From NCBI GenBank assembly GCA_017503005.1, contig JAFVTW010000011.1:1-57696 (forward strand): a stretch of DNA of 57,696 bases, read 5' to 3'. The notes below the pieces were generated by a model. That model had not been told where the DNA came from. It ran no database searches and saw only the letters and a list, made by a program, of their open reading frames with translations. Below, piece after piece: positions 1-57,696 of the stretch (positions within the stretch are counted from its first letter, which is position 1; each line of letters starts with the position of its first letter). The stretch is from Clostridia bacterium. GTDB taxonomy: Bacteria > Bacillota > Clostridia > Christensenellales > UBA1242. The position numbers and the translations under genes are program-made.

Positions 1-82
1 AATATAATATTTCCCTAAACCAATTATATTTTTTTTATATATCTAAGTCAAACATATAATCAAACATTTCAACAAAAATAAA

Positions 83-115
83 AAAACAACCATCGAAATG
101 GTTGTTTTATTTTTA
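83..115 (-). terminator. Intrinsic terminator of acpP
   Basis: Read on the minus strand, an 11-bp stem (83-93 with 98-108) with a 4-base loop is followed by a T-rich run. It lies about 20 bases past the acpP stop codon and so ends the minus-strand unit. Confidence 0.85.
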
Positions 116-127
116 ATTTTAAAAAAA

Positions 128-361
128 CTATTTAGCTTGGTTAGCTTCAATGATTTTAACAATGTCATCAACAGTTTTTAATTTAATTGCTTCTTCATCA
201 CTAACTGTTACATTAAATTCATCTTCTAAAGTCATAAGCAACTCTACCAAATCTAATGAGTCAGCACCTAAATCTTCTAAAATTCTAGACTTAGCTTGGA
301 TTCTTTCTTCTTTAATACCTAGTTGGGCAGAAAGCAAACTTTTAACTTTTTCTAATACCAT
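128..361 (-). CDS. acpP: Acyl carrier protein
   Basis: Carrier of growing acyl chains in fatty acid synthesis; cytoplasmic. The 77-residue length is typical of bacterial ACP, and the phosphopantetheine attachment motif GADSLDLVELLM is present, the Ser lying near residue 36. The acidic helix-rich composition also fits. The ATG at 361 has a GGAGGAA ribosome binding site. It is the last gene of a minus-strand run (unknown protein, YwmB-like, M23, ACP) and is separated from the M23 gene by about 90 bases, so it may have its own promoter. No other fatty acid synthesis genes are adjacent, which is unusual but not rare for acpP. Confidence 0.96.
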   Translation of the reverse strand: MVLEKVKSLLSAQLGIKEERIQAKSRILEDLGADSLDLVELLMTLEDEFNVTVSDEEAIKLKTVDDIVKIIEANQAK

Positions 362-452
362 GAGTTCCTCCTCAACATTTGCTAATCTAATTATAAAAAT
401 TAAAAGATTGTTTGTAAAGCGAATAAATCTAACTTTTAAATTTTAGACAAAA

Positions 453-1034
453 TTATTTTGATTCTAAATTTAGATATGTTGATGGATCAATCTTTACATT
501 GTCTTGAGTAACTTCAAAGTGTAAGTGATTACCTAAGTTTAATTCGTTAGCAGCAGTACTGCTCACCTTGCCTATAACACTACCTTTAGAAATAGTATCA
601 CCAACTTTTACTTTTACATCAGAAGCTAGACTAGAATAATGTGTCTTCAAATTATTGTTGTGTTTCAAAACAACTACAGTTCCATCTAAATAATTTGTAT
701 ATACATCTTCTACTACCCCGTCTAGACATGCAAACACTTCGCTACCTTCAGCAGCTGTAAAACATATACCCTTATGGGCCTCCCACTGCTTAAGAGTATT
801 GTTGTATACCAAACTAGTATCATTGTAGTCTTTTGCGACAGTATATGTTAGTAATGGACTATAAAAACTAATCGGCTCATTATTTACAACTGGTGTATTG
901 TTGTCAGTTTGTGTGGTGTTGTTGGCAGAAAGTATAAGTATAATGCTCACTACAACCATAATAACTGACAGTGCAATAATATAGCCGTACCTTTTTAAAA
1001 AGTCCACAACCATCTCTTTTTTGCTTTGTTTCAT
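453..1034 (-). CDS. SpoIIQ-like M23 (LytM) domain membrane protein, altered zinc site
   Basis: About 193 residues: a short cytoplasmic N-terminus, one membrane segment (about 18-37), a linker, and an extracellular M23/LytM domain (about 80-185). The zinc-site motifs are HKGIC (87-91) and HLH (170-172), with the additional His in the KTHYSS segment (132). Active M23 enzymes have HxxxD in the first motif; here the Asp is Cys. The size and single N-terminal anchor resemble SpoIIQ, the forespore partner of SpoIIIAH, and the neighbour upstream looks like YwmB, which in Bacillota often sits near spoIID/spoIIQ. The ATG at 1034 is preferred because GGAGG lies 8 bases upstream; the GTG five codons earlier overlaps that site. 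It could instead be a generic cell-wall endopeptidase or a non-catalytic scaffold. Confidence 0.8.
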   Translation of the reverse strand: MKQSKKEMVVDFLKRYGYIIALSVIMVVVSIILILSANNTTQTDNNTPVVNNEPISFYSPLLTYTVAKDYNDTSLVYNNTLKQWEAHKGICFTAAEGSEVFACLDGVVEDVYTNYLDGTVVVLKHNNNLKTHYSSLASDVKVKVGDTISKGSVIGKVSSTAANELNLGNHLHFEVTQDNVKIDPSTYLNLESK

Positions 1035-1100
1035 TCTAAAATCCTCCACTATTTGTTAGTAAAATAGTTGACCAGATTTTGATTTTTATACATACAAATT

Positions 1101-1562
1101 TCAAAAACCTTGCAAAATTAGTGGATATCCTATTAACATTTTTGGCCCAGATTTATATATTTGAATATTTATTTTTGTGCTATTAGAAAAGATACTAGTA
1201 GGCAACTTATTAGTATGTCCAGTAATCAATACTCCATCATTTATTTCTACTGTTTCTAAAATATTTAAGCTTAAAGCACCAACAATATCTTCTATAGAAT
1301 ATTCATTTGATACTAGCAAGCACTCTCCTGCTATGCTAGATAATTTATCTATAATACAACCCACATCATTTATATCTACACACAATATCTCGCCACAACC
1401 ATTTGGCATCGATCTGATATTTTCTAGGTTGCTTTTGCAATTTGAATATATGTAAATTCTTTCTATATCATTCTCAAATATATCGTGTAAGTACTCATAA
1501 CTAATAGCAGTATATGACAAAACTAAAGATATAAACAAAATAAAAACAAGTAACCTTTTCAT
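1101..1562 (-). CDS. YwmB-like secreted protein, short
   Basis: About 153 residues with an N-terminal hydrophobic segment (residues 2-20) that reads as a signal peptide or anchor. The last 45 residues resemble the C-terminus of B. subtilis YwmB as I remember it: a strand pair around VLITGHT, then KINIQI, then a final IGYPLI strand. YwmB (about 245 residues) is of uncertain function and is often found beside murA-spoIID. This copy lacks roughly 90 residues of the usual N-terminal part. The ATG at 1562 has GGAGG 5 bases upstream. Placement directly before the SpoIIQ-like gene supports the assignment, but similarity is weak and the family call is tentative. Confidence 0.5.
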   Translation of the reverse strand: MKRLLVFILFISLVLSYTAISYEYLHDIFENDIERIYIYSNCKSNLENIRSMPNGCGEILCVDINDVGCIIDKLSSIAGECLLVSNEYSIEDIVGALSLNILETVEINDGVLITGHTNKLPTSIFSNSTKINIQIYKSGPKMLIGYPLILQGF

Positions 1563-1599
1563 CTGTCCCTCCAACAAATGATTTACTTGTTTTTTATTT

Positions 1600-2730
1600 T
1601 TATACTATAAGACTATTCATAAGTCCCACATCTCTCAAAAATACAGAATACGAACACTTAGTATATGTCTCAGGTAAACTATTGACAGCTGTCAACAGTA
1701 CACTCGACGACATATACTTTTTTAAAAACACCCCATTGTCAAAATACAGTTTTTTAAACCTTGACACCAACTTTGATACTAATCCACTATATGTTTCAAA
1801 CACCGTCTTGAACGATGATTTTATATTTGTAAAATTATCTATATGTTCACCTAGATTGTCATCACAAACAAACGACCTATATATACTGCTAAGTGAAAAC
1901 TTATCATTACATCTTTTAGCAAAAGCCATTCTGTCGCCATAGCTAAACCCAACATCTTTACTTAATTCATCTGCATTTAATACAACCTTTAATGTTTTAA
2001 ATCCAATAATCATAGATATAGCACAGCTCTCGCCAAACCCGATATTTTTGTACCTATTTTTATTTATTATTGCACTAGATAGTCTATACACAAAACTATC
2101 TATATAGCTTTCATAATCAAGTAGCTCACTTACCCTACAACACAATTTAAATAACATTATTTTACCAAATCCTGTCCTCAAAACAGGTGTTGGAAGCTGT
2201 GTGAGGGAATGAATCACTTCTTCTAGTGCTAAAAGTTTGGCATTGTCGACATTATTAGAATACACAGCCTTACAAAACACCTGTTCCAAAATATAAAAGC
2301 TAATTGACGACAGCTGACCATAACAATTTGCTATTTTTTTATAATTACAACTACTTAAAACATTATAATCTGCCACCACATACTCATAATGTTTAAGCAA
2401 TAATGACAAATTAGGAGAATCTAGCACCAACATTTTATCAATATTTGCAGCACGAATATCTTCAATGCAGATATCGGTCGACATATTAATAATTAATCCC
2501 ACATCGTCCGTTATTTGTGCATTTACCAAATCTGTAGCACTGCCTAACCCATCACTCATATTTGGCACACATATCTTTTCAATATTTTTCACTTTTTGAC
2601 CTATTCTATCCAAAAACTCACCAAACAGATTGTCAGTATCACTATTTTTGATAACCAACAGCTTAAAATACTTATATTTCTTCTCTATTATATCTACAGC
2701 ATCATTTAATGATTTATAAAAATTTGTCAC
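1600..2730 (-). CDS. Unrecognised 376-residue protein
   Basis: A long open frame with normal composition and no signal peptide or membrane segment, heading the minus-strand run that continues into the YwmB-like and M23 genes (22 bases to the start of the 1577 open frame). Alternating helix and strand segments in the N-terminal third and a helical C-terminal two thirds are the only visible features. The general plan (alpha/beta N-domain, all-helical C-domain, a GFGES turn around residue 230) is vaguely like the dehydroquinate synthase/glycerol-1-phosphate dehydrogenase superfamily, but the NAD-binding and metal-binding motifs are not recognisable, so I do not assign a function. Confidence 0.65.
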   Translation of the reverse strand: MTNFYKSLNDAVDIIEKKYKYFKLLVIKNSDTDNLFGEFLDRIGQKVKNIEKICVPNMSDGLGSATDLVNAQITDDVGLIINMSTDICIEDIRAANIDKMLVLDSPNLSLLLKHYEYVVADYNVLSSCNYKKIANCYGQLSSISFYILEQVFCKAVYSNNVDNAKLLALEEVIHSLTQLPTPVLRTGFGKIMLFKLCCRVSELLDYESYIDSFVYRLSSAIINKNRYKNIGFGESCAISMIIGFKTLKVVLNADELSKDVGFSYGDRMAFAKRCNDKFSLSSIYRSFVCDDNLGEHIDNFTNIKSSFKTVFETYSGLVSKLVSRFKKLYFDNGVFLKKYMSSSVLLTAVNSLPETYTKCSYSVFLRDVGLMNSLIV

Positions 2731-2862
2731 AATATCACCTCTACAATATTGTACAACACAAAAACTTTAATCTATTGCAAAATAAGATTATATATTTGAC
2801 TTATTCTAATTTTATATATCGAAATAAGTATTTTTTTATAAAATATACAAATAGTAAAACAA

Positions 2863-4227
2863 ATGAAACACAATCAAGATATAAATAAAATCATTTTAAT
2901 AATCTTTATTTTTGTGTACTTACTATCAATTATGTGTGGGACAACCTACTGCTACCCTGCGGACATAATAAACGAAACCACAAACCAACACAAAATTCAA
3001 TCAGTTGTGGACTTGATAGAACAAAAAGAGTACAAAAAAGCACTAACTAATCTAGAACAAATAGAAAATATTGACCAGTGTATGTTTCAGTTTTACAAAA
3101 AACAACTAGCCGAACTATTAGAAAACTATAAAAAAATACTAATAGATGATGCTAATTACTATACAGCAAATGGAGATTTTGCATTTGCACTAAATCTACT
3201 AAACAATAAACAAAAATATTTTAAGGACGACAAAAACATACAAGCACTAATAGAACACAACTATAATCAAGTACGAAAGAATAAACTAACAGAATATGCC
3301 GGCAAAATCGCCATTTTAAACACAAACTGCCTCCTATCCTTCCCTTCTAAAGCACTAAATCCTAAAAACCCTTTATATGAGCAATTTGACAACAATCACA
3401 TAACCCCAAACGAATTTAAAAACATTTTATTTTCGCTATACTCAAACAATTATGTATTGGTTGACTTAAAATCTCTAACCCAACCAATATTTGTACCTGA
3501 AAACAAAAAACCCGTCGTTCTCACATTTACAAATTGCAGTTACGAAGATAAATACAAAAACAAAGGGCTTATAGACAAAATAATTTTGGATAGAAATGAC
3601 AATCTAGCCACATTCACCTCAAAACAAAAAATAGCTCAAAGAATAAGCTATGACAATGACTTTATTACCATACTAGAATCATTTATAAAAACATATCCAG
3701 ATTTTAGTCTAAACAATGCAAAAGGTACTATATGTATAAACGGTGCAGATGGCATTTTAGGATACAAAACACAAAAATCTAATGCTACTAGTAGGTTCGA
3801 AATAAAAAAGGCTCTGGAGGTCATAAATAGGCTTAAACAATCTGGCTGGTCATTTGCTTGTAATGGATACACTGGACAAAACTTCGAAAAAATAAATCAT
3901 ATTGAGTTTAGTAAAGAAGTATCTAGTTGGATAAATGAAGTAAAAAATATAATAGGAAATACAAATATTTTTGTATCAAACTGCAACTATGAATCACTTT
4001 CCACAAGTGTCAATGATAGATACAACCAAGAACTATTGAAAGAATATAAGTTTTCAATATATTTGCAGCCTAGCGATTCTTTCAACCACACAATCGAGGC
4101 AGAAACCTATATTTTTGATTATATAAATATAGGTGGTGAATTCCTTAGAAATTGCCCTCAAAACGAATTATTTGATCCCCAAAAGGTCTACGACCACCTA
4201 AACAGAAACAAACCGTACAACAAATAA
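2863..4227 (+). CDS. Polysaccharide-deacetylase-like exported protein, metal ligands lost
   Basis: 454 residues: N-terminal signal/anchor (about 9-30), a helical tetratricopeptide-like stretch (about 40-140) and a C-terminal domain (about 145-445) with the layout of a clostridial NodB-type deacetylase family (a PVVLTF strand, an LDRNDNLATFTS segment, then an HSYTH-like site). The metal and catalytic residues are changed: motif 1 reads TFTN at 221-224 where TFDD-type Asp residues are expected, and motif 2 reads NGYTG at 334-338 where HSYTH is expected. It is therefore probably not a working deacetylase and may bind glycan or act as a scaffold. The gene is transcribed divergently from the 2730 operon; no good Shine-Dalgarno is visible. 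Family assignment is from remembered motif order. Confidence 0.6.
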   Translation: MKHNQDINKIILIIFIFVYLLSIMCGTTYCYPADIINETTNQHKIQSVVDLIEQKEYKKALTNLEQIENIDQCMFQFYKKQLAELLENYKKILIDDANYYTANGDFAFALNLLNNKQKYFKDDKNIQALIEHNYNQVRKNKLTEYAGKIAILNTNCLLSFPSKALNPKNPLYEQFDNNHITPNEFKNILFSLYSNNYVLVDLKSLTQPIFVPENKKPVVLTFTNCSYEDKYKNKGLIDKIILDRNDNLATFTSKQKIAQRISYDNDFITILESFIKTYPDFSLNNAKGTICINGADGILGYKTQKSNATSRFEIKKALEVINRLKQSGWSFACNGYTGQNFEKINHIEFSKEVSSWINEVKNIIGNTNIFVSNCNYESLSTSVNDRYNQELLKEYKFSIYLQPSDSFNHTIEAETYIFDYINIGGEFLRNCPQNELFDPQKVYDHLNRNKPYNK

Positions 4228-4256
4228 AAAAGCATAGAATTATCTATGCTTTTTGT
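4226..4256. terminator. Bidirectional terminator between convergent genes
   Basis: An 8-bp core stem (4231-4238 with 4243-4250) is flanked by A and T runs on both sides, so it can stop both converging genes. The stop codon of the minus-strand gene lies in the loop. Confidence 0.85.
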
Positions 4257-5652
4257 TTTTTGTTGATTGTGGTTTAGAATTTAAAATTTCATATTCCATT
4301 TTTGTTTGTTTAATCTTTAGTGCTCTATTTTTCTTGTTGCCATATACAAAATCGTACACAATCACAATAGCACCTTGTAACAAGTAAATAAAGTAGTTCA
4401 TTATTCTCCAGAACAACATTGCCCAGAACAATGTTCCATCGGCAAATAAGCTAGCAAACAATGCACTAAATGAAATTTCGGCAACACCTGTACCACCTGG
4501 TATAGGAATGTATTTTGTAGCCAATTCTACTAATATAAATTTACTCAAAATCTCAAACATTATAGCTGTTGTAACACCATCATTAAATGTCAAATACAAC
4601 AAGAATGGTACAAATGATTTGGCCACTACAATAGCCGCAGAACAGAACAATGAAACAATTGTAATCCACAAACTAGAAACATAATGTTTTGTACTCTTTT
4701 GATACTCCAAAATTGTTCTCATATATTTATTGAAAGACAATCTGTAATCTTTAACAAAGTGAAGTTTTTGACCTAATTTTAGACAGAACATAAGGCATTT
4801 TGGCATAAATCGCTTACTAATACCAAACAAGATAAGCATTGTCAAAATCAAACAAGAAATACACAAACTGATAATGCCCCAAACAACTAGTACTGTTTGA
4901 AGTTCTTCTCCAAACAAATTTGTATTAAATATAAGCACTACCAAAGATATCACAGAAAATGCTATATTATTAAATATTGCTTTTGTCAATGGTATACTTG
5001 TAGCCACACCACCATTTACACCCCTACTATGTAGATAGAAAATCTCAAATGGTTGGCCACCTGTAGCAAATGGTGTAATACAATCGTAGTATCTAGAAAG
5101 AGCTGTGGACTTGTAACACATTACAGGCCTAAACTGCTTGGTAGACTTGTACAATAATATGGTTGTACGAGCTGTTTCGATAAGCATTATAAATGCAAAC
5201 ACCAACAATGTATAAAATAAATAGCTATACTTAGTATTACCCTTCAAAATTTCCAAAGAAACAACACCAAAAGTATTGCTATGATATATAAGTACTAGGC
5301 CTAATACCACAATATTGACTATAAAGAATATAAGGTTTAACTTTTTAGTTTTCTTTTTTGATTGAGTCTCAACAACTTCTTTTGCATTCTCTAAATTAAG
5401 AATCTCTGCTTCGTCTTCAACCTTCTCTATTTCTTCTGTCAGTTCTTCTTCCGAAATAAAAACTTCTTCTTTGGCAACCTTAAATACAGTAGAATATTTA
5501 ATAGGGTTGTTGCTCTTTAACTTTTTAGAAGCCTGTTTGTTTCCTAATTTAATGTGTTCATTTTCGCGATTGCTAAAAAAGTACACACTAGCAGTGCTGT
5601 TCTTAGAAGGCTCATTAAATTGTTCTTCTTTGTTTTTTAGCATTATAAACAC
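4240..5652 (-). CDS. UPF0104/LPG_synthase_TM family membrane protein
   Basis: 470 residues: a charged, acidic cytoplasmic N-terminal region (1-105) followed by about eight membrane segments. The transmembrane part matches the flippase-like domain of MprF/AglD (PF03706): an ITPFATGGQPFEIF segment near residue 190 and the family signature YIPIPGGTGVAEISF near residue 380. It lacks the aminoacyl-transferase domain of MprF, so lysyl-lipid synthesis is unlikely; lipid or lipid-linked sugar translocation is the usual guess. The start is GTG at 5652, five bases after AAAGGA; an ATG three codons later is the alternative. The long acidic N-terminal extension is unusual for the family. Confidence 0.82.
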   Translation of the reverse strand: MFIMLKNKEEQFNEPSKNSTASVYFFSNRENEHIKLGNKQASKKLKSNNPIKYSTVFKVAKEEVFISEEELTEEIEKVEDEAEILNLENAKEVVETQSKKKTKKLNLIFFIVNIVVLGLVLIYHSNTFGVVSLEILKGNTKYSYLFYTLLVFAFIMLIETARTTILLYKSTKQFRPVMCYKSTALSRYYDCITPFATGGQPFEIFYLHSRGVNGGVATSIPLTKAIFNNIAFSVISLVVLIFNTNLFGEELQTVLVVWGIISLCISCLILTMLILFGISKRFMPKCLMFCLKLGQKLHFVKDYRLSFNKYMRTILEYQKSTKHYVSSLWITIVSLFCSAAIVVAKSFVPFLLYLTFNDGVTTAIMFEILSKFILVELATKYIPIPGGTGVAEISFSALFASLFADGTLFWAMLFWRIMNYFIYLLQGAIVIVYDFVYGNKKNRALKIKQTKMEYEILNSKPQSTKNKKHR

Positions 5653-5783
5653 ACGATTCCTTTACAAATTTCACAAAAAAGGTAATAGACACACGGTCCA
5701 TTATATTTTAATATAACATCTTAATATTTTTAAGTCAAACAATTATATTTTGATATATATATATTATTTATATATACAAACAA

Positions 5784-5812
5784 AAAAAGTAGGCATATAC
5801 CTACTTTTTATT
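5784..5812 (-). terminator. Terminator of the glmU-like/pth/mfd/parvulin operon
   Basis: A 10-bp stem (5784-5793 with 5800-5809) with a 6-base loop, followed on the minus strand by a T run, just downstream of the parvulin lipoprotein stop codon. Confidence 0.85.
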
Positions 5813-5815
5813 GTA

Positions 5816-7486
5816 TTATTTCTTTTCTTCTAACAATGTTAGGAATCTCTTTTCCCAGTATCTAATCTTTTCAACACCAGCACTCAAGTCAGCAACTTTA
5901 CTATTTAAAATTTCTGTAACTTTTGTAGAATTAGTATTGATAGCATCGTATTCTACATGGAATAATGTTTTTTCGCTAGATGGTTGAGTTTTGATATTGT
6001 ATAAAGCTTCCCATGTTAGATTTTCAATATTGCCATATTCTACAACATTTCTAACAGGACCCAAATTCATAATTACATGATAGCCATAGTCAGTCAAAAT
6101 AGGCTCACTAATAGCACCCAAACCTTCCTTATTGTGTAATCTTCTAGCTTCGTCAGCGAAAGGTTTAACCATTTGATCTTGCACATTTGTATCTAGGTTT
6201 ACAACATAGCCAAAGTCTTTATTCATAATACCTTCGTCATCGTTGTATCTATATAACATTGTATTGAAAGCTTTTGCTCTTTGTTCAAATTGAATTTCTG
6301 CATCATATTTGTTTACATTGTTTAGAATGTCTTGGTAAGCCAAAGTTGCATTTGTTTTCTTTTCTACACCATTGTCTAGATAAGTAACTACTGTATTGTC
6401 AATATCTTTAACTTCTGCAATTCTAGCATCGTAAACTTCTTTTGTAATAGAGTTTGATTTGTATAGTTTTTCTAATCTTTCAATTTCAGCTGTTTGAGCA
6501 TCTGAGAACTTGAATAAGATGTGTGTAACATATACATATTCATTTCCACTATTTGGGTGGTAGTAAACTGTAGAAGCATCACTAGCCATTGCTTTGTGGT
6601 AAGCAGCTTCGCCGTCTTTACCAGAATACAATTCGTAATCTCTTTTGTATTTTTCTTTGTAACTATCAACAGCAGCTTGAGAAACGATTTCTAAACCATC
6701 TTCTACAACTTCTTGATATTTAGAAATATATTTATTTTCTTCTAAAATACCGTATATACGGGCAATTTCTTTTTCGAATGCTTTTTCGTCTGTATAAGAT
6801 TTACCTAATTCTTCGTTGTTCTTTTGCAAATCAGCGATATATCTCTTCCAAGCTTCTGCACTGATATCCTCGTCTGTAGTAGCTTGTACAAATTCACCAG
6901 GATCGGTTGTATCTTGTTGCTCTTCTTCTTTTTCTACTGCTACAAGTTTGTATTTTAATTGAGCAGAGCCATTTACAACTTCTTCATAGTATTGTTTTTC
7001 TACTGTAGGTTCGTATGGTGTATATTCTGCACGAGTAACAGTAGTAGCAGGAGTTTCTTCTGTACTAGCTTCTTCTTTGATATCTCTATCCCACTCTACT
7101 CTAATTTCTGCTTCGTATGAAGCTAGAGTTGAATTGATATTTTCGTAGACTTGTCTTTTTAAAACATTCTTTTCTTCGGTGGTCAAACTGATTTCTTTTT
7201 TGATTTGTTCTACCAACAACTTTCTTTGAACCATAAGTTCTGCAGTTTGTTTTAAAACTTCTTCGCCTGTCATTTCTTGATCATTTTGCGCTAATTGATA
7301 ACCATAATTGTTGTATGCTTGTAACAAATCTTCCATAGTAAAGTCGTACTTGTTATTATTGTCATACACAATTTGTGCTACAGTTTGACTGTAATATTTG
7401 CTTGCATTAAGCTCAAATAAATTACAACCAGCAAACATTGTAACACTAAGTAGTAACGCAAAAACATAACTAAATAATTTTTTCAT
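5816..7486 (-). CDS. Parvulin-type peptidyl-prolyl isomerase lipoprotein (PrsA/SurA-like)
   Basis: 556 residues. A lipoprotein signal with lipobox FAGC (Cys21) anchors it outside the membrane. Residues about 30-100 form a SurA/PrsA-type N-terminal helical segment, followed by a long acidic, Glu/Thr-rich insert (about 140-210) and a C-terminal parvulin domain, recognisable by the YVYVTHILFKFS strand and later FGYVVNL, GAISEPILTDYGYHVIM strands. It is expected to fold exported proteins at the membrane. The gene follows mfd by about 100 bases, the usual pth-mfd-PPIase order in Bacillota. The parvulin domain carries a long insertion between its first strand and the FGYV strand, so isomerase activity is not certain. 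Confidence 0.88.
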   Translation of the reverse strand: MKKLFSYVFALLLSVTMFAGCNLFELNASKYYSQTVAQIVYDNNNKYDFTMEDLLQAYNNYGYQLAQNDQEMTGEEVLKQTAELMVQRKLLVEQIKKEISLTTEEKNVLKRQVYENINSTLASYEAEIRVEWDRDIKEEASTEETPATTVTRAEYTPYEPTVEKQYYEEVVNGSAQLKYKLVAVEKEEEQQDTTDPGEFVQATTDEDISAEAWKRYIADLQKNNEELGKSYTDEKAFEKEIARIYGILEENKYISKYQEVVEDGLEIVSQAAVDSYKEKYKRDYELYSGKDGEAAYHKAMASDASTVYYHPNSGNEYVYVTHILFKFSDAQTAEIERLEKLYKSNSITKEVYDARIAEVKDIDNTVVTYLDNGVEKKTNATLAYQDILNNVNKYDAEIQFEQRAKAFNTMLYRYNDDEGIMNKDFGYVVNLDTNVQDQMVKPFADEARRLHNKEGLGAISEPILTDYGYHVIMNLGPVRNVVEYGNIENLTWEALYNIKTQPSSEKTLFHVEYDAINTNSTKVTEILNSKVADLSAGVEKIRYWEKRFLTLLEEKK

Positions 7487-7586
7487 TTTTGCTCCAAAAT
7501 ATAGTAATAATATAATAATACTTTTTATAAAGTCCTAGGTATTGTACCAAATTTGAAATCATATTGCAACTAACTACATAATATTT

Positions 7587-10500
7587 TTAGGACATTAGTT
7601 TCAAAATTTGCACAATATTTTCTAAACTTATAAACAAATTACTGTCATTTTTTATTGTAAGTATAGGCAACTTTTCTAAATTTAATACTGCATCAAACTT
7701 ATTATCTGCCAAAACTGCACTAAAATTTTTTAGTAGTTTGTCGGTAGCTTCTTCAAATGTAAAAGTGGTTTGGTGCACCCCAATACTTATTCGCTTGATA
7801 TTTAGTTCTCCACAAGCATTTTTAATTCTAGCTATATACATCAAATTAATAACTTCGCTAGGGACTTCGCCAAAATTAAATTCTAACTTTTTGGCTAAAT
7901 TTTTGGCATCTTCCAAACTAGAAACTTTAGCTATTTCGGTATAAACTTCCATTCTGTTATTTGATGCTTCCACATAGTAAGATGGCAAGTTTGCATCAAA
8001 GTAACAATCAATCTTGACATCACTAACCTTAGCAATCTTTTCGCCCTTAATCTCTGCCATAGCCTCGTTTAATAGAGTAAGATACATACTATAACCTATG
8101 CTCTCTATATGCCCACTTTGCTCAGCACCAAATAGGCTACCTGCCCCTCTAATTTCTAGGTCTCTCATAGCTATTTTGTAACCATTACCCAAACCACTAT
8201 ACTCTACTATAGCACCTAATCGCTTGTAAGCATCAGGAGACAGTACCCTAGTCTTGTCGTAGCAGAAAATAGCATAAGCTTGTTTGTCACTTCTACCTAT
8301 TCTGCCTTTCAACTGATACAACTGACTAAGCCCCAACATGTCTGCATTGCAAACTATCAAGGTGTTTGCTCTAGGTAGGTCTACACCGTTCTCAATAAGT
8401 GTGGTACTTATAAGCACTTGAGTTTCACCATTGTATAGCTTAAAAATGGCATTTTCTAGGGTTTTTTCGTCCATTTGACCATGTGCGACATCTATAACAA
8501 CATCGGGTACCAAATTTCTAATTGCTTCTTTGAATTCATATATGGTTTCTACCCTATTGTATATAATCAAAACTTGTCCATCACGGTTAAGTTCTCTAGT
8601 AATAGCATTAGCCACAACAGAGTCTGAATATTCACACACACTAGTAATTACAGGCACTCTACCAAATGGAGGAGTCTCTATTACACTAGCATCTTTTACA
8701 CCTATAAGTGCAGAGTGTAATGTTCTAGGTATAGGTGTAGCAGATAGTGTAAGCACATCTATATTTGTCTTTAATTTTTTCAACTTTTCTTTGTGTTCTA
8801 CACCAAATCTTTGCTCTTCGTCTAGTATCAAAAGCCCTAGTTTTTTAGTTTTCACATCAGCACTCAAAAGTCTGTGTGTACCTATCAAAATGTCAACTTT
8901 GCCTTTCTCCAAATCTTCTAAAATTTGAGCTGATTCTTTCTTAGTCTTAAACCTATTTAGCACTTCGCAATTTACAGCAAACTCTTTAAGTCTGGTAGAG
9001 AAAGTGTTGTAGTGTTGCTGACTAAGTATTGTGGTAGGACACATAAGTAGCACTTGATATCCCGCCATCACAGCCTTAAATGCAGACCTAAGTGCAACCT
9101 CTGTTTTACCATACCCTACATCACCACAGATAAGTCTATCCATAGGCTTTGTGCTTTGCATATCATTTTTGACATCTTGGACAGCTTTGTCTTGGTCTGG
9201 TGTTAGATTAAAATGACAACTTTTCTCAAAGCTAACTTGAATATCGTCATCTTCTGGGAATTGTATGCCCTTGATTTTGCTTCTTTCGGCATATAGTTTC
9301 TTAAGGTCGAATGTAAGTTTTCTAATGCCTTCTTTAACCCTAAGCTTGGTCCTAACAAACTCTGTAGAACCTAATTTATTTATCTTGGGATTTTCACCGC
9401 CTACATACTTTGAAATAGAGTCAATGTTTTCTACAGGCAAAAACAACTTATCATTGTTTTTGTACTCAATTTCGATATAGTCTTTCTTTGCATTGTTTAG
9501 AGTAAGACTAGTAATTCCTACACATCTACCTATACCATAATTTACATGCACAACATAGTCGCCTACATCTGGCAAAAAGTTTCCAAAATCGCTAGATATA
9601 GCACTATTTTTTGTTTTTTGTTTTACTTGTTTTAGACCTATTATTACCAGTTTTTCGTCGTTAAAACCACACGACAAAGTACTAGATTTAGTAATCAGGT
9701 TTACACAATTTTTATTTATTTGACTAGCAGAAGAAATTACAACAGCAGACACATTTTTCGGCAAAAACATATCTTTCATTTTGTTTGCTAGTTCCCTAGA
9801 TTCGGCATATATAAGTACGGTATTACCCATCACTATTTGTCTAGCTACATCATTATAAATTGTAGACTTGTTGTACCCATAATTTATCTGTGGAGTTGTA
9901 GGTATATTAAACACTGCATGAGGCTTAAAAATATTATTTGCATTGTTGATATTTTGAAATGCAACTAGTCCAGCAGTAACACCTTTAAAATCAAATAGTT
10001 CTAGTTGGGTAAAATAAAAATCTTTGTGTTTTTCAGTAAGCAATCCACCTTTTATTTTCTCTTTAATTTCAGCTTTGGATTGTTTAAGAACACTTTCAAT
10101 TTCGTTTAGTATCAGTTTAGGATTATCAAAAGCAACTATACCATCATTAAAATATTCGAATATGGTATGGTTATATCCAGCTAGATACGGCTGAGCCCAT
10201 GTAGGAACTATACCTTGTTCTAAGTCAATATTTACACTAGACAAAGCAGAATTGTAGCTTTCTTCTGCCTCTCTGGTTTCAAACTTAATTTTTTCTGGAG
10301 CAATTTTACCAGAACCTAAATAATTTACACTGTACAAATTTACATAATCAAGCTCTGCAATAATTTGCTGTGTAGACAAATCAAATTGTCTAATAAATTC
10401 AATTTCTTCGTCAAAAATAGACACTTTGACTGGATTGTCTAAGTTGATAGGATATATAGTAAGCATATCACCTTTTAAACTAAATTCCATCTGTTCACTA

Positions 10501-10970
10501 ACAACATCTGTCTTTTTGTACCCAGCCAAAACCAACCACTTAGTTAGTTCTTTCAAGTCTATAATTTGCCCTACATTTAGCTGTTTTGTAAGGTTTTTGA
10601 TATAGTCAACACTTGGCAGTTTATTAATAAGTGCCTTTGGTGATACAACCACAAATTCTACATCGTTATACACAATTTGTTGTAGTGCTGTAAGAACACC
10701 TGTTTGGGTAACAGAAGAAAATTTGGAAACTTCTGCTTCCAAACTATTTATAAGCAAACAAGCTTGCTGACCTTCAGCAATCAATGTTTCGTACAAGTTG
10801 ATAGCATCATCTTCACTAACTGCAACTATAAGCTTCTGCTCCTCAAACTCGTTTAATATTAAGATTTTCTCCTTGAACCCTACACCAAAAACACTAACTG
10901 GTGTATGATTGTCGATACAGGTCAATAATTTAGATAAATTGCCTGTAGAACTAATCAAACTTTTTAACAT
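7587..10970 (-). CDS. mfd: Transcription-repair coupling factor
   Basis: 1127 residues, the usual Mfd size. Releases RNA polymerase stalled at DNA lesions and recruits UvrA. Domain order is as expected: UvrB-like N-terminal modules, the RNA polymerase interacting CarD-like domain starting near residue 460 (DVGDYVVHVNYGIGR), a helicase core with Walker A GDVGYGKTEVA, a DEEQ box (LLILDEEQRFG) and SATPIPRT, a GRIGRS motif VI, and the C-terminal TRCF domain. Its ATG overlaps the pth stop codon by one base (TAATG), so the two are translationally coupled. Confidence 0.98.
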   Translation of the reverse strand: MLKSLISSTGNLSKLLTCIDNHTPVSVFGVGFKEKILILNEFEEQKLIVAVSEDDAINLYETLIAEGQQACLLINSLEAEVSKFSSVTQTGVLTALQQIVYNDVEFVVVSPKALINKLPSVDYIKNLTKQLNVGQIIDLKELTKWLVLAGYKKTDVVSEQMEFSLKGDMLTIYPINLDNPVKVSIFDEEIEFIRQFDLSTQQIIAELDYVNLYSVNYLGSGKIAPEKIKFETREAEESYNSALSSVNIDLEQGIVPTWAQPYLAGYNHTIFEYFNDGIVAFDNPKLILNEIESVLKQSKAEIKEKIKGGLLTEKHKDFYFTQLELFDFKGVTAGLVAFQNINNANNIFKPHAVFNIPTTPQINYGYNKSTIYNDVARQIVMGNTVLIYAESRELANKMKDMFLPKNVSAVVISSASQINKNCVNLITKSSTLSCGFNDEKLVIIGLKQVKQKTKNSAISSDFGNFLPDVGDYVVHVNYGIGRCVGITSLTLNNAKKDYIEIEYKNNDKLFLPVENIDSISKYVGGENPKINKLGSTEFVRTKLRVKEGIRKLTFDLKKLYAERSKIKGIQFPEDDDIQVSFEKSCHFNLTPDQDKAVQDVKNDMQSTKPMDRLICGDVGYGKTEVALRSAFKAVMAGYQVLLMCPTTILSQQHYNTFSTRLKEFAVNCEVLNRFKTKKESAQILEDLEKGKVDILIGTHRLLSADVKTKKLGLLILDEEQRFGVEHKEKLKKLKTNIDVLTLSATPIPRTLHSALIGVKDASVIETPPFGRVPVITSVCEYSDSVVANAITRELNRDGQVLIIYNRVETIYEFKEAIRNLVPDVVIDVAHGQMDEKTLENAIFKLYNGETQVLISTTLIENGVDLPRANTLIVCNADMLGLSQLYQLKGRIGRSDKQAYAIFCYDKTRVLSPDAYKRLGAIVEYSGLGNGYKIAMRDLEIRGAGSLFGAEQSGHIESIGYSMYLTLLNEAMAEIKGEKIAKVSDVKIDCYFDANLPSYYVEASNNRMEVYTEIAKVSSLEDAKNLAKKLEFNFGEVPSEVINLMYIARIKNACGELNIKRISIGVHQTTFTFEEATDKLLKNFSAVLADNKFDAVLNLEKLPILTIKNDSNLFISLENIVQILKLMS

Positions 10971-11524
10971 TAGTTTACCTTAATTTTGTTTACATCACCT
11001 TTGCATTTTATAAATTGCTCGATTATATCTACAGCTTTGTCAAAAGCCGGCTCTAACAACTGAGAATTTTGCTCACTAACTCTAGATAACACATAATCAG
11101 CCAAATTCATTCTTTCATCACGGCCTATACCTATTCTAAGTCTAGGAAAATCAGTAGAACCCAAATGCTCTACGATACTTCTCATACCATTATGTGTACC
11201 AGCACTACCAGATTGTCTTACTCTAATATTGCCACAAGGCAAGTCAATATCGTCGTACACTACAAGTATCTCTTTTAGGTCTAATTTAAGCATTTTAACC
11301 ACTTGTTTTACACTTTGACCACTAGCATTCATAAATGTAGAAGGCTTCAAAATAACCACCTTTTCGCCGTTATATACACCTTCAGCTACCGATGCAGAAT
11401 ATTTTGATTTTGAAAAAGTAAATCCATTCTTTTGTGCAAATCTGCTTACTGCCACAAAACCCATATTGTGATAGGTTTTTTCGTACATAGCACCTATATT
11501 ACCTAGTCCTACTATTGCTATCAT
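10970..11524 (-). CDS. pth: Peptidyl-tRNA hydrolase
   Basis: Cleaves peptidyl-tRNA released from stalled ribosomes. 184 residues. The N-terminal motif is present in the form GLGNIGAMYEKTYHNMGF: the catalytic His is kept while the usual Pro and Arg of GNPG...TRHN are Ile and Tyr. The second active-site region VVYDDIDLPCG with its Asp and the GSAGTHNGMRSI loop are intact. A ribosome binding site lies in TTAAGGAGAAAA before the ATG. It is coupled to mfd downstream and follows the GlmU-like genes, the classic Bacillota order. Confidence 0.97.
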   Translation of the reverse strand: MIAIVGLGNIGAMYEKTYHNMGFVAVSRFAQKNGFTFSKSKYSASVAEGVYNGEKVVILKPSTFMNASGQSVKQVVKMLKLDLKEILVVYDDIDLPCGNIRVRQSGSAGTHNGMRSIVEHLGSTDFPRLRIGIGRDERMNLADYVLSRVSEQNSQLLEPAFDKAVDIIEQFIKCKGDVNKIKVN

Positions 11525-11548
11525 AGTTTTCTCCTTAATAGTATCAAT

Positions 11549-12133
11549 TTATTGTTTTATATAATTTTCTTTGTTTACCTGACGACTTCTAGCTATAGCT
11601 AGACATTTAGACGGTACTGACTTAGTTATAGTACTACCTGCTGCTATATAGCTACCACTTTCTATAAGTAACGGAGCCACTAGATTTGAGTTTGAGCCTA
11701 TAAACACATTGTCTTGCACCACTGTTTTTTGTTTAATTTTGCCATTATAATTGCAAAACACCGTGCCACAACCCACATTTACATTCTTACCTATTTCAGC
11801 ATCGCCCACATAAGTCAAGTGTGGTACTTTGCTGTTTTGACCTATAACAGCATTTTTTGTTTCTACAAAATTACCTATTTTTGCATTTGGCATAACAATA
11901 GTATTGGGCCTAAGCACCGAAAATACACCTATTTGTGCACTATCGTTAATTTGTGACTGCCTTGCATATACAAAATTCAAATTACAACCTCTACAAATTT
12001 CACAATTATCTATATCACTAGACCTTATAGTAGCACCATAAATTTGTGAATTTTTAACCGTGTTGTAACTACAAATATGACCACTTAGTATTACAGAATA
12101 GTTTTCTTTAGTGTTAGCACATAGTTTACACAT
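11549..12133 (-). CDS. GlmU-type acetyltransferase domain as a separate protein
   Basis: 194 residues forming only a left-handed beta-helix. It carries the acetyl-CoA-dependent glucosamine-1-phosphate acetyltransferase signature of GlmU: an LRP motif (Arg75), HLTYVGDAEIG (His105, Tyr108), CNYNG (127-131) and FIGSNSNLVAPL, ending LAIARSRQ. These are the residues used for catalysis and acetyl-CoA binding in GlmU, so activity is plausible. The uridylyltransferase half is absent; a separate upstream gene encodes a damaged version of it. The start is ATG with AGGGGTGAT upstream, 10 bases after the stop of that gene. Position before pth and mfd matches the glmU site in B. subtilis, although prs is missing here. 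Confidence 0.88.
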   Translation of the reverse strand: MCKLCANTKENYSVILSGHICSYNTVKNSQIYGATIRSSDIDNCEICRGCNLNFVYARQSQINDSAQIGVFSVLRPNTIVMPNAKIGNFVETKNAVIGQNSKVPHLTYVGDAEIGKNVNVGCGTVFCNYNGKIKQKTVVQDNVFIGSNSNLVAPLLIESGSYIAAGSTITKSVPSKCLAIARSRQVNKENYIKQ

Positions 12134-12143
12134 ACTATCACCC

Positions 12144-12986
12144 CTAGCCTATTTCATTAAAACTCTCTATCTCTGTATTTTCTTCAATTTTGGTATTCGA
12201 TATTTTGTTGTAGCTTTTGATTGTAGAATAGCTACCTATGTAACAATTATCTATGGTATTGTACGGAAATATAACCACATGGTCTTTTATATTGGTGTTT
12301 TTAATGGTTGAATTTGCTACAACCGATTCTTCCCCTACGACCGTATCTATGATAGTGTTGCCTTCTTTAAGTACAGCATCGCTCTTTACAACTGTAGCAC
12401 CACACAAATTATTGAATGGAAAAATGGTTACACCATTTTCTATTTGAACATAAGCATTTACAACCGTATTTGACGGATTGATAAACTCCACACCATTGTC
12501 CATAAAATATTTGACAATTCTTCGTTGCAAAACCTCTGTTGCATAGCTAAAATCTTCATTAGATATAATTTGCAAAAACTCACTACCATCTCCTGTAAAA
12601 ATGGCAGGTTCTTTGACTACTGGTAATTGCTTAAAATATTCAGTTTCAAACATATAACCGTACTTTAGTTTTATCAACTTCATTTTTTTCAAAACCAAAT
12701 AATCTAGACACAAATCAATATTTTGACTAGTAAGCAAAGGATTGAAAGAATACAAAACTATAGTATATTTTGAGGTTGGTAAATTATTTTTGATTTGACT
12801 ATATTCATCTGCATTTGCATCAAAATCTACAATTTGAGTTTTGAATTTATTAACAGAATCTAGCACCCACTCAATACTGGTTTTTTCTAAAATTTCAATG
12901 TTTGAATTTTCACATCTAAAAACTATTACGGACACATCATCATTAGTTATAGTTATTTTCTGGTTTTCAAGTTCGGTTTGTATCAA
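12144..12986 (-). CDS. GlmU-like protein with degenerate nucleotidyltransferase domain
   Basis: 280 residues. The C-terminal part (about 160-280) is a left-handed beta-helix that begins with a GlmU-like junction, RRIVKYFMDNGVEFINPSNT. The first 155 residues follow the plan of the GlmU pyrophosphorylase domain: EKTSIEWVLDSV in place of the GKPMLEHVL helix, then YTIVLYSFNPLLTSQ in place of VLYGDVPLLT, then YGYMF. However, the nucleotide-binding LAAGxGTRM loop is missing, and the metal-binding Asp of the GDxPL motif is Asn82. Uridylyltransferase activity is therefore unlikely. Start is TTG at 12986 just after AGGGGTGA. The two GlmU-like genes together contain more beta-helix than one GlmU, so this is not a simple split. 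Confidence 0.8.
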   Translation of the reverse strand: MIQTELENQKITITNDDVSVIVFRCENSNIEILEKTSIEWVLDSVNKFKTQIVDFDANADEYSQIKNNLPTSKYTIVLYSFNPLLTSQNIDLCLDYLVLKKMKLIKLKYGYMFETEYFKQLPVVKEPAIFTGDGSEFLQIISNEDFSYATEVLQRRIVKYFMDNGVEFINPSNTVVNAYVQIENGVTIFPFNNLCGATVVKSDAVLKEGNTIIDTVVGEESVVANSTIKNTNIKDHVVIFPYNTIDNCYIGSYSTIKSYNKISNTKIEENTEIESFNEIG

Positions 12987-13018
12987 CGGCTCACCCCTTA
13001 AATATTAATAACACCCAA

Positions 13019-13468
13019 TTACTTCTTCTTTGATTTTCGTAAGTCCTTAAAGAATGTGGAAAGGATCTCCGAACATTCTTTTTCCATAATTCCACCCTCA
13101 AATGGTGTAGTATGATTAAATTTGTTTTCAGTAAGCAACTGACTAGCACCATATCTAGTATCATATGCTCCAAAATAAACTTTCTTTATTCTGGAACTAA
13201 GTATAGCACCTACACACATTAGGCATGGCTCAAATGTTACATACATTTCACAATCTTCTAGTCTGTAATCTTTTAATTTTTTACTTGCTTTAGATATAGC
13301 CAACACCTCTGCATGATTGATTGCATTTAGTGTTTGCTGTTTTTTGTTGTATGCTCTAGCTATTACTTTGCCATCACACACAATTACTGCTCCTACAGGT
13401 ATTTCCCCCTGCGAAGCTGCTATTTTTGCCTGATTGTAGGCAATCTTCATAAATTTTAATTTTTCCAT
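13019..13468 (-). CDS. tadA: tRNA-specific adenosine-34 deaminase
   Basis: Converts A34 to inosine in tRNA-Arg(ACG). 149 residues with the deaminase zinc site: HAE (near residue 52) and PCLMC (near 81-85), plus the VPVGAVIV-like N-terminal strand (IPVGAVIV). The C-terminal lysine-rich tail suits RNA binding. The gene sits 4 bases after rlmH and 32 bases before the degenerate GlmU-like gene, inside the long minus-strand operon. Confidence 0.95.
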   Translation of the reverse strand: MEKLKFMKIAYNQAKIAASQGEIPVGAVIVCDGKVIARAYNKKQQTLNAINHAEVLAISKASKKLKDYRLEDCEMYVTFEPCLMCVGAILSSRIKKVYFGAYDTRYGASQLLTENKFNHTTPFEGGIMEKECSEILSTFFKDLRKSKKK

Positions 13469-13472
13469 AATA

Positions 13473-13943
13473 TTACTTGTGATAAGTGATATTGTTAATT
13501 ATTGTATATGCCCTATAGATTTGTTCTGTTAGCATTACTCTAAATAATTGATGTGGATAAGTAAAACTACCAAAACCCAACACCATATTAGCTTTTTCTC
13601 TAACCAACGGGCTCACACCATAGCTTCCACCTATCACAAAAGTTATAGTGCTATATGAATTTTCCAATTTTTTAAGTTCTTTAGCAAATTCTTCACTAGT
13701 AAATTGCTTAGCAGCCACACCACATAAAATGACATAACCTTCTAGGCAATTTAATAGTCTATTGCCTTCCTCTTTGACAACCTTGTCGATATCTGCCTGA
13801 GAGTAGTTCTTTGGCAGTTTTTCTTCTTTCACTTCGGTAATAGAAAAGTTCACAAACTTAGATATTCTTTTGGAATACTCCATCACAGCATCTACAAAAA
13901 AGTTGTCTTTTATATTACCAACACATGCTATTTTTACCTTCAT
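13473..13943 (-). CDS. rlmH: 23S rRNA (pseudouridine-1915-N3)-methyltransferase
   Basis: SPOUT-family methyltransferase of helix 69 of 23S rRNA. About 156 residues with all family landmarks: KIACVGNIKDNF at the N-terminus, a VILCGVAAKQFTSEEFA segment, the SAM-binding FVIGGSYGVSP loop, and the C-terminal GSFTYPHQLFRVMLTEQIYRAY knot signature ending near YHK. The ATG at 13943 is preferred: GGGGG lies 7 bases upstream, and the start overlaps the stop codon of the preceding CPBP gene (TAATG). The ATG five codons earlier would place that ribosome binding site inside the gene. Confidence 0.97.
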   Translation of the reverse strand: MKVKIACVGNIKDNFFVDAVMEYSKRISKFVNFSITEVKEEKLPKNYSQADIDKVVKEEGNRLLNCLEGYVILCGVAAKQFTSEEFAKELKKLENSYSTITFVIGGSYGVSPLVREKANMVLGFGSFTYPHQLFRVMLTEQIYRAYTIINNITYHK

Positions 13944-15088
13944 TACAATATCCCCCATATAAATGTAAATATCGTAATCAAACCACCCAACACTAACGAG
14001 GAAATCAAAAACATATTATCCTCAAGCTTTGGCTTAAATACATTTTGTTCTCTAGGCAAAACAATATCTAGAGGACTTTTCATTTCTTCATAATTTAAAT
14101 TAAGTAAAGTATTGCTCTCCACCATATCGTCTACTATCATTTTGTTTGAACCAGCACTAATAGGCGAATTAGAAATATTTCCACCAGAATAAGCCCTGTC
14201 TATCTTTCTCTTTACACCATCTAGATGTTTGTATTTGTATAATTTAGCAATAAATAATACCAATAAAACAACTATCAAGCTTAAGAATGCAAAACAAGCT
14301 ATAAATGTAAGTATAGCATTTGTACTTTGCAAGAATGCATTTAGGTAATTATAGAAGTTAGCACCCGCCCAACCATGCAGTTCAGCATAAGTCAAATATA
14401 CACTAATTGCATTGTTGGTAAAGTGTATGATGATAGATGGATATATGCTATCTGTCACCACACAAACAAGCCCCATAAGCAATCCTAACACAAATGCATA
14501 GAAAAACTGATTTATATTAAAGTGTATAAGTCCAAATAACAATGAAGTAATAAATATTGCTTTTCTTACACCAATTTGTCTAGTGCCATTTAATAGCAAT
14601 CCCCTATGCAAAAATTCCTCACAGAATGCAGGAAGAACAGCTACTAGTAGTACTTGTATAGCAAATTCTACACCAACTGAAAACATAGGCACATAAGGCT
14701 CTGCTGCCGGTGTGGCATTTGTAACAGGTTGAGTGTAACCAAAGAAATTTAATAAACCACTAAACAATGTAGATACAGCTATATTTATAAAGAAAGCCAG
14801 TATGCCTATGCCAAACGACACCAGTATAGCTTTGACACAAATTTTTTGATTTAGTTTGGCAGATTTTAATGCACCAAACACACCTGGTTTATCTTTAACA
14901 AATGCTGTATATAGCATAAATGGCAATACCAACATTAGCCCTATTTGAATAAGGCAGGTGTACACTATATCTACAACATCTACATGAGCAAAACTAAAAA
15001 AGCCTAAAGAACTAGCTATTCTCATTACACAAAACAATGCCATAGACACAAAGTATATAGAATAAACTTTAAAAACTTTAGACTTCAT
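13943..15088 (-). CDS. CPBP family intramembrane metalloprotease
   Basis: 381 residues with about eight membrane segments. The CAAX-protease/bacteriocin-processing (Abi, PF02517) motifs are present: EEFLHRG (motif 1 Glu-Glu and Arg), FGLIHFN (motif 2 His) and HFTNNAIS (motif 3 His and Asn). Members cleave or chaperone membrane proteins; the substrate cannot be told. A soluble linker (about 285-355) precedes a last membrane segment. It is the first gene of the operon running into rlmH and has a paralogue directly upstream. Confidence 0.9.
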   Translation of the reverse strand: MKSKVFKVYSIYFVSMALFCVMRIASSLGFFSFAHVDVVDIVYTCLIQIGLMLVLPFMLYTAFVKDKPGVFGALKSAKLNQKICVKAILVSFGIGILAFFINIAVSTLFSGLLNFFGYTQPVTNATPAAEPYVPMFSVGVEFAIQVLLVAVLPAFCEEFLHRGLLLNGTRQIGVRKAIFITSLLFGLIHFNINQFFYAFVLGLLMGLVCVVTDSIYPSIIIHFTNNAISVYLTYAELHGWAGANFYNYLNAFLQSTNAILTFIACFAFLSLIVVLLVLFIAKLYKYKHLDGVKRKIDRAYSGGNISNSPISAGSNKMIVDDMVESNTLLNLNYEEMKSPLDIVLPREQNVFKPKLEDNMFLISSLVLGGLITIFTFIWGIL

Positions 15089-15121
15089 TTCTGCCCCCTT
15101 ATAGTATTATTTTAAAAAACC

Positions 15122-15159
15122 AAAAAACCTAAAACACATTTATAGTGGTTAGGTTTTTC
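15122..15159 (-). terminator. Terminator between the two CPBP genes
   Basis: A 9-bp stem (15124-15132 with 15149-15157) is bounded by an A run on the plus strand, which is a T run on the minus strand. It separates the upstream CPBP gene from the rlmH operon. Confidence 0.75.
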
Positions 15160-15168
15160 TAATATTGA

Positions 15169-16257
15169 CTAAAAACCAAGAAATTGCATTAGTGTATTAG
15201 TAATCCAGAAGAATATAGACAAACCTATAGAGCCAAAGAAAATGATTTTTTCTTCTTTTGTCCAACCTGTGGTTTCACTATCTATTATATTAGACTCACT
15301 TGCAATTATTTCTTTATTTTTACCTTTTTTGGTAAGTTTAACTTCGTCAGGAGTATTTTTTGCTTCTTCTGCAAGTTCCTTAACTGCAGCTTTTAATTCG
15401 TCACTTGTTTGCAACTTGTCCAAATATTGAAGCACATATATCAAACCGATAATGATACAACCCGCAATAACAAACCACATTATAGGAGAAACATAATCCC
15501 AAAGTGTGGTATATATAGATACTTGATTTGGATCGATACCTTTAAGTGTGTATATAAAAGATGTAATAACTACAACCAAGTTGTTGATAAAGTGCAACAA
15601 GATAGGATATATAATGCTTTTGCCATAATACATAGCATAGCCTAATAATGTGCCCAAAATAAATTGATAAACAGTTTGTTGTAAACTACCATGCAACAAT
15701 GTAAACATAGCAGCACTAATCAAAATAGATACATGTGGACCAAATTTGGTTTGTACACCCTTTAGTATCAAACCACGGAATAGTAATTCTTCACAGATAG
15801 CAGGAAGAACTGCCATGGTAATAATGCCGATAATAAATGTAAGAACATTAGTCATCTCGTATGGCAAATCATTTTTTGGATTGTACCCTACAAAAGTAAA
15901 CAAGTGATCTATTAATGAAATCATAGGAGATACCAAGAATACAGCTGTTACAGCTATAACCACTACAGTCAAAGCCTTCAACCAGTTTATCTTTAATCTA
16001 ACTTGCGAAGCATAAATCATATTAATATTATTCTTTCTGCAGTACAAGAAGTAAATCAAGAAGAATGTGCCCGGCACAAAAGCCATATTTACTACCTTTT
16101 CAAATTGTGTGCCGTCTAGTTTGAATATAAAAAATATAATAGCCAAAACAAAGGAAACTAAGAATGGAAAAATAAGTGAATAAATAAAATTTAATCCACT
16201 ATCTTTCAAATTGAAACAATTTCGCATACTTTGAGCTTTAAATTCTTTTTCGTCCAT
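15169..16257 (-). CDS. CPBP family intramembrane metalloprotease, paralogue
   Basis: 362 residues, about eight membrane segments. Motifs: CEELLFRG (near residue 160), a TLLHGS segment and HFINNLVV, matching PF02517. A charged soluble stretch (about 275-330) precedes a final membrane helix, as in the downstream paralogue, so the pair shares an unusual C-terminal architecture and probably arose by duplication. The terminator between them suggests they are expressed separately at least in part. Confidence 0.9.
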   Translation of the reverse strand: MDEKEFKAQSMRNCFNLKDSGLNFIYSLIFPFLVSFVLAIIFFIFKLDGTQFEKVVNMAFVPGTFFLIYFLYCRKNNINMIYASQVRLKINWLKALTVVVIAVTAVFLVSPMISLIDHLFTFVGYNPKNDLPYEMTNVLTFIIGIITMAVLPAICEELLFRGLILKGVQTKFGPHVSILISAAMFTLLHGSLQQTVYQFILGTLLGYAMYYGKSIIYPILLHFINNLVVVITSFIYTLKGIDPNQVSIYTTLWDYVSPIMWFVIAGCIIIGLIYVLQYLDKLQTSDELKAAVKELAEEAKNTPDEVKLTKKGKNKEIIASESNIIDSETTGWTKEEKIIFFGSIGLSIFFWITNTLMQFLGF

Positions 16258-16399
16258 ATCTATAACCTTTTGAATAATTTCGAAATTTCCACCACTAACT
16301 TCTAAAAGTATAACACAACAAATCTAAAAGTAAAAATATTAATAAACTATTTATATATAAATTTATATATAAAAACACCAGATGGCGGATAAAAAAATA

Positions 16400-16430
16400 A
16401 AAAACCACATAACTAAATGTGGTTTATTTT
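16400..16430 (-). terminator. Terminator of the WalJ-like gene
   Basis: A 9-bp stem (16402-16410 with 16417-16425) followed on the minus strand by T-rich sequence; the stop codon of the WalJ-like gene overlaps the stem. Confidence 0.8.
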
Positions 16431-17218
16431 ATAACAAATACTGTTCCCAAATTGTTTTGAGGTGCAACATCTATTTTAATATTTACATTTGGAACTATAC
16501 CCATAGCTTCTAAATACTCACATACTGTTTGGTAACACAGTTGTGGAGTATTGTTTTCTGGGCTAAGATGTGCTAGCACTACCTGCTTCACATTTGATGT
16601 AGCTAGAGCACATACTACCTTTGCACAATTTACATTGCTTAGGTGTCCGTTCTTACTCAAAATTCTGTGCTTTAAGTGGTCAGAATAATTTGTGTTAGCT
16701 ATAAGCATTTTTTCATCGTGATTACTTTCTAAGATTACCAACTTGCAGTTTTTCAAATTTTCTATAGTTTGCTCACTAGCAAAACCCAAGTCTGTAGCAT
16801 AAGCAAACTTTGGACCACCATTGTGAATTACAAACCCACAACAAGTTACAGAATCGTGTGGTAGCTTAAATGGTTTAATCACAAATTCGTCTATAGCAAA
16901 TTCTTGTTCGTAAAAATAGAAAATTTTACTTTGGTCTACATTACCTATTTTTGAAACCATAGCCTGCACACCATCGTGATGACAATACAATAGTGCCCCA
17001 TACTTTCTCATAAATGGACCAACACTCTTTGAATGGTCAGAATGTTCGTGAGTAGACAAAATTGCTTTGATGCTGCTAGGATCAACATCAAGCAATTTTA
17101 ATTTTTCTATTAAGGTGTTTAGACTAATTCCAGCATCGATAAGAATGTTTGTATTCTCTCCACACACAAGCACAGAGTTGCCTTTACTAGAACTAGATAA
17201 TGTAACTACTTTCATCAT
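16424..17218 (-). CDS. MBL-fold metallohydrolase, WalJ/YycJ-like
   Basis: 264 residues. The metallo-beta-lactamase metal motif is STHEHSDH (near residue 55-62), with downstream metal ligands in LPHDS, the ATDLG Asp and the ESNHDE and HLS segments. The opening SSSSKGNSVLV is typical of the YycJ/WalJ family, which is linked to the WalRK cell-wall regulatory locus, where rlmH also lies in B. subtilis; rlmH is 3 kb downstream here. No walR or walK is visible in the window. The substrate is unknown; nuclease activity has been proposed for the family. Confidence 0.88.
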   Translation of the reverse strand: MMKVVTLSSSSKGNSVLVCGENTNILIDAGISLNTLIEKLKLLDVDPSSIKAILSTHEHSDHSKSVGPFMRKYGALLYCHHDGVQAMVSKIGNVDQSKIFYFYEQEFAIDEFVIKPFKLPHDSVTCCGFVIHNGGPKFAYATDLGFASEQTIENLKNCKLVILESNHDEKMLIANTNYSDHLKHRILSKNGHLSNVNCAKVVCALATSNVKQVVLAHLSPENNTPQLCYQTVCEYLEAMGIVPNVNIKIDVAPQNNLGTVFVIK

Positions 17219-17300
17219 ATTGTTTTTCTCTCAAAGTTAGTTTAGCATATAGCAACCACATTAATCAAATTGTTTAGCTAAAATATACTCAACCTTTTTG

Positions 17301-18782
17301 TTAGTCCATAGTTACTATTACACACTTGCCTTCTAACCATGTATTTATGTAACTAACTAATTCTCTACCTGTAACTTTTTCTAGTGCAGACACCAAAATT
17401 TCTGGTGTAACATTAGTAAACATATTTTCTGCATAATAGGTTTTCAAAGTTGAAATTAACTTATCTCTGCCAACAACTTCAGCGATATTGTCAAAAAGTA
17501 GCATTCCTTTTACATAAGTCATATACACATACTCTGGTTCGGTATTGTACTCGTCTAGACTTCTATTCATAGAAGTATCCACTTTGCCAAGCACATCGGT
17601 ATACAAATCCACAAATGTTACAAAGCTGTTATTTGTATTTTTGACCAACTCTACTGGGTCTACATTGTAGTCTGGATTTTCTTGGTAGAACAATACACAT
17701 GAGTATTCTGTAAGGCCTTCGTCCAACCACGGAAATCTAAATGCATTTGAACCTACTACACCATACCACCACTGATGAGCTATCTCGTGTATTATTACAT
17801 TTGTATAATCTGCACCTTCCACCACATCTGATATATACACCATATTAGGGTATTCCATACCACCATGCACGAAGTTCGTTTTGACTACTGACAATGTAGA
17901 ATATGGGTACTTGCCAAATAATCTATTGAATGTATTTAGAGCATCTACACCTGCTTGCAGATTTGATTTGTAATCTTCGTCATCGTAGTAATAATACAGC
18001 ACTGTAGTGTCTTCTACCTGTTCGCTAGCAACTTCAAACTTTTCACTCATTACAAATGCAAAATCTCTTACTGCTTTAGCATTAATAGTATAAGTAGTAT
18101 TATCTTCCAGAGTTGTAGAATTTGTCTGCACACCAGTACTTGCAACCTTGTAGCTTGTAGGAATAGTCAATGTGACATCATAGTTCGAGCACTCTGAGTA
18201 AAATGGGTCACCATTAGAATTGTATGGGTCAAGCACAAATTCACCATCTTCTATTACAGCTACTACAGGATAGAAATTTGCCATATTGACGGCATTGTCG
18301 CCATACCCAAAGCGATGATTGATATTTGGTACATACACTTTGTATTCTAGTGATATAGTTACTTTGTCGCATGGTTCTAATTCTTCTAATAGTCCAACTG
18401 TCAAAATGTTGTTGTCAAGCCCGGACAAATTAAACTCTGTTCTCTCACCATTTATACTAGCACTAATTATGTCAATATCTCCATAACTTGGACCATTAGG
18501 ATATGCTTTGGTTTCGTTAGTAGAACTTACAGGTTTGTTTACTGCCCCCTTTGTAAAAGCCTTAGGATACAAATGAAAACATATAGTTTTTAGATTTGTA
18601 TCACTATTGTTTGTATACCTAAGTGTCTGTGAACCATTCAATGTATGGTCATCATTATATATTAAATTCATAGTATAAGTATTGAGATTTTTGCTCACTT
18701 TGTCTAGATTGACATCACCATTCTTAGCACAACCACACAACACTAATACACACATAGCAAAAACTGCAAATAATCTTTTCAT
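17301..18782 (-). CDS. M1 family metallopeptidase, lipoprotein
   Basis: 493 residues. A signal peptide with lipobox ending at Cys18 suggests attachment to the outer face of the membrane. The N-terminal beta domain is followed by a gluzincin domain with the exopeptidase motif GGMEYP, zinc site HEIAH and the third ligand Glu 19 residues after the second His (LDEGLTEY). This is the catalytic half of an aminopeptidase N-type enzyme; the C-terminal HEAT-like domain of the roughly 850-residue forms is missing, as in other short extracellular M1 proteins. It probably trims extracellular peptides. The ribosome binding site is GGGGGAG. Confidence 0.92.
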   Translation of the reverse strand: MKRLFAVFAMCVLVLCGCAKNGDVNLDKVSKNLNTYTMNLIYNDDHTLNGSQTLRYTNNSDTNLKTICFHLYPKAFTKGAVNKPVSSTNETKAYPNGPSYGDIDIISASINGERTEFNLSGLDNNILTVGLLEELEPCDKVTISLEYKVYVPNINHRFGYGDNAVNMANFYPVVAVIEDGEFVLDPYNSNGDPFYSECSNYDVTLTIPTSYKVASTGVQTNSTTLEDNTTYTINAKAVRDFAFVMSEKFEVASEQVEDTTVLYYYYDDEDYKSNLQAGVDALNTFNRLFGKYPYSTLSVVKTNFVHGGMEYPNMVYISDVVEGADYTNVIIHEIAHQWWYGVVGSNAFRFPWLDEGLTEYSCVLFYQENPDYNVDPVELVKNTNNSFVTFVDLYTDVLGKVDTSMNRSLDEYNTEPEYVYMTYVKGMLLFDNIAEVVGRDKLISTLKTYYAENMFTNVTPEILVSALEKVTGRELVSYINTWLEGKCVIVTMD

Positions 18783-18873
18783 ATCTCCCCCAGCATAAGT
18801 ATTTGTATATTGTATGGGGAGAAAAATGAATTTAGAACATATAATATGGTGGTTTAGTGAACAAACTTTTGAT

Positions 18874-18902
18874 TTGACAAAAGAGATTTATTGGGCTAAA
18901 AT
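18874..18902 (+). promoter_or_regulatory. SigA-type promoter of the 18920 gene
   Basis: TTGACA at 18874-18879, a 17-base spacer and TAAAAT at 18897-18902. The expected start lies just before the AGGAG ribosome binding site at 18910-18914, giving a very short leader. Confidence 0.8.
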
Positions 18903-18919
18903 AGTACACAGGAGATTTT

Positions 18920-19600
18920 ATGAAACAAAGTAGAAGAAGAATTTTAAAAAAATTAAAGAAAAATGCAGCCATTAAGGAAGCACAAGAGCTAGACTACAAC
19001 AAAGACGGCTCTGTACAAATTCCAGTAGGTTTAAAAGAAGCTGGAGATTTCTTTCACCCATACTCTTACTTAACATACGAAATTATGAATCCTTCTGTAA
19101 AAGATTATATCGAAACATTTGAAGCTACCATACCTGCAGAAGACAATGTAACTGTAGACATATATACCGAAACTCAAACCACACAAGAAGAGAAAAAGAG
19201 AATTAGAAGAACAGTAAAAAGACACTATGCGGAAGAAATTGTTGCCGGTGAAGAACAACTAAAAAAAGAAACCGGCAAAGCAATTTGGTTTTGTGTGATA
19301 GGATTTATAATACTACTAGCAGAAGCTATACTATATCATTTCTTAGAAAATATGTATCTAGACACCATTCTAGCAGTAATAGGCTGGTTGTTCCTGTGGG
19401 ACGGACTAGAAGTACTACTATATGAAAGAGCTGGTATTAGAGCCCAGTTGATAAGGTCGTACAGACTACTAAATGCCAAAGTACATGTAAGAAACTATAG
19501 TCAAAAAATCAAAAGAGAATATGGTATAGAAGACGAAGAGGAAGAAGACGAAGAAGAAGACATTCCTCAAATCAAAACTACAGAAAAAGATACAAAATAA
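18920..19600 (+). CDS. Two-TM protein of unknown function
   Basis: 226 residues, not recognised. The N-terminus is strongly basic (residues 1-18), followed by a soluble part to about 118, two membrane segments (about 122-140 and 148-166) and a cytoplasmic C-terminal part ending in a Glu/Asp-rich stretch (205-214). Topology would leave both ends inside. It is a single-gene unit with a consensus promoter and its own terminator. The composition matches neighbouring genes, so it is not an obvious transfer. Confidence 0.85.
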   Translation: MKQSRRRILKKLKKNAAIKEAQELDYNKDGSVQIPVGLKEAGDFFHPYSYLTYEIMNPSVKDYIETFEATIPAEDNVTVDIYTETQTTQEEKKRIRRTVKRHYAEEIVAGEEQLKKETGKAIWFCVIGFIILLAEAILYHFLENMYLDTILAVIGWLFLWDGLEVLLYERAGIRAQLIRSYRLLNAKVHVRNYSQKIKREYGIEDEEEEDEEEDIPQIKTTEKDTK

Positions 19601-19628
19601 AAAGAACACCTATATGGTGTTCTTTTTG
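19600..19628 (+). terminator. Terminator of the two-TM gene
   Basis: An 11-bp stem (19600-19610 with 19616-19626), 5-base loop, then T run. It starts at the stop codon. Confidence 0.9.
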
Positions 19629-19744
19629 TCTATAGTGGCAGTTTAGCATAACATATGAAATATATATAATCTGTCCAAACAAGCTTTTATATGGGCAAAT
19701 TTGAGCTTTTACATATATTTATCTATCCAGTTATTCAAAACAAC

Positions 19745-19773
19745 AAAAAAGAGCGAAAATTTCGCTCTTTTTT
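19745..19773. terminator. Terminator of the Ig-lipoprotein operon
   Basis: A perfect hairpin, GAGCGAAA (19751-19758) with TTTCGCTC (19760-19767), flanked by A6 and T6. It is about 25 bases past the stop of the 1000-residue lipoprotein on the minus strand and can act in both directions. Confidence 0.9.
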
Positions 19774-19798
19774 GTTTATAAAACTCATCGTATACAGC

Positions 19799-22700
19799 TT
19801 ATGCTGCAGGTGTATATGGGAATAATTCCATCATAGCACCAAAGCCATTAGCCATATATACATTTAAGTATGTAGAACCAGTAGCAGCTTTTGCAAATAC
19901 TGCACCTGAACCAGCATCAGATAAGTCAACTCTGTTTGGATAGCCATCGCCTAAACCAACACTATAACCATTTGTAGAGTTTTCGAATCTAACCATTTCT
20001 GGAGCAGTTGAATTCATTTGAGATTCAACTAATTTTACTTTTTGAGTATATGCACCGTTAGCAGGGTCATAATTGAATGGTTGATCCATATCACCAGTCA
20101 TTACAATTGAACGGTCATAACCAAAGTATGTAGGATTGTTTGTATCATCAGCATCATAGTATGCTTCGTATTGAGCCTTTGTATCAAACTTACGAACAGT
20201 ACCACGAGTGAATACTGCTACTTCTTTGAATTCTTTTGCTCCCCATTTGTGTAATACAACTAGGTTTGTAGCATTTGGAATACCCTCATAGTTCTTTAGG
20301 AATGAAGACACACCTGCTGCTGTGAATGCTTGGTTTGCAGTAACAATTTGTGCAAATTGAGCTGTAGCACCAGGATATGTAGCAAACCATGCTTCTAGAC
20401 CATTTACATAACTTTCCATCTTAGAATTGTAAATGTCGATTTCTGGAGCATGTCCACCACTACCCATTAAGTAATGGAAGTAGTTTTCGCTAGAAGCACC
20501 CATTGGATGGTCTGGAGTACTAAATGCTTCGTAATCACCTGTTTGATGGTCTGTAACAATTACTGGGCCACCAGCACCTATAAATTCACAATCACCGATT
20601 ACAATGTTTGGAGTTCCCCAGAAATACATAAGAGAACTATAGTTGTTGTAACCTTTTGATTTTAGAATGTTTGTGTGGCTATTTCTTTCAGTACCATTAT
20701 TGATAATATTTGTCCAAGCCGCAAATTTTTGAGCAAAATCTGGAGCAGTCATATCTGTTGGGAATGGTTGAATACCTGTTTGGTCATAACCATATTCTGT
20801 CATCCAACCGATAAACCAGTCTTTGTTGATTGTATTAACTACATCTAAGTTTACACTTTCAGATTTTAGTAAGATAATTCCACCTGAAGCAAGTGGGTCT
20901 ACTGAACGACGACCATTACCGATAAAATATGTATCTTGAACAGTTAATTTACCAGTAGAAGATGTATGTACAGCACCATCGTTACAATTGATAAGTTGAC
21001 CACCTTCCATTTTTCCACCTTGAACTTTAAATAAAGCTGTATGTGTAGTTAAATAGCTATGTCCGTTTACACTATCAATCCAGATACCATTACCATCTGT
21101 ATCAGAAACAACTGAACGAGATAAACCTTTAACTTCTACTTCATTTTTATTATTTACTTTGTCAGCAACACTGATATCGAAGTAGTTACCATGGATATCA
21201 AATGTTTCGCCATCTTTTAGATAACGGAAGTAAAGCATATCATCATCACCAGCACCATCTTTTAATGAGCCTACAGGTTCTAAATTTGTTTTACTCATTA
21301 ATTCTGGATCAGCATCTACTTCTGCTTGAGTATAGAAGAATTTATCAGGAATAACATCATCTGTTACATGAATAGAATTTTGAAGAACTAAAGCTTTTGT
21401 AGTTACATTGGTAAAGCCCCATTCTTCTTTTAATTCTGTCCAAGCACCATCAATATTTGCATTGTCAAACAATGACAATTCTTTAGCTTCGTATACATTG
21501 TAACCATCAACTACATCAAATGTTAAATCGAATGATGGAGTACCCTCAAAGTAGTCTGGGTCAAAGTTTGTAGCAGATACTGTAACTTTGAATTTTTTAC
21601 CTACAGCTTCTTGACTAAAGTCAACACTTGTATATGTAGTAGCTTCTACATATTCTGTCATTTCTTGAGGAGTCAAATCTACAGGAGTACTATTTTCAAC
21701 TTTTTGAACTTTAACCTCTGTTTTAACACCCTTAATACCTTCAACAATATTGCCATCTACAACACCTAAAGCATTGATTCTAAAGTCAAATGCATTATCA
21801 TCACCAACTTTATGTGTTTTTGTACGATCCATAAATTCTGTTTCTTTATTTGCTTTTACAGCACTGTTACGAACAAATTCATCTTCTAAATCACTACTAA
21901 ATCCTGTAAGAATGATTTTTTGTTCTTCAGGAACTGGATTTACCACAATTTGTACATAGAAAACAAATTCTGTGTCTCTTAAATTGTTGTTGTACTCGTA
22001 TGTTACTGCAATTGTCTTTGTGCCTACAGTTGTTAGATCTAAGTTAGCTGTATTGAAGTCTGCAGCATCTAGTTCTACAGTTTCGCTAGTACCATCATCA
22101 TATGTGATTAAAGCAGTCGCATTGTCTAATCCCAACTCTGCAATTGTAGCACCTTCGATAACTGTATCTACGATACTACCTTTTGTAATTACAGCACTTG
22201 CAACTTCAACCACAGCATCTTCTGGGTCTGCAACTACATCGATTTTGATTTCGAATTGATATCCATCATAAGTAATCTTAAGTGGTTTGTCTTCACCTAC
22301 AGTAGTAAGGTCTAATGTAGCCATATTGAAACCTAAGTCTGCAGCTGCAACTTCTTTTTGTTCACCATTTGAATAATTAACTACTGCTACTGCATTAGTT
22401 AAGTTTAGTGCACTACCTACTACTACAGAAGTATTTACTGTACCAGCTTTGATATATGCAGATGTTACATGAGGTTTTACTACATCGATTTCAACTGCAA
22501 ATTCAAAATCACCATATTTTACTTTAAGTTGTTTATCGTTACCGATAGTACTTAAATCAATATCACCAAATGACAATTTGCTAGCATCTACTTCGATTTG
22601 GCTACCATCAGAAAATTTGATAACAGCTTTAGCATTGTTCAAATTAAGATCAGTTTTTGCTGAGCCACGATCAACAGTAGTAACAATTGTACCTTCTTTT

Positions 22701-22801
22701 ATGTGAGCACTAACAATGGTTGGCTCGCCACAAGCAACTAGTAGTAAGCTTGCAAACAAGCAAATCATAATAGAACTGACATATTTTACTAGTTTTTTCA
22801 T
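19799..22801 (-). CDS. Large surface lipoprotein with three Ig-like repeats and beta-helix-like body
   Basis: 1000 residues. Lipobox LVAC (Cys24) predicts lipid anchoring outside the cell. Three tandem repeats of about 85-95 residues follow (about 27-110, 110-192, 195-290), each with an xxAxI(K/T)xGT/S opening, a YSDGS-like turn, a DLxTxG segment and a closing VKY/ITY strand; this is the pattern of bacterial Ig-like group 3 (PF07523) domains. Another Ig-like segment (about 295-440) leads into a repetitive strand-rich region (about 440-780) resembling a right-handed beta-helix. No catalytic motif is visible. It is the last gene of the operon with the YwaF-ABC fusion, permease and small anchored protein. 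It could be an adhesin, a glycan-binding protein or the client of the exporter. Confidence 0.85.
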   Translation of the reverse strand: MKKLVKYVSSIMICLFASLLLVACGEPTIVSAHIKEGTIVTTVDRGSAKTDLNLNNAKAVIKFSDGSQIEVDASKLSFGDIDLSTIGNDKQLKVKYGDFEFAVEIDVVKPHVTSAYIKAGTVNTSVVVGSALNLTNAVAVVNYSNGEQKEVAAADLGFNMATLDLTTVGEDKPLKITYDGYQFEIKIDVVADPEDAVVEVASAVITKGSIVDTVIEGATIAELGLDNATALITYDDGTSETVELDAADFNTANLDLTTVGTKTIAVTYEYNNNLRDTEFVFYVQIVVNPVPEEQKIILTGFSSDLEDEFVRNSAVKANKETEFMDRTKTHKVGDDNAFDFRINALGVVDGNIVEGIKGVKTEVKVQKVENSTPVDLTPQEMTEYVEATTYTSVDFSQEAVGKKFKVTVSATNFDPDYFEGTPSFDLTFDVVDGYNVYEAKELSLFDNANIDGAWTELKEEWGFTNVTTKALVLQNSIHVTDDVIPDKFFYTQAEVDADPELMSKTNLEPVGSLKDGAGDDDMLYFRYLKDGETFDIHGNYFDISVADKVNNKNEVEVKGLSRSVVSDTDGNGIWIDSVNGHSYLTTHTALFKVQGGKMEGGQLINCNDGAVHTSSTGKLTVQDTYFIGNGRRSVDPLASGGIILLKSESVNLDVVNTINKDWFIGWMTEYGYDQTGIQPFPTDMTAPDFAQKFAAWTNIINNGTERNSHTNILKSKGYNNYSSLMYFWGTPNIVIGDCEFIGAGGPVIVTDHQTGDYEAFSTPDHPMGASSENYFHYLMGSGGHAPEIDIYNSKMESYVNGLEAWFATYPGATAQFAQIVTANQAFTAAGVSSFLKNYEGIPNATNLVVLHKWGAKEFKEVAVFTRGTVRKFDTKAQYEAYYDADDTNNPTYFGYDRSIVMTGDMDQPFNYDPANGAYTQKVKLVESQMNSTAPEMVRFENSTNGYSVGLGDGYPNRVDLSDAGSGAVFAKAATGSTYLNVYMANGFGAMMELFPYTPAA

Positions 22802-22861
22802 GTTTTTCTCCTTTTTGTAATATTTATATAAAGTAAGTTCTAGTTCTTACGATATACCATT

Positions 22862-23308
22862 TTAATAAGCCCATACCAGCACTGAGGTAAGAACTTTTGT
22901 GCCATCGGTAGATATTATATCAATATTTACCATGGCTTTACCAGAAAATAGAATAAGACCTGTTTCGTTGCCTTCGGCATCTTTGAACATTTCGATATGA
23001 TCTTTATTCCCTCTGATGTTGAATTCAACATCTTTTACTGTTGCATTATCTGGAGCAACTCTCCATTGTAATTGAAGCATTGTACCTGTAAGATTTACAG
23101 GGTCAGCTGCTTCGGTAAATTTTATTTTTATAGTTTTCTTTCCATTATTTTCGGTCACTGTGCAATTTTCATCAGTTTCGTTGAGACACTCGATATATGC
23201 AGTGTTTATTTTTTCGTTGTATATCTTTACATTCATACCAAACAAGTTAATGATAGGAATAGAAGCAATATATATAATAATGATAATAATTAATGTTGAT
23301 TTCTTCAT
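22862..23308 (-). CDS. Small membrane-anchored extracellular protein, unknown
   Basis: 148 residues: one N-terminal membrane segment (about 4-25) and an extracellular strand-rich domain that looks like a single Ig-like or similar beta-sandwich (KTIKIKF, TMLQLQWRV, DVEFNIRG, ILFSG, MVNIDII strands). Two Cys near residues 39 and 48 could form a disulphide. It begins 1 base after the stop of the ABC permease and ends 60 bases before the large Ig-lipoprotein, so it belongs to the same operon. Not recognised as a named family. Confidence 0.82.
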   Translation of the reverse strand: MKKSTLIIIIIIYIASIPIINLFGMNVKIYNEKINTAYIECLNETDENCTVTENNGKKTIKIKFTEAADPVNLTGTMLQLQWRVAPDNATVKDVEFNIRGNKDHIEMFKDAEGNETGLILFSGKAMVNIDIISTDGTKVLTSVLVWAY

Positions 23309-23309
23309 A

Positions 23310-24953
23310 TTACTTCTCCTTATAGTATACCTTTATTTTCATAATGTAGAAATATAGTCTTACCATAAAGAATATAATTCCTAATATCATAGCCTTAATC
23401 CAGAATGTTACAACACCTTCACCAATAAGTGCAAACACCAAAAATGCCATAAATGCAGATAGCAAAAATGCATATAATGTAGATTTTACTTCATTTGGAT
23501 TGTTTGTATGAGTACCTGTAGCAGCATATTGTGCTATTTGTGGATTCATAATATCTAGTTCGGCACTCCATAGTAGGTGTCCTAGGTAGAATCCTTCTAG
23601 ACAGAAGAACAGCATTGTACTATCTATCAAACCACTAGCATAAGTATCTAGTACAAACACTGTGGCAATTAGTGAGATAGTCATAACCACTGCATTAGGT
23701 ATAATTTTTGCAAACAAGGTGCTGTAGTATGACTTTGGATTGGTCTTTAGAAGATATGCAGCATTGCCATCTTCACTATAAACTCTAGCCATAGTTACAC
23801 TAGAACTTAGTAGTAGTAGCATAGTTACTAATACATTGAATGTAATAGTCATATATGCACCTTGCAATCTGGTATCCATAGCTCCATAAATTTTGTTTAG
23901 AAGCAATATTGCTATAGGCATACCGATTGCCACACCTAAAAGTGAGAATAGTTTTGTTGAATTTCTTAGGTACAACAAAATTTCAGTTTTAAGTGATGAG
24001 AAGAAACTAAATGTTCTTCTATTTACTTTGTGTCTCTCTTTGTAAGATCTCTTATACTCAAAAGGTGAACTTGCAAAGTGGAAGAATAATGGACGGACAA
24101 TCAAGTAACAAAGTCCTATAAGTGCCGCAATAGTACCTACTACACCTAGTATACATAACCATTGTTTGCCATATAGGAAGTGATGAGCTACACCATAACG
24201 GTATCCTACCACACTCTCCATTACCCAACTAAACGGAAGGAATGTTTGACTAAATACTGTCATAAAGTCTTGGATTTGCCAGAAGGTAGTTCCCCAACTT
24301 TCGATAATATTTAAGTCTGATGGAATCATATTGATAACAGATACGATTCCCCATACAGCTACTGCTATAATTCCTACAACAAGTATATATAGTAAATATT
24401 TGAAATTACGGAATATAGTACTTAAGAACATAGCAGGAATTGATAGTAGTGCTCCACCCATTACTGTAAGGCCTGTAATCCAAGTCATCGCTAGGAGTGC
24501 CCACAAATAATAGTAGATAGCATATCCATTAACCATACCAAATGCTACAAATACAGGTAGCATAAATGTAAGGTTACGAATAAATTCATATATGTAATAA
24601 ACAATAATCTTACTAAAGAAAATGTTTATTCTGCTAGTAGGCATAGTAAGTAACACTTGATTGTCTTTAGCATAATAAAGTGCTTTTACTAGTCCTACAG
24701 TACAGGTAAGGAAGGACAAACTAAGCATTACTGTAAACATAATAAGCAAGAATTTGTCTGGAATACCTGCACCTAAGCTGATAAGTCTAAGCATAGACAA
24801 TACTGACATACCAACATAAACCAAACCAGTTATTATTACAAATTTTAAAATGGTAAATATAGATTTAAATAAAGTAGCTTTCCAGTTAGCTTTAGGGTTA
24901 AAATCTAATTTATCCTTAAGTTGCATCGCAACTAATGGTATCAATGTTTTCAT
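23310..24953 (-). CDS. ABC exporter permease
   Basis: 547 residues with about 12 membrane segments. The opening MKTLIPLVAMQLKDK and the segment around ALYYAKDNQVLLTMPTSRINIFFSK match a clostridial ABC-2-like permease family (PF16949-type): the conserved region precedes the third membrane helix and is thought to contact the ATPase. Its ATG overlaps the end of the fused YwaF-ABC gene by 4 bases (ATGA), showing that the two form a transporter. The small 148-residue protein follows 1 base later. Confidence 0.85.
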   Translation of the reverse strand: MKTLIPLVAMQLKDKLDFNPKANWKATLFKSIFTILKFVIITGLVYVGMSVLSMLRLISLGAGIPDKFLLIMFTVMLSLSFLTCTVGLVKALYYAKDNQVLLTMPTSRINIFFSKIIVYYIYEFIRNLTFMLPVFVAFGMVNGYAIYYYLWALLAMTWITGLTVMGGALLSIPAMFLSTIFRNFKYLLYILVVGIIAVAVWGIVSVINMIPSDLNIIESWGTTFWQIQDFMTVFSQTFLPFSWVMESVVGYRYGVAHHFLYGKQWLCILGVVGTIAALIGLCYLIVRPLFFHFASSPFEYKRSYKERHKVNRRTFSFFSSLKTEILLYLRNSTKLFSLLGVAIGMPIAILLLNKIYGAMDTRLQGAYMTITFNVLVTMLLLLSSSVTMARVYSEDGNAAYLLKTNPKSYYSTLFAKIIPNAVVMTISLIATVFVLDTYASGLIDSTMLFFCLEGFYLGHLLWSAELDIMNPQIAQYAATGTHTNNPNEVKSTLYAFLLSAFMAFLVFALIGEGVVTFWIKAMILGIIFFMVRLYFYIMKIKVYYKEK

Positions 24954-27298
24954 TTATCACCCTTAGCCTTTTTACTTTTTTTAACTGGTTTTTCTGGGTC
25001 GTTTAATTTATCTTCGATTTCGTTCTTTTGTTTTTGAACCATCTCTGTTTCAAGTTTCTCAATTTTAGAAACATCTTGGTCAATTTTTTCTAGTTTCTTT
25101 TCTATCTTCTTCTCTAATTTTTTGTAGCCCTCTGGGTCGATTGTTTTTAGATAGAATTGTTCTAGTCCACAATCTTCTTCGATTTCTTTCATGGTCTTTA
25201 CTGTAAGGATATCACCTTTTTTGATGATAGCTATTCTATCACAGATAGTTTCTACTACATCGATAATGTGGCTACTAAAGAATACAATGTTGCCTTCTTT
25301 AGCATGTTGTCTCATACACTCTTTTACTTGGAAAATACTGTTTGGATCTAGACCAGTAAGTGGTTCGTCCAATATCCATAGTTTAGGATTGTGTACAAGT
25401 GCTGACATAATTGTAATTTTTTGTTTCATACCATGACTGTATGTCTTGATAGGATTGTCGATAGCTGTTTCTAATTCGAATAACTTGGTGTATTTGTCGA
25501 TAGATTTGGTTCTATCTTCTTTAGACACATCATATAGGTCTGCAATATAGTTGATATATTCTCTACCTGTAAGTTTTTCATACAAAGCATAATGGTCAGG
25601 AACAAAGCCTATGTTTCGTTTTGCCATAACTGGCTCTTTGTCTACATCAAAGCCACAAACCTTGATAGTTCCACTAGTGATAGGTTGAATACCTACGATG
25701 CTCTTGATAATAGTACTCTTACCTGCACCATTGTGTCCTAAGAAACCAAATATTTCGCCACCGTTGATTTCTAAGTTTGCATCTTTTACTGCATAACTTT
25801 TGCTAGTACCATATTTCTTTGAAAAGTTTATTAATTCTAATTTTGTTTTAGCATCTTGAGCCATTTGACTTCTGCTCCTTTCGATTTTTGATATTTCTAA
25901 AGCAAGTTTATCCATTTTGATTTTTCTATTTCTAGATACGATGTCTCCCATCATATCTGCAAAAGCATATCCTTGTTCGTACACAAACCACATCGCAAGT
26001 CCCAACAGTACATAAACTAAGAAGAACAATACCTGATATAGTGGGTGGAATACGAATTCAAGATCGCCTATATTGAATGCCCATGTTCCTTTAAACAAGT
26101 TTTGAGCCCATGTCCCTAATTTTTCTGCTATAAAGTCACTATTTGTAAAGAAGAAGTCTACTTCACCGTAGTTGCTAAACCAAGCATTAAATATAAGAAC
26201 TAGTACAAAGTAAATTCCAAAGCCAACCATAGAATATTTAAATTGTTTTAGCTTTGGTCTTTCGTACACTCTAAGTGCTACTATAAGTAGTGGCATAAAG
26301 AATGCAATATAGTGGTTTATATAGAAGTTTACTACTCTAAAGCTAAAAATGTTTGATGCAGCATCATAGTTTGGCATAGCCATAGCTAAAAATGCACCTA
26401 ATACATTGATAAAGTATGTAAAGTAAAATAATTTTTCCCATTTAAATATCAAACATAGTGGGATAATATACATAGCTGTATTACACAAGTGTATAGGCCA
26501 GTCAGTCACATTTGTAAAATCCATAAATTTGTTATTTATACTAAATGATAACAATGTACCTAAACTAATATATAGTAAAATACCCCTAATAGCTTCTTTG
26601 TCTTTCTTTCTAAGCAAGAAGTAAAGTGCTACAGGTAAGATAACCGAAATGTAAAGAATAATTCTGTGATATGGTGCAAACTTTGTAACTGAGAACACAT
26701 ATTTAGATTCTCCAAACAATGCTCTAATCATATACCCTGGCATTGTAGCAAGTAACATACCAACTATGTAAACTAGTCCCCACAAATCTTTAGCTTTGAT
26801 TTTAAAACAATCATTTTCAGCAAATACTACTGCACAGTAGGCAATTACCATACCGAATTCAATACCCATAAGTAGAGTTCTTACATTGAATCCAGTATAA
26901 GCATCTGCTCCCACAACACCAAGTGTCAATGTATCTACAAATACTGCACTAACTATACCTACAATCAACCCATAATACTTGATAACAAAAGCATATTTGC
27001 TATCTGCAAAGAATGGATACAATATAAGTAGTAGTACAACCGAATACATTGCCCAGTTTAGTATCAAGCTAACTGCTGTAAGAGCTGTATTTGGAATAGG
27101 TGAATTACCTAGAGCAAGTATAGAGTCTAAACTGTCTCTACCTAGCATAAACCTAAACAAAAATACTGCAGCAAGCACTAGCGATGTAGCCTTAAAGACT
27201 TTACTGTTTAACTTAACTCCCTTAAATCTAAGAATGAAGTATGTGCCTAATAGCAATAGCATTGTTGCTATCATGCTCACTATTTGAATAATCTGCAT
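24950..27298 (-). CDS. Fusion of YwaF/TMEM164-type membrane domain with ABC ATPase
   Basis: 782 residues. Residues 1-460 contain about 12 to 14 membrane segments; the second half of this region matches the TIGR02206/YwaF (TMEM164-like) family, best seen in FTNVTDWPIHLCNTAMYIIPL and the FTYFINVLGAFLAM helix, with a final FHPLYQVLFFLVYVLLG segment. Residues about 480-700 are a full ABC ATPase: Walker A GHNGAGKST (near 519), a Q-loop replaced by the FVPDHYALYEKLT segment, signature YSHGMKQK, Walker B LWILDEPLTGLD and the switch His in FFSSH. A Lys/Glu-rich coiled coil (about 705-782) follows. TMEM164-like proteins are integral membrane proteins, some acyltransferases; linkage to an ABC ATPase is unusual. 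It leads the operon with the permease and Ig proteins. GAGGGG precedes the ATG. Confidence 0.9.
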   Translation of the reverse strand: MQIIQIVSMIATMLLLLGTYFILRFKGVKLNSKVFKATSLVLAAVFLFRFMLGRDSLDSILALGNSPIPNTALTAVSLILNWAMYSVVLLLILYPFFADSKYAFVIKYYGLIVGIVSAVFVDTLTLGVVGADAYTGFNVRTLLMGIEFGMVIAYCAVVFAENDCFKIKAKDLWGLVYIVGMLLATMPGYMIRALFGESKYVFSVTKFAPYHRIILYISVILPVALYFLLRKKDKEAIRGILLYISLGTLLSFSINNKFMDFTNVTDWPIHLCNTAMYIIPLCLIFKWEKLFYFTYFINVLGAFLAMAMPNYDAASNIFSFRVVNFYINHYIAFFMPLLIVALRVYERPKLKQFKYSMVGFGIYFVLVLIFNAWFSNYGEVDFFFTNSDFIAEKLGTWAQNLFKGTWAFNIGDLEFVFHPLYQVLFFLVYVLLGLAMWFVYEQGYAFADMMGDIVSRNRKIKMDKLALEISKIERSRSQMAQDAKTKLELINFSKKYGTSKSYAVKDANLEINGGEIFGFLGHNGAGKSTIIKSIVGIQPITSGTIKVCGFDVDKEPVMAKRNIGFVPDHYALYEKLTGREYINYIADLYDVSKEDRTKSIDKYTKLFELETAIDNPIKTYSHGMKQKITIMSALVHNPKLWILDEPLTGLDPNSIFQVKECMRQHAKEGNIVFFSSHIIDVVETICDRIAIIKKGDILTVKTMKEIEEDCGLEQFYLKTIDPEGYKKLEKKIEKKLEKIDQDVSKIEKLETEMVQKQKNEIEDKLNDPEKPVKKSKKAKGDK

Positions 27299-27473
27299 AA
27301 TCCCCTCGAAAAGTGTATTTAATAATAGTTTTTGATTACATATATAAAAATATACTATAGTATTTAAATATATAAATAATCATTATAGTTGCAAATATTA
27401 GTTGCAATCTTTCCCTATTTCTAAATATTTAACCTTATAATACCCTAATTTTCTGTTTCCCTTAAAACAAAAA

Positions 27474-27505
27474 AGTAAAAGCCAAAAATACAACTTTTAC
27501 TAATA
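27474..27505 (-). terminator. Minus-strand terminator inside the gap
   Basis: On the minus strand AGTAAAAG (27501-27494), an 12-base loop, CTTTTACT (27481-27474) and a T run. It lies about 240 bases past the nearest minus-strand gene, so it would end either a long 3' untranslated region or a separate RNA covering the inverted repeat. Confidence 0.6.
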
Positions 27506-27540
27506 AGCAGCAAAAAAGGAACTTGATAGGTTTATTTCAA

Positions 27541-27655
27541 GTTTTGCACAAAAATATAAGGTATTTAAAGATTTTTCTTTTAGTCAGTCGTAGAAACCAG
27601 CCGTTTTTAGCAATCTTATATTTAAATATCTCATATTTAAAAAAGTGCAAAAAAC
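27541..27655. repeat. Long imperfect inverted repeat
   Basis: The left arm 27541-27575 and right arm 27611-27655 are imperfect reverse complements: both arms contain a TTTTGCAC element at the outer end and an ATATAAG/ATATGAG plus ATTTAAA element inside. The loop is about 35 bases. It could be an RNA hairpin, a small miniature-element remnant or a regulatory site. Confidence 0.5.
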
Positions 27656-27739
27656 TCGCCACCCATTTTGGTTCCGAGAAATGCTGCCAAAAGACTAGTG
27701 TAATCCCCTACTTTACACTAACCTTTTGATATTCAGTTT

Positions 27740-28180
27740 TTAACACAAAAATTTAGATTGAACAATATAAACTGCATGATAGTTTGCAGATTGTTTTTTA
27801 GTTAAAGAGAACTTTCTTTGTTTGTTTTCCTTTGATACTCTAGTCAAAGTTTTTACAAAGAATATAAAAACTAATGGTAGCAATACAAATGCAACCAAGA
27901 TTTTGATAATGATAAAAATAAAGTTAAATGATTGAAGAAGCTCCAACATTGCTTTAGAAGAAATAACTAGTTCTGTCAAACTTCTATTGATATTTGTAAG
28001 ACTTCTAACATTTAATGGCTCTAATAAAATACGAATTTCGTTGATTATGCCGTTTTCAAAACTACAAAAGGCAATTGCAGTTAATATTGCTAACTGCAAC
28101 ACAAAAATTACACCCTTTTTATTAAAAAATGCCTTAAGTTGAGCCTTTTTAATAGCCCACCAATTTTTCAAGCCTTGCAT
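27740..28180 (-). CDS. Two-TM protein of unknown function
   Basis: 146 residues: a basic amphipathic N-terminus, a first membrane segment (about 24-42), an extracellular helical stretch (about 45-83), a second, long hydrophobic segment (about 84-110) and a basic C-terminal tail. Not recognised. It stands alone: the enoate reductase upstream has its own terminator, so a promoter in 28181-28285 is expected. Moderate confidence that it is real, from its hydrophobicity pattern and positive-inside charge layout. Confidence 0.7.
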   Translation of the reverse strand: MQGLKNWWAIKKAQLKAFFNKKGVIFVLQLAILTAIAFCSFENGIINEIRILLEPLNVRSLTNINRSLTELVISSKAMLELLQSFNFIFIIIKILVAFVLLPLVFIFFVKTLTRVSKENKQRKFSLTKKQSANYHAVYIVQSKFLC

Positions 28181-28285
28181 AAACCCCTAAAATCCGCATA
28201 TTTTTAATTATACTTACACCTAATTTATCATATTTTTCCACTTTTTTCAACTTTAAAAAGCAAAAAAACTATTTTTTATTACAAT

Positions 28286-28322
28286 AAAAAAGCAAGACTG
28301 TAATCAATCTTGCTCTTTTTTT
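28286..28322 (-). terminator. Terminator of the enoate reductase gene
   Basis: Stem AGCAAGA (28291-28297) with TCTTGCT (28308-28314), extended by two inner pairs, flanked by A and T runs; it is immediately past the stop codon. Confidence 0.85.
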
Positions 28323-28332
28323 TGTTTAATCA

Positions 28333-30387
28333 TTAAAACTTGATTGCAACATCCCAAGCTCTCCAAATTACACTTCTTAGGTTACCTACTTGTAGAGCAT
28401 CACCTACGATGTGTACATGTTTAGCTGCTTTTGCAACTGGAGCAGGATTGTAACCTACTGCCATAATTACATCGTTGCATTTTACTTCTGTTTCTGTACC
28501 ATCTTTTGCTTTAATAGTTACTTTACCCTTCTCTATAGCAGAACAGGTACTTTCTAGATATACAGGAACTTTGTGTAGTTTGAAGTAATCACGAAGATAT
28601 GATGAATTTGCCAAACTTAAATTATTAGCAATCATAAGATCGTTTCTACCTTCTATAATGATAGGATTTTTACCCTTTAAGTGTAAGTCGTATGCGATTT
28701 CGCAACCAGTTAGTCCGCCACCTACAACAACTACTGTTTTGCCCACTTTTTCTCTGCCTAATAGATAATCTACAGCATCAATAGCAGTTTCTACACCAGG
28801 GATAGGGATTCTTTTTGCCTTGCTACCAGTAGCAACTACAATTTCGTCAGCATCAATTTTAGACAAATCTGTAACTTCGGTGTTGTAATGAACTTCTATA
28901 TTCATTTTTTCCATTTGACGACGATACCACTCAATTAGTCTCTTGTCTGCTTCTTTAAAGTCTGGAGCAGCAGCAGCGATGAATACACCACCTAGTTTGT
29001 CTGTCTTTTCGTAAATCTCAGCCTTGTGACCACGAAGAGTAGCTACACGAGCAACTTCCATACCACCTATACCACCACCGATAATAGCTATCTTTTTAGA
29101 TTTTTTAGCTGGAATTAGGTCGTATTTACCACCGTCCATAGACATAGGGTTTAGAGCACAACGAGACATGTGCATAGAATCAGCCATAGCACAAGCATTT
29201 GCTACACCATTGTAGTGTGACATTGTTAGACAAGCATTGTGACAATGGATACATGGCATAATATCATCTTCTTCACCATTAATTAGTTTGGTTACCCAAT
29301 GACTATCAACTAGGAATTGTCTAGCCACACCCATACCATCAATTTCGCCATTTTTGATAGCTTCTGCACTGATAGCTGGAGTCATTTTGCCAGCACATAC
29401 TACTGGAATATCTACAAATTTGCGGATATGTTTACAATCTTCTAAGTTGCATGCTGTAGGCATATATACTGGAGGATGTGCCCAGTACCAAGCATCGTAT
29501 GTGCCATTATCTGCATTAAGCATATCGTAACCAGCATCTTGTAGATACTTAGCAGCTTTTTCACTTTCAGCCATATCGCGACCTACTTCTTTGAATTCTT
29601 CGCCAGGCATAGCACCTTCGCAGAATCCTTTGGTTTTACTTACTACAGAGTATCTTACTGATACAGGATAATCTTCGCCACAAGCTGCCTTGATAGCTTT
29701 TACAATTTCTACAGGGAAACGATATCTATTTTCAAAACTTCCGCCGTATTCGTCTGTTCTTTGGTTTGTGTATTCGGTAGTAAATTGGTCAATCAAATAA
29801 CCTTCGTGCACAGCATGAATTTCTACACCATCTACACCAGCTTCTTTACACATTTTAGCTGTTTTTGCAAATCCTTCTACGATTTGATTGATTTCTTTCT
29901 TGGTAATTTCTCTACATGTAAGTTCTGGAGCCCAACGAAGTGGCAACTTGCTAGGAGCAGCACACAAACGAGAAATATCAAAAATAGGTTTTACTATTGC
30001 ACCCAAAACTTTGTTCTTTAGCATAGCTGTCATACCATTAGGTATAGAGAAAGAACGGCCAAAACCAGCTGTAAGTTGAATAAACATCTTAGCTCCAGTT
30101 TTGTGGAATTCTACCATATAGTCTTTTAGTTTTTTGAAAGCACCTTTAGCCTTGTACAACCAGCCATTACCAATCATATTTCTAAGTGGTGCAATACCAG
30201 GAATAATTAAGCCAACATTGTTTTTGGCTAAATCCATAAAGAAATCAGCAGCATCTTTGTCGAAATGATGAGGTTCCATCCAACCAAAGATAGAAGTACC
30301 ACCCATAGGACAAAGCACGATTCTGTTTTTGATTTCTACATTACCTACCTTCCATGGAGTAAATAATGGTTCGTATTTTTTATCCAT
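28333..30387 (-). CDS. NADH:flavin oxidoreductase / enoate reductase with FeS cluster
   Basis: About 684 residues, the size of 2,4-dienoyl-CoA reductase (FadH), BaiCD and BaiH. The N-terminal FMN TIM barrel (about 1-360; PLFTPWKVGNVEIKNRIV and GVDGVEIHAVHEGYLIDQFT) is followed by a 4Fe-4S site (CIHCHNAC then a further Cys) and an FAD/NAD(P)-binding half (KIAIIGGGIGGMEVA; VVVVGGGLTGCEIA). It reduces activated C=C bonds with NAD(P)H; the substrate (dienoyl-CoA, cinnamate or a bile-acid enone) cannot be told. The ATG at 30387 has AGGAG 8 bases upstream; an in-frame start ten codons earlier has none. A promoter fits just upstream and the gene is monocistronic. Confidence 0.93.
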   Translation of the reverse strand: MDKKYEPLFTPWKVGNVEIKNRIVLCPMGGTSIFGWMEPHHFDKDAADFFMDLAKNNVGLIIPGIAPLRNMIGNGWLYKAKGAFKKLKDYMVEFHKTGAKMFIQLTAGFGRSFSIPNGMTAMLKNKVLGAIVKPIFDISRLCAAPSKLPLRWAPELTCREITKKEINQIVEGFAKTAKMCKEAGVDGVEIHAVHEGYLIDQFTTEYTNQRTDEYGGSFENRYRFPVEIVKAIKAACGEDYPVSVRYSVVSKTKGFCEGAMPGEEFKEVGRDMAESEKAAKYLQDAGYDMLNADNGTYDAWYWAHPPVYMPTACNLEDCKHIRKFVDIPVVCAGKMTPAISAEAIKNGEIDGMGVARQFLVDSHWVTKLINGEEDDIMPCIHCHNACLTMSHYNGVANACAMADSMHMSRCALNPMSMDGGKYDLIPAKKSKKIAIIGGGIGGMEVARVATLRGHKAEIYEKTDKLGGVFIAAAAPDFKEADKRLIEWYRRQMEKMNIEVHYNTEVTDLSKIDADEIVVATGSKAKRIPIPGVETAIDAVDYLLGREKVGKTVVVVGGGLTGCEIAYDLHLKGKNPIIIEGRNDLMIANNLSLANSSYLRDYFKLHKVPVYLESTCSAIEKGKVTIKAKDGTETEVKCNDVIMAVGYNPAPVAKAAKHVHIVGDALQVGNLRSVIWRAWDVAIKF

Positions 30388-30426
30388 AAACATTCTCCTT
30401 ACACACATACAAGCCACACTACTTGT

Positions 30427-30456
30427 ATTATAATCGTTACTTAAAATTTAAATCAA
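30427..30456 (-). promoter_or_regulatory. Promoter of the enoate reductase gene
   Basis: On the minus strand TTGATT (30456-30451), an 18-base spacer and a perfect TATAAT (30432-30427). It sits about 40 bases before the start codon. Confidence 0.65.
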
Positions 30457-30591
30457 AACACAAAAAAAGTCAAACATAGTAAATTGATTTAATTAATAAT
30501 TAATTAAAAATATGAGAATTGCCAAATTTAATATACAAAAACATATCAATTTTGTAGAATAATATTAACAACAAACTATAAGGATGAAAAC

Positions 30592-31431
30592 ATGGAACAT
30601 TTTACATTTACAAAACCAGGCAGAGAATGGAACGAAGACAGAGTATACTCTTGTGACGACTTTGCCTTTGTACTAGATGGTGCCACCTGTCTATTTAATG
30701 ACCACTATTCAAAATTTGATACAGATGCCGAGTGGTACTCAAACTGGTGGTGCGAATACCTAAAAAAATCATTAGGCAACACAAAAAAAGAGATACCTGA
30801 CATACTAAAAGCAGGCATTAAAAAAGTAGTCAAAGATTATCAAAAACTAGCTAAAGACAATGTAATAGAAGATTTCCCTAGTTCTACAGTAAGTATAGTA
30901 AGAAGGAACAACGGAATGTTAGAGTTTTACTCACTAACCGATAGCAGTATGGTTGTACTATCAAAATCTGGAATTTGTATAACAATACAAGAACAAGGAA
31001 ACACAGTAAAAGATGCTTTTACCATAATGAAAGTATTAGACACAGGCAAAAAACACAATATGCCACTAATGGAGGCTAGACACAAATTTGGAGAAATTGT
31101 TCAACAAGCTAGAATTAGGAAAAATCAATTTGCTTTAGGCGGATACTATGTACTAGCCGATAGCGAAGAAGCTATCAACCATGGTATATATGCCTCTGTA
31201 GAAGAAGCCCTGATTGACAAAATTCTTATACTAAGTGATGGCTACTCACAAGTTTATGATGTAGTCAAATTTATGCCGCCAGAAAAGTTAATCAAAAAAA
31301 TTAACAGCTATGCCGATGCAGAAAAAATTTACAATAAATTAGTAAAGTATCAACAAAAAGATAAACTTGCAAAAAAATACTATAGATTTAAAGTAAGTGA
31401 CGACACATCTTTGGCTTATTTAAAGTTTTAA
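30592..31431 (+). CDS. PP2C-type protein serine/threonine phosphatase
   Basis: 279 residues with the spaced PP2C motifs: NEDR (14-17), FVLDGAT (26-32), PSSTVSIVR (near 98), a LTDSS strand, LILSDGY (near 216-222) and SDDTS (269-273), which supply the metal-binding Asp residues. The family dephosphorylates serine/threonine kinase targets or anti-sigma antagonists; there is no kinase next door. It has its own ribosome binding site (AAGGATG) and terminator, and looks monocistronic. The first metal Asp of the DRVG motif is present, so catalysis is plausible. Confidence 0.85.
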   Translation: MEHFTFTKPGREWNEDRVYSCDDFAFVLDGATCLFNDHYSKFDTDAEWYSNWWCEYLKKSLGNTKKEIPDILKAGIKKVVKDYQKLAKDNVIEDFPSSTVSIVRRNNGMLEFYSLTDSSMVVLSKSGICITIQEQGNTVKDAFTIMKVLDTGKKHNMPLMEARHKFGEIVQQARIRKNQFALGGYYVLADSEEAINHGIYASVEEALIDKILILSDGYSQVYDVVKFMPPEKLIKKINSYADAEKIYNKLVKYQQKDKLAKKYYRFKVSDDTSLAYLKF

Positions 31432-31440
31432 TTAAAAACA

Positions 31441-31470
31441 AAAAAACACCCTATATTTAGGGTGTTTTTA
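31441..31470. terminator. Bidirectional terminator
   Basis: A perfect 11-bp stem (31443-31453 with 31458-31468) and 4-base loop between the convergent PP2C gene and the 102-residue gene. Confidence 0.9.
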
Positions 31471-31482
31471 TTTAACCTTATA

Positions 31483-31791
31483 TTAGCTAATTCTTGATTT
31501 TACTTGCAAAAACATTATACATTTAACATTTTCGTAGTCTTCCATAATTTCCTCTTTTGTAGGAAAAAATGGCATAGTATCTACTTTTTTAAGTAGTTCT
31601 AAAGTTTTCTTTTGAATCTCGAATTTGCATTCATCATAGTCTACACTAAGTACATCTTTTTTTGTTAGTCCAGGCACAAAACCAGCATAAGAAATCTTTT
31701 TGCCAGATTTATGTTCTATAACTATCATTGGAACATTGATAATTTCATACAAATCCCTAGCATCTGCTTTGAATAATTCTGTTTTTCTCAT
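31483..31791 (-). CDS. 102-residue protein of unknown function
   Basis: A small soluble protein, not recognised. Mixed helix and strand; a strand pair (MIVIEHKSGKKISYAGFV) resembles a small beta hairpin and the C-terminal half is helical. It starts 20 bases after the M16 peptidase stop codon and ends just before a terminator, so it is the second gene of that operon and may act with the peptidase. Confidence 0.78.
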   Translation of the reverse strand: MRKTELFKADARDLYEIINVPMIVIEHKSGKKISYAGFVPGLTKKDVLSVDYDECKFEIQKKTLELLKKVDTMPFFPTKEEIMEDYENVKCIMFLQVKSRIS

Positions 31792-31811
31792 TTCCCTGTT
31801 TCCACCTTTTA

Positions 31812-33395
31812 TTACATTTTTCTTTCCATTGTCTTGTCATCAATTTTTACAATTTTAGGAACTTCCGGAGCTGGTTCTTGTTTTGGCATTTGAGCTTGGA
31901 CAATCTCAACTACATTCTCTGGAACATTCTTTACACTACCTGTCATTTGCATTACAGGAGTATTTAATTGTGTTTTGGCTTGTTTGTGGTTGTTGTTACC
32001 AGCCATTTGCTCAATTTCTACTAAATTGTAGCACTTTCTAGAATCAAACTTACCTTCTACTGCCACAGAAATATTTGGTTCGAAATATTCTGTCTTTACA
32101 TATTCGTTAAACATATCGTAGTCAATTTCTTCTATCATTTTGGTAACCACTTCATAGTCTAGTGTAGGGATACCTAATAAGAAATCGTTGTAGTTGCTTT
32201 GAGCAGAACAATTTTTGAATTTTTGTAATGTAGCATTCTTTTGGTCAACCAAAGCTTGTTTTACAAACTTGAATGTTTGTTTCTCGATACCAGTAGAACC
32301 TAACTCTCTAGCAACCTCACACAATTTGCGAGTAGTTGCTTGTAAATTAGAACCATTTGTTGTGGCTTCTAGGCAAGTAAATCTTGCTGTACCAAAGTCT
32401 AAAACTTGTTGAGCATAAGAATATACCAAACCTTTCTTACCTCTAAGAGCAGACCACAACTTGCCACCGATATTATTCATAATATAGCTTTCGATTACTT
32501 CCATAGCATATTTGTAGTTGTCTATGTCTTCGTCGGCAAAAGGTTTTTTCTTGTTTGCTTCTCTTCTTTGATTAATCTTATCCATTTGAGCTAATGCAAC
32601 TGTATCTAAGTTTGCAGAGTTTTCTCTAATTAGCAAGTCAACTGTAACATTGTGCATTCCATCATCAGGAACTGCCATTAGCACATTTTGCTCTTTGAAC
32701 TTAGGCAATTCTGGATAATCTACAATATATTCTGCTTTTTGAGCAGGTTTTAGTTTTGAGAAAATTTTGTCTTCTATTAAAGTCATTACTTCGTCCATAG
32801 ACTTGTTTGAAGTAACTGAAATAACCAAGTTGTCTAGGTTGAAATATCTTTTGATATATTTCTTTAGAATATCTGGTGTAACCATATTAAGTGTTTTGGC
32901 ACTACCTAAAATATCTAGACTAGTCATTTTATCAGGATTCTCTTGCAAACTTTCCAACAATAGATTTGCTACAGGAATTTCTTCTTCCTCTGGATCAATC
33001 TTGTTTAGATTGATTTCTTGCTTAACAACTTCTATTTCATTTTTGATTTGCTTTTCTGTAAAGTTTGTCTTGGTAATCATGTGCATAGCATTGTCTAAAG
33101 CTAAGTTGATGTTTTTGTCAACAGCACTAAATGATACACAGATACTATCCTTACTAGTATATGCATTTTGATTGATAGAATATTGCAAAATATTGTTTAA
33201 AATATTTTTGGTCAAATCTTCACTAACTTCTCTAAACAACAAGTGTTCTAGTAAATGGCTAAGACCTTTATATTCGCCATCAAGTTGTGCACCACTTCTA
33301 AAACCAATTACAAAAGATGCACCATTAAATGCTTTTTGTTTTTGATATACAACTGTTGCACCATTATCACATTCAATAATTTGTGGTTTAGCCAT
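31812..33395 (-). CDS. M16 family zinc peptidase (insulinase-like)
   Basis: 527 residues. The inverted zinc site is intact: HLLEH (47-51) and a Glu in the KNEIEVVKQEINL helix (about 120-127). Two M16 half-domains are visible (about 10-200 and 225-440; the second with GKLWSALRGKKGLVYSY), followed by a low-complexity Pro/Gln/Val tail (about 470-527). Bacterial M16 proteins usually occur as a catalytic/non-catalytic pair; here there is only one gene. No signal peptide, so probably cytoplasmic. Upstream are a good promoter and an 18-bp palindrome that may control it. Confidence 0.92.
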   Translation of the reverse strand: MAKPQIIECDNGATVVYQKQKAFNGASFVIGFRSGAQLDGEYKGLSHLLEHLLFREVSEDLTKNILNNILQYSINQNAYTSKDSICVSFSAVDKNINLALDNAMHMITKTNFTEKQIKNEIEVVKQEINLNKIDPEEEEIPVANLLLESLQENPDKMTSLDILGSAKTLNMVTPDILKKYIKRYFNLDNLVISVTSNKSMDEVMTLIEDKIFSKLKPAQKAEYIVDYPELPKFKEQNVLMAVPDDGMHNVTVDLLIRENSANLDTVALAQMDKINQRREANKKKPFADEDIDNYKYAMEVIESYIMNNIGGKLWSALRGKKGLVYSYAQQVLDFGTARFTCLEATTNGSNLQATTRKLCEVARELGSTGIEKQTFKFVKQALVDQKNATLQKFKNCSAQSNYNDFLLGIPTLDYEVVTKMIEEIDYDMFNEYVKTEYFEPNISVAVEGKFDSRKCYNLVEIEQMAGNNNHKQAKTQLNTPVMQMTGSVKNVPENVVEIVQAQMPKQEPAPEVPKIVKIDDKTMERKM

Positions 33396-33409
33396 AGTAA
33401 CCTCTCTTT

Positions 33410-33427
33410 TTAATGAATATTCATTAA
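33410..33427. promoter_or_regulatory. Perfect 18-bp palindrome, candidate operator
   Basis: TTAATGAATATTCATTAA reads the same on both strands. It lies between the predicted start of transcription (near 33442) and the ribosome binding site of the M16 gene. The size and position fit a repressor operator; the sequence resembles binding sites of TetR or ArsR type regulators in general form only. Confidence 0.55.
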
Positions 33428-33448
33428 CGACATATTTAGATTTTATTT

Positions 33449-33477
33449 ATTATAGCACCAAAAACCAACTTATTCAA
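33449..33477 (-). promoter_or_regulatory. Promoter of the M16 peptidase gene
   Basis: On the minus strand TTGAAT (33477-33472), a 17-base spacer and a perfect TATAAT (33454-33449). Confidence 0.75.
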
Positions 33478-33489
33478 TAGCAAAACAAC

Positions 33490-33522
33490 AAAAAAACCAC
33501 CAAAGAACTATGCTTTGGTGGT
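33490..33522 (-). terminator. Terminator of the 33627 gene
   Basis: A 10-bp stem ACCACCAAAG (33496-33505) with CTTTGGTGGT (33513-33522) and a T run on the minus strand, about 105 bases past the stop of the charged coiled-coil gene. Confidence 0.85.
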
Positions 33523-33626
33523 ATTTCTTATATAACAGGTTGTTTAATTATGCATTTATCAACTATTATTTTATTTTAAAATTAAACTAAATTTGATTAA
33601 TTTCTACATTATTATAATATACAAGA

Positions 33627-34184
33627 CTACTTTTTATCTTCTTTTAAATTTTGATCTAATATTGTTACTTTGCCATCTTTAGAAATCTTGATACTATCCC
33701 TACCATATTTAAATCTAGCATCAAAATATTTACAATAATCTTCATATGACATTTTTGATATTAGTTCATCTTCTTCATCTCTAGCTTTTGCGAATGCTTC
33801 TCGTACAGACTCAAATTCTTTATCAGACTTAACGGAATATTTATGCCATTTTATTCTTTCTTCTTGTTCTTCCTTTGGTAAATCTTTAATTTCTTCAAGC
33901 AACTCCTCAAACAATTCCTGCTGAATTTCTTCATCTGTTTTTGGTTCGTACGAATTTTTTGAAAGATCTTCCAAAAGTTGATTTTCTCGTTTTATAAGTT
34001 CAAGTTTTTTCTTAGAAACTTCAATTTCTAATTCTCCCAATATATACATTTGCTCCTCAGTTAATATATTTTCATGCTTTATTAACCAAGAAAAATTTAA
34101 ATCTTCGCCTTCTTCTAACCTTTTCTTGTAGCCTTCAAAAATCTTTTTTGCTTCCTTGCTTCCCTTTTTAATTTCCTTTGCCAT
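33627..34184 (-). CDS. Highly charged helical protein, unknown
   Basis: About 185 residues, very rich in Lys and Glu, with no membrane segment; long helices with heptad character (about 50-150) suggest a coiled coil. Not recognised. The ATG at 34184 (MAKEIKK) is preferred because AGGAGAAAGG lies just ahead of it; the ATG seven codons earlier would contain that site. It has its own terminator and follows the SDR gene's terminator, so it is a single-gene unit. Confidence 0.75.
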   Translation of the reverse strand: MAKEIKKGSKEAKKIFEGYKKRLEEGEDLNFSWLIKHENILTEEQMYILGELEIEVSKKKLELIKRENQLLEDLSKNSYEPKTDEEIQQELFEELLEEIKDLPKEEQEERIKWHKYSVKSDKEFESVREAFAKARDEEDELISKMSYEDYCKYFDARFKYGRDSIKISKDGKVTILDQNLKEDKK

Positions 34185-34261
34185 TTCCTTTCTCCTAAAA
34201 TCCAATTTAGTTTTACTTTTACATTATATCACAAATACAAATATTTTCAACTTTGACAACA

Positions 34262-34294
34262 AAAAAACACCCCTAATTAAAGTGGGTGTTTTTT
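34262..34294 (-). terminator. Terminator of the SDR gene
   Basis: An 11-bp stem (34262-34272 with 34284-34294) flanked by A and T runs, at the stop codon of the SDR gene. Confidence 0.85.
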
Positions 34295-34297
34295 GTT

Positions 34298-35047
34298 TTA
34301 GCAATCGCCATAAAAGCCGCCATTTATTTTGATAACTTGGTTGTTTATAAAACTTGCTTGGTCGCTAATTAAAAATTTAACCAAATTAGCAACATCTTGC
34401 TCTGTACCAGCTCTTTTTAGTAGTATTTTTTCTTCTTCTAGCTTTATAAATTCTTCGTCCATACCAGATATTTCACTTTCAGTAGCTATAAACCCTGGTG
34501 CAATAGCATTCACATTTACATAAGGTGCAAATTGAATAGCCAAATTATGTGTAAGTGAATTGATGGCAGCCTTTGATGCATCATAGTCTACACACATAGG
34601 GAAATATGTGTTTATGCCATTTGTAGAGCTTAGATTTACAATTTTACCAGATTTTTGGTTGTACATAATTTCACCAACATATTTACTTACCAAAAAAGTT
34701 CCAACTACATTTACATTAAGTGTTTCTTTGAAATTTTCTACAGTTTTATTTTGAAAAAGGTCATCGTAACACACGGCAGCATTGTTTACTAATGCATCTA
34801 TTCTACCATATTTTACAAATACACTCTCAACCATTTGCTTAATTTCTTGCTCATTAGAGATATCGCACTTTACCATCATAGGTTTGGTATTGTAACGGAC
34901 TAATTGATTGTACACATTTTTTGCCTTTTCACTACTTTGATTATAGCAAACCACCACATTATACTTTTCTTTAGCTAATTCTTTGGCTACAGCAGCACCA
35001 ATACCTCTACCAGCACCTGTAACAATAACTACTTTATTTTCTTCCAT
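34298..35047 (-). CDS. SDR family oxidoreductase (FabG-like)
   Basis: 249 residues, a classical short-chain dehydrogenase: nucleotide loop TGAGRGIG (near 11-18), NNAA (near 88), catalytic Ser in NLSSTNG, YDASK (catalytic Tyr and Lys near 154-158) and the APGF turn. The overall pattern is that of 3-oxoacyl-ACP reductase FabG, but isolated SDRs have many substrates, so the reaction is left open. It is monocistronic, bounded by terminators at both ends. Confidence 0.92.
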   Translation of the reverse strand: MEENKVVIVTGAGRGIGAAVAKELAKEKYNVVVCYNQSSEKAKNVYNQLVRYNTKPMMVKCDISNEQEIKQMVESVFVKYGRIDALVNNAAVCYDDLFQNKTVENFKETLNVNVVGTFLVSKYVGEIMYNQKSGKIVNLSSTNGINTYFPMCVDYDASKAAINSLTHNLAIQFAPYVNVNAIAPGFIATESEISGMDEEFIKLEEEKILLKRAGTEQDVANLVKFLISDQASFINNQVIKINGGFYGDC

Positions 35048-35139
35048 TGTATTACCTCTCTATATTTTCGTTAGTAGTTTAACACAAATGAAAATAAATT
35101 AAAATTGATTTATACAAAACAAGCACTTCTATTAAAACA

Positions 35140-35174
35140 AAAAGCGAAACATACCTACATTTGATACATTTCGC
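35140..35174 (-). terminator. Probable terminator of the TetR module
   Basis: GCGAAA (35144-35149) pairs with TTTCGC (35169-35174); the minus strand continues into TTTTTG. It is about 50 bases past the 35226 gene. Confidence 0.6.
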
Positions 35175-35225
35175 CAATTACACATACAAAGATAACCTCA
35201 ATCTTTTAAAATTCAATAAAAACAT

Positions 35226-36128
35226 TTAATGTAATTTTTTTATGTTATTTATTTCATTTGTGCTTTTAACTATCATAAAAACACCTATTACTAATATTAT
35301 TAATCCAAATATCGACCCAGTCAATGTTGTCATTATTTGTCTCAGCATAAAATCTTTTGACGACCCAAAAACAGACAGCATAGCTGTTTCTAAAGAAAAC
35401 ATAGACACCAAAGCTGAGGACAGCCCCACAAATTTTATAGCACTTATAATCGGCTGATGAAATTTCCTATATTTAATACTATTTATAATAGCAAGTGTTG
35501 TGGCGATAAATGTAAACAATGCTATAGCAATCGTTTCGATATAATGATACGAAAAGCCATACCCATATCGAATTATGAAGAATGTAATTATTGCTAAAGA
35601 TACATTTATGACCACTAAAACAATTCCACAAAATCTGTACCTATGCCACTGTCGTTCTATATCCAAATCATATTCTTTATAAATATCTTTAAGCAAGAAA
35701 AATCTCATAATGGTCAATAAAAAATAATATATAGACAGAGAATAAAACCACAATGATTGATTAAATATACCCATAATCAAATAAAAAAGCATACACAGCA
35801 GATTTGTAGAAGTAGTTGTGTACAAAGATACTTTATTCCTATAATTTATGTCTGTTTTATATCTTAATGCAAGCTTGTTGTTATTAGAAAATGTTTTGAT
35901 TTTATTAATAACAAATGGAACCCTAAAACAAATAATAGTTAACGAATATGCTGATATGACATAAAATAAATATTGTAAAACTGGTATAGGATTTATAGAA
36001 GCAAAACTATATATTAACCCTCCAATAGCAATAGCTGTAATAAATACAACTATTGCAATATGGGGGTAACAAATATTTTTTAAGATTTTACACCTTTTAA
36101 ACAAGACATATCTCCCAAATTTAAACAT
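35226..36128 (-). CDS. Multi-TM membrane protein of unknown function
   Basis: About 300 residues with roughly eight membrane segments and short basic loops; not recognised. It starts inside the end of the TetR gene: the ATG at 36128 overlaps the regulator by 49 bases, and a longer start at 36185 overlaps more. No clear ribosome binding site is visible at either, so translation is probably coupled to the regulator. Together with the TetR gene and the 118-residue protein it forms a small operon; the regulator may control it. Confidence 0.72.
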   Translation of the reverse strand: MFKFGRYVLFKRCKILKNICYPHIAIVVFITAIAIGGLIYSFASINPIPVLQYLFYVISAYSLTIICFRVPFVINKIKTFSNNNKLALRYKTDINYRNKVSLYTTTSTNLLCMLFYLIMGIFNQSLWFYSLSIYYFLLTIMRFFLLKDIYKEYDLDIERQWHRYRFCGIVLVVINVSLAIITFFIIRYGYGFSYHYIETIAIALFTFIATTLAIINSIKYRKFHQPIISAIKFVGLSSALVSMFSLETAMLSVFGSSKDFMLRQIMTTLTGSIFGLIILVIGVFMIVKSTNEINNIKKLH

Positions 36129-36703
36129 TTTAAAAGAACATCTACAATAGTTTGCAATTCTTCTTTGCAGCCATTTTTTATCCACTCTATCATTACAGCA
36201 CTTAACCCAGACAAATAAAAGCTCATCATGTATTTTTGTTCCTTTTTAGGCACAAAAAATCTATCTAATATAGGTTCAAATATATTTTTATATAGATGAT
36301 TTATTATATATTGTTCTTTTAAAACATTAGGTTGAGAATATGCAATTTTGTATATTTCTTTATTTTCTTTTAAAAATTCCAAATATGGAATTAAATAATT
36401 AGGGGTAATAAGCAACAAGTCTTCTAATTTGGAATTTTTAATAATTTGTTTGTCTATAACTTTGTCACTGAATTTTTTTTGAATTTTTTTGCCAACATAC
36501 TCAATAGATTCTGCAAGTAAATCATCTATAGTTTCGTAGTGCAAATAAAAAGTTGAACGATTGACACCTGCTTTTTCACAAATTTCCTTTACAGTAATAA
36601 AAGAATACTCTTTTTTCTCAAGCAACAAAATCAATGCCTCATCCATTAAACAAGCAGTATTGTAATACTTACTTTCAGATTTATTTAAATTGTTGCTTTC
36701 CAT
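36080..36703 (-). CDS. TetR/AcrR family transcriptional regulator
   Basis: 207 residues. The N-terminal helix-turn-helix is clear (FITVKEICEKAGVNRSTFYLHYETIDDLL, residues about 35-63, quoted only as the key segments VKEICEKAGVNRSTFY and HYETIDDLL). The C-terminal ligand domain is helical and resembles TetR_C_8-type regulators, which often sit beside membrane proteins of unknown function, as here. The gene starts 2 bases before the stop of the 118-residue gene's end and overlaps the downstream membrane protein. Ligand unknown. Confidence 0.92.
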   Translation of the reverse strand: MESNNLNKSESKYYNTACLMDEALILLLEKKEYSFITVKEICEKAGVNRSTFYLHYETIDDLLAESIEYVGKKIQKKFSDKVIDKQIIKNSKLEDLLLITPNYLIPYLEFLKENKEIYKIAYSQPNVLKEQYIINHLYKNIFEPILDRFFVPKKEQKYMMSFYLSGLSAVMIEWIKNGCKEELQTIVDVLLKCLNLGDMSCLKGVKS

Positions 36704-36705
36704 AT

Positions 36706-37062
36706 TTATTCCTCCTCAGTAATTTCTTTTGCCAAACGAATAATGTCAGAACCATATTTTTCTTTACCCTTTTCAAGTATTACTTTATAAATAGGATAAT
36801 TTAAACCACAACCAACAATTCCAACAACTCCGACAATCACACCAATTACCATTGACAAAACTGATCCCTCACCAATAACACCCATACATAAGCTCATACC
36901 AGTACCAAGCACAAGTGCAAATACAATACCAAATGTATAAGTAAATATTTGAGCTGGTTTTTTTGCTTTTTGATCTAATTTTTTTAAAGCCACAACCTTT
37001 GATGTCTTTTTAGGTGAATACTCATTTGCAATTTGTTCTGCATAAATTTTATCTGTGTTCAT
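36706..37062 (-). CDS. Two-TM protein of the TetR module
   Basis: 118 residues: a soluble N-terminal part (1-35), two membrane segments (about 38-60 and 66-90, Gly-rich) joined by a short turn, and a cytoplasmic helical tail. This arrangement is seen in small proteins co-encoded with TetR regulators in clostridia; function unknown. The stop is 2 bases before the TetR gene, and the AGGAG ribosome binding site is within TTAAAGGAGATT. Confidence 0.8.
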   Translation of the reverse strand: MNTDKIYAEQIANEYSPKKTSKVVALKKLDQKAKKPAQIFTYTFGIVFALVLGTGMSLCMGVIGEGSVLSMVIGVIVGVVGIVGCGLNYPIYKVILEKGKEKYGSDIIRLAKEITEEE

Positions 37063-37180
37063 TTTTTAATCTCCTTTAAGTTTGATACCACCATTATAAC
37101 AGCAGTTTTAACAAACTAGCACAACACAAAAAATTAAAAATGTTGATTTAAAAGAAATATTTAAATTACACATTAAACAA

Positions 37181-37218
37181 AAAGCACTCTAATCAAAAAA
37201 TGATTAAAGTGCTTTTAG
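37181..37218 (-). terminator. Terminator of efp
   Basis: AAAGCACT (37181-37188) with AGTGCTTT (37208-37215), plus an inner TAATCA/TGATTA pairing, flanked by A and T runs; 40 bases past the efp stop codon. Confidence 0.85.
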
Positions 37219-37254
37219 TTGTTTTTATTTTATACCAAACCTTTATTTTACTAA

Positions 37255-37812
37255 TTAAGCACGACCGTAGTATTTACCATCAGCTGTAGTAACAATAATT
37301 TTGTCACCTTCATTAATAAACATAGGTACTCTTACTGCAATACCTGTATCAATTTTTGCAACTTTAGTAGCAGCTGTAGCTGTACTATCTTTGATACCAG
37401 GTTCACATTCGATGATTGTGTATTCAACTTTTTCAGGAAGAGTGATACCTAAAAGTTCAGCACCATAGAAAGTTAGTTGAACTTCCATATTTTCTAGTAA
37501 GAAATCTTTGTTGTCGCCGATTTGAGTGTCAGATAGTTCGTATTGTTCGTAAGTGATGTTGTCCATAAAGTAATATGTGTCACCAGCTTCGTACAAATAT
37601 TGAACAGTTTTTCTATCAATTCTAGCTTCTTCAAACTTAACATTGGTATTGAATGTTCTTTCTAGAGTTGTACCAGTTCTTAAGTTTTTCATTTTAGTCT
37701 TCATAAATGCAGCACCTTTACCAGGTTTTACATGTAAGAATTCTACTATTTGATAAATATTACCTTCGATAAGTAAGGTCATACCATTTCTAATATCATT
37801 TACATCTACCAT
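37255..37812 (-). CDS. efp: Elongation factor P
   Basis: Relieves ribosomes stalled on polyproline. Choosing the ATG at 37812 gives 185 residues, the standard EF-P length, and MVDVNDIRNG as N-terminus; AAGGA lies 7 bases upstream, while the ATG seven codons earlier would contain that site. The three KOW/OB domains are recognisable; the modification loop reads KPGKGAAF with the usual Lys. The C-terminal domain ends VTTADGKYYGRA, also typical. Monocistronic with a strong terminator. Confidence 0.98.
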   Translation of the reverse strand: MVDVNDIRNGMTLLIEGNIYQIVEFLHVKPGKGAAFMKTKMKNLRTGTTLERTFNTNVKFEEARIDRKTVQYLYEAGDTYYFMDNITYEQYELSDTQIGDNKDFLLENMEVQLTFYGAELLGITLPEKVEYTIIECEPGIKDSTATAATKVAKIDTGIAVRVPMFINEGDKIIVTTADGKYYGRA

Positions 37813-37909
37813 ATATAATTCCTTCTTTTTCAAAAATCTATTACAATTTTAATTGTTTTTGTGTCACTTGTCAACTACTGTTCCTACTAATGTACAACAA
37901 AATAACCTT

Positions 37910-38836
37910 TTACTTTTTGTCAGCAATCTTTTTTGTTCTCTTTTTTGGTTGTTCTGTTTCGGTCAACAAATTATTTTCACTACCAGCTACAACACCGTCT
38001 TTACTTTCAACCACTGTTTCAATATTTTCTACATTAGCAGATACACCTACAAGTTGTTTTTGTTTAATGTATTTGGTCCACTTGATATAACCATAAGTTG
38101 TGTTTGTTAAATAACCAAACTTCAATACTAATAGTATCCATTGACCAGCCATAATATTTATTGCAATTTCACAGAATGTAGCTATGTACCAAGCTATCCA
38201 TTGCTCTCTAAATCTAAACAATATAAATAGTCCGTTAGCTATACCTACAGCACTACAGCAAGCATCGATATAACAAACAATTTTCTCTAGTACTGGAGTG
38301 TCTGAAAGTATACCACTTTCTACATCAATAAGTGTTAGCAAATATCCTACACCTATAGTCCATATAACTATAGCAGAAATTACTAATACTTCTTGCCAAC
38401 CAGTAAGTCTACGAACTTCTGTAAGCTCTTCTTGTTCTCTGTCTTTGTGCTTGTTCCACATAAAGAAGCTAACAATGTCTACTGGTATCCAGAAGAAAAT
38501 TGTAGTAGCCATAGTAGCAAATCTGTAAGCACATACTATACAGATAGCAATCTCAGTAAACTCTACTACTAGCGATACTAAGAAGTTCCATTTGCTTTGC
38601 TTAGAAATAAGTAATTCACACAAAATATTTGAGAAAATATCTATCAAATATAATGTCATAATAAGTGAACCATTTACACCATTTACATCTTCTTCTGGAA
38701 ATAAAAATGCAAATAAGAAAGCTAAAACTGTAATACTAAAAAACCAGATTTTTTCGTATGTGGTAAAATAATTCCACACATTTACAATTTTGGCCCACAC
38801 CTTGTTTAACCAAGCTTGTTCTTTTTTTGTCTCCAT
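37910..38836 (-). CDS. pnuC: PnuC-family nicotinamide mononucleotide/riboside transporter
   Basis: 308 residues, about seven membrane segments with a charged cytoplasmic loop (about 135-150) and a soluble Glu/Lys-rich tail (about 270-308). The C-terminal membrane region carries the PnuC pattern of Trp/Tyr/Asn residues (QWIAWYIATFCEIAIN; KFGYLTNTTYGYIKW). PnuC imports nicotinamide riboside for NAD synthesis. No NAD riboswitch is apparent in its 5' region. Ligand could also be another vitamin-like compound (PnuT, PnuX relatives). Confidence 0.85.
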   Translation of the reverse strand: METKKEQAWLNKVWAKIVNVWNYFTTYEKIWFFSITVLAFLFAFLFPEEDVNGVNGSLIMTLYLIDIFSNILCELLISKQSKWNFLVSLVVEFTEIAICIVCAYRFATMATTIFFWIPVDIVSFFMWNKHKDREQEELTEVRRLTGWQEVLVISAIVIWTIGVGYLLTLIDVESGILSDTPVLEKIVCYIDACCSAVGIANGLFILFRFREQWIAWYIATFCEIAINIMAGQWILLVLKFGYLTNTTYGYIKWTKYIKQKQLVGVSANVENIETVVESKDGVVAGSENNLLTETEQPKKRTKKIADKK

Positions 38837-38954
38837 AAAATATTTTTCCTTTTTAGTTTTTTGACGACAAATTATACAAAAAAGATGTACAAATTGTCAA
38901 ATACTTGCATTAATTTGTATTCACAAAATATATTTTACTTTTTTATGGTGTTTG

Positions 38955-38963
38955 TGCTAAAAT
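38955..38963 (+). promoter_or_regulatory. Extended -10 element of the YnbB gene
   Basis: TGC followed by TAAAAT (38958-38963), an extended -10 without a convincing -35. The ATG follows 33 bases later with AAGGA in between. Confidence 0.5.
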
Positions 38964-38996
38964 ACAACTTGTAAAAAACAACAAGGAAACAATAAA

Positions 38997-40253
38997 ATGA
39001 ATAACCTATTTGATATTGATGAAAAATTATTAAAACTAGCAGATGTAGTAGAATTAGAGCTAACAGATATATTTAAAGGCTTTGACAATCTTTGCCTAAA
39101 AAATAGCGAAAGAATACTAAAAGCTTTTCAAGATAATCGTGTAGCAAGTTCTGACTTTGCCGAAATTAATGGTTACGGATACTACGATGCTGGTCGTGAC
39201 AAACTAGAAGCTATATATGCTCAAATTTTTGGCACAGAAGATGCACTAGTTAGACCACAAATTATGAGTGGTACTCATGCCCTAGCACTTACATTTAGTG
39301 GCCTATTAAAATATGGCGATACCCTACTAAGCATATCTGGAACACCCTACGACTCATTACAAGCTATTATCGGTATAATCGGCGATAGCAGAAACTCACT
39401 AATTGCTAATGGTGTAAAGTACGAAGAGATAGCACTACTAAACGACAACTTTGACATACCTGCTATTGTAGAAAAATTAAAACAAACAAAAGTAAAAGTA
39501 ATAGAAATTCAAAGATCTAGAGGCTATGCTCACAGACAAAGTCTAAGTATAGAAAAAATAGAAAGAGTAATCAAAGCCATAAGAGAAGTAGATCAAGATG
39601 TAATCATAATGGTAGACAACTGCTATGGTGACCTAGTAGAAGAAAAAGAACCTACTCATGTAGGAGCAGATGTAATAGTAGGCTCACTAATGAAAAACTT
39701 AGGTGGTGGAATTTGTAAAAGCGGTGGATACATTGTAGGTAAAAAAGACATTATCTGGGATATTGCAGAAAGATTCTCTGCCCCTGGCACTGGCAAAGAT
39801 CTAGGTGCAAACTTCAATGAAAACATCAACTACTTCAAAGGATTATTCCTAGCACCTAGAGCTGTATGCTCTAGCTTAAAAACCATGGTGTTCGCTAGTA
39901 GAATTCTAGAGAAACTAGGGTTTGATGTAGATCCAAAATACAACGAGCCTAGAACAGACATCATTCAAACTATCAATTTGTTCACACCAGAAAATATCAC
40001 AAACTTCCATGTAGGCATACAAAAGGGTTCTCCTATCGATAGCTTTGTAACACCTGTAGCAGCTCCTATGCCTGGTTACCCACACGACGAAATTATGGCA
40101 TCTGGCACATTCACTCAAGGTGCCACAATTGAGCTAAGTTGCGATGGACCAATGGTAGAGCCATACACTGCATATATGCAAGGTGGTCTTACATACGACT
40201 ATGGCAAATTAGGAATATTGATAGCAATAAACGAAATTCAAAAGAAAAAGTAA
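38997..40253 (+). CDS. Methionine gamma-lyase family protein (YnbB)
   Basis: 418 residues, a fold-type I PLP enzyme of the YnbB/aluminium-resistance family (PF06838). The opening region (DNRVASSDFAEINGYGYYD), the PQIMSGTHALALTFSGLLKYGD segment and the Lys in GSLMKNLGGG, which binds PLP, are family signatures. Its true reaction is poorly known; members are annotated as methionine gamma-lyase relatives. It has its own promoter and no close terminator, so some transcripts may run into the ABC exporter leader downstream. Confidence 0.93.
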   Translation: MNNLFDIDEKLLKLADVVELELTDIFKGFDNLCLKNSERILKAFQDNRVASSDFAEINGYGYYDAGRDKLEAIYAQIFGTEDALVRPQIMSGTHALALTFSGLLKYGDTLLSISGTPYDSLQAIIGIIGDSRNSLIANGVKYEEIALLNDNFDIPAIVEKLKQTKVKVIEIQRSRGYAHRQSLSIEKIERVIKAIREVDQDVIIMVDNCYGDLVEEKEPTHVGADVIVGSLMKNLGGGICKSGGYIVGKKDIIWDIAERFSAPGTGKDLGANFNENINYFKGLFLAPRAVCSSLKTMVFASRILEKLGFDVDPKYNEPRTDIIQTINLFTPENITNFHVGIQKGSPIDSFVTPVAAPMPGYPHDEIMASGTFTQGATIELSCDGPMVEPYTAYMQGGLTYDYGKLGILIAINEIQKKK

Positions 40254-40292
40254 TTTATTTGCTAAATTTTAATACAAATTTTGTTAAAAATA

Positions 40293-40321
40293 TTGAAATG
40301 CAGCAAATACTATGATATAAT
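40293..40321 (+). promoter_or_regulatory. Strong promoter before the ABC exporter leader
   Basis: TTGAAA (40293-40298), a 17-base spacer and a perfect TATAAT (40316-40321). The predicted start of transcription (about 40328) is 190 bases before the ABC gene. Confidence 0.8.
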
Positions 40322-40327
40322 AGACAT

Positions 40328-40420
40328 ATGAATCGTTTGTTTTTGAAACAATTTAATAAAAAGCAAATTTCTGTTAAAATTAATATGAATTGTAAGAACT
40401 TCTTAATGGGCAACCGTTAA
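40328..40420 (+). CDS. Possible 30-codon leader peptide
   Basis: An ATG located at the predicted transcription start opens 30 codons (MNRLFLKQF... to ...MNCKNFLMGNR) ending in TAA at 40418-40420, inside the 3' side of the strong hairpin at 40397-40426. No Shine-Dalgarno is visible for this ATG (it would be leaderless) or for the internal ATG at 40385. If translated, a ribosome at its end would disrupt the terminator. Could be chance; the arrangement with the promoter and hairpin is the only support. Confidence 0.35.
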   Translation: MNRLFLKQFNKKQISVKINMNCKNFLMGNR

Positions 40421-40432
40421 GGAGTTTTTTTA
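40397..40432 (+). terminator. Very strong hairpin terminator or attenuator
   Basis: A 13-bp stem without mismatches apart from G-U pairs (40397-40409 with 40414-40426) closed by a GCAA tetraloop, followed by seven Ts. It lies about 105 bases downstream of the promoter and 85 bases upstream of the ABC gene's start codon, the position of an attenuator. Confidence 0.85.
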
Positions 40433-40516
40433 ATCCCTAATTTAGTTTTGCAAGTAATTAGCTTTTTTTAAACCATCAAATACTAACGACAAAATAAAAA
40501 CAGGAGGCAAAAGGAT

Positions 40517-41494
40517 TTGATAGAAGTTAAGAATTTAACCAAAGAATTTAAAATTTCTAAAAAACAAAAAGGGTTCTTAGGCTCAGTTAAAGGACTGTTT
40601 AAACGAGAACACACCATAAAAAGAGCACTAGACAATGTTAGCTTTACAATAAACGATGGCGACATTGTAGGATACCTAGGACCAAATGGCGCTGGCAAAA
40701 GTACCACTATCAAAATTATGTGCGGCATACTAACCCCTACCAGTGGCGAATGCACCATAAACAATATGATACCATGGAAAGACAGAGTAACATTTGTAAA
40801 AGACATAGGTGTAGTATTTGGTCAACGATCACAACTATGGTGGGATGTACCAGTAATAGATAGTTTCTATCTACTAAAAGATATCTACAAAATTCCCGAA
40901 GATGTATTTAAAAGTCAATTAGAAATATTGACTAAGCAGCTTGACCTGGCTGATATAATAAATGTCCCACTTAGACAACTATCACTAGGTCAAAAAATGA
41001 AGTGTGAACTGGCTGGTTCGCTGCTACATAGACCTAAAATACTATTCTTAGACGAACCGACTATAGGATTAGATGCGACTAGCAAACTAAAAGTAAGAGA
41101 GTTTATAAAGCAAATAAACAAAGAACTAGGCATCACTGTAATCCTAACTACCCACGATATGAACGACATCGAAGCACTTACAAACAAAATAATCATCATA
41201 GGCAAAGGTCAACTACTATTCAATGGTTCATTTGACGAAATCAAACACAAATACAAAAACTACCGAACCATAGAAATAGAATTCGAAAAAGAATATGACG
41301 AAATAAAACTTGATGGGTTTGAATTTATCAAAAAAGAAGGCAGAATACAAACCTTCAAAACAGCCAAAAAAGACTTTAAAATAGCCGATTTTGTGGTAGA
41401 ACTAAGCAAAAAATACAAAGTAATTGATGTACAGGTAGAATCTATATCTCTAGAAGAAATCATATCAAAAATGTTTGAGGAGTTAGGGGTATGA
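40517..41494 (+). CDS. ABC exporter ATP-binding protein
   Basis: 325 residues: an ABC ATPase with Walker A GPNGAGKST (near residue 58), Q-loop FGQRSQLWWDVP, signature LSLGQKMK, Walker B ILFLDEPTIGLD and switch His TTHDM, then a C-terminal extension of about 80 residues. The QLWWDLP Q-loop is characteristic of ATPases partnered with ABC2_membrane_6 (DUF990-type) permeases. Start is TTG at 40517 with AGGAGG 9 bases upstream. It overlaps the next gene by 4 bases (ATGA). Probable role: export of a small compound or drug; the leader ahead of it could link expression to a translation inhibitor. Confidence 0.93.
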   Translation: MIEVKNLTKEFKISKKQKGFLGSVKGLFKREHTIKRALDNVSFTINDGDIVGYLGPNGAGKSTTIKIMCGILTPTSGECTINNMIPWKDRVTFVKDIGVVFGQRSQLWWDVPVIDSFYLLKDIYKIPEDVFKSQLEILTKQLDLADIINVPLRQLSLGQKMKCELAGSLLHRPKILFLDEPTIGLDATSKLKVREFIKQINKELGITVILTTHDMNDIEALTNKIIIIGKGQLLFNGSFDEIKHKYKNYRTIEIEFEKEYDEIKLDGFEFIKKEGRIQTFKTAKKDFKIADFVVELSKKYKVIDVQVESISLEEIISKMFEELGV

Positions 41495-42294
41495 GAGCAT
41501 ATAAATCACTATTCAAAATTAGATTTATAAATACACTACAATATCGAACAGCGGCTTTTGCAGGAATACTTACACAATTTGCTTTTGGTCTATTATACAT
41601 ACTACTATTTAGAGCTTTTTATGCTCAAGGCAATGTACCAGAAAACTTCACGATAGACCAAATGACATCTTATATTTGGCTACAGCAAATATTTTTTGTA
41701 CTATTCTATATGGTAGACAAAAACCCACTAATGATTAACCAAATAGAACAAGGTAATATTTGCTACGAAATGGTAAGGCCTATGAACCTATACGGGAACT
41801 GGTTCTGCACATTATATGCCGAAAGAATATCAAAAACTGCACTAAGATTTGTGCCTGTATTGATATTAGCCATCATACTACCTGGTGGGTTTGGACTAGG
41901 AGCACCAGCATCTGCCCTAAACTTTTTATTATTTTTAGTAAATCTAATCATAGGTTCACTACTGATAATATCTATAAATATAATCGCATATTGTCTAATG
42001 TTTCACACCATGTCAAGCATAGGAATATTCTCAATAATCGCTACATTAGGTGCACTATTTAATGGTTCTATGATACCTCTACCACTTACACCTACATGGT
42101 TTCAGGCTCTTGTAAACTTCTTACCATTTAGATATGTAAACGACCTAACCTTCCAAACTTATGTAAGTTCTATACCACTGATAGATTCCCTACTACAGAC
42201 AGGCATACAGGTAGCTTGGCTACTATTCTTTGTACTAGTAGGCAACCTATGGCTAAAACGAAATTTGAAAAAAGTAGAAGTTCAAGGAGGTTAA
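41491..42294 (+). CDS. ABC exporter permease, ABC2_membrane_6 type, subunit 1
   Basis: 267 residues with six membrane segments and the opening AYKSLFKIRFINTLQYRTAAFAG typical of this family (membrane segment lengths judged by eye). It overlaps the ATPase by 4 bases and is followed by the second permease after one base. The two homologous permeases and one ATPase form the standard half-size exporter arrangement. Confidence 0.9.
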   Translation: MRAYKSLFKIRFINTLQYRTAAFAGILTQFAFGLLYILLFRAFYAQGNVPENFTIDQMTSYIWLQQIFFVLFYMVDKNPLMINQIEQGNICYEMVRPMNLYGNWFCTLYAERISKTALRFVPVLILAIILPGGFGLGAPASALNFLLFLVNLIIGSLLIISINIIAYCLMFHTMSSIGIFSIIATLGALFNGSMIPLPLTPTWFQALVNFLPFRYVNDLTFQTYVSSIPLIDSLLQTGIQVAWLLFFVLVGNLWLKRNLKKVEVQGG

Positions 42295-42295
42295 T

Positions 42296-43075
42296 ATGTT
42301 ATATTTTAAATATTTCAAAATGAATTTAAAAAAGATAGCACAATATAGACTTTCACTACTACTTAGTTTAATAGCACAAACTCTAACTGCTTCTATGGCA
42401 CTACTTACTATATACTTTCTATTTGATAGATTCAAAATTGTACAAGGCTGGACCTTTCAACAAGTATCACTATCCTATGCCGTAGTTTACTTGTGTTTTT
42501 CATTTACCGAATGCTTCTTTAGAGGAATAGACCACTTTGCACTACTTGTAAAAACCGGACAATTAGATGGTTTTTTAGTAAAACCTAGAGGGGTACTAAC
42601 TCAAGCACTTTCCTGCGAAGTTGAATTCTCAAAATTAGGTAGAATACTAGTAGGAATTGTAGTGCTAATATATTCTTGCTACATACAACCATTTGTATGG
42701 ACACCACTCAAAATTACAGTACTACTATTAATGCTAATATGTGGGGTTGTAATGTTTCTGGCACTATTCCTAATAGGTGCATCAGTTAGTATATTTACTG
42801 TAGAAGGAATAGAGGCTATGAACATACTTACCGACGGCGGTAGAGAACTATGTCAGTACCCTGTAAACATATATGGTAAATTTGTGCAAAACTTATTTAC
42901 CTACATCATACCTTTTGCCTGTTTTAACTACTTGCCTATGATGTTCATTTTCGATATGCCTAATGTAACACTATTTGGCAACATACTAGCTCCACTATAT
43001 GGAATGCTATTCTTTATACCAGCATATCTACTATTTAGATTTGCACTAAAAAAATACACATCTACTGGTAGCTAA
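42296..43075 (+). CDS. ABC exporter permease, ABC2_membrane_6 type, subunit 2
   Basis: 259 residues, six membrane segments. Family markers include LLVKTGQLDGFLVKPRG, the cytoplasmic coupling segment seen in this permease class, and a GRELCQYPVNIYGK segment. The start codon follows the previous stop by one base, with AAGGAGG overlapping the end of that gene. It ends the three-gene operon, followed immediately by a terminator. Confidence 0.9.
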   Translation: MLYFKYFKMNLKKIAQYRLSLLLSLIAQTLTASMALLTIYFLFDRFKIVQGWTFQQVSLSYAVVYLCFSFTECFFRGIDHFALLVKTGQLDGFLVKPRGVLTQALSCEVEFSKLGRILVGIVVLIYSCYIQPFVWTPLKITVLLLMLICGVVMFLALFLIGASVSIFTVEGIEAMNILTDGGRELCQYPVNIYGKFVQNLFTYIIPFACFNYLPMMFIFDMPNVTLFGNILAPLYGMLFFIPAYLLFRFALKKYTSTGS

Positions 43076-43077
43076 AT

Positions 43078-43111
43078 AAAAAAGAACATTCAGTTTTGAA
43101 TGTTCTTTTTT
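43078..43111. terminator. Bidirectional terminator
   Basis: A perfect 15-bp stem (43078-43092 with 43097-43111) and 4-base loop between the convergent exporter operon and the zinc-ribbon gene. Confidence 0.92.
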
Positions 43112-43128
43112 GTGTTTATACTATCAAA

Positions 43129-43833
43129 TTATTCTTCATCTTTAAGATATTCTTTGGTAGGAATGGCTTTATTTAGCAGATATTCTATAGTCTTTAATTG
43201 TATCAAAGAAATACCCGACATCTTTTTGGTTTGAGATAAAATATATATACCTTGCTCCACTTGATCAGCATCACCCATAGCCAAAATACCACCTAGTAGT
43301 ATATTCAAATCTATATTTTGATTGTTTTGGTCGTACAACAACTCTAGTCTACTAACACCATAATCAAATAACATTGTAGAATACTTATTTAATTTAACTT
43401 CTACTTCGTCAGGATTGTCTTGTGTAAAATCTTCTACCACTTCTCTAATATAGTAGATAAGTGCCCTATTTACTTCTTCGCTAGCAAGTAGATAGCTAAT
43501 ACCTTCGTTTAGCATATCGCCTATTAGATTGTAGTAACTACCAGCTCTTAGATACTTAGGCAAATTTGTTTGTTTAAACTCATCTATTCTAGCGACAATC
43601 TTGTTGTCTGCTACCGACATAAATTGTTTGTCTTTTAGTATCCTCAAGTCTTTACATATATTCAAGTCAAAACTAGTATACCCACATACTGGGCACTCTA
43701 GAGCAGGTTTGTGCCATAGTTCAAAAAAATACTTCTCTTCAAATCCAGTAGGTGTAACATACTTATCTACAGGATATTTTGAATTAAAATTTGTAGTGCT
43801 ACCACAAACAGCACATTTTTTTGTTGTTTTCAT
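43129..43833 (-). CDS. DUF2225-like zinc-ribbon protein
   Basis: 234 residues. Two Cys pairs (CAVC near residue 8-11 and CPVCGY near 48-53) form a likely zinc ribbon; the rest is helical, with TPR-like character from about 80 on. The N-terminal layout (Cys pair, a P-V-D-x-Y stretch, then CPVCGYT) recalls DUF2225 proteins of Bacillota, whose function is unknown. Monocistronic, with a terminator shared with the exporter. Family call is moderate. Confidence 0.75.
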   Translation of the reverse strand: MKTTKKCAVCGSTTNFNSKYPVDKYVTPTGFEEKYFFELWHKPALECPVCGYTSFDLNICKDLRILKDKQFMSVADNKIVARIDEFKQTNLPKYLRAGSYYNLIGDMLNEGISYLLASEEVNRALIYYIREVVEDFTQDNPDEVEVKLNKYSTMLFDYGVSRLELLYDQNNQNIDLNILLGGILAMGDADQVEQGIYILSQTKKMSGISLIQLKTIEYLLNKAIPTKEYLKDEE

Positions 43834-43889
43834 AGCTCATACTCCTTATTATAATTAAACCATTTAATACAATCATTGTCAAACAAACA

Positions 43890-43917
43890 AAAAAGATGCT
43901 TAAAAAAGCATCTTTTT
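43890..43917 (-). terminator. Terminator of the PHP-domain gene
   Basis: A 12-bp stem (43890-43901 with 43906-43917) with A and T flanks, overlapping the stop codon region. Confidence 0.88.
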
Positions 43918-45466
43918 ATTTTGAATGTCCACCAGTTTTGTTTATAGCATCTATTCTTTTTAGTTCTTCTTCCATAGACATTTGTTGTTTCGAGCCACTT
44001 GTTAAAGCTAGCTCTCCAGCCTCAAATTCTTGGAAATTTTTAGCAATTTTTGGAGGATAATTCTTTCTATTAGAATTTTTGTGCTTAATACTAGGTTTAA
44101 TTACTTGAGGTGTTCTAGTAAATGTAAAGTTGTCTACACCTTCTAAGAATGTTCTTTCAAAGTTTTGAGCAGTAAGTGTATATTGTTGTTGAATTTGAAT
44201 AATTTCTTCTTTTGGTATAGTTTTGTATTTTCTATGAGTTGTTTTGCCTTGTAGTCTAGCAAAATACAATTTTGCAAGTTCTTTTCTAAACTTCTTAACA
44301 CCTTGAGATGTAATATCGCCTTTGTTTGTACTAGCTAGAGTTTGTCTGTCATTATTTAGGTCACCTTCCATAAAGTGAGTATCGCTACCAGCAGTAAATA
44401 CAATTTCGTTACCTCTGTTTTTGCCACTAGCTACGAAATCTCTAACTTCATCTTTGATAATCTCGATAGTTGTCTTTTGTCCAGATTTTCTTTCTCTAAC
44501 ATCAGTATTTTTTGAATTGTAAAATAATTCAAAGCCATCGATACCATATTCTAATAATTTTCTAACAATTTGAGCTTTCTTTTCTTCTTTTGTTAGTCCA
44601 GAATTATCATTCATGTTTACACGGTTTAGGTTTACACCTGGGTGAGCAAGTACACACATTCCACCAGAAGCATGAGCTAATTTGATAACATCACTTACAT
44701 TTAGTTGCATTCTTTCTGGTCCAGGAGCAGATTTTAGAAGTTCTTTAACTTCTTTGTAGCTATTAGATAGTTTGATATTATTGTATTTTAGGAAATCAAT
44801 AACATCGTCTGCACCGAACCTACCAAAGCCTTTAGTTTGTTGTCTTTTCTCAATAATATAGTCTTTGATTTTTTCTTCGGTAAAGTGAATACCATATTTC
44901 TTTTCTATAATTCTAAATAAACCAAAGTCAACTAGCATATCGTTTTCGTGTTTTGCTTTTAAAAGCTTTAGTAGTGGACTAGGTTCTTCTAGTTTTAGAC
45001 CATATACAAGCATATGAATTTTTAGAGGTTTATTCTTTTCACTTTTTACACCAGGAATTACACAAGTAATCTCTACTGCCGGTATAACATTTACACCATT
45101 GATTCTGTTCATAGGTAGTGAAGGATTATATTCAGGAGTATTTTTATTTAATTCCTCATTTTCTTCCCTAATACGAAGATTTAATTTCTTAAGGTAAATT
45201 TGAGTTTCCATAATTTCATTATGGTTAGTAATAGCCACTTCGCCCACATTTACTTTGTTAGCAGCTTTGATAACTTCACCTATCTTACCAGTAGCATCAT
45301 GCGAACCATTTGAGTGTACATGATAGTCAACCTTTTGTGACACAAAAAAGTTTTGCATAATCCTTTGGACTTCTGCCAACTTCTCATTACTTATTGGATT
45401 TCCTTGTGTAGACTGACTTAAAAGCAAAAGTTGTTCTTCTACAAACAATTTTTCATCATTTGTCAT
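43916..45466 (-). CDS. PHP-domain phosphoesterase
   Basis: About 516 residues. The PHP metal motifs are in place: DYHVHSNGSHD (His49, His51), ITNHNE (His82), a LAHPGVN segment (near 260) and AGSDTHF (near 360). PHP domains hydrolyse phosphate esters in nucleases, polymerases and histidinol phosphatase; the substrate here is unknown. A basic C-terminal extension (about 400-516) with many Lys/Arg/Gln could bind nucleic acid. The ATG at 45466 is preferred, with GGAGG 7 bases upstream; the ATG five codons earlier would contain the site. Divergently transcribed from the metallophosphoesterase operon, which may be functionally linked. Confidence 0.85.
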   Translation of the reverse strand: MTNDEKLFVEEQLLLLSQSTQGNPISNEKLAEVQRIMQNFFVSQKVDYHVHSNGSHDATGKIGEVIKAANKVNVGEVAITNHNEIMETQIYLKKLNLRIREENEELNKNTPEYNPSLPMNRINGVNVIPAVEITCVIPGVKSEKNKPLKIHMLVYGLKLEEPSPLLKLLKAKHENDMLVDFGLFRIIEKKYGIHFTEEKIKDYIIEKRQQTKGFGRFGADDVIDFLKYNNIKLSNSYKEVKELLKSAPGPERMQLNVSDVIKLAHASGGMCVLAHPGVNLNRVNMNDNSGLTKEEKKAQIVRKLLEYGIDGFELFYNSKNTDVRERKSGQKTTIEIIKDEVRDFVASGKNRGNEIVFTAGSDTHFMEGDLNNDRQTLASTNKGDITSQGVKKFRKELAKLYFARLQGKTTHRKYKTIPKEEIIQIQQQYTLTAQNFERTFLEGVDNFTFTRTPQVIKPSIKHKNSNRKNYPPKIAKNFQEFEAGELALTSGSKQQMSMEEELKRIDAINKTGGHSK

Positions 45467-45685
45467 GTCACACCTCCGCAAATTTCTATTATTGATATTA
45501 TTTTAGCAAAACCGCAAACAAATTTCAATATGTAATTAGAATTATTTGCTTTTTTTAAATTATATTATTAATTTAAACAATTTAGAGTACCATATTTTCA
45601 TTATAAATACACACATTTTATGGTTAAAATAACCAAAAGTAATCCTCAAATCAAAGCATTTTTCGTCATTTAGAAAATATGGGTA

Positions 45686-45714
45686 TTGCAAAGCAAAAAT
45701 ATTTAAAGTATAAT
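45686..45714 (+). promoter_or_regulatory. Promoter of the metallophosphoesterase operon
   Basis: TTGCAA (45686-45691), 17-base spacer, TATAAT (45709-45714); a clear AAGGAG ribosome binding site precedes the ATG at 45747. Confidence 0.8.
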
Positions 45715-45746
45715 GAGTTTGTAATGAAAAAATATAAGGAGTTAAA

Positions 45747-46874
45747 ATGGAAAAGAAAATTATTGAACAATTTAGCCCCAATGCAACCATTGATGTTACA
45801 ACCAAGAAGCTAAGACAAGAAAGAAACAATGCCATTTTGCAACATTATGCACCTATAGATTATGTGACAGAAATCAATGTACAATGGCCATACACAACCA
45901 TTAACTACTGCCCTTTGTCTGACCTTCATGCAGGAAACATTAATGCTAGACTAGATGCTTTCGAAAAGTGGGTTGACTTTGTAGAAACTACATACAACTC
46001 TGCAACTATACTAAATGGTGATATATTAGACAATGCTACTCAAACAAGTATATCTAATACTCATGACGAAAATCTACCACCAGAAGAAGTAATTGACTAT
46101 CTATACGAAAAACTATTACCACTAGCTAAACAACACAAAATCATAGCTATCACACCTGGCAACCACGACTCAAAGAGTGGCAAAAGAGGTGTAGATACAA
46201 ATACATCTGTACTAAAATCATTAGCAGACAGACTAGAAGTTCCTTTTGTTGAGCACAATGTAATAGTAAAATTTGAGATGCCTATAGCAGACTCAAAAGA
46301 GACTCATACTGTAACAGTAGCTGCTATGCACGGTGCTGGCAAAGCCGGTGGTGTGGCAGGTGCACTAGATACTATCAGTACACAAATGAGTAGAGTATTT
46401 AACTATGCTAGTGGCGATATCGATATTTGCGATGCAGGACACTTCCATGCTGGTGGTGTACTATACAAAAGATTTGAATACCCTGAAAAAGATAAATTCA
46501 ATCGCACAATTAGAACAACAAGTAAAGATATACTAATTGTCTCTAATTACTCTTTCCAAGACAACTCTGACTATGCTGCAGAAGCAAACTTTGGTGGTGC
46601 TGCTGTAAATTCTTGGGGAATACTAGTAAGTCCAAAACAAAATGTATTCTATAAATCAAACGAACACGAAAACAAAAAATACATTTCAAACTTTAGCACT
46701 TACAAAATATTTACTAAAGACCTAGAGCTTTCACTACCTGCAAAACTAACAAAAGAAAAATATAAACAAGAACCACTTAGAGTACTTGAAGAAAAACTAG
46801 CAAAACAATACGAAACAAAGAAAGCTGAACAAGTACTAAAAGATGCAAATAAACAAGGAGGTATGACAAGATGA
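45747..46874 (+). CDS. Calcineurin-like metallophosphoesterase
   Basis: 375 residues with a complete set of metallophosphoesterase motifs: LSDLHAG (Asp59, His61), NGDILDN (Asp92), GNHD (138-141), a MHGAGK His and GHFHAGG (near 230). The domain is Mre11/exonuclease-like in motif spacing but has no capping domain that I recognise; the C-terminal 60 residues form a basic helix. It is followed without a gap (ATGA overlap) by a paralogue with the metal ligands lost and then a small zinc-ribbon protein. Possible phosphoesterase on nucleic acid or nucleotides. Confidence 0.88.
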   Translation: MEKKIIEQFSPNATIDVTTKKLRQERNNAILQHYAPIDYVTEINVQWPYTTINYCPLSDLHAGNINARLDAFEKWVDFVETTYNSATILNGDILDNATQTSISNTHDENLPPEEVIDYLYEKLLPLAKQHKIIAITPGNHDSKSGKRGVDTNTSVLKSLADRLEVPFVEHNVIVKFEMPIADSKETHTVTVAAMHGAGKAGGVAGALDTISTQMSRVFNYASGDIDICDAGHFHAGGVLYKRFEYPEKDKFNRTIRTTSKDILIVSNYSFQDNSDYAAEANFGGAAVNSWGILVSPKQNVFYKSNEHENKKYISNFSTYKIFTKDLELSLPAKLTKEKYKQEPLRVLEEKLAKQYETKKAEQVLKDANKQGGMTR

Positions 46875-48010
46875 GTGAAACACCAAATCCATACACTTCG
46901 GAGAAAAAGAAAAAGCCTCTAATGGACCTGTACAAAAAAGGTAATTTCCCAGAAGAAGGCAAACAACCTAAAAAGGTAAACTTAGCCACAGCTGACGAAC
47001 TAGAAAATGCAACTTTGGCTAAAAGAATGGAATTTGCAAAAAAGCTAAAACAAAAACACACATTAAACATTTCTAATGTTGTTGTAGAACTACCAAAGGG
47101 CTGCGACCATGTAGAATTGTTCCCACTATCAAGTTTAAATATATTTGACACATCAAACCCTGGCAAATCAGTAAGAGATGACAAATATATCAATGAACTT
47201 TGCAGGAAATTAAACAAAAATTCTATAGTTGTAATGGGTGGTGACCTATTCGGTAAACAATGGAAGATGGCAGACCTTGCTAAAGCTGATATTACCGAAG
47301 ACAACAAAGTAATGTGGTTCGGTATCAACTATAGACTAAAAGAACTAATAAAAATAGTAACAAAACTATTAAATACAGATGCCCACATCGTTTTGATGAG
47401 AGGTTCTCAAGAAAATGAAATTATGAAAAGATTAGATGGTAGAGATGTTATTCAAGAACTTATCGATACCGTAATCCTAAAGGGCAAAGCTGAAAAAGGC
47501 AATTTGTACTATGTAAACGAAGGTGTACAAGAAATTATACAACTAGCTAAGCCTAACAGCCGTGGCAAAATAGTGTACTACCCTATCGAACTAAGAACAA
47601 ACAATGCTTTATCAAAAACAACCACAGCAAAAGGCTACCTATCTGCATCTATCAAAAGCAATGGCGAACCTTATGCAGAAATCCCTTCAATCGACTTTAA
47701 TGGAAATATTGTAGGACAAATAAATGAAAATCACTACAGTGTATCACCAGAAAAAGTATATAATGAAACACCTGTGGGCAAAAAACCTACCCTATCACCA
47801 AAAACATACAATCAACTAACAATGTTTTTAAATGATGACGGAACAATGGATATTGTACAAGGCGACAGTAATTTCTTAACTGAAGACAATACTGCCGAAA
47901 TTGAACTTAGTAAAAAACTTGCACACAATACTTGCCTATTTGACCTAGCTGAGAGTAAACTAAGAGAAGAAAAATTCAAAGCTTATGGCAATATAGTTTC
48001 AAAAAAGTAA
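46871..48010 (+). CDS. Pseudo-metallophosphoesterase paralogue
   Basis: 379 residues. It follows the same plan as its upstream neighbour but with the active site altered: PLSSLN (86-90) where the partner has PLSDLH, GGDLFGK (123-129) for NGDILDN, and MRGSQENE (176-183) for TPGNHDSK; the GHFH motif is not found. Only one metal-binding Asp remains. The N-terminal 65 residues are basic. It overlaps the active gene by 4 bases, so a heteromeric active/inactive pair is a reasonable guess. Relationship is inferred from motif alignment by eye. Confidence 0.72.
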   Translation: MSETPNPYTSEKKKKPLMDLYKKGNFPEEGKQPKKVNLATADELENATLAKRMEFAKKLKQKHTLNISNVVVELPKGCDHVELFPLSSLNIFDTSNPGKSVRDDKYINELCRKLNKNSIVVMGGDLFGKQWKMADLAKADITEDNKVMWFGINYRLKELIKIVTKLLNTDAHIVLMRGSQENEIMKRLDGRDVIQELIDTVILKGKAEKGNLYYVNEGVQEIIQLAKPNSRGKIVYYPIELRTNNALSKTTTAKGYLSASIKSNGEPYAEIPSIDFNGNIVGQINENHYSVSPEKVYNETPVGKKPTLSPKTYNQLTMFLNDDGTMDIVQGDSNFLTEDNTAEIELSKKLAHNTCLFDLAESKLREEKFKAYGNIVSKK

Positions 48011-48026
48011 TCAGGGAGTAAATTAA

Positions 48027-48239
48027 ATGAAAAAATGTGAAAAATGCAAAGCTGAGGTAATGGAAGGAGCTAACTTCTGCCATACATGTGGAGAAGCCCT
48101 AACATCTGTTGCTGAGAGCATCAAAAAAGAAGATCGCCGTGGAGCTATGCTAGAAGTAGTACTAGCACTAATCGACAAAATAAAAGACCCTAACGATTTA
48201 GAGGTTCTAAATAGTTTACTAAAAAAATTAAAACCATAA
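48027..48239 (+). CDS. Small zinc-ribbon protein
   Basis: 70 residues: an N-terminal zinc ribbon with CEKC and CHTC pairs (residues 4-7 and 19-22), then a helical tail. Third gene of the metallophosphoesterase operon, 16 bases after the pseudoenzyme, with GGGAG as ribosome binding site. It may bind nucleic acid or bridge the two larger proteins. Confidence 0.85.
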   Translation: MKKCEKCKAEVMEGANFCHTCGEALTSVAESIKKEDRRGAMLEVVLALIDKIKDPNDLEVLNSLLKKLKP

Positions 48240-48243
48240 TAAA

Positions 48244-48270
48244 AAAAGCACTGAAATATTCAGTGCTTTT
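48244..48270. terminator. Bidirectional terminator
   Basis: A perfect 12-bp stem (48244-48255 with 48259-48270) with 3-base loop, between the convergent metallophosphoesterase operon and the rel gene. Confidence 0.9.
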
Positions 48271-48272
48271 TG

Positions 48273-50438
48273 TTATCTAATAACCTCATATACAGCAGGA
48301 ATAGTTTTGATTTTGTTTATCAAGTCCATCAAGTCATTTCTTGATTTTACTCTTACCCCTACATGGATAATAGCATCACCAGTCTTTGACACTTCACCTT
48401 TTATAAATGTAATATCTACCTTGCTATCTGCAATTTTCAATGAAATAGAGCTTAGTACTCCAGATGAGTTTCTAGTAATAACCTTAAAGTTAGCATTGTA
48501 CACTTCGCTTAGACTCTTTTCATTCCAGTTGGTTTCTACTATTCTGTCTGGTTCTAAATTGTTAAGTGTAGCACAATTTCTGCGATGGATAGTTACTCCT
48601 CTTCCTCTAGATACATAACCTATAATGTCGTCACCAGGAATAGGATTACAACATTTTGCAACCTTTTTAAGCAAGTCGTCGTGACCATCTATAATTACAC
48701 TAGCATCGCCTGTCTTATGCTCAACCTTTTGCATAGCAAGTTCTGCTTTCTTCTCTTGCTTTTGCAATTTTTGCTGTTTAGAAATAAATTTACCTAATAC
48801 TTGTGGTACGGTAATTCCACCATAACCTACAGCCGCATATATTTCTTCGATAGTTAGTAAATGATGCTTAAATGCAATTTCTGCCAAAGTTTCTTTGTCT
48901 TCAAACAATTTAGACAAAGAGTAACCTTTTCTTTTTGCTTGTTCTTCAAGCATTTCCTTACCAATCTTGATATTCTCTTCTTTCTTCTCTTTCTTGAAAT
49001 AGTTTTTAATTTTTGCAACAGCACCACGGCTCTTACATAATTTAATCCAGTCACGAGATGGACCTTTTGATGCTACAGTAAGAATTTCTACAACATCGCC
49101 TGTAGCCAACTTAGTGGTAATAGGCACCATTTTATCGTTAACCTTAGCTCCTGAACAACGATTACCTAAGCTAGTGTGTACTGCATATGCAAAATCTAGT
49201 GGAATAGAACCTTCTGGTAGTTCTACAACATTTAGATTAGGTGTAAGTACAAATATCTTGTTTTCATAAAAACCGGTTTTGATGATTTGCATAAATTCAT
49301 CAGCTTCGTTTTCTTGTAAAACATTTTGTGTGCTTTGACTCAAATTTTTCTTCATATTGTATATAGCAGAGTTACCTGCATTTTTTGTAGCTTTTGAGCC
49401 ATGCTCCTTATACATCCAGTGAGCTGCCATACCATATTCACAGTAAATATGCATTTCTTCTGTTCTTATTTGAATCTCAAAAGGAATTTCGCCATACTCA
49501 GTAGGATACATTACTGTAGTATGAAGTGACATATACAAATTCTTTTTAGGTTGTGCTATATAGTCTTTGATTCTACCATCTACCGGTTTCCACAAATTGT
49601 GTACAGCACCCAACATTGTATAGCAATCTTTGATTTCTTTTACGATGATACGATTTGCAATTACATCTAATACATTGTGTCTACCCTTAGTGGTAGTTTT
49701 TTTGAATACACCAAAACTACTCTTCATTCTAGACTGCAATCTACAATCAATATTGTGCTCTTGAGCCAAAGCTTCTATGCTTTTTCTAATTTCTGCAATG
49801 ATAGCTTTGCCTTTTTTGTAGTTGTCCTCTAAGTACTTTGTTACTTCTACATACTCTTCTGGGAAGATATATTCAAAGCACAAATCTTCCAACATATGCT
49901 TAAGCTCATTCATGCCTAATCTTTCTGCAAGAGGCACATATATGTCTAGAGTTTCTTTGGCAATCTTAAGTTGATTCTCTCTACTCTTGATAGCAAGAGT
50001 TCTCATATTGTGCAATCTATCTGCAAGTTTTACGAAAGCTACTCTGGCATCTTTACTCATAGCCAAAAACATTTTTCTTAGGTTTTCATTTTCTTCCAAA
50101 TGTCTTCTACGAGCATGTTTGATAGGTTCTATTTTTGAAGCACCTAGACAGATGTTATATATTTCTTTACCAAAGTTGTCTATGATTTCTTGGTCAGTAC
50201 AATCTGTATCTTCTAGACAGTCGTGTAGCAAACCACTAATTACAGAAGGAACATCGGCTCTAAAACCAACCAAAATTTTAGCTACATGATATGGGTGAAT
50301 AATATAATCTTCACCAGTATCTCTCTTGTCACCTTCGTGCTTAACTTTTGCAAACTCAAATGCTTTTACAATATCTATTAAATTTTTCTCACCATAAATC
50401 TCTCTAATCTCATCTAGCAATTCTTTTTCCATTTCCAT
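48273..50438 (-). CDS. relA: Bifunctional (p)ppGpp synthetase/hydrolase
   Basis: About 721 residues. Domain order: HD hydrolase (IIHPYHVAKIL; LLHDCLEDT; KLADRLHNMRTL), RelA/SpoT synthetase (GRIKDYIAQPK, SLHTTV, EIQIRT), TGS (LNVVELPEGSIPLDFAYAVHT), a zinc-finger-like CCNPIPGD segment and a C-terminal ACT domain. The RxKD form of the synthetase signature is that of bifunctional Rel enzymes. The start is uncertain: TTG at 50447 is only 3 bases after AAGGA and overlaps the preceding stop; ATG at 50438 (12-base spacing) or 50432 are alternatives, of which I chose 50438. Second gene of an operon headed by a small alarmone hydrolase. Confidence 0.95.
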   Translation of the reverse strand: MEMEKELLDEIREIYGEKNLIDIVKAFEFAKVKHEGDKRDTGEDYIIHPYHVAKILVGFRADVPSVISGLLHDCLEDTDCTDQEIIDNFGKEIYNICLGASKIEPIKHARRRHLEENENLRKMFLAMSKDARVAFVKLADRLHNMRTLAIKSRENQLKIAKETLDIYVPLAERLGMNELKHMLEDLCFEYIFPEEYVEVTKYLEDNYKKGKAIIAEIRKSIEALAQEHNIDCRLQSRMKSSFGVFKKTTTKGRHNVLDVIANRIIVKEIKDCYTMLGAVHNLWKPVDGRIKDYIAQPKKNLYMSLHTTVMYPTEYGEIPFEIQIRTEEMHIYCEYGMAAHWMYKEHGSKATKNAGNSAIYNMKKNLSQSTQNVLQENEADEFMQIIKTGFYENKIFVLTPNLNVVELPEGSIPLDFAYAVHTSLGNRCSGAKVNDKMVPITTKLATGDVVEILTVASKGPSRDWIKLCKSRGAVAKIKNYFKKEKKEENIKIGKEMLEEQAKRKGYSLSKLFEDKETLAEIAFKHHLLTIEEIYAAVGYGGITVPQVLGKFISKQQKLQKQEKKAELAMQKVEHKTGDASVIIDGHDDLLKKVAKCCNPIPGDDIIGYVSRGRGVTIHRRNCATLNNLEPDRIVETNWNEKSLSEVYNANFKVITRNSSGVLSSISLKIADSKVDITFIKGEVSKTGDAIIHVGVRVKSRNDLMDLINKIKTIPAVYEVIR

Positions 50439-50443
50439 GGCAA

Positions 50444-51037
50444 TCAACTTTCCTTTTTATATTTTTCCATAGCCTTTTCAATTTCGGCAATTACTCTTTT
50501 TTGTGTACCTGTAAGTTCTCTGGCTGCAGACACAAAATCTATAATATATCTAGTATCAGCAAGTGTCCTTTCTCTCTTTTCCTTGGTTACACCATCTAAT
50601 GTAAGAACATTGTCTAACCTATCACAAAATTTCACTGTCAATGCATAGTTTGTCATAAAACTCATCTTTTTTGACAAATAATCTGCTTTTTGACTTTTCT
50701 CTATCCACATAGAATCAAACCTTGCTGTAGATAATTCCATTACAATACTAGCACTGGTTTCTCCAAACTTTTTACACAATTCGGTGTAAGAAGTATATGT
50801 ATCTTCTATAGTGTCATGTAGTAGAGCCGCTATATATAGTTTAGTTTTATTTTTAGATTTTTTAAATTTTCTAACAAACTCAGCCACTCTCATAGGGTGA
50901 GAAATATATGGTGTGCCATCATCTCTCTTTGCACCTTTATGCTTTCTGTCAGCAAACTTTATAGCTTTCAAAATAAGCTTATAATCATCGCCATATTCTT
51001 CTTTTAATCCTAATACAAAGTCTTTTTCTAGTTTCAT
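50444..51037 (-). CDS. SpoT-like HD hydrolase (small alarmone hydrolase)
   Basis: 197 residues consisting of an HD domain only: FADRKHKGAKRDDG, YISHPMRVAEFV, ALLHDTIEDT and KFCDRLDNV. These are the motifs of the (p)ppGpp hydrolase half of RSH proteins and of MESH1-like small alarmone hydrolases, so it probably degrades (p)ppGpp or a related nucleotide. It lies directly upstream of the bifunctional Rel; the stop codon overlaps the possible TTG start of that gene. Substrate not certain; some members act on NADPH. Confidence 0.88.
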   Translation of the reverse strand: MKLEKDFVLGLKEEYGDDYKLILKAIKFADRKHKGAKRDDGTPYISHPMRVAEFVRKFKKSKNKTKLYIAALLHDTIEDTYTSYTELCKKFGETSASIVMELSTARFDSMWIEKSQKADYLSKKMSFMTNYALTVKFCDRLDNVLTLDGVTKEKRERTLADTRYIIDFVSAARELTGTQKRVIAEIEKAMEKYKKES

Positions 51038-51162
51038 TTCCTTATCTCCTACAAATATATGATAACATGTTTTATGTTTAATACAAAACTAAATTTAAAA
51101 TTACACATAATTAAACTAAAAATACTTTTCTTTACACTATGCATCACAATTTTATATTTAAG

Positions 51163-51197
51163 AAAAAAGTAAAGAGTTATTTGCTCTTTACTTTTTT
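51163..51197 (-). terminator. Terminator of the MscS gene
   Basis: A perfect 14-bp stem (51163-51176 with 51184-51197) that includes the last codons of the MscS gene, flanked by A6 and T6. Confidence 0.9.
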
Positions 51198-52174
51198 GTT
51201 TTTCGAGTTTTCTTATTTTGCTTTAACTCATTATTAGAATTGTTTTTTCTTTTGAATATTTTAGTTAAGTCTGCATTTTCTATATCAAAATGCCCCTTTT
51301 TGATATTGCGTTGTTTTTCGATACGATCAGGTATTCCCTCTCCTATAACCGGCATTTTTACATCATCTTTTCTTTCTCTAATTTCAAGTTGATTATAAGG
51401 AATAGAAATATTGTTTCGTTTAAATTCGTTATAAACTGTTTCTATTATGTAATAGTAAACTGACCAATAATCCTCCGTATCACACCAACAATTTGCAAAA
51501 AAATCAATACTGCTAGCACCTAATACCTTCAACCTACAAAATGGTTCTGGATCCAGATGCACTCTTCCATCACTTTTCATAACATCAGTAACAATTGATT
51601 TAACCTTTTCAATGTCTGTCTCATAAGCAACAGAGAATGTAAAATCTACTCTTCGTTTTTCATTGTGTCCAGAATTAACAACTATATCATTAACAATGGT
51701 TGAATTTGGTATTGTAATTCGTTTGTTATCAGTAGTCATTATTGTTGTAAACAAAAAATTTATCTCAGTTATGCTACCTTCAACACCATTAACTATAATA
51801 TAATCACCCTTCTTAAACATGTGGGTGGACACCACTACAATCCCATTTGCTGCATTTGCAATTATATTTTGTAATGCCATACCCACAGCAAGCAATAAAG
51901 CACTTAAAGTGGTTAGAATCCCTGTAATTTCGACACCAATCATACTCAATAAGATTAAAACAAAAATTAAATACAAAACCAATTTTATAGCAGTCATAAG
52001 AAAACTTTGTGTTATTTTTTCCATTTTAGTTTTTCCTAAAACTCGCCTTGTAATATTTAACAATAATTTTAAAACAACATACCCAATAATAAACACCGAT
52101 ACAAATAACACAATGTTCCAAATATTGTTTGCAAAAAATGATACAATACTATCCCATATTTTATTCCAAGCCAT
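51188..52174 (-). CDS. MscS-family mechanosensitive channel
   Basis: 328 residues: three membrane segments (about 17-38, 63-85, 88-110), with TM3 containing the Ala/Gly-rich pore helix (GMALQNIIANAANGI), then the beta domain (KKGDYIIVNGVEG, a signature) and alpha/beta cage domain, and a basic Lys/Asn-rich tail. It relieves osmotic downshock. Monocistronic, between two strong terminators/promoters. Confidence 0.94.
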   Translation of the reverse strand: MAWNKIWDSIVSFFANNIWNIVLFVSVFIIGYVVLKLLLNITRRVLGKTKMEKITQSFLMTAIKLVLYLIFVLILLSMIGVEITGILTTLSALLLAVGMALQNIIANAANGIVVVSTHMFKKGDYIIVNGVEGSITEINFLFTTIMTTDNKRITIPNSTIVNDIVVNSGHNEKRRVDFTFSVAYETDIEKVKSIVTDVMKSDGRVHLDPEPFCRLKVLGASSIDFFANCWCDTEDYWSVYYYIIETVYNEFKRNNISIPYNQLEIRERKDDVKMPVIGEGIPDRIEKQRNIKKGHFDIENADLTKIFKRKNNSNNELKQNKKTRKTKK

Positions 52175-52367
52175 AATTTACTCCTTTGTAATACAATTCA
52201 ATATTTTAAGTATTTTTTATTTTATTGTCAAATATTCTCTCTGTTTTAAAAAAATACAATGCTTCATTTTGTCAAAATATAAATAATATTAATACGATAT
52301 AGTATTTAAACACTAGTTTTATTTAGAAAGATTTTACTACAAAACATTTTAAATTTTAGGTTAATTA

Positions 52368-52376
52368 TGGTATAAT
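52368..52376 (+). promoter_or_regulatory. Extended -10 promoter element of the antiporter gene
   Basis: TGG followed by a perfect TATAAT (52371-52376), 42 bases before the ATG; the -35 region (TTTAAA-like) is weak. Confidence 0.6.
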
Positions 52377-52418
52377 TCACTCGTTGAATAAAAACAACAA
52401 AAGAAAAGGATTGGATTT

Positions 52419-53453
52419 ATGACAATTTTTCTAAATATATTATTTATGATTATCGGCATGGTGCTACTAATCAAAGGTGCAGATTTCTTTGTAAGTGGTG
52501 CAAGCGAAATTGCTAAAAAACTAAAGGTGCCATCATTATTTATAGGTCTAACAATCGTAGCTATAGGCACTAGTTTACCAGAACTTTCTGTAAGTATAAC
52601 CAGTGCGATATCTGGTAGTATAGATATGTCTGTAGGAAACATTGTAGGTTCTAACCTGTCTAATATGCTACTTATACTAGGTGTAGTAGCACTGATATCT
52701 CCTCTTAAAGTACATGCTACCACTAGAAAAGTAGACTTACCTTTCTTTATTGCTGTTACTGGTATACTTATGGTATTTAGTCTAGATGTACTACTAAATG
52801 GCGAAACTCATGCAATGGTATCTAGAACAGAAAGCATTATACTACTAATCATATTATTTTTGTATATGTATGTACTTATATCTAATGCTAGAAGAAATAG
52901 AAAAAAAGAAATAGAAGAACAACAAGCATATATGGCTAGTCAAGACACTTCGATTGTTGTACCAGAAAATTTGGACAAACCACCAGTAAAACCACTACAA
53001 GGTTGGCAAATCATTCTATATATTGTACTAGGACTAGCTGCAGTAGTATTTGGCGGCGAGTGTGTGTCTACAACTGCACAACACTTGGCATTAGTACTAG
53101 GAATGAGTGAAGCATTAGTAGGTTTAACAGTTGTAGCTCTTGGTACAAGTTTGCCAGAGTTGGTAACAAGCATTGTAGCTGCTAGAAAAGGTGAAAATGA
53201 CCTTGCATTAGGCAATGTAATAGGCTCAAATGTAATGAACATTTCACTTATATTAGGTTCTGTAGGACTAATCGCTCAAGCCCCTATATCTATGACAATT
53301 ATCACAGACATTGCAATTTTATTTATATCTACAATAGTATTTGTAATTATGTGTGCAAAGAAGAATAATCTAAGCAAACTAGAAGGTGCAATTCTAGTAG
53401 GTATGTACTTCTCTTATCTAGCATTTGCTATTGTAAGAAACTACTGTTTCTAA
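52419..53453 (+). CDS. Calcium/sodium antiporter, CaCA family (YrbG-like)
   Basis: 344 residues, ten or eleven membrane segments in two inverted halves. The alpha repeats are clear: GTSLPELSVSITSAISG with NIVGSNLSNMLLILG, and GTSLPELVTSIVAARKG with NVIGSNVMNISLILG. A hydrophilic loop (about 155-195) separates the halves. Exchanges Ca2+ (or a similar cation) for Na+ or H+. Monocistronic with its own promoter and terminator. Confidence 0.93.
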   Translation: MTIFLNILFMIIGMVLLIKGADFFVSGASEIAKKLKVPSLFIGLTIVAIGTSLPELSVSITSAISGSIDMSVGNIVGSNLSNMLLILGVVALISPLKVHATTRKVDLPFFIAVTGILMVFSLDVLLNGETHAMVSRTESIILLIILFLYMYVLISNARRNRKKEIEEQQAYMASQDTSIVVPENLDKPPVKPLQGWQIILYIVLGLAAVVFGGECVSTTAQHLALVLGMSEALVGLTVVALGTSLPELVTSIVAARKGENDLALGNVIGSNVMNISLILGSVGLIAQAPISMTIITDIAILFISTIVFVIMCAKKNNLSKLEGAILVGMYFSYLAFAIVRNYCF

Positions 53454-53463
53454 TTAAAAAAAC

Positions 53464-53495
53464 AAAAAGAAAGACCAAAACTAGTCTTTCTTTTT
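53464..53495. terminator. Bidirectional terminator
   Basis: A 12-bp stem (53464-53475 with 53484-53495) and 8-base loop between the convergent antiporter and ABC-F genes. Confidence 0.88.
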
Positions 53496-53525
53496 TTGTC
53501 TAATATCACAAACAGAATTATGTTA

Positions 53526-55103
53526 TTATTTCTTTTGTTCTAGATATTCATCATAAGTTGTTAGTCTATCAAATGTCTTTTTGCCATCGGTAATTTCGAT
53601 AATTCTATTTGCTACCGTATTCATAAGTTCGTGGTCATGACTAGTAAACAACATATTACCTTTGAAATTAATCATACCCTTGTTTAATGCAGTAATACTT
53701 TCTAAGTCTAAGTGGTTTGTAGGTTCGTCGAATAATAGGAAGTTACCACTGGTAAGCATCATTCTCGCCATCATACATCTTACCTTTTCGCCACCTGACA
53801 ACACTTTAGCCTTCTTTAAACCTTCTTCACCAGTAAACAACATTCTACCCAACCAACCTCTAAGGAAGGTTTGTTCTTGTTCTTTACTAAATTGACCCAA
53901 CCATTGTACTAAATTTAGGTCACAGTTATCAAAGTATTCGTTGTAGTTTTGAGGCATATAGCTATATGTAATAGTTTTACCCCATTTTACTTCGCCAGTA
54001 TAATCTTTATCTTCACCTGCAATAATCTTGAATAATGCAGAAATTGTAGTTCCTTTATCGCTTACAAATGCTATTTTTTCGCCTTTGTTTACTGTAAATG
54101 AAATATTTTCAAATACACCAGGCTTAGATAGATTTTCTACTTTTAGAATATCGTTACCGGCTTCTCTTTCCACTCTAAAATCGATATATGGATATTTTCT
54201 ACTACTTGGTTTGATGTCATCTAATGTAAGTTTTTCTAACTCTTTCTTTCTAGAAGTGGCTTGACGACTTTTTGATGCATTAGCTGAGAAACGAGATATA
54301 AATTCTTGAAGTTCTTTTGCTCTAGCTTCAGCCTTTTTGTTTTGTTCTTTCTGTTGTCTAAGCATCAACTGACTAGTTTCATACCAGAAATCGTAGTTAC
54401 CTACATACATATTAATTTTGCCATAGTCTACATCACAGATATGAGTACATACTCTATTTAAGAAGTGACGGTTGTGTGATACAATAATCAAAATGTTTTC
54501 AAAATCAATTAGATAATCTTCTAACCATTTTGTAGTAACAGCATCTAAATTGTTTGTAGGTTCGTCCAAAATTAAGATATCTGGATTTCCAAACAATGCT
54601 TGAGCTAATAGTACTTTAACCTTCATTTTAGGGTCTAATTCACCCATTAGGGTGTAATGAAGTTCGCTAGGTACACCCAAACCATTTAGTAGTGTTTGAG
54701 CATCACTTTCTGCTTCCCAACCATTCATTTCCATAAATTCTGCTTCTAGGTCAGCAGCTCTCATACCATCAGCCTCATCAAAGTCTGGCTTAGCATAGAT
54801 AGCATCTTTCTCTTCCATGACTTCGATTAGTCTTTTGTGCCCCATAAGCACAGTACGAATAACAGTTTCGTTGTTAAATGCTTCTTGGTTTTGGTTTAGA
54901 ACACTCATTCTTTCTTTAGGGCTTTTTACAACTTCACCTTTGTTTGGTGTAATTTCACCAGTCAAAATCTTTAGAAATGTACTTTTACCAGCACCATTTG
55001 CACCTATAACACCGTAGCAATTACCTTGTGTAAACTTAATGTTTACTTCATCAAAAAGCTTTCTACCACCAAATTGTAATGATACATTTATAGCTTGTAA
55101 CAT
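53526..55103 (-). CDS. ABC-F family ATPase, YbiT/YkpA type, NBD2 Walker A degenerate
   Basis: About 525 residues: two ABC domains joined by a charged ~80-residue linker helix. NBD1 has Walker A GANGAGKST and DEPTNNLD; its signature region MGELDPKMKVK is naturally divergent in the YbiT group. NBD2 has LSGGEKVRC, DEPTNHLDLESITALNKG and SHDHE, as in YkpA. But the second Walker A reads SDKGTTISALF where GxxGxGKTT is expected, so the conserved Lys is missing (54021-54068). ABC-F proteins act on ribosomes. Start is the ATG at 55103 with AAGGAG 7 bases upstream; the longer frame upstream has none. Confidence 0.9.
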   Translation of the reverse strand: MLQAINVSLQFGGRKLFDEVNIKFTQGNCYGVIGANGAGKSTFLKILTGEITPNKGEVVKSPKERMSVLNQNQEAFNNETVIRTVLMGHKRLIEVMEEKDAIYAKPDFDEADGMRAADLEAEFMEMNGWEAESDAQTLLNGLGVPSELHYTLMGELDPKMKVKVLLAQALFGNPDILILDEPTNNLDAVTTKWLEDYLIDFENILIIVSHNRHFLNRVCTHICDVDYGKINMYVGNYDFWYETSQLMLRQQKEQNKKAEARAKELQEFISRFSANASKSRQATSRKKELEKLTLDDIKPSSRKYPYIDFRVEREAGNDILKVENLSKPGVFENISFTVNKGEKIAFVSDKGTTISALFKIIAGEDKDYTGEVKWGKTITYSYMPQNYNEYFDNCDLNLVQWLGQFSKEQEQTFLRGWLGRMLFTGEEGLKKAKVLSGGEKVRCMMARMMLTSGNFLLFDEPTNHLDLESITALNKGMINFKGNMLFTSHDHELMNTVANRIIEITDGKKTFDRLTTYDEYLEQKK

Positions 55104-55168
55104 ATTTTCTCCTTTTGAAAATAAAAAGTGCTTACACACTTTTTTGTATATTATATTTATCCTAAACT

Positions 55169-55197
55169 AGATTACTTGAAATAACTGCATTTGTCAA
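55169..55197 (-). promoter_or_regulatory. Candidate promoter of the ABC-F gene
   Basis: On the minus strand TTGACA (55197-55192), 17-base spacer and TAATCT (55174-55169). The -10 is imperfect. Confidence 0.5.
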
Positions 55198-55255
55198 GTT
55201 AAGTTTTGGCGAAATACCTTATATTGATATAGTTTGACTTAAATATACAAATAAA

Positions 55256-55279
55256 GACCACCCACAAATGTAGGTGGTC
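55256..55279 (-). terminator. Terminator of ndk
   Basis: GACCACC (55256-55262) pairs with GGTGGTC (55273-55279), with an inner ACA/TGT pairing; T-rich on the minus strand beyond. It begins 9 bases past the ndk stop codon. Confidence 0.8.
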
Positions 55280-55287
55280 AATATATA

Positions 55288-55692
55288 TTAATTAAATTCT
55301 GGGAAGAAAATACCAAGCTCTCTAGCAGCAGATTCTGCACTATCAGAAGAATGAATTACATTTCTTGTAATTTCTCCTATACCGAAATCATGACGAATTG
55401 TACCTGGTGCAGGGTCTTTGGTACTACCAACGATAGTTCTAATATCTTGAACTAAATTTTCGCCTTCTCTCTCTACATACATAGCGATAACTTTGCCACT
55501 CTTCATATAGTTTACTAGTTCAGCAAAAAATCCTTTGCCGATATGTTCTGCATAATGACGGTTTAAAATTTCATCGTCTAATTGCATTACTTTTTTGTGA
55601 CTAACTTTTGCCCCGATTCCTTCAATACGAGCGATAATAGCATCTTCGTGTTGTAGAAAACCAGGTTTAATCATAACATAAGTTCTTTCCAT
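55288..55692 (-). CDS. ndk: Nucleoside diphosphate kinase
   Basis: Transfers the gamma phosphate between nucleoside triphosphates and diphosphates. 134 residues, the standard length. ERTYVMIKPG at the start, an HYAEHIGKGFF segment, DFGIGEITRNVIHSSDS with the phosphorylated catalytic His, and the terminal FFPEF. The AGGAG ribosome binding site is followed by ATG at 55692. Confidence 0.98.
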   Translation of the reverse strand: MERTYVMIKPGFLQHEDAIIARIEGIGAKVSHKKVMQLDDEILNRHYAEHIGKGFFAELVNYMKSGKVIAMYVEREGENLVQDIRTIVGSTKDPAPGTIRHDFGIGEITRNVIHSSDSAESAARELGIFFPEFN

Positions 55693-55721
55693 AAATATCT
55701 CCTAAAAATTTAAGTTAGTAT

Positions 55722-55730
55722 ATTTTAGCA
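55722..55730 (-). promoter_or_regulatory. Extended -10 element of ndk
   Basis: On the minus strand TGC then TAAAAT (55727-55722), 30 bases before the start codon; a TTGTAA -35 lies 16 bases further up. Confidence 0.5.
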
Positions 55731-55790
55731 TATTTTATTGTAATTACAAATTTCTTTTGTGGGCTTATTTGAAATTTTGGCATAAAAAAA

Positions 55791-55808
55791 GTAGGTTAAG
55801 AAACCTAC
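55791..55808 (-). terminator. Terminator of the DUF5698 gene
   Basis: GTAGGTT (55791-55797) with AACCTAC (55802-55808), followed on the minus strand by seven Ts. Confidence 0.88.
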
Positions 55809-55810
55809 CA

Positions 55811-56287
55811 TTACAGCGAACCACAGTTTGCTAGTATTGTATATTTAGCATTGTACAAGTTAAATAAATTACGAATAATTTTTGATTCTTTTTTGTGTTT
55901 TGAGAAAACATCTAATACATGATATTTTTCACTAGTTGTTTCGTAACTAATAAAGCTAATATTGTATTCTTTTAAGTTTTCTATAAGTGATTCGAAGTTT
56001 TCGGTAGGAACAGTAACAGTGATTTTCCATAGTTGGTCTTTTCTAATCTTTTCGGTCAACCATAGTGCAAAATACACACCTACCAAATTACACACAATAG
56101 ATATTGCTACTGCTACCCACATATCTACATCGGCAATAACTTTGATAACTATAGTATTAAAGCCATAAGCTACGGCATTGCTAACAGCAGCTAAGCCCTT
56201 GCCACCTTTGATAGTGATTACACTTTTTAGTGTAGACAGTATAACATTTATCAGTTGTGCAACCAAAAATGCTACTATTAATTTCAT
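55811..56287 (-). CDS. DUF5698/UPF0316 (YebE-like) membrane protein
   Basis: About 158 residues: three membrane segments in the first 85 residues (LIVAFLVAQLINVILSTL, then KGGKGLAAVSNAVAYGFNTIVI, then VAVAISIVCNLVGVYFALWL) and a soluble DUF2179-type C-terminal domain (about 90-155). The family is of unknown function. The ATG at 56287 has AGGAGG 10 bases upstream; the open frame continues upstream for 37 codons through a structured leader, which argues against the longer start. Confidence 0.88.
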   Translation of the reverse strand: MKLIVAFLVAQLINVILSTLKSVITIKGGKGLAAVSNAVAYGFNTIVIKVIADVDMWVAVAISIVCNLVGVYFALWLTEKIRKDQLWKITVTVPTENFESLIENLKEYNISFISYETTSEKYHVLDVFSKHKKESKIIRNLFNLYNAKYTILANCGSL

Positions 56288-56401
56288 TAAAAGCTTTTCC
56301 TCCTTATATATTTTTACTTTAAAAAAAGATGATACTACTAGTACCACTTCCCTCATCTTGAGGCTATTGCCCACAAGCTTCGGGGCATAGTTTACCACAA
56401 G
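56288..56401 (-). promoter_or_regulatory. Structured 5' leader of the DUF5698 gene, candidate riboswitch
   Basis: On the minus strand, two adjacent hairpins: CTATGCCC (56390-56383) with GGGCAATAG (56372-56364, one bulge), then CCTC (56363-56360) with GAGG (56354-56351) around a 5-base loop. A GTGGTA element precedes and follows this pair, and a self-complementary TACTAGTA lies just after. The G+C content is well above its surroundings. I do not recognise a known riboswitch class in it. Confidence 0.5.
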
Positions 56402-56524
56402 AAAAAAGAATAATCAATATATATATGAATATTTTTTGAAAAAAGTTACAAAAACTTTTTAGCAACATTTAGGTATTGCATTTTTTACATAAATAAAGTA
56501 CAATATTAGTGGGAGAAATTGATT

Positions 56525-57031
56525 ATGAGTACAGAAAGAATAGACAAATCAGTTAGTTTCGAAGCTACAGAAGAAAATATTTTGGCAGTTATCAATGTTG
56601 TTAAAAATCTAGAGAAAATGACCAACAAAAGTTCTGTGGAAATTGTAAAAAAATACACTGAAGGCAAGTGTAGTTCTTTGGCTGCTCTTATAAATCATCT
56701 AGTACCTGATTGTACTATAACTATCGCTGCTACTCTAGAAGATGATGGTTATACAATCAAGTTCTATCACTATATGGTAAAACTAGACAAGAAAAACAAT
56801 GCAAAAACCTGCTATTACGATATAAATGGTAGATTACCAGAAAAAGATGTAATGAAATATTGCTGTAGTTTACTAAAAGAACCTGACAAAGACAAAGTAT
56901 ACCTTACCGATGTAAACCACAAAATATATCTAAACAAATATGACCCTGTGATTACAAAATGTGTAGAAGTTGTAGAACATACCCCTAGCATTATAACAGG
57001 ACAAGGCAAAAACAAATCAAAACAAAGATAA
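56525..57031 (+). CDS. 168-residue protein of unknown function
   Basis: Soluble, with no signal peptide or membrane segment; not recognised. A helical N-terminal half with a Cys-containing GKCSSLAALINHL stretch, then strands and helices, and a basic tail. The ATG at 56525 has GGGAG 9 bases upstream; a TTG two codons earlier would be only 3 bases from it. Single-gene unit with a terminator directly after. Confidence 0.75.
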   Translation: MSTERIDKSVSFEATEENILAVINVVKNLEKMTNKSSVEIVKKYTEGKCSSLAALINHLVPDCTITIAATLEDDGYTIKFYHYMVKLDKKNNAKTCYYDINGRLPEKDVMKYCCSLLKEPDKDKVYLTDVNHKIYLNKYDPVITKCVEVVEHTPSIITGQGKNKSKQR

Positions 57032-57035
57032 ACTA

Positions 57036-57071
57036 AAAAGACTTAAAAACATTTATGCTTTTAAGTCTTTT
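57036..57071. terminator. Bidirectional terminator
   Basis: A perfect 13-bp stem (57036-57048 with 57059-57071) and 10-base loop between the convergent unknown gene and the ASCH gene; AT-rich but long. Confidence 0.85.
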
Positions 57072-57074
57072 ATT

Positions 57075-57449
57075 CTATACAACTTTAAATATCTCAAAAA
57101 TAATTTTGGTGTCATTAGTAAATGATTTACCATACTGTTTTAGTTCCTTATTAAAGAAGTCAAAATGGGCTTTTCTCCAGTATTCTAAGCTCAAATCACC
57201 CTCACCTTCAAGTAGAGCCATCTCTTCTGTAACCTCATCAAACAACAGCTCAAAAGCCGCTACGGTTTCAAGATTTAATTCCTCACCAGTGTTGCTTTTT
57301 AAGATTGAAAATTTATCAATACACTCTTCTCCAGAGCTTAGATAGCATGTAGCTGTTTTGACACCAGATTTAACCAAATCAAAAAGTGTAAAATCATAAA
57401 AACTCCAAACTTCCTTTTTGTCGTTACTAATAATTGGCAACTGTTTCAT
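57075..57449 (-). CDS. ASCH-domain protein
   Basis: 124 residues, a single ASCH domain: residues 1-50 with VKSGVKTATCYL (the cleft-forming K-T-A-T segment), a central beta barrel, and the GEGDLSLEYWRKAHFDFF C-terminal signature. ASCH proteins are thought to bind RNA or modified nucleosides; some are N4-acetylcytidine amidohydrolases. Substrate here unknown. Monocistronic. Confidence 0.88.
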   Translation of the reverse strand: MKQLPIISNDKKEVWSFYDFTLFDLVKSGVKTATCYLSSGEECIDKFSILKSNTGEELNLETVAAFELLFDEVTEEMALLEGEGDLSLEYWRKAHFDFFNKELKQYGKSFTNDTKIIFEIFKVV

Positions 57450-57537
57450 AATATACCTCTATATATCTTATTAAAATAAGTATAACATATCAATTTAAAA
57501 AAAATAAAACAAACAGTAATATAATCAAAAAAAATAA

Positions 57538-57562
57538 AACCCCACTAAAAATTAATGGGGTT
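57538..57562 (-). terminator. Second of two tandem minus-strand terminators
   Basis: AACCCCA (57538-57544) with TGGGGTT (57556-57562), then a T-rich run on the minus strand. It backs up the terminator at 57571-57603. Confidence 0.75.
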
Positions 57563-57570
57563 AAAAGCAA

Positions 57571-57603
57571 AAAAAATGTTCCTCGCAGTGGGGAACATTT
57601 TTT
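57571..57603 (-). terminator. First of two tandem minus-strand terminators
   Basis: A 12-bp stem (57571-57582 with 57592-57603) around an 8-base loop; T-rich on the minus strand. It ends a transcription unit that enters the window from the right. Confidence 0.82.
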
Positions 57604-57696
57604 GTTAATAACTAGAATACAGAACCAATTAGTCTATTCTATCTTACTACTAATTGGATTTAGGTTTGTGATAGTCGTGTGAGATGACTATCGATA
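57604..57696. other. Structured right edge, end of an entering unit
   Basis: Two further hairpins: CCAATTAGT (57625-57633) with ACTAATTGG (57649-57657), and GATAGTC (57670-57676) with GACTATC (57686-57692). Placed upstream of two minus-strand terminators, this could be the 3' end of a structured RNA or the end of a gene whose body lies outside the window. A short minus-strand frame (57694-57650) has a protein-like end (VISHDYHKP) but is too short to call. Confidence 0.4.

Follow-up and report, generated by a model that had tools for sequence, protein, structure and literature searches.

A four-gene cassette inherited as a unit combines a YwaF-ABC ATPase fusion, with a probable internal ATPase start, a permease and two surface proteins

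In NosDFY, an ABC transporter that goes through a working cycle, the periplasmic subunit is a beta-helix. The nosDFY genes are named as an ABC-type transporter in PMC6530538. According to PMC12345273, LhaT and TMEM164 are acyltransferases of the ATGY superfamily, LhaT (YpjA) of Bacillus acts on lipoproteins, and PcrB makes the acetyl-carrier lipid for the LhaT lipoprotein N-acetylation pathway. Genes within genes, in which an in-frame internal start yields part of a protein as a separate product, are described for Cas11b and RpnS (PMC11899642 and PMC10327210). For the bacterial YwaF branch, the open-licence literature on YwaF/TIGR02206 seems to describe no role. Here we analysed a four-gene locus in a window of 57,696 nucleotides, the whole stretch of Clostridia bacterium DNA under study, with the following features:

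24950-27298, minus strand, gene 1: YwaF/TMEM164 (ATGY-type) polytopic membrane domain fused to an ABC ATPase, 782 aa (Pfam)
24950-25864, minus strand, nested frame in gene 1: predicted free ABC ATPase, 304 aa, from Met479
25865-25882, minus strand, internal Shine-Dalgarno (GAAAGGAG, 25882-25875) and spacer within gene 1
23310-24953, minus strand, gene 2: ABC-2-type permease, 547 aa (PF16949 above cut-off)
22862-23308, minus strand, gene 3: small protein with N-terminal membrane anchor and Big_2-like Ig domain, 148 aa
19799-22801, minus strand, gene 4: lipoprotein with lipobox Cys24, Big_3-type stalk and conserved head, 1000 aa
19776-19742, minus strand, intrinsic-terminator-like hairpin (16 pairs) and T-run 3' of gene 4 (consensus scan)

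The first-pass annotation had described a tight operon, and the spacing of the ORFs agreed with it: the four minus-strand ORFs are closely packed, genes 1 and 2 overlapping by 4 bases, genes 2 and 3 lying 1 base apart and genes 3 and 4 60 bases apart. The terminator scan found five matches over both strands against 3.2 +/- 2.1 in shuffles and was therefore not significant on its own; on the minus strand it gave one further match, which lies inside gene 4. Rfam at gathering scores gave no match between positions 16000 and 32000. In PADLOC the ATPase part of the fusion matched eight families (best mad3, 3.4e-22) and the other three cassette proteins none.

The identities proposed for the first two products, a YwaF-ABC ATPase fusion and a permease, were confirmed by Pfam matches above the cut-offs. 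As in TMEM164 and the ATGY superfamily, the fusion has a polytopic domain that matched PF14808 far above the cut-off (73.7 bits against 25, residues 211-414) and carries an invariant Cys/His pair; ABC_tran matched residues 505-647 with 97.8 bits (cut-off 25). Cys272 and His329 were conserved in 36 of 36 fusions, and their equivalents in all ten aligned YwaF sequences, which cover eight of the nine YwaF matches of the window's own genome. We take this pair to be the expected acyltransferase site of TMEM164/YwaF, and its invariance suggests chemistry. Unlike TMEM164 and LhaT, the YwaF domain of the cassette, known from sequence, is fused to an ABC ATPase and lies within a transporter operon. The fusion also differs from LhaT, a DUF1405 protein, in that DUF1405 was absent from the seven Pfam families found for it at E<=1. 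A LhaT-type lipoprotein N-acetylation pathway was rejected for the window's own genome (94% complete), because PcrB was not found there; 7 of 14 control genomes were positive.

In the ATPase part, Walker A, the signature (SHGMKQK), Walker B/D-loop and the H-loop His677 were invariant in 31 aligned fusions (alignment A4: 30 of 65 complete fusion ORFs and the window copy), among which identity to the window copy reaches as low as 41%. In NCBIfam the ATPase had its best matches, none of which reached the cut-off, with models that include the exporter ATPases drrA and GldA. Internal duplication of the membrane part was weak at best, and in an ATPase tree whose root was placed arbitrarily at the unfused ATPase farthest from the rest, the fusions did not form one clean clade.

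The permease matched PF16949 with 36 bits (Pfam cut-off 25.7) and has roughly 11-13 hydrophobic segments; a duplication of its halves was weakly suggested (12% probability), and its profile found nothing better than E 0.64 among solved structures. In motifs and order of ATPase and PF16949 permease the cassette resembles ABC-2-type exporters, but it adds a fused membrane enzyme, an internal start and two dedicated surface proteins. The window copies of both surface proteins had no Pfam family above cut-off. The product of gene 3 had been noted as a small membrane-anchored beta protein, and this held: it has a single N-terminal hydrophobic segment and a Big_2-like Ig domain. Big_2 was found at E<=0.1 in 10 of 42 family members, the window copy being among the 42 and without match (alignment A5: 41 of 62 and the window copy), and the family profile matched the solved structure 7quz at 5.9e-5.

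The product of gene 4 had been called a 1000-residue Ig-repeat lipoprotein. Its lipobox and Ig stalk stood, with Cys24 invariant in 44 aligned lipoproteins (alignment A3: 43 of 52 complete ones and the window copy), but the Ig repeats occupy only about residues 1-290, where the window copy has three stalk matches, and the remaining ~700 residues form a different conserved head that is not Ig. Big_3 was found in 32 of the 44 members, the window copy not being one of them, and the stalk profile matched 2l7y at 5.7e-8 in the Ig-like part only. The head is possibly a right-handed beta-helix, as suggested by weak matches to Beta_helix PF13229, which five of the 44 members gave at E<=0.1 with 0.0029 as the best value, and by a match of 1.8e-4 in one distant relative. 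The 54 complete ORFs longer than 600 aa ranged in length from 674 to 1439 aa. In two operons in which YwaF and ATPase are unfused (L070 and L213) only the signal/lipobox region of the lipoprotein aligned with the profile, although a profile search gave a weak match (1e-8) to the head of the L070 protein.

Seventy-five loci were taken from named genomes, and a locus counted as testable only where its contig ran on for 2300 bases on the upstream side of the permease, or for 600 or 1800 bases on the downstream side. For nine of the 75 the record title names Bacilli, Bacillales or Erysipelotrichia, and the others are mostly Clostridia or Christensenella-like. The carriers are uncultured, mostly gut-type bacteria. 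All 69 loci testable for the fusion had it, as did all 66 testable for the small protein; the lipoprotein was found in 59 of its 62 testable loci, and the four families occurred together in the same order in 55 of 57. No lipoprotein lay next to the small protein in L092 and L093, and L146 had in the lipoprotein place only an Ig-repeat ORF, cut by the contig end. In five distant loci (L063, L064, L065, L068 and L069) small protein and lipoprotein are one polypeptide, which begins with a membrane anchor and has no lipobox.

Nor was the lipoprotein regularly found without the transporter. A match to its core (beyond the Ig stalk, model position above 200) occurred in 32 of 119 relatives' genomes, of which 31 also had the permease, 29 of them on the same contig. 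In G025 and G035 the permease was on another contig and both genes were at contig ends; in G024, where no permease was found, the lipoprotein is a remnant of 237 aa that lies next to a YwaF fragment of 69 aa at the end of a contig. This comparison of genomes shows inheritance of the four genes as a unit. Neither of the two outcomes that had been named in advance as speaking against a joint system was thus observed. The earlier suggestion of a joint function for the exporter and the two surface proteins is supported by the linkage (55/57) and by the five surface-protein fusions, and we infer from the linkage that the four proteins act together. The four-gene system is well supported; our confidence in a mechanism is moderate to low.

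Two domains do lie in one ORF in gene 1, as first described, but they are not simply fused, because a conserved internal start had been overlooked. After redundancy filtering 72 of 74 fusion genes were retained, and an in-frame start codon lay just 5' of the ATPase in 70 of these 72; three of the 70 were TTG. In the window the start at 25864 has a Shine-Dalgarno duplex energy of -8.2 (p 0.1 singly against synonymous recodings). The internal sites of the relatives had a mean energy of -8.1 against -3.8 in synonymous recodings, the best of several nearby start codons being used for data and null alike; the energy was below the gene's own null mean in 68 of 70 genes (Wilcoxon 5e-13), with 24 of 70 at p<=0.05 singly. 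An energy of -7 or lower was found for 48 of 70 internal starts but for 2.3% of 1338 other internal Met codons, the latter taken as single positions, with start position and energy cut-offs picked after a first look at the data. The median energy of -8.1 compared with -8.2 and -8.3 at the real starts of small protein and lipoprotein, counting only ORFs whose longest-frame start equals the profile start (n=36, 63, 44). Among Arg codons AGG made up 32 of 50 at the junction against 234 of 1732 elsewhere, and there was little local structure around the start.

The -6 rule was passed by 65 of 72 fusions, but by only 3 of 29 ordinary exporters in which a membrane domain and an ATPase domain are likewise fused (29 of 30 controls were usable; earlier versions of this control, with 0/2, 2/13 and 0/3 at -6 or lower, were not relied on). 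In a second clade of fusions, examined afterwards with a wider position range and without a synonymous null, an ATG was found at another codon, -35 from Walker A, in 10 of 11, and a free paralogue ATPase starts there. By these comparisons the internal Shine-Dalgarno exceeds in strength what the encoded amino acids demand and equals that of real starts, and the ORF of gene 1 probably gives two products, the full fusion and a free ATPase. As with Cas11b and RpnS this would be an in-frame gene within a gene, but here it is an ABC ATPase and read from sequence only; a literature search found no bacterial ABC ATPase made from an in-frame internal start.

Our preferred reading, held tentatively, is that the cassette encodes one dedicated envelope machine, an asymmetric ABC exporter or flippase with a tethered acyltransferase and an extracytoplasmic arm. 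The permease would be a single chain, probably of two six-helix halves, that binds two ATPase domains, one from the full-length fusion and the other from the internally started free ATPase, and the resulting exporter or flippase would be asymmetric. Held beside the transporter by the fusion, the YwaF domain would be an acyltransferase of the TMEM164/LhaT (ATGY) superfamily, embedded in the membrane and using the Cys/His pair, and act on a membrane substrate presented by the transporter; lipids, acyl carriers and the N-termini of lipoproteins are candidates. The arm would consist of the small Big_2 protein together with the stalked lipoprotein, and it may receive or hold the product or be itself modified by it. 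Several findings weigh against this reading: the spread in lipoprotein length argues against a rigid contact of head and permease, PcrB was not found in the window's own genome, the duplication of the permease halves is weakly suggested, the fusions form no clean clade in the ATPase tree, and three testable loci lack a complete lipoprotein gene. No YwaF was detected adjacent to some related ATPase-permease pairs with Ig/anchor proteins, so the acyltransferase may be accessory.

The cassette is like NosDFY in that an ATPase, an ABC-2-type permease and an extracytoplasmic protein with weak beta-helix matches share one conserved operon. A corresponding cycle, in which the ABC pair drives shape changes in a beta-helix lipoprotein and a ligand is handed to another surface molecule without export, the YwaF domain being an anchor or regulator only, would also agree with the make-up of the head: most of its invariant positions are Gly or Asn and none is an acid or His, a pattern closer to a binding or structural role than to a catalytic one. 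We nevertheless consider it unlikely: no NosD model was among the NCBIfam matches of the 44 lipoproteins at E<=0.01, the beta-helix is a candidate fold from weak sequence matches, the invariant Cys and His of YwaF suggest chemistry, and the lipoproteins vary twofold in length. Unlike NosDFY, moreover, the cassette has a lipid-anchored surface protein with an Ig stalk, and adds the putative acyltransferase domain and an Ig anchor protein. If YwaF instead acylated a surface polymer or glycolipid, which the ABC pair flipped and the two surface proteins bound or trimmed outside, the resemblance of the ATPase to drrA and GldA would fit. Carbohydrate-binding surface proteins often carry Big_2/Big_3 domains and beta-helices, which would fit as well, but the lipoproteins matched no lyase or epimerase family (Pfam, NCBIfam) and the ORFs flanking the cassette, compared by size and order only, differ among loci in both, though a shared glycan gene may lie elsewhere; such export appears improbable to us.

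That an ordinary drug or peptide exporter merely carries unrelated surface genes in a tight operon is disfavoured and, we judge, very improbable. The ATPase resembles drrA-type exporters, under cut-off, and tight gene packing is usual in small genomes, yet both surface genes are linked in nearly every testable locus and are fused to each other in distant relatives. The internal start, in turn, could be a relic of a once-separate ATPase gene or an aid to translation only, the fused protein alone being functional. Unfused YwaF and ATPase neighbours do exist, with a 9-base gap in L070 and adjoining within a few bases in L213, so the fusion could have arisen when a stop codon next to a start already present was lost. 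With identity down to 41%, however, the synonymous sites of a relic should have drifted, yet the site beats its recodings in 68 of 70 genes, and the -35 clade also has a start with a Shine-Dalgarno; we regard a relic as quite improbable.

Taken further, the preferred reading of a dedicated envelope machine would become an ATP-powered acyl-transfer machine, in which the ABC transporter couples ATP hydrolysis to a TMEM164-type acyltransferase, the acylated product passes to the dedicated surface lipoprotein, and the unequal ATPases come from one gene by internal translation. We hold this fuller version to be possible but doubtful. If true, it would add a new type of machine that modifies the envelope and be, to our knowledge, the first ABC transporter with its ATPase supplied fused and free from one ORF. 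The internal start predicts two ATPase forms from one gene and with this a way in which an ABC transporter could be asymmetric. Members of the TMEM164/YwaF superfamily are of medical interest, TMEM164 in ferroptosis and LhaT in lipoprotein recognition. In over 60 species-level genomes the cassette places a YwaF domain alongside a transporter and a pair of surface proteins, and through this link its function becomes testable.

ORF mapping placed all four minus-strand genes of the cassette (19799-27298), with their overlap and gaps, where the first-pass annotation had put them. By Pfam search the 782-aa gene 1 (24950-27298) joins a TMEM164/YwaF membrane domain to a C-terminal ABC ATPase, and gene 2 encodes a PF16949 permease of 547 aa; the 148-aa small protein (gene 3, 22862-23308) and the 1000-aa lipoprotein (gene 4, 19799-22801) gave no Pfam match above cut-off. 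The gene arrangement establishes a predicted operon, and a single four-gene transcription unit is plausible because a terminator-like hairpin lies 3' of gene 4 and the nearest upstream gene is 441 bases away from gene 1. The window is one entire 57.7-kb contig of a 1.23-Mb genome (24 contigs, 94% complete), and the cassette is flanked by the following genes.

27740-28180: membrane-type protein of 146 aa, no family match above cut-off
28333-30417, upstream of the cassette: BaiCD/bilirubin-reductase-like flavoenzyme (334 and 350 bits, under the cut-offs)
17301-18782, downstream of the cassette: M1 peptidase domain protein (PF01433, 68.5 bits)

The flavoenzyme also adjoins the cassette in the same-genus relatives L039, L040 and L047 and in L043, and a relative of the 146-aa protein lies upstream of the cassette in L039, L040, L041 and L047. 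Inspected by eye, the N-terminus of the M1 peptidase domain protein is lipobox-like.

Scanning genome contigs of bacteria and archaea with a permease profile yielded 75 loci in 74 genomes (L084 and L137 share a genome). Their record titles denote MAGs or metagenome bins, mostly of Clostridia, Clostridiales or Christensenella, and in 9 of the 75 of Bacilli, Bacillales or Erysipelotrichia. Partner genes were sought in plus-strand frames with profiles constructed for this analysis, counting only loci with enough contig. The fusion was found in 69/69 testable loci, the small protein in 66/66 and the lipoprotein in 59/62 (misses L092, L093 and L146); all four families co-occurred at 55 of 57 testable loci, as expected of a joint system. 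In L092 and L093 no lipoprotein adjoins the small protein and other genes come next, in L093 one resembling phosphoglycerate mutase by eye. The lipoprotein was also searched for in 119 relatives' genomes at E<=1e-10, excluding stalk-only matches as generic Ig repeats. Matches extending past the Ig stalk occurred in 32 genomes, 29 of which carried a permease match on the same contig, so the lipoprotein does not regularly occur without the transporter. In two further genomes (G025, G035) the permease lay on a different contig, with both sides at contig ends; the last (G024) had no permease match, and its lipoprotein was a 237-aa remnant beside a YwaF fragment of 69 aa where a contig ends. A permease match was present in 102/309 genomes of the same family at E<=1e-60, a threshold that also lets in the unfused paralogue type, compared with 1/398 phylum-wide genomes at E<=1e-40 (the own genome; best few candidates per genome scored). 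Given this and the near-total linkage, the distribution of the system is patchy and concentrated in few lineages, with its genes tightly kept together.

Immediately upstream of the ATPase domain, gene 1 of the window contains GAAAGGAGCAGAAGTCAAATG in frame, with Met479 (codon at 25864) as the first residue of a predicted nested product of 304 aa. An in-frame start codon was present at this junction in 70/72 non-redundant fusion genes, window included (65 ATG, 2 GTG, 3 TTG). The pairing energy with the 16S tail averaged -8.1 kcal/mol, compared with a mean of -3.8 when the peptide was recoded synonymously, and was under the gene's own null mean in 68/70 (Wilcoxon 5e-13); taken singly, 24/70 fusions reached p<=0.05, and the window copy had p 0.1. 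An energy of -7 was reached by 48/70 junctions, but by just 2.3% of the 1338 internal Met codons elsewhere. Genuine start sites in these operons do not exceed the junction site in strength, median energies being -8.1 for the junction, -8.2 for small proteins (n=63), -8.3 for lipoproteins (n=44) and -5.9 for permeases (n=36). AGG encoded 32 of 50 junction arginines versus 234 of 1732 others, and a rule of -6 or lower was passed by 65/72 fusions versus 3/29 ordinary membrane-ATPase fused exporters. Less local structure was predicted for the junction than for other Met sites (means of -2.8 and -5.9 kcal/mol), a difference to which composition may contribute. We regard the predicted internal start as established at the sequence level. 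That prokaryotes can use this principle is demonstrated by known in-frame nested genes such as Cas11b and RpnS (PMC11899642, PMC10327210).

In the second, distant fusion clade an ATG stood 35 residues before Walker A in 10/11 genes examined (energies -5.4 to -11.6), the position at which the free ATPase starts in an unfused operon of the own genome.

Contig 20 (G000:C20; L070:4396-12032): second, unfused operon with YwaF (493 aa), ATPase (240 aa), permease (533 aa), two-domain Ig anchor protein (309 aa) and lipoprotein (948 aa)

In the ATPase tree, whose rooting is arbitrary, the 72 near fusions formed one group (support 0.71), and the smallest group with all fusions also included four unfused ATPases (support 0.82), so the fusion either arose twice or was undone. 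An ATPase with its own start was retained in both fusion clades, and we read this as probable selection for a free ATPase alongside the fused one. Six further loci (L214, L215, L216, L217, L225, L227) contain an ATPase-PF16949 permease pair, then membrane- or lipid-anchored Ig-repeat proteins, that of L216 having 2093 aa and 12 repeat matches; YwaF was not detected directly adjoining the pair in these six. Such pairs with their Ig-repeat proteins may represent an earlier core from which the system grew.

The small protein has a single hydrophobic segment at residue 14. A Big_2-like domain was matched in 10/42 members at E<=0.1 (best 1e-5; window copy without match), and its profile matched a solved structure at E 5.9e-5. 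The lipoprotein stalk is of Big_3 type (32/44 members match; window copy without match). In the alignment of 44 the head of ~700 residues has invariant residues that are mostly Gly and Asn, plus Phe395, and Trp805 and Phe806 are nearly invariant. Right-handed beta-helix matches were weak (5/44 members, best 0.0029; 1.8e-4 in one distant relative). The 54 complete lipoprotein ORFs longer than 600 aa span 674-1439 aa, variation that probably arises mainly in the stalk. The lipoprotein gene appeared as two consecutive ORFs in L087:10222-12671 and L224:3519-6320, through a frameshift, an assembly error or a genuine split. Five distant relatives (L063, L064, L065, L068, L069) have one ORF of 746-1052 aa that encodes the small-protein domain (domain E 1e-13 to 5e-3) followed by the lipoprotein head (domain E 4e-23 to 6e-7). 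Judged from their sequences, the two proteins form a single predicted arm. All five joined ORFs have an N-terminal membrane anchor and no lipobox, whereas the lipobox Cys was invariant in 44/44 aligned separate lipoproteins; anchor and lipid thus seem to be interchangeable means of holding the same arm.

Within the YwaF domain Cys272 and His329 were invariant in 36/36 fusions and present in 10/10 compared YwaF sequences, six of them stand-alone paralogues of the own genome. That genome has nine TMEM164/YwaF matches (L001-L008 and C1:41651-42280), a striking number for 1.23 Mb; six, viewed with their neighbours, stand alone and encode 245-294 aa. In the same superfamily, TMEM164 is an acyltransferase between phospholipids and LhaT N-acetylates lipoproteins in Bacillus, drawing on an acetylated lipid that PcrB helps to make (PMC12345273). 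Lgt is present in the own genome, but PcrB gave no match there (94% complete), so the donor would need to differ from that of LhaT.

Taken one by one, the components of the cassette are all of known kinds. Searches of open-licence literature, some of which covered a part of the matching papers, turned up neither their combination nor the dedicated pair of surface proteins nor the gene-within-gene ATPase. The gene layout is shared with NosDFY, and the transporter might do nothing other than drive a beta-helix protein. The cassette lipoproteins, however, gave no NosD model among the NCBIfam matches of 44 members at E<=0.01, and such a role gives no account of the conserved Cys and His; we consider it unlikely. 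The likeliest of the readings is that the cassette encodes an ABC-type exporter or flippase, one ATPase of which carries a tethered acyltransferase, and a two-protein extracytoplasmic arm. The complex, its asymmetry, chemistry and substrate are what we infer: the exporter or flippase would contain two ATPases, one carrying the tethered acyltransferase, and the small protein and the lipoprotein would together make up the arm.
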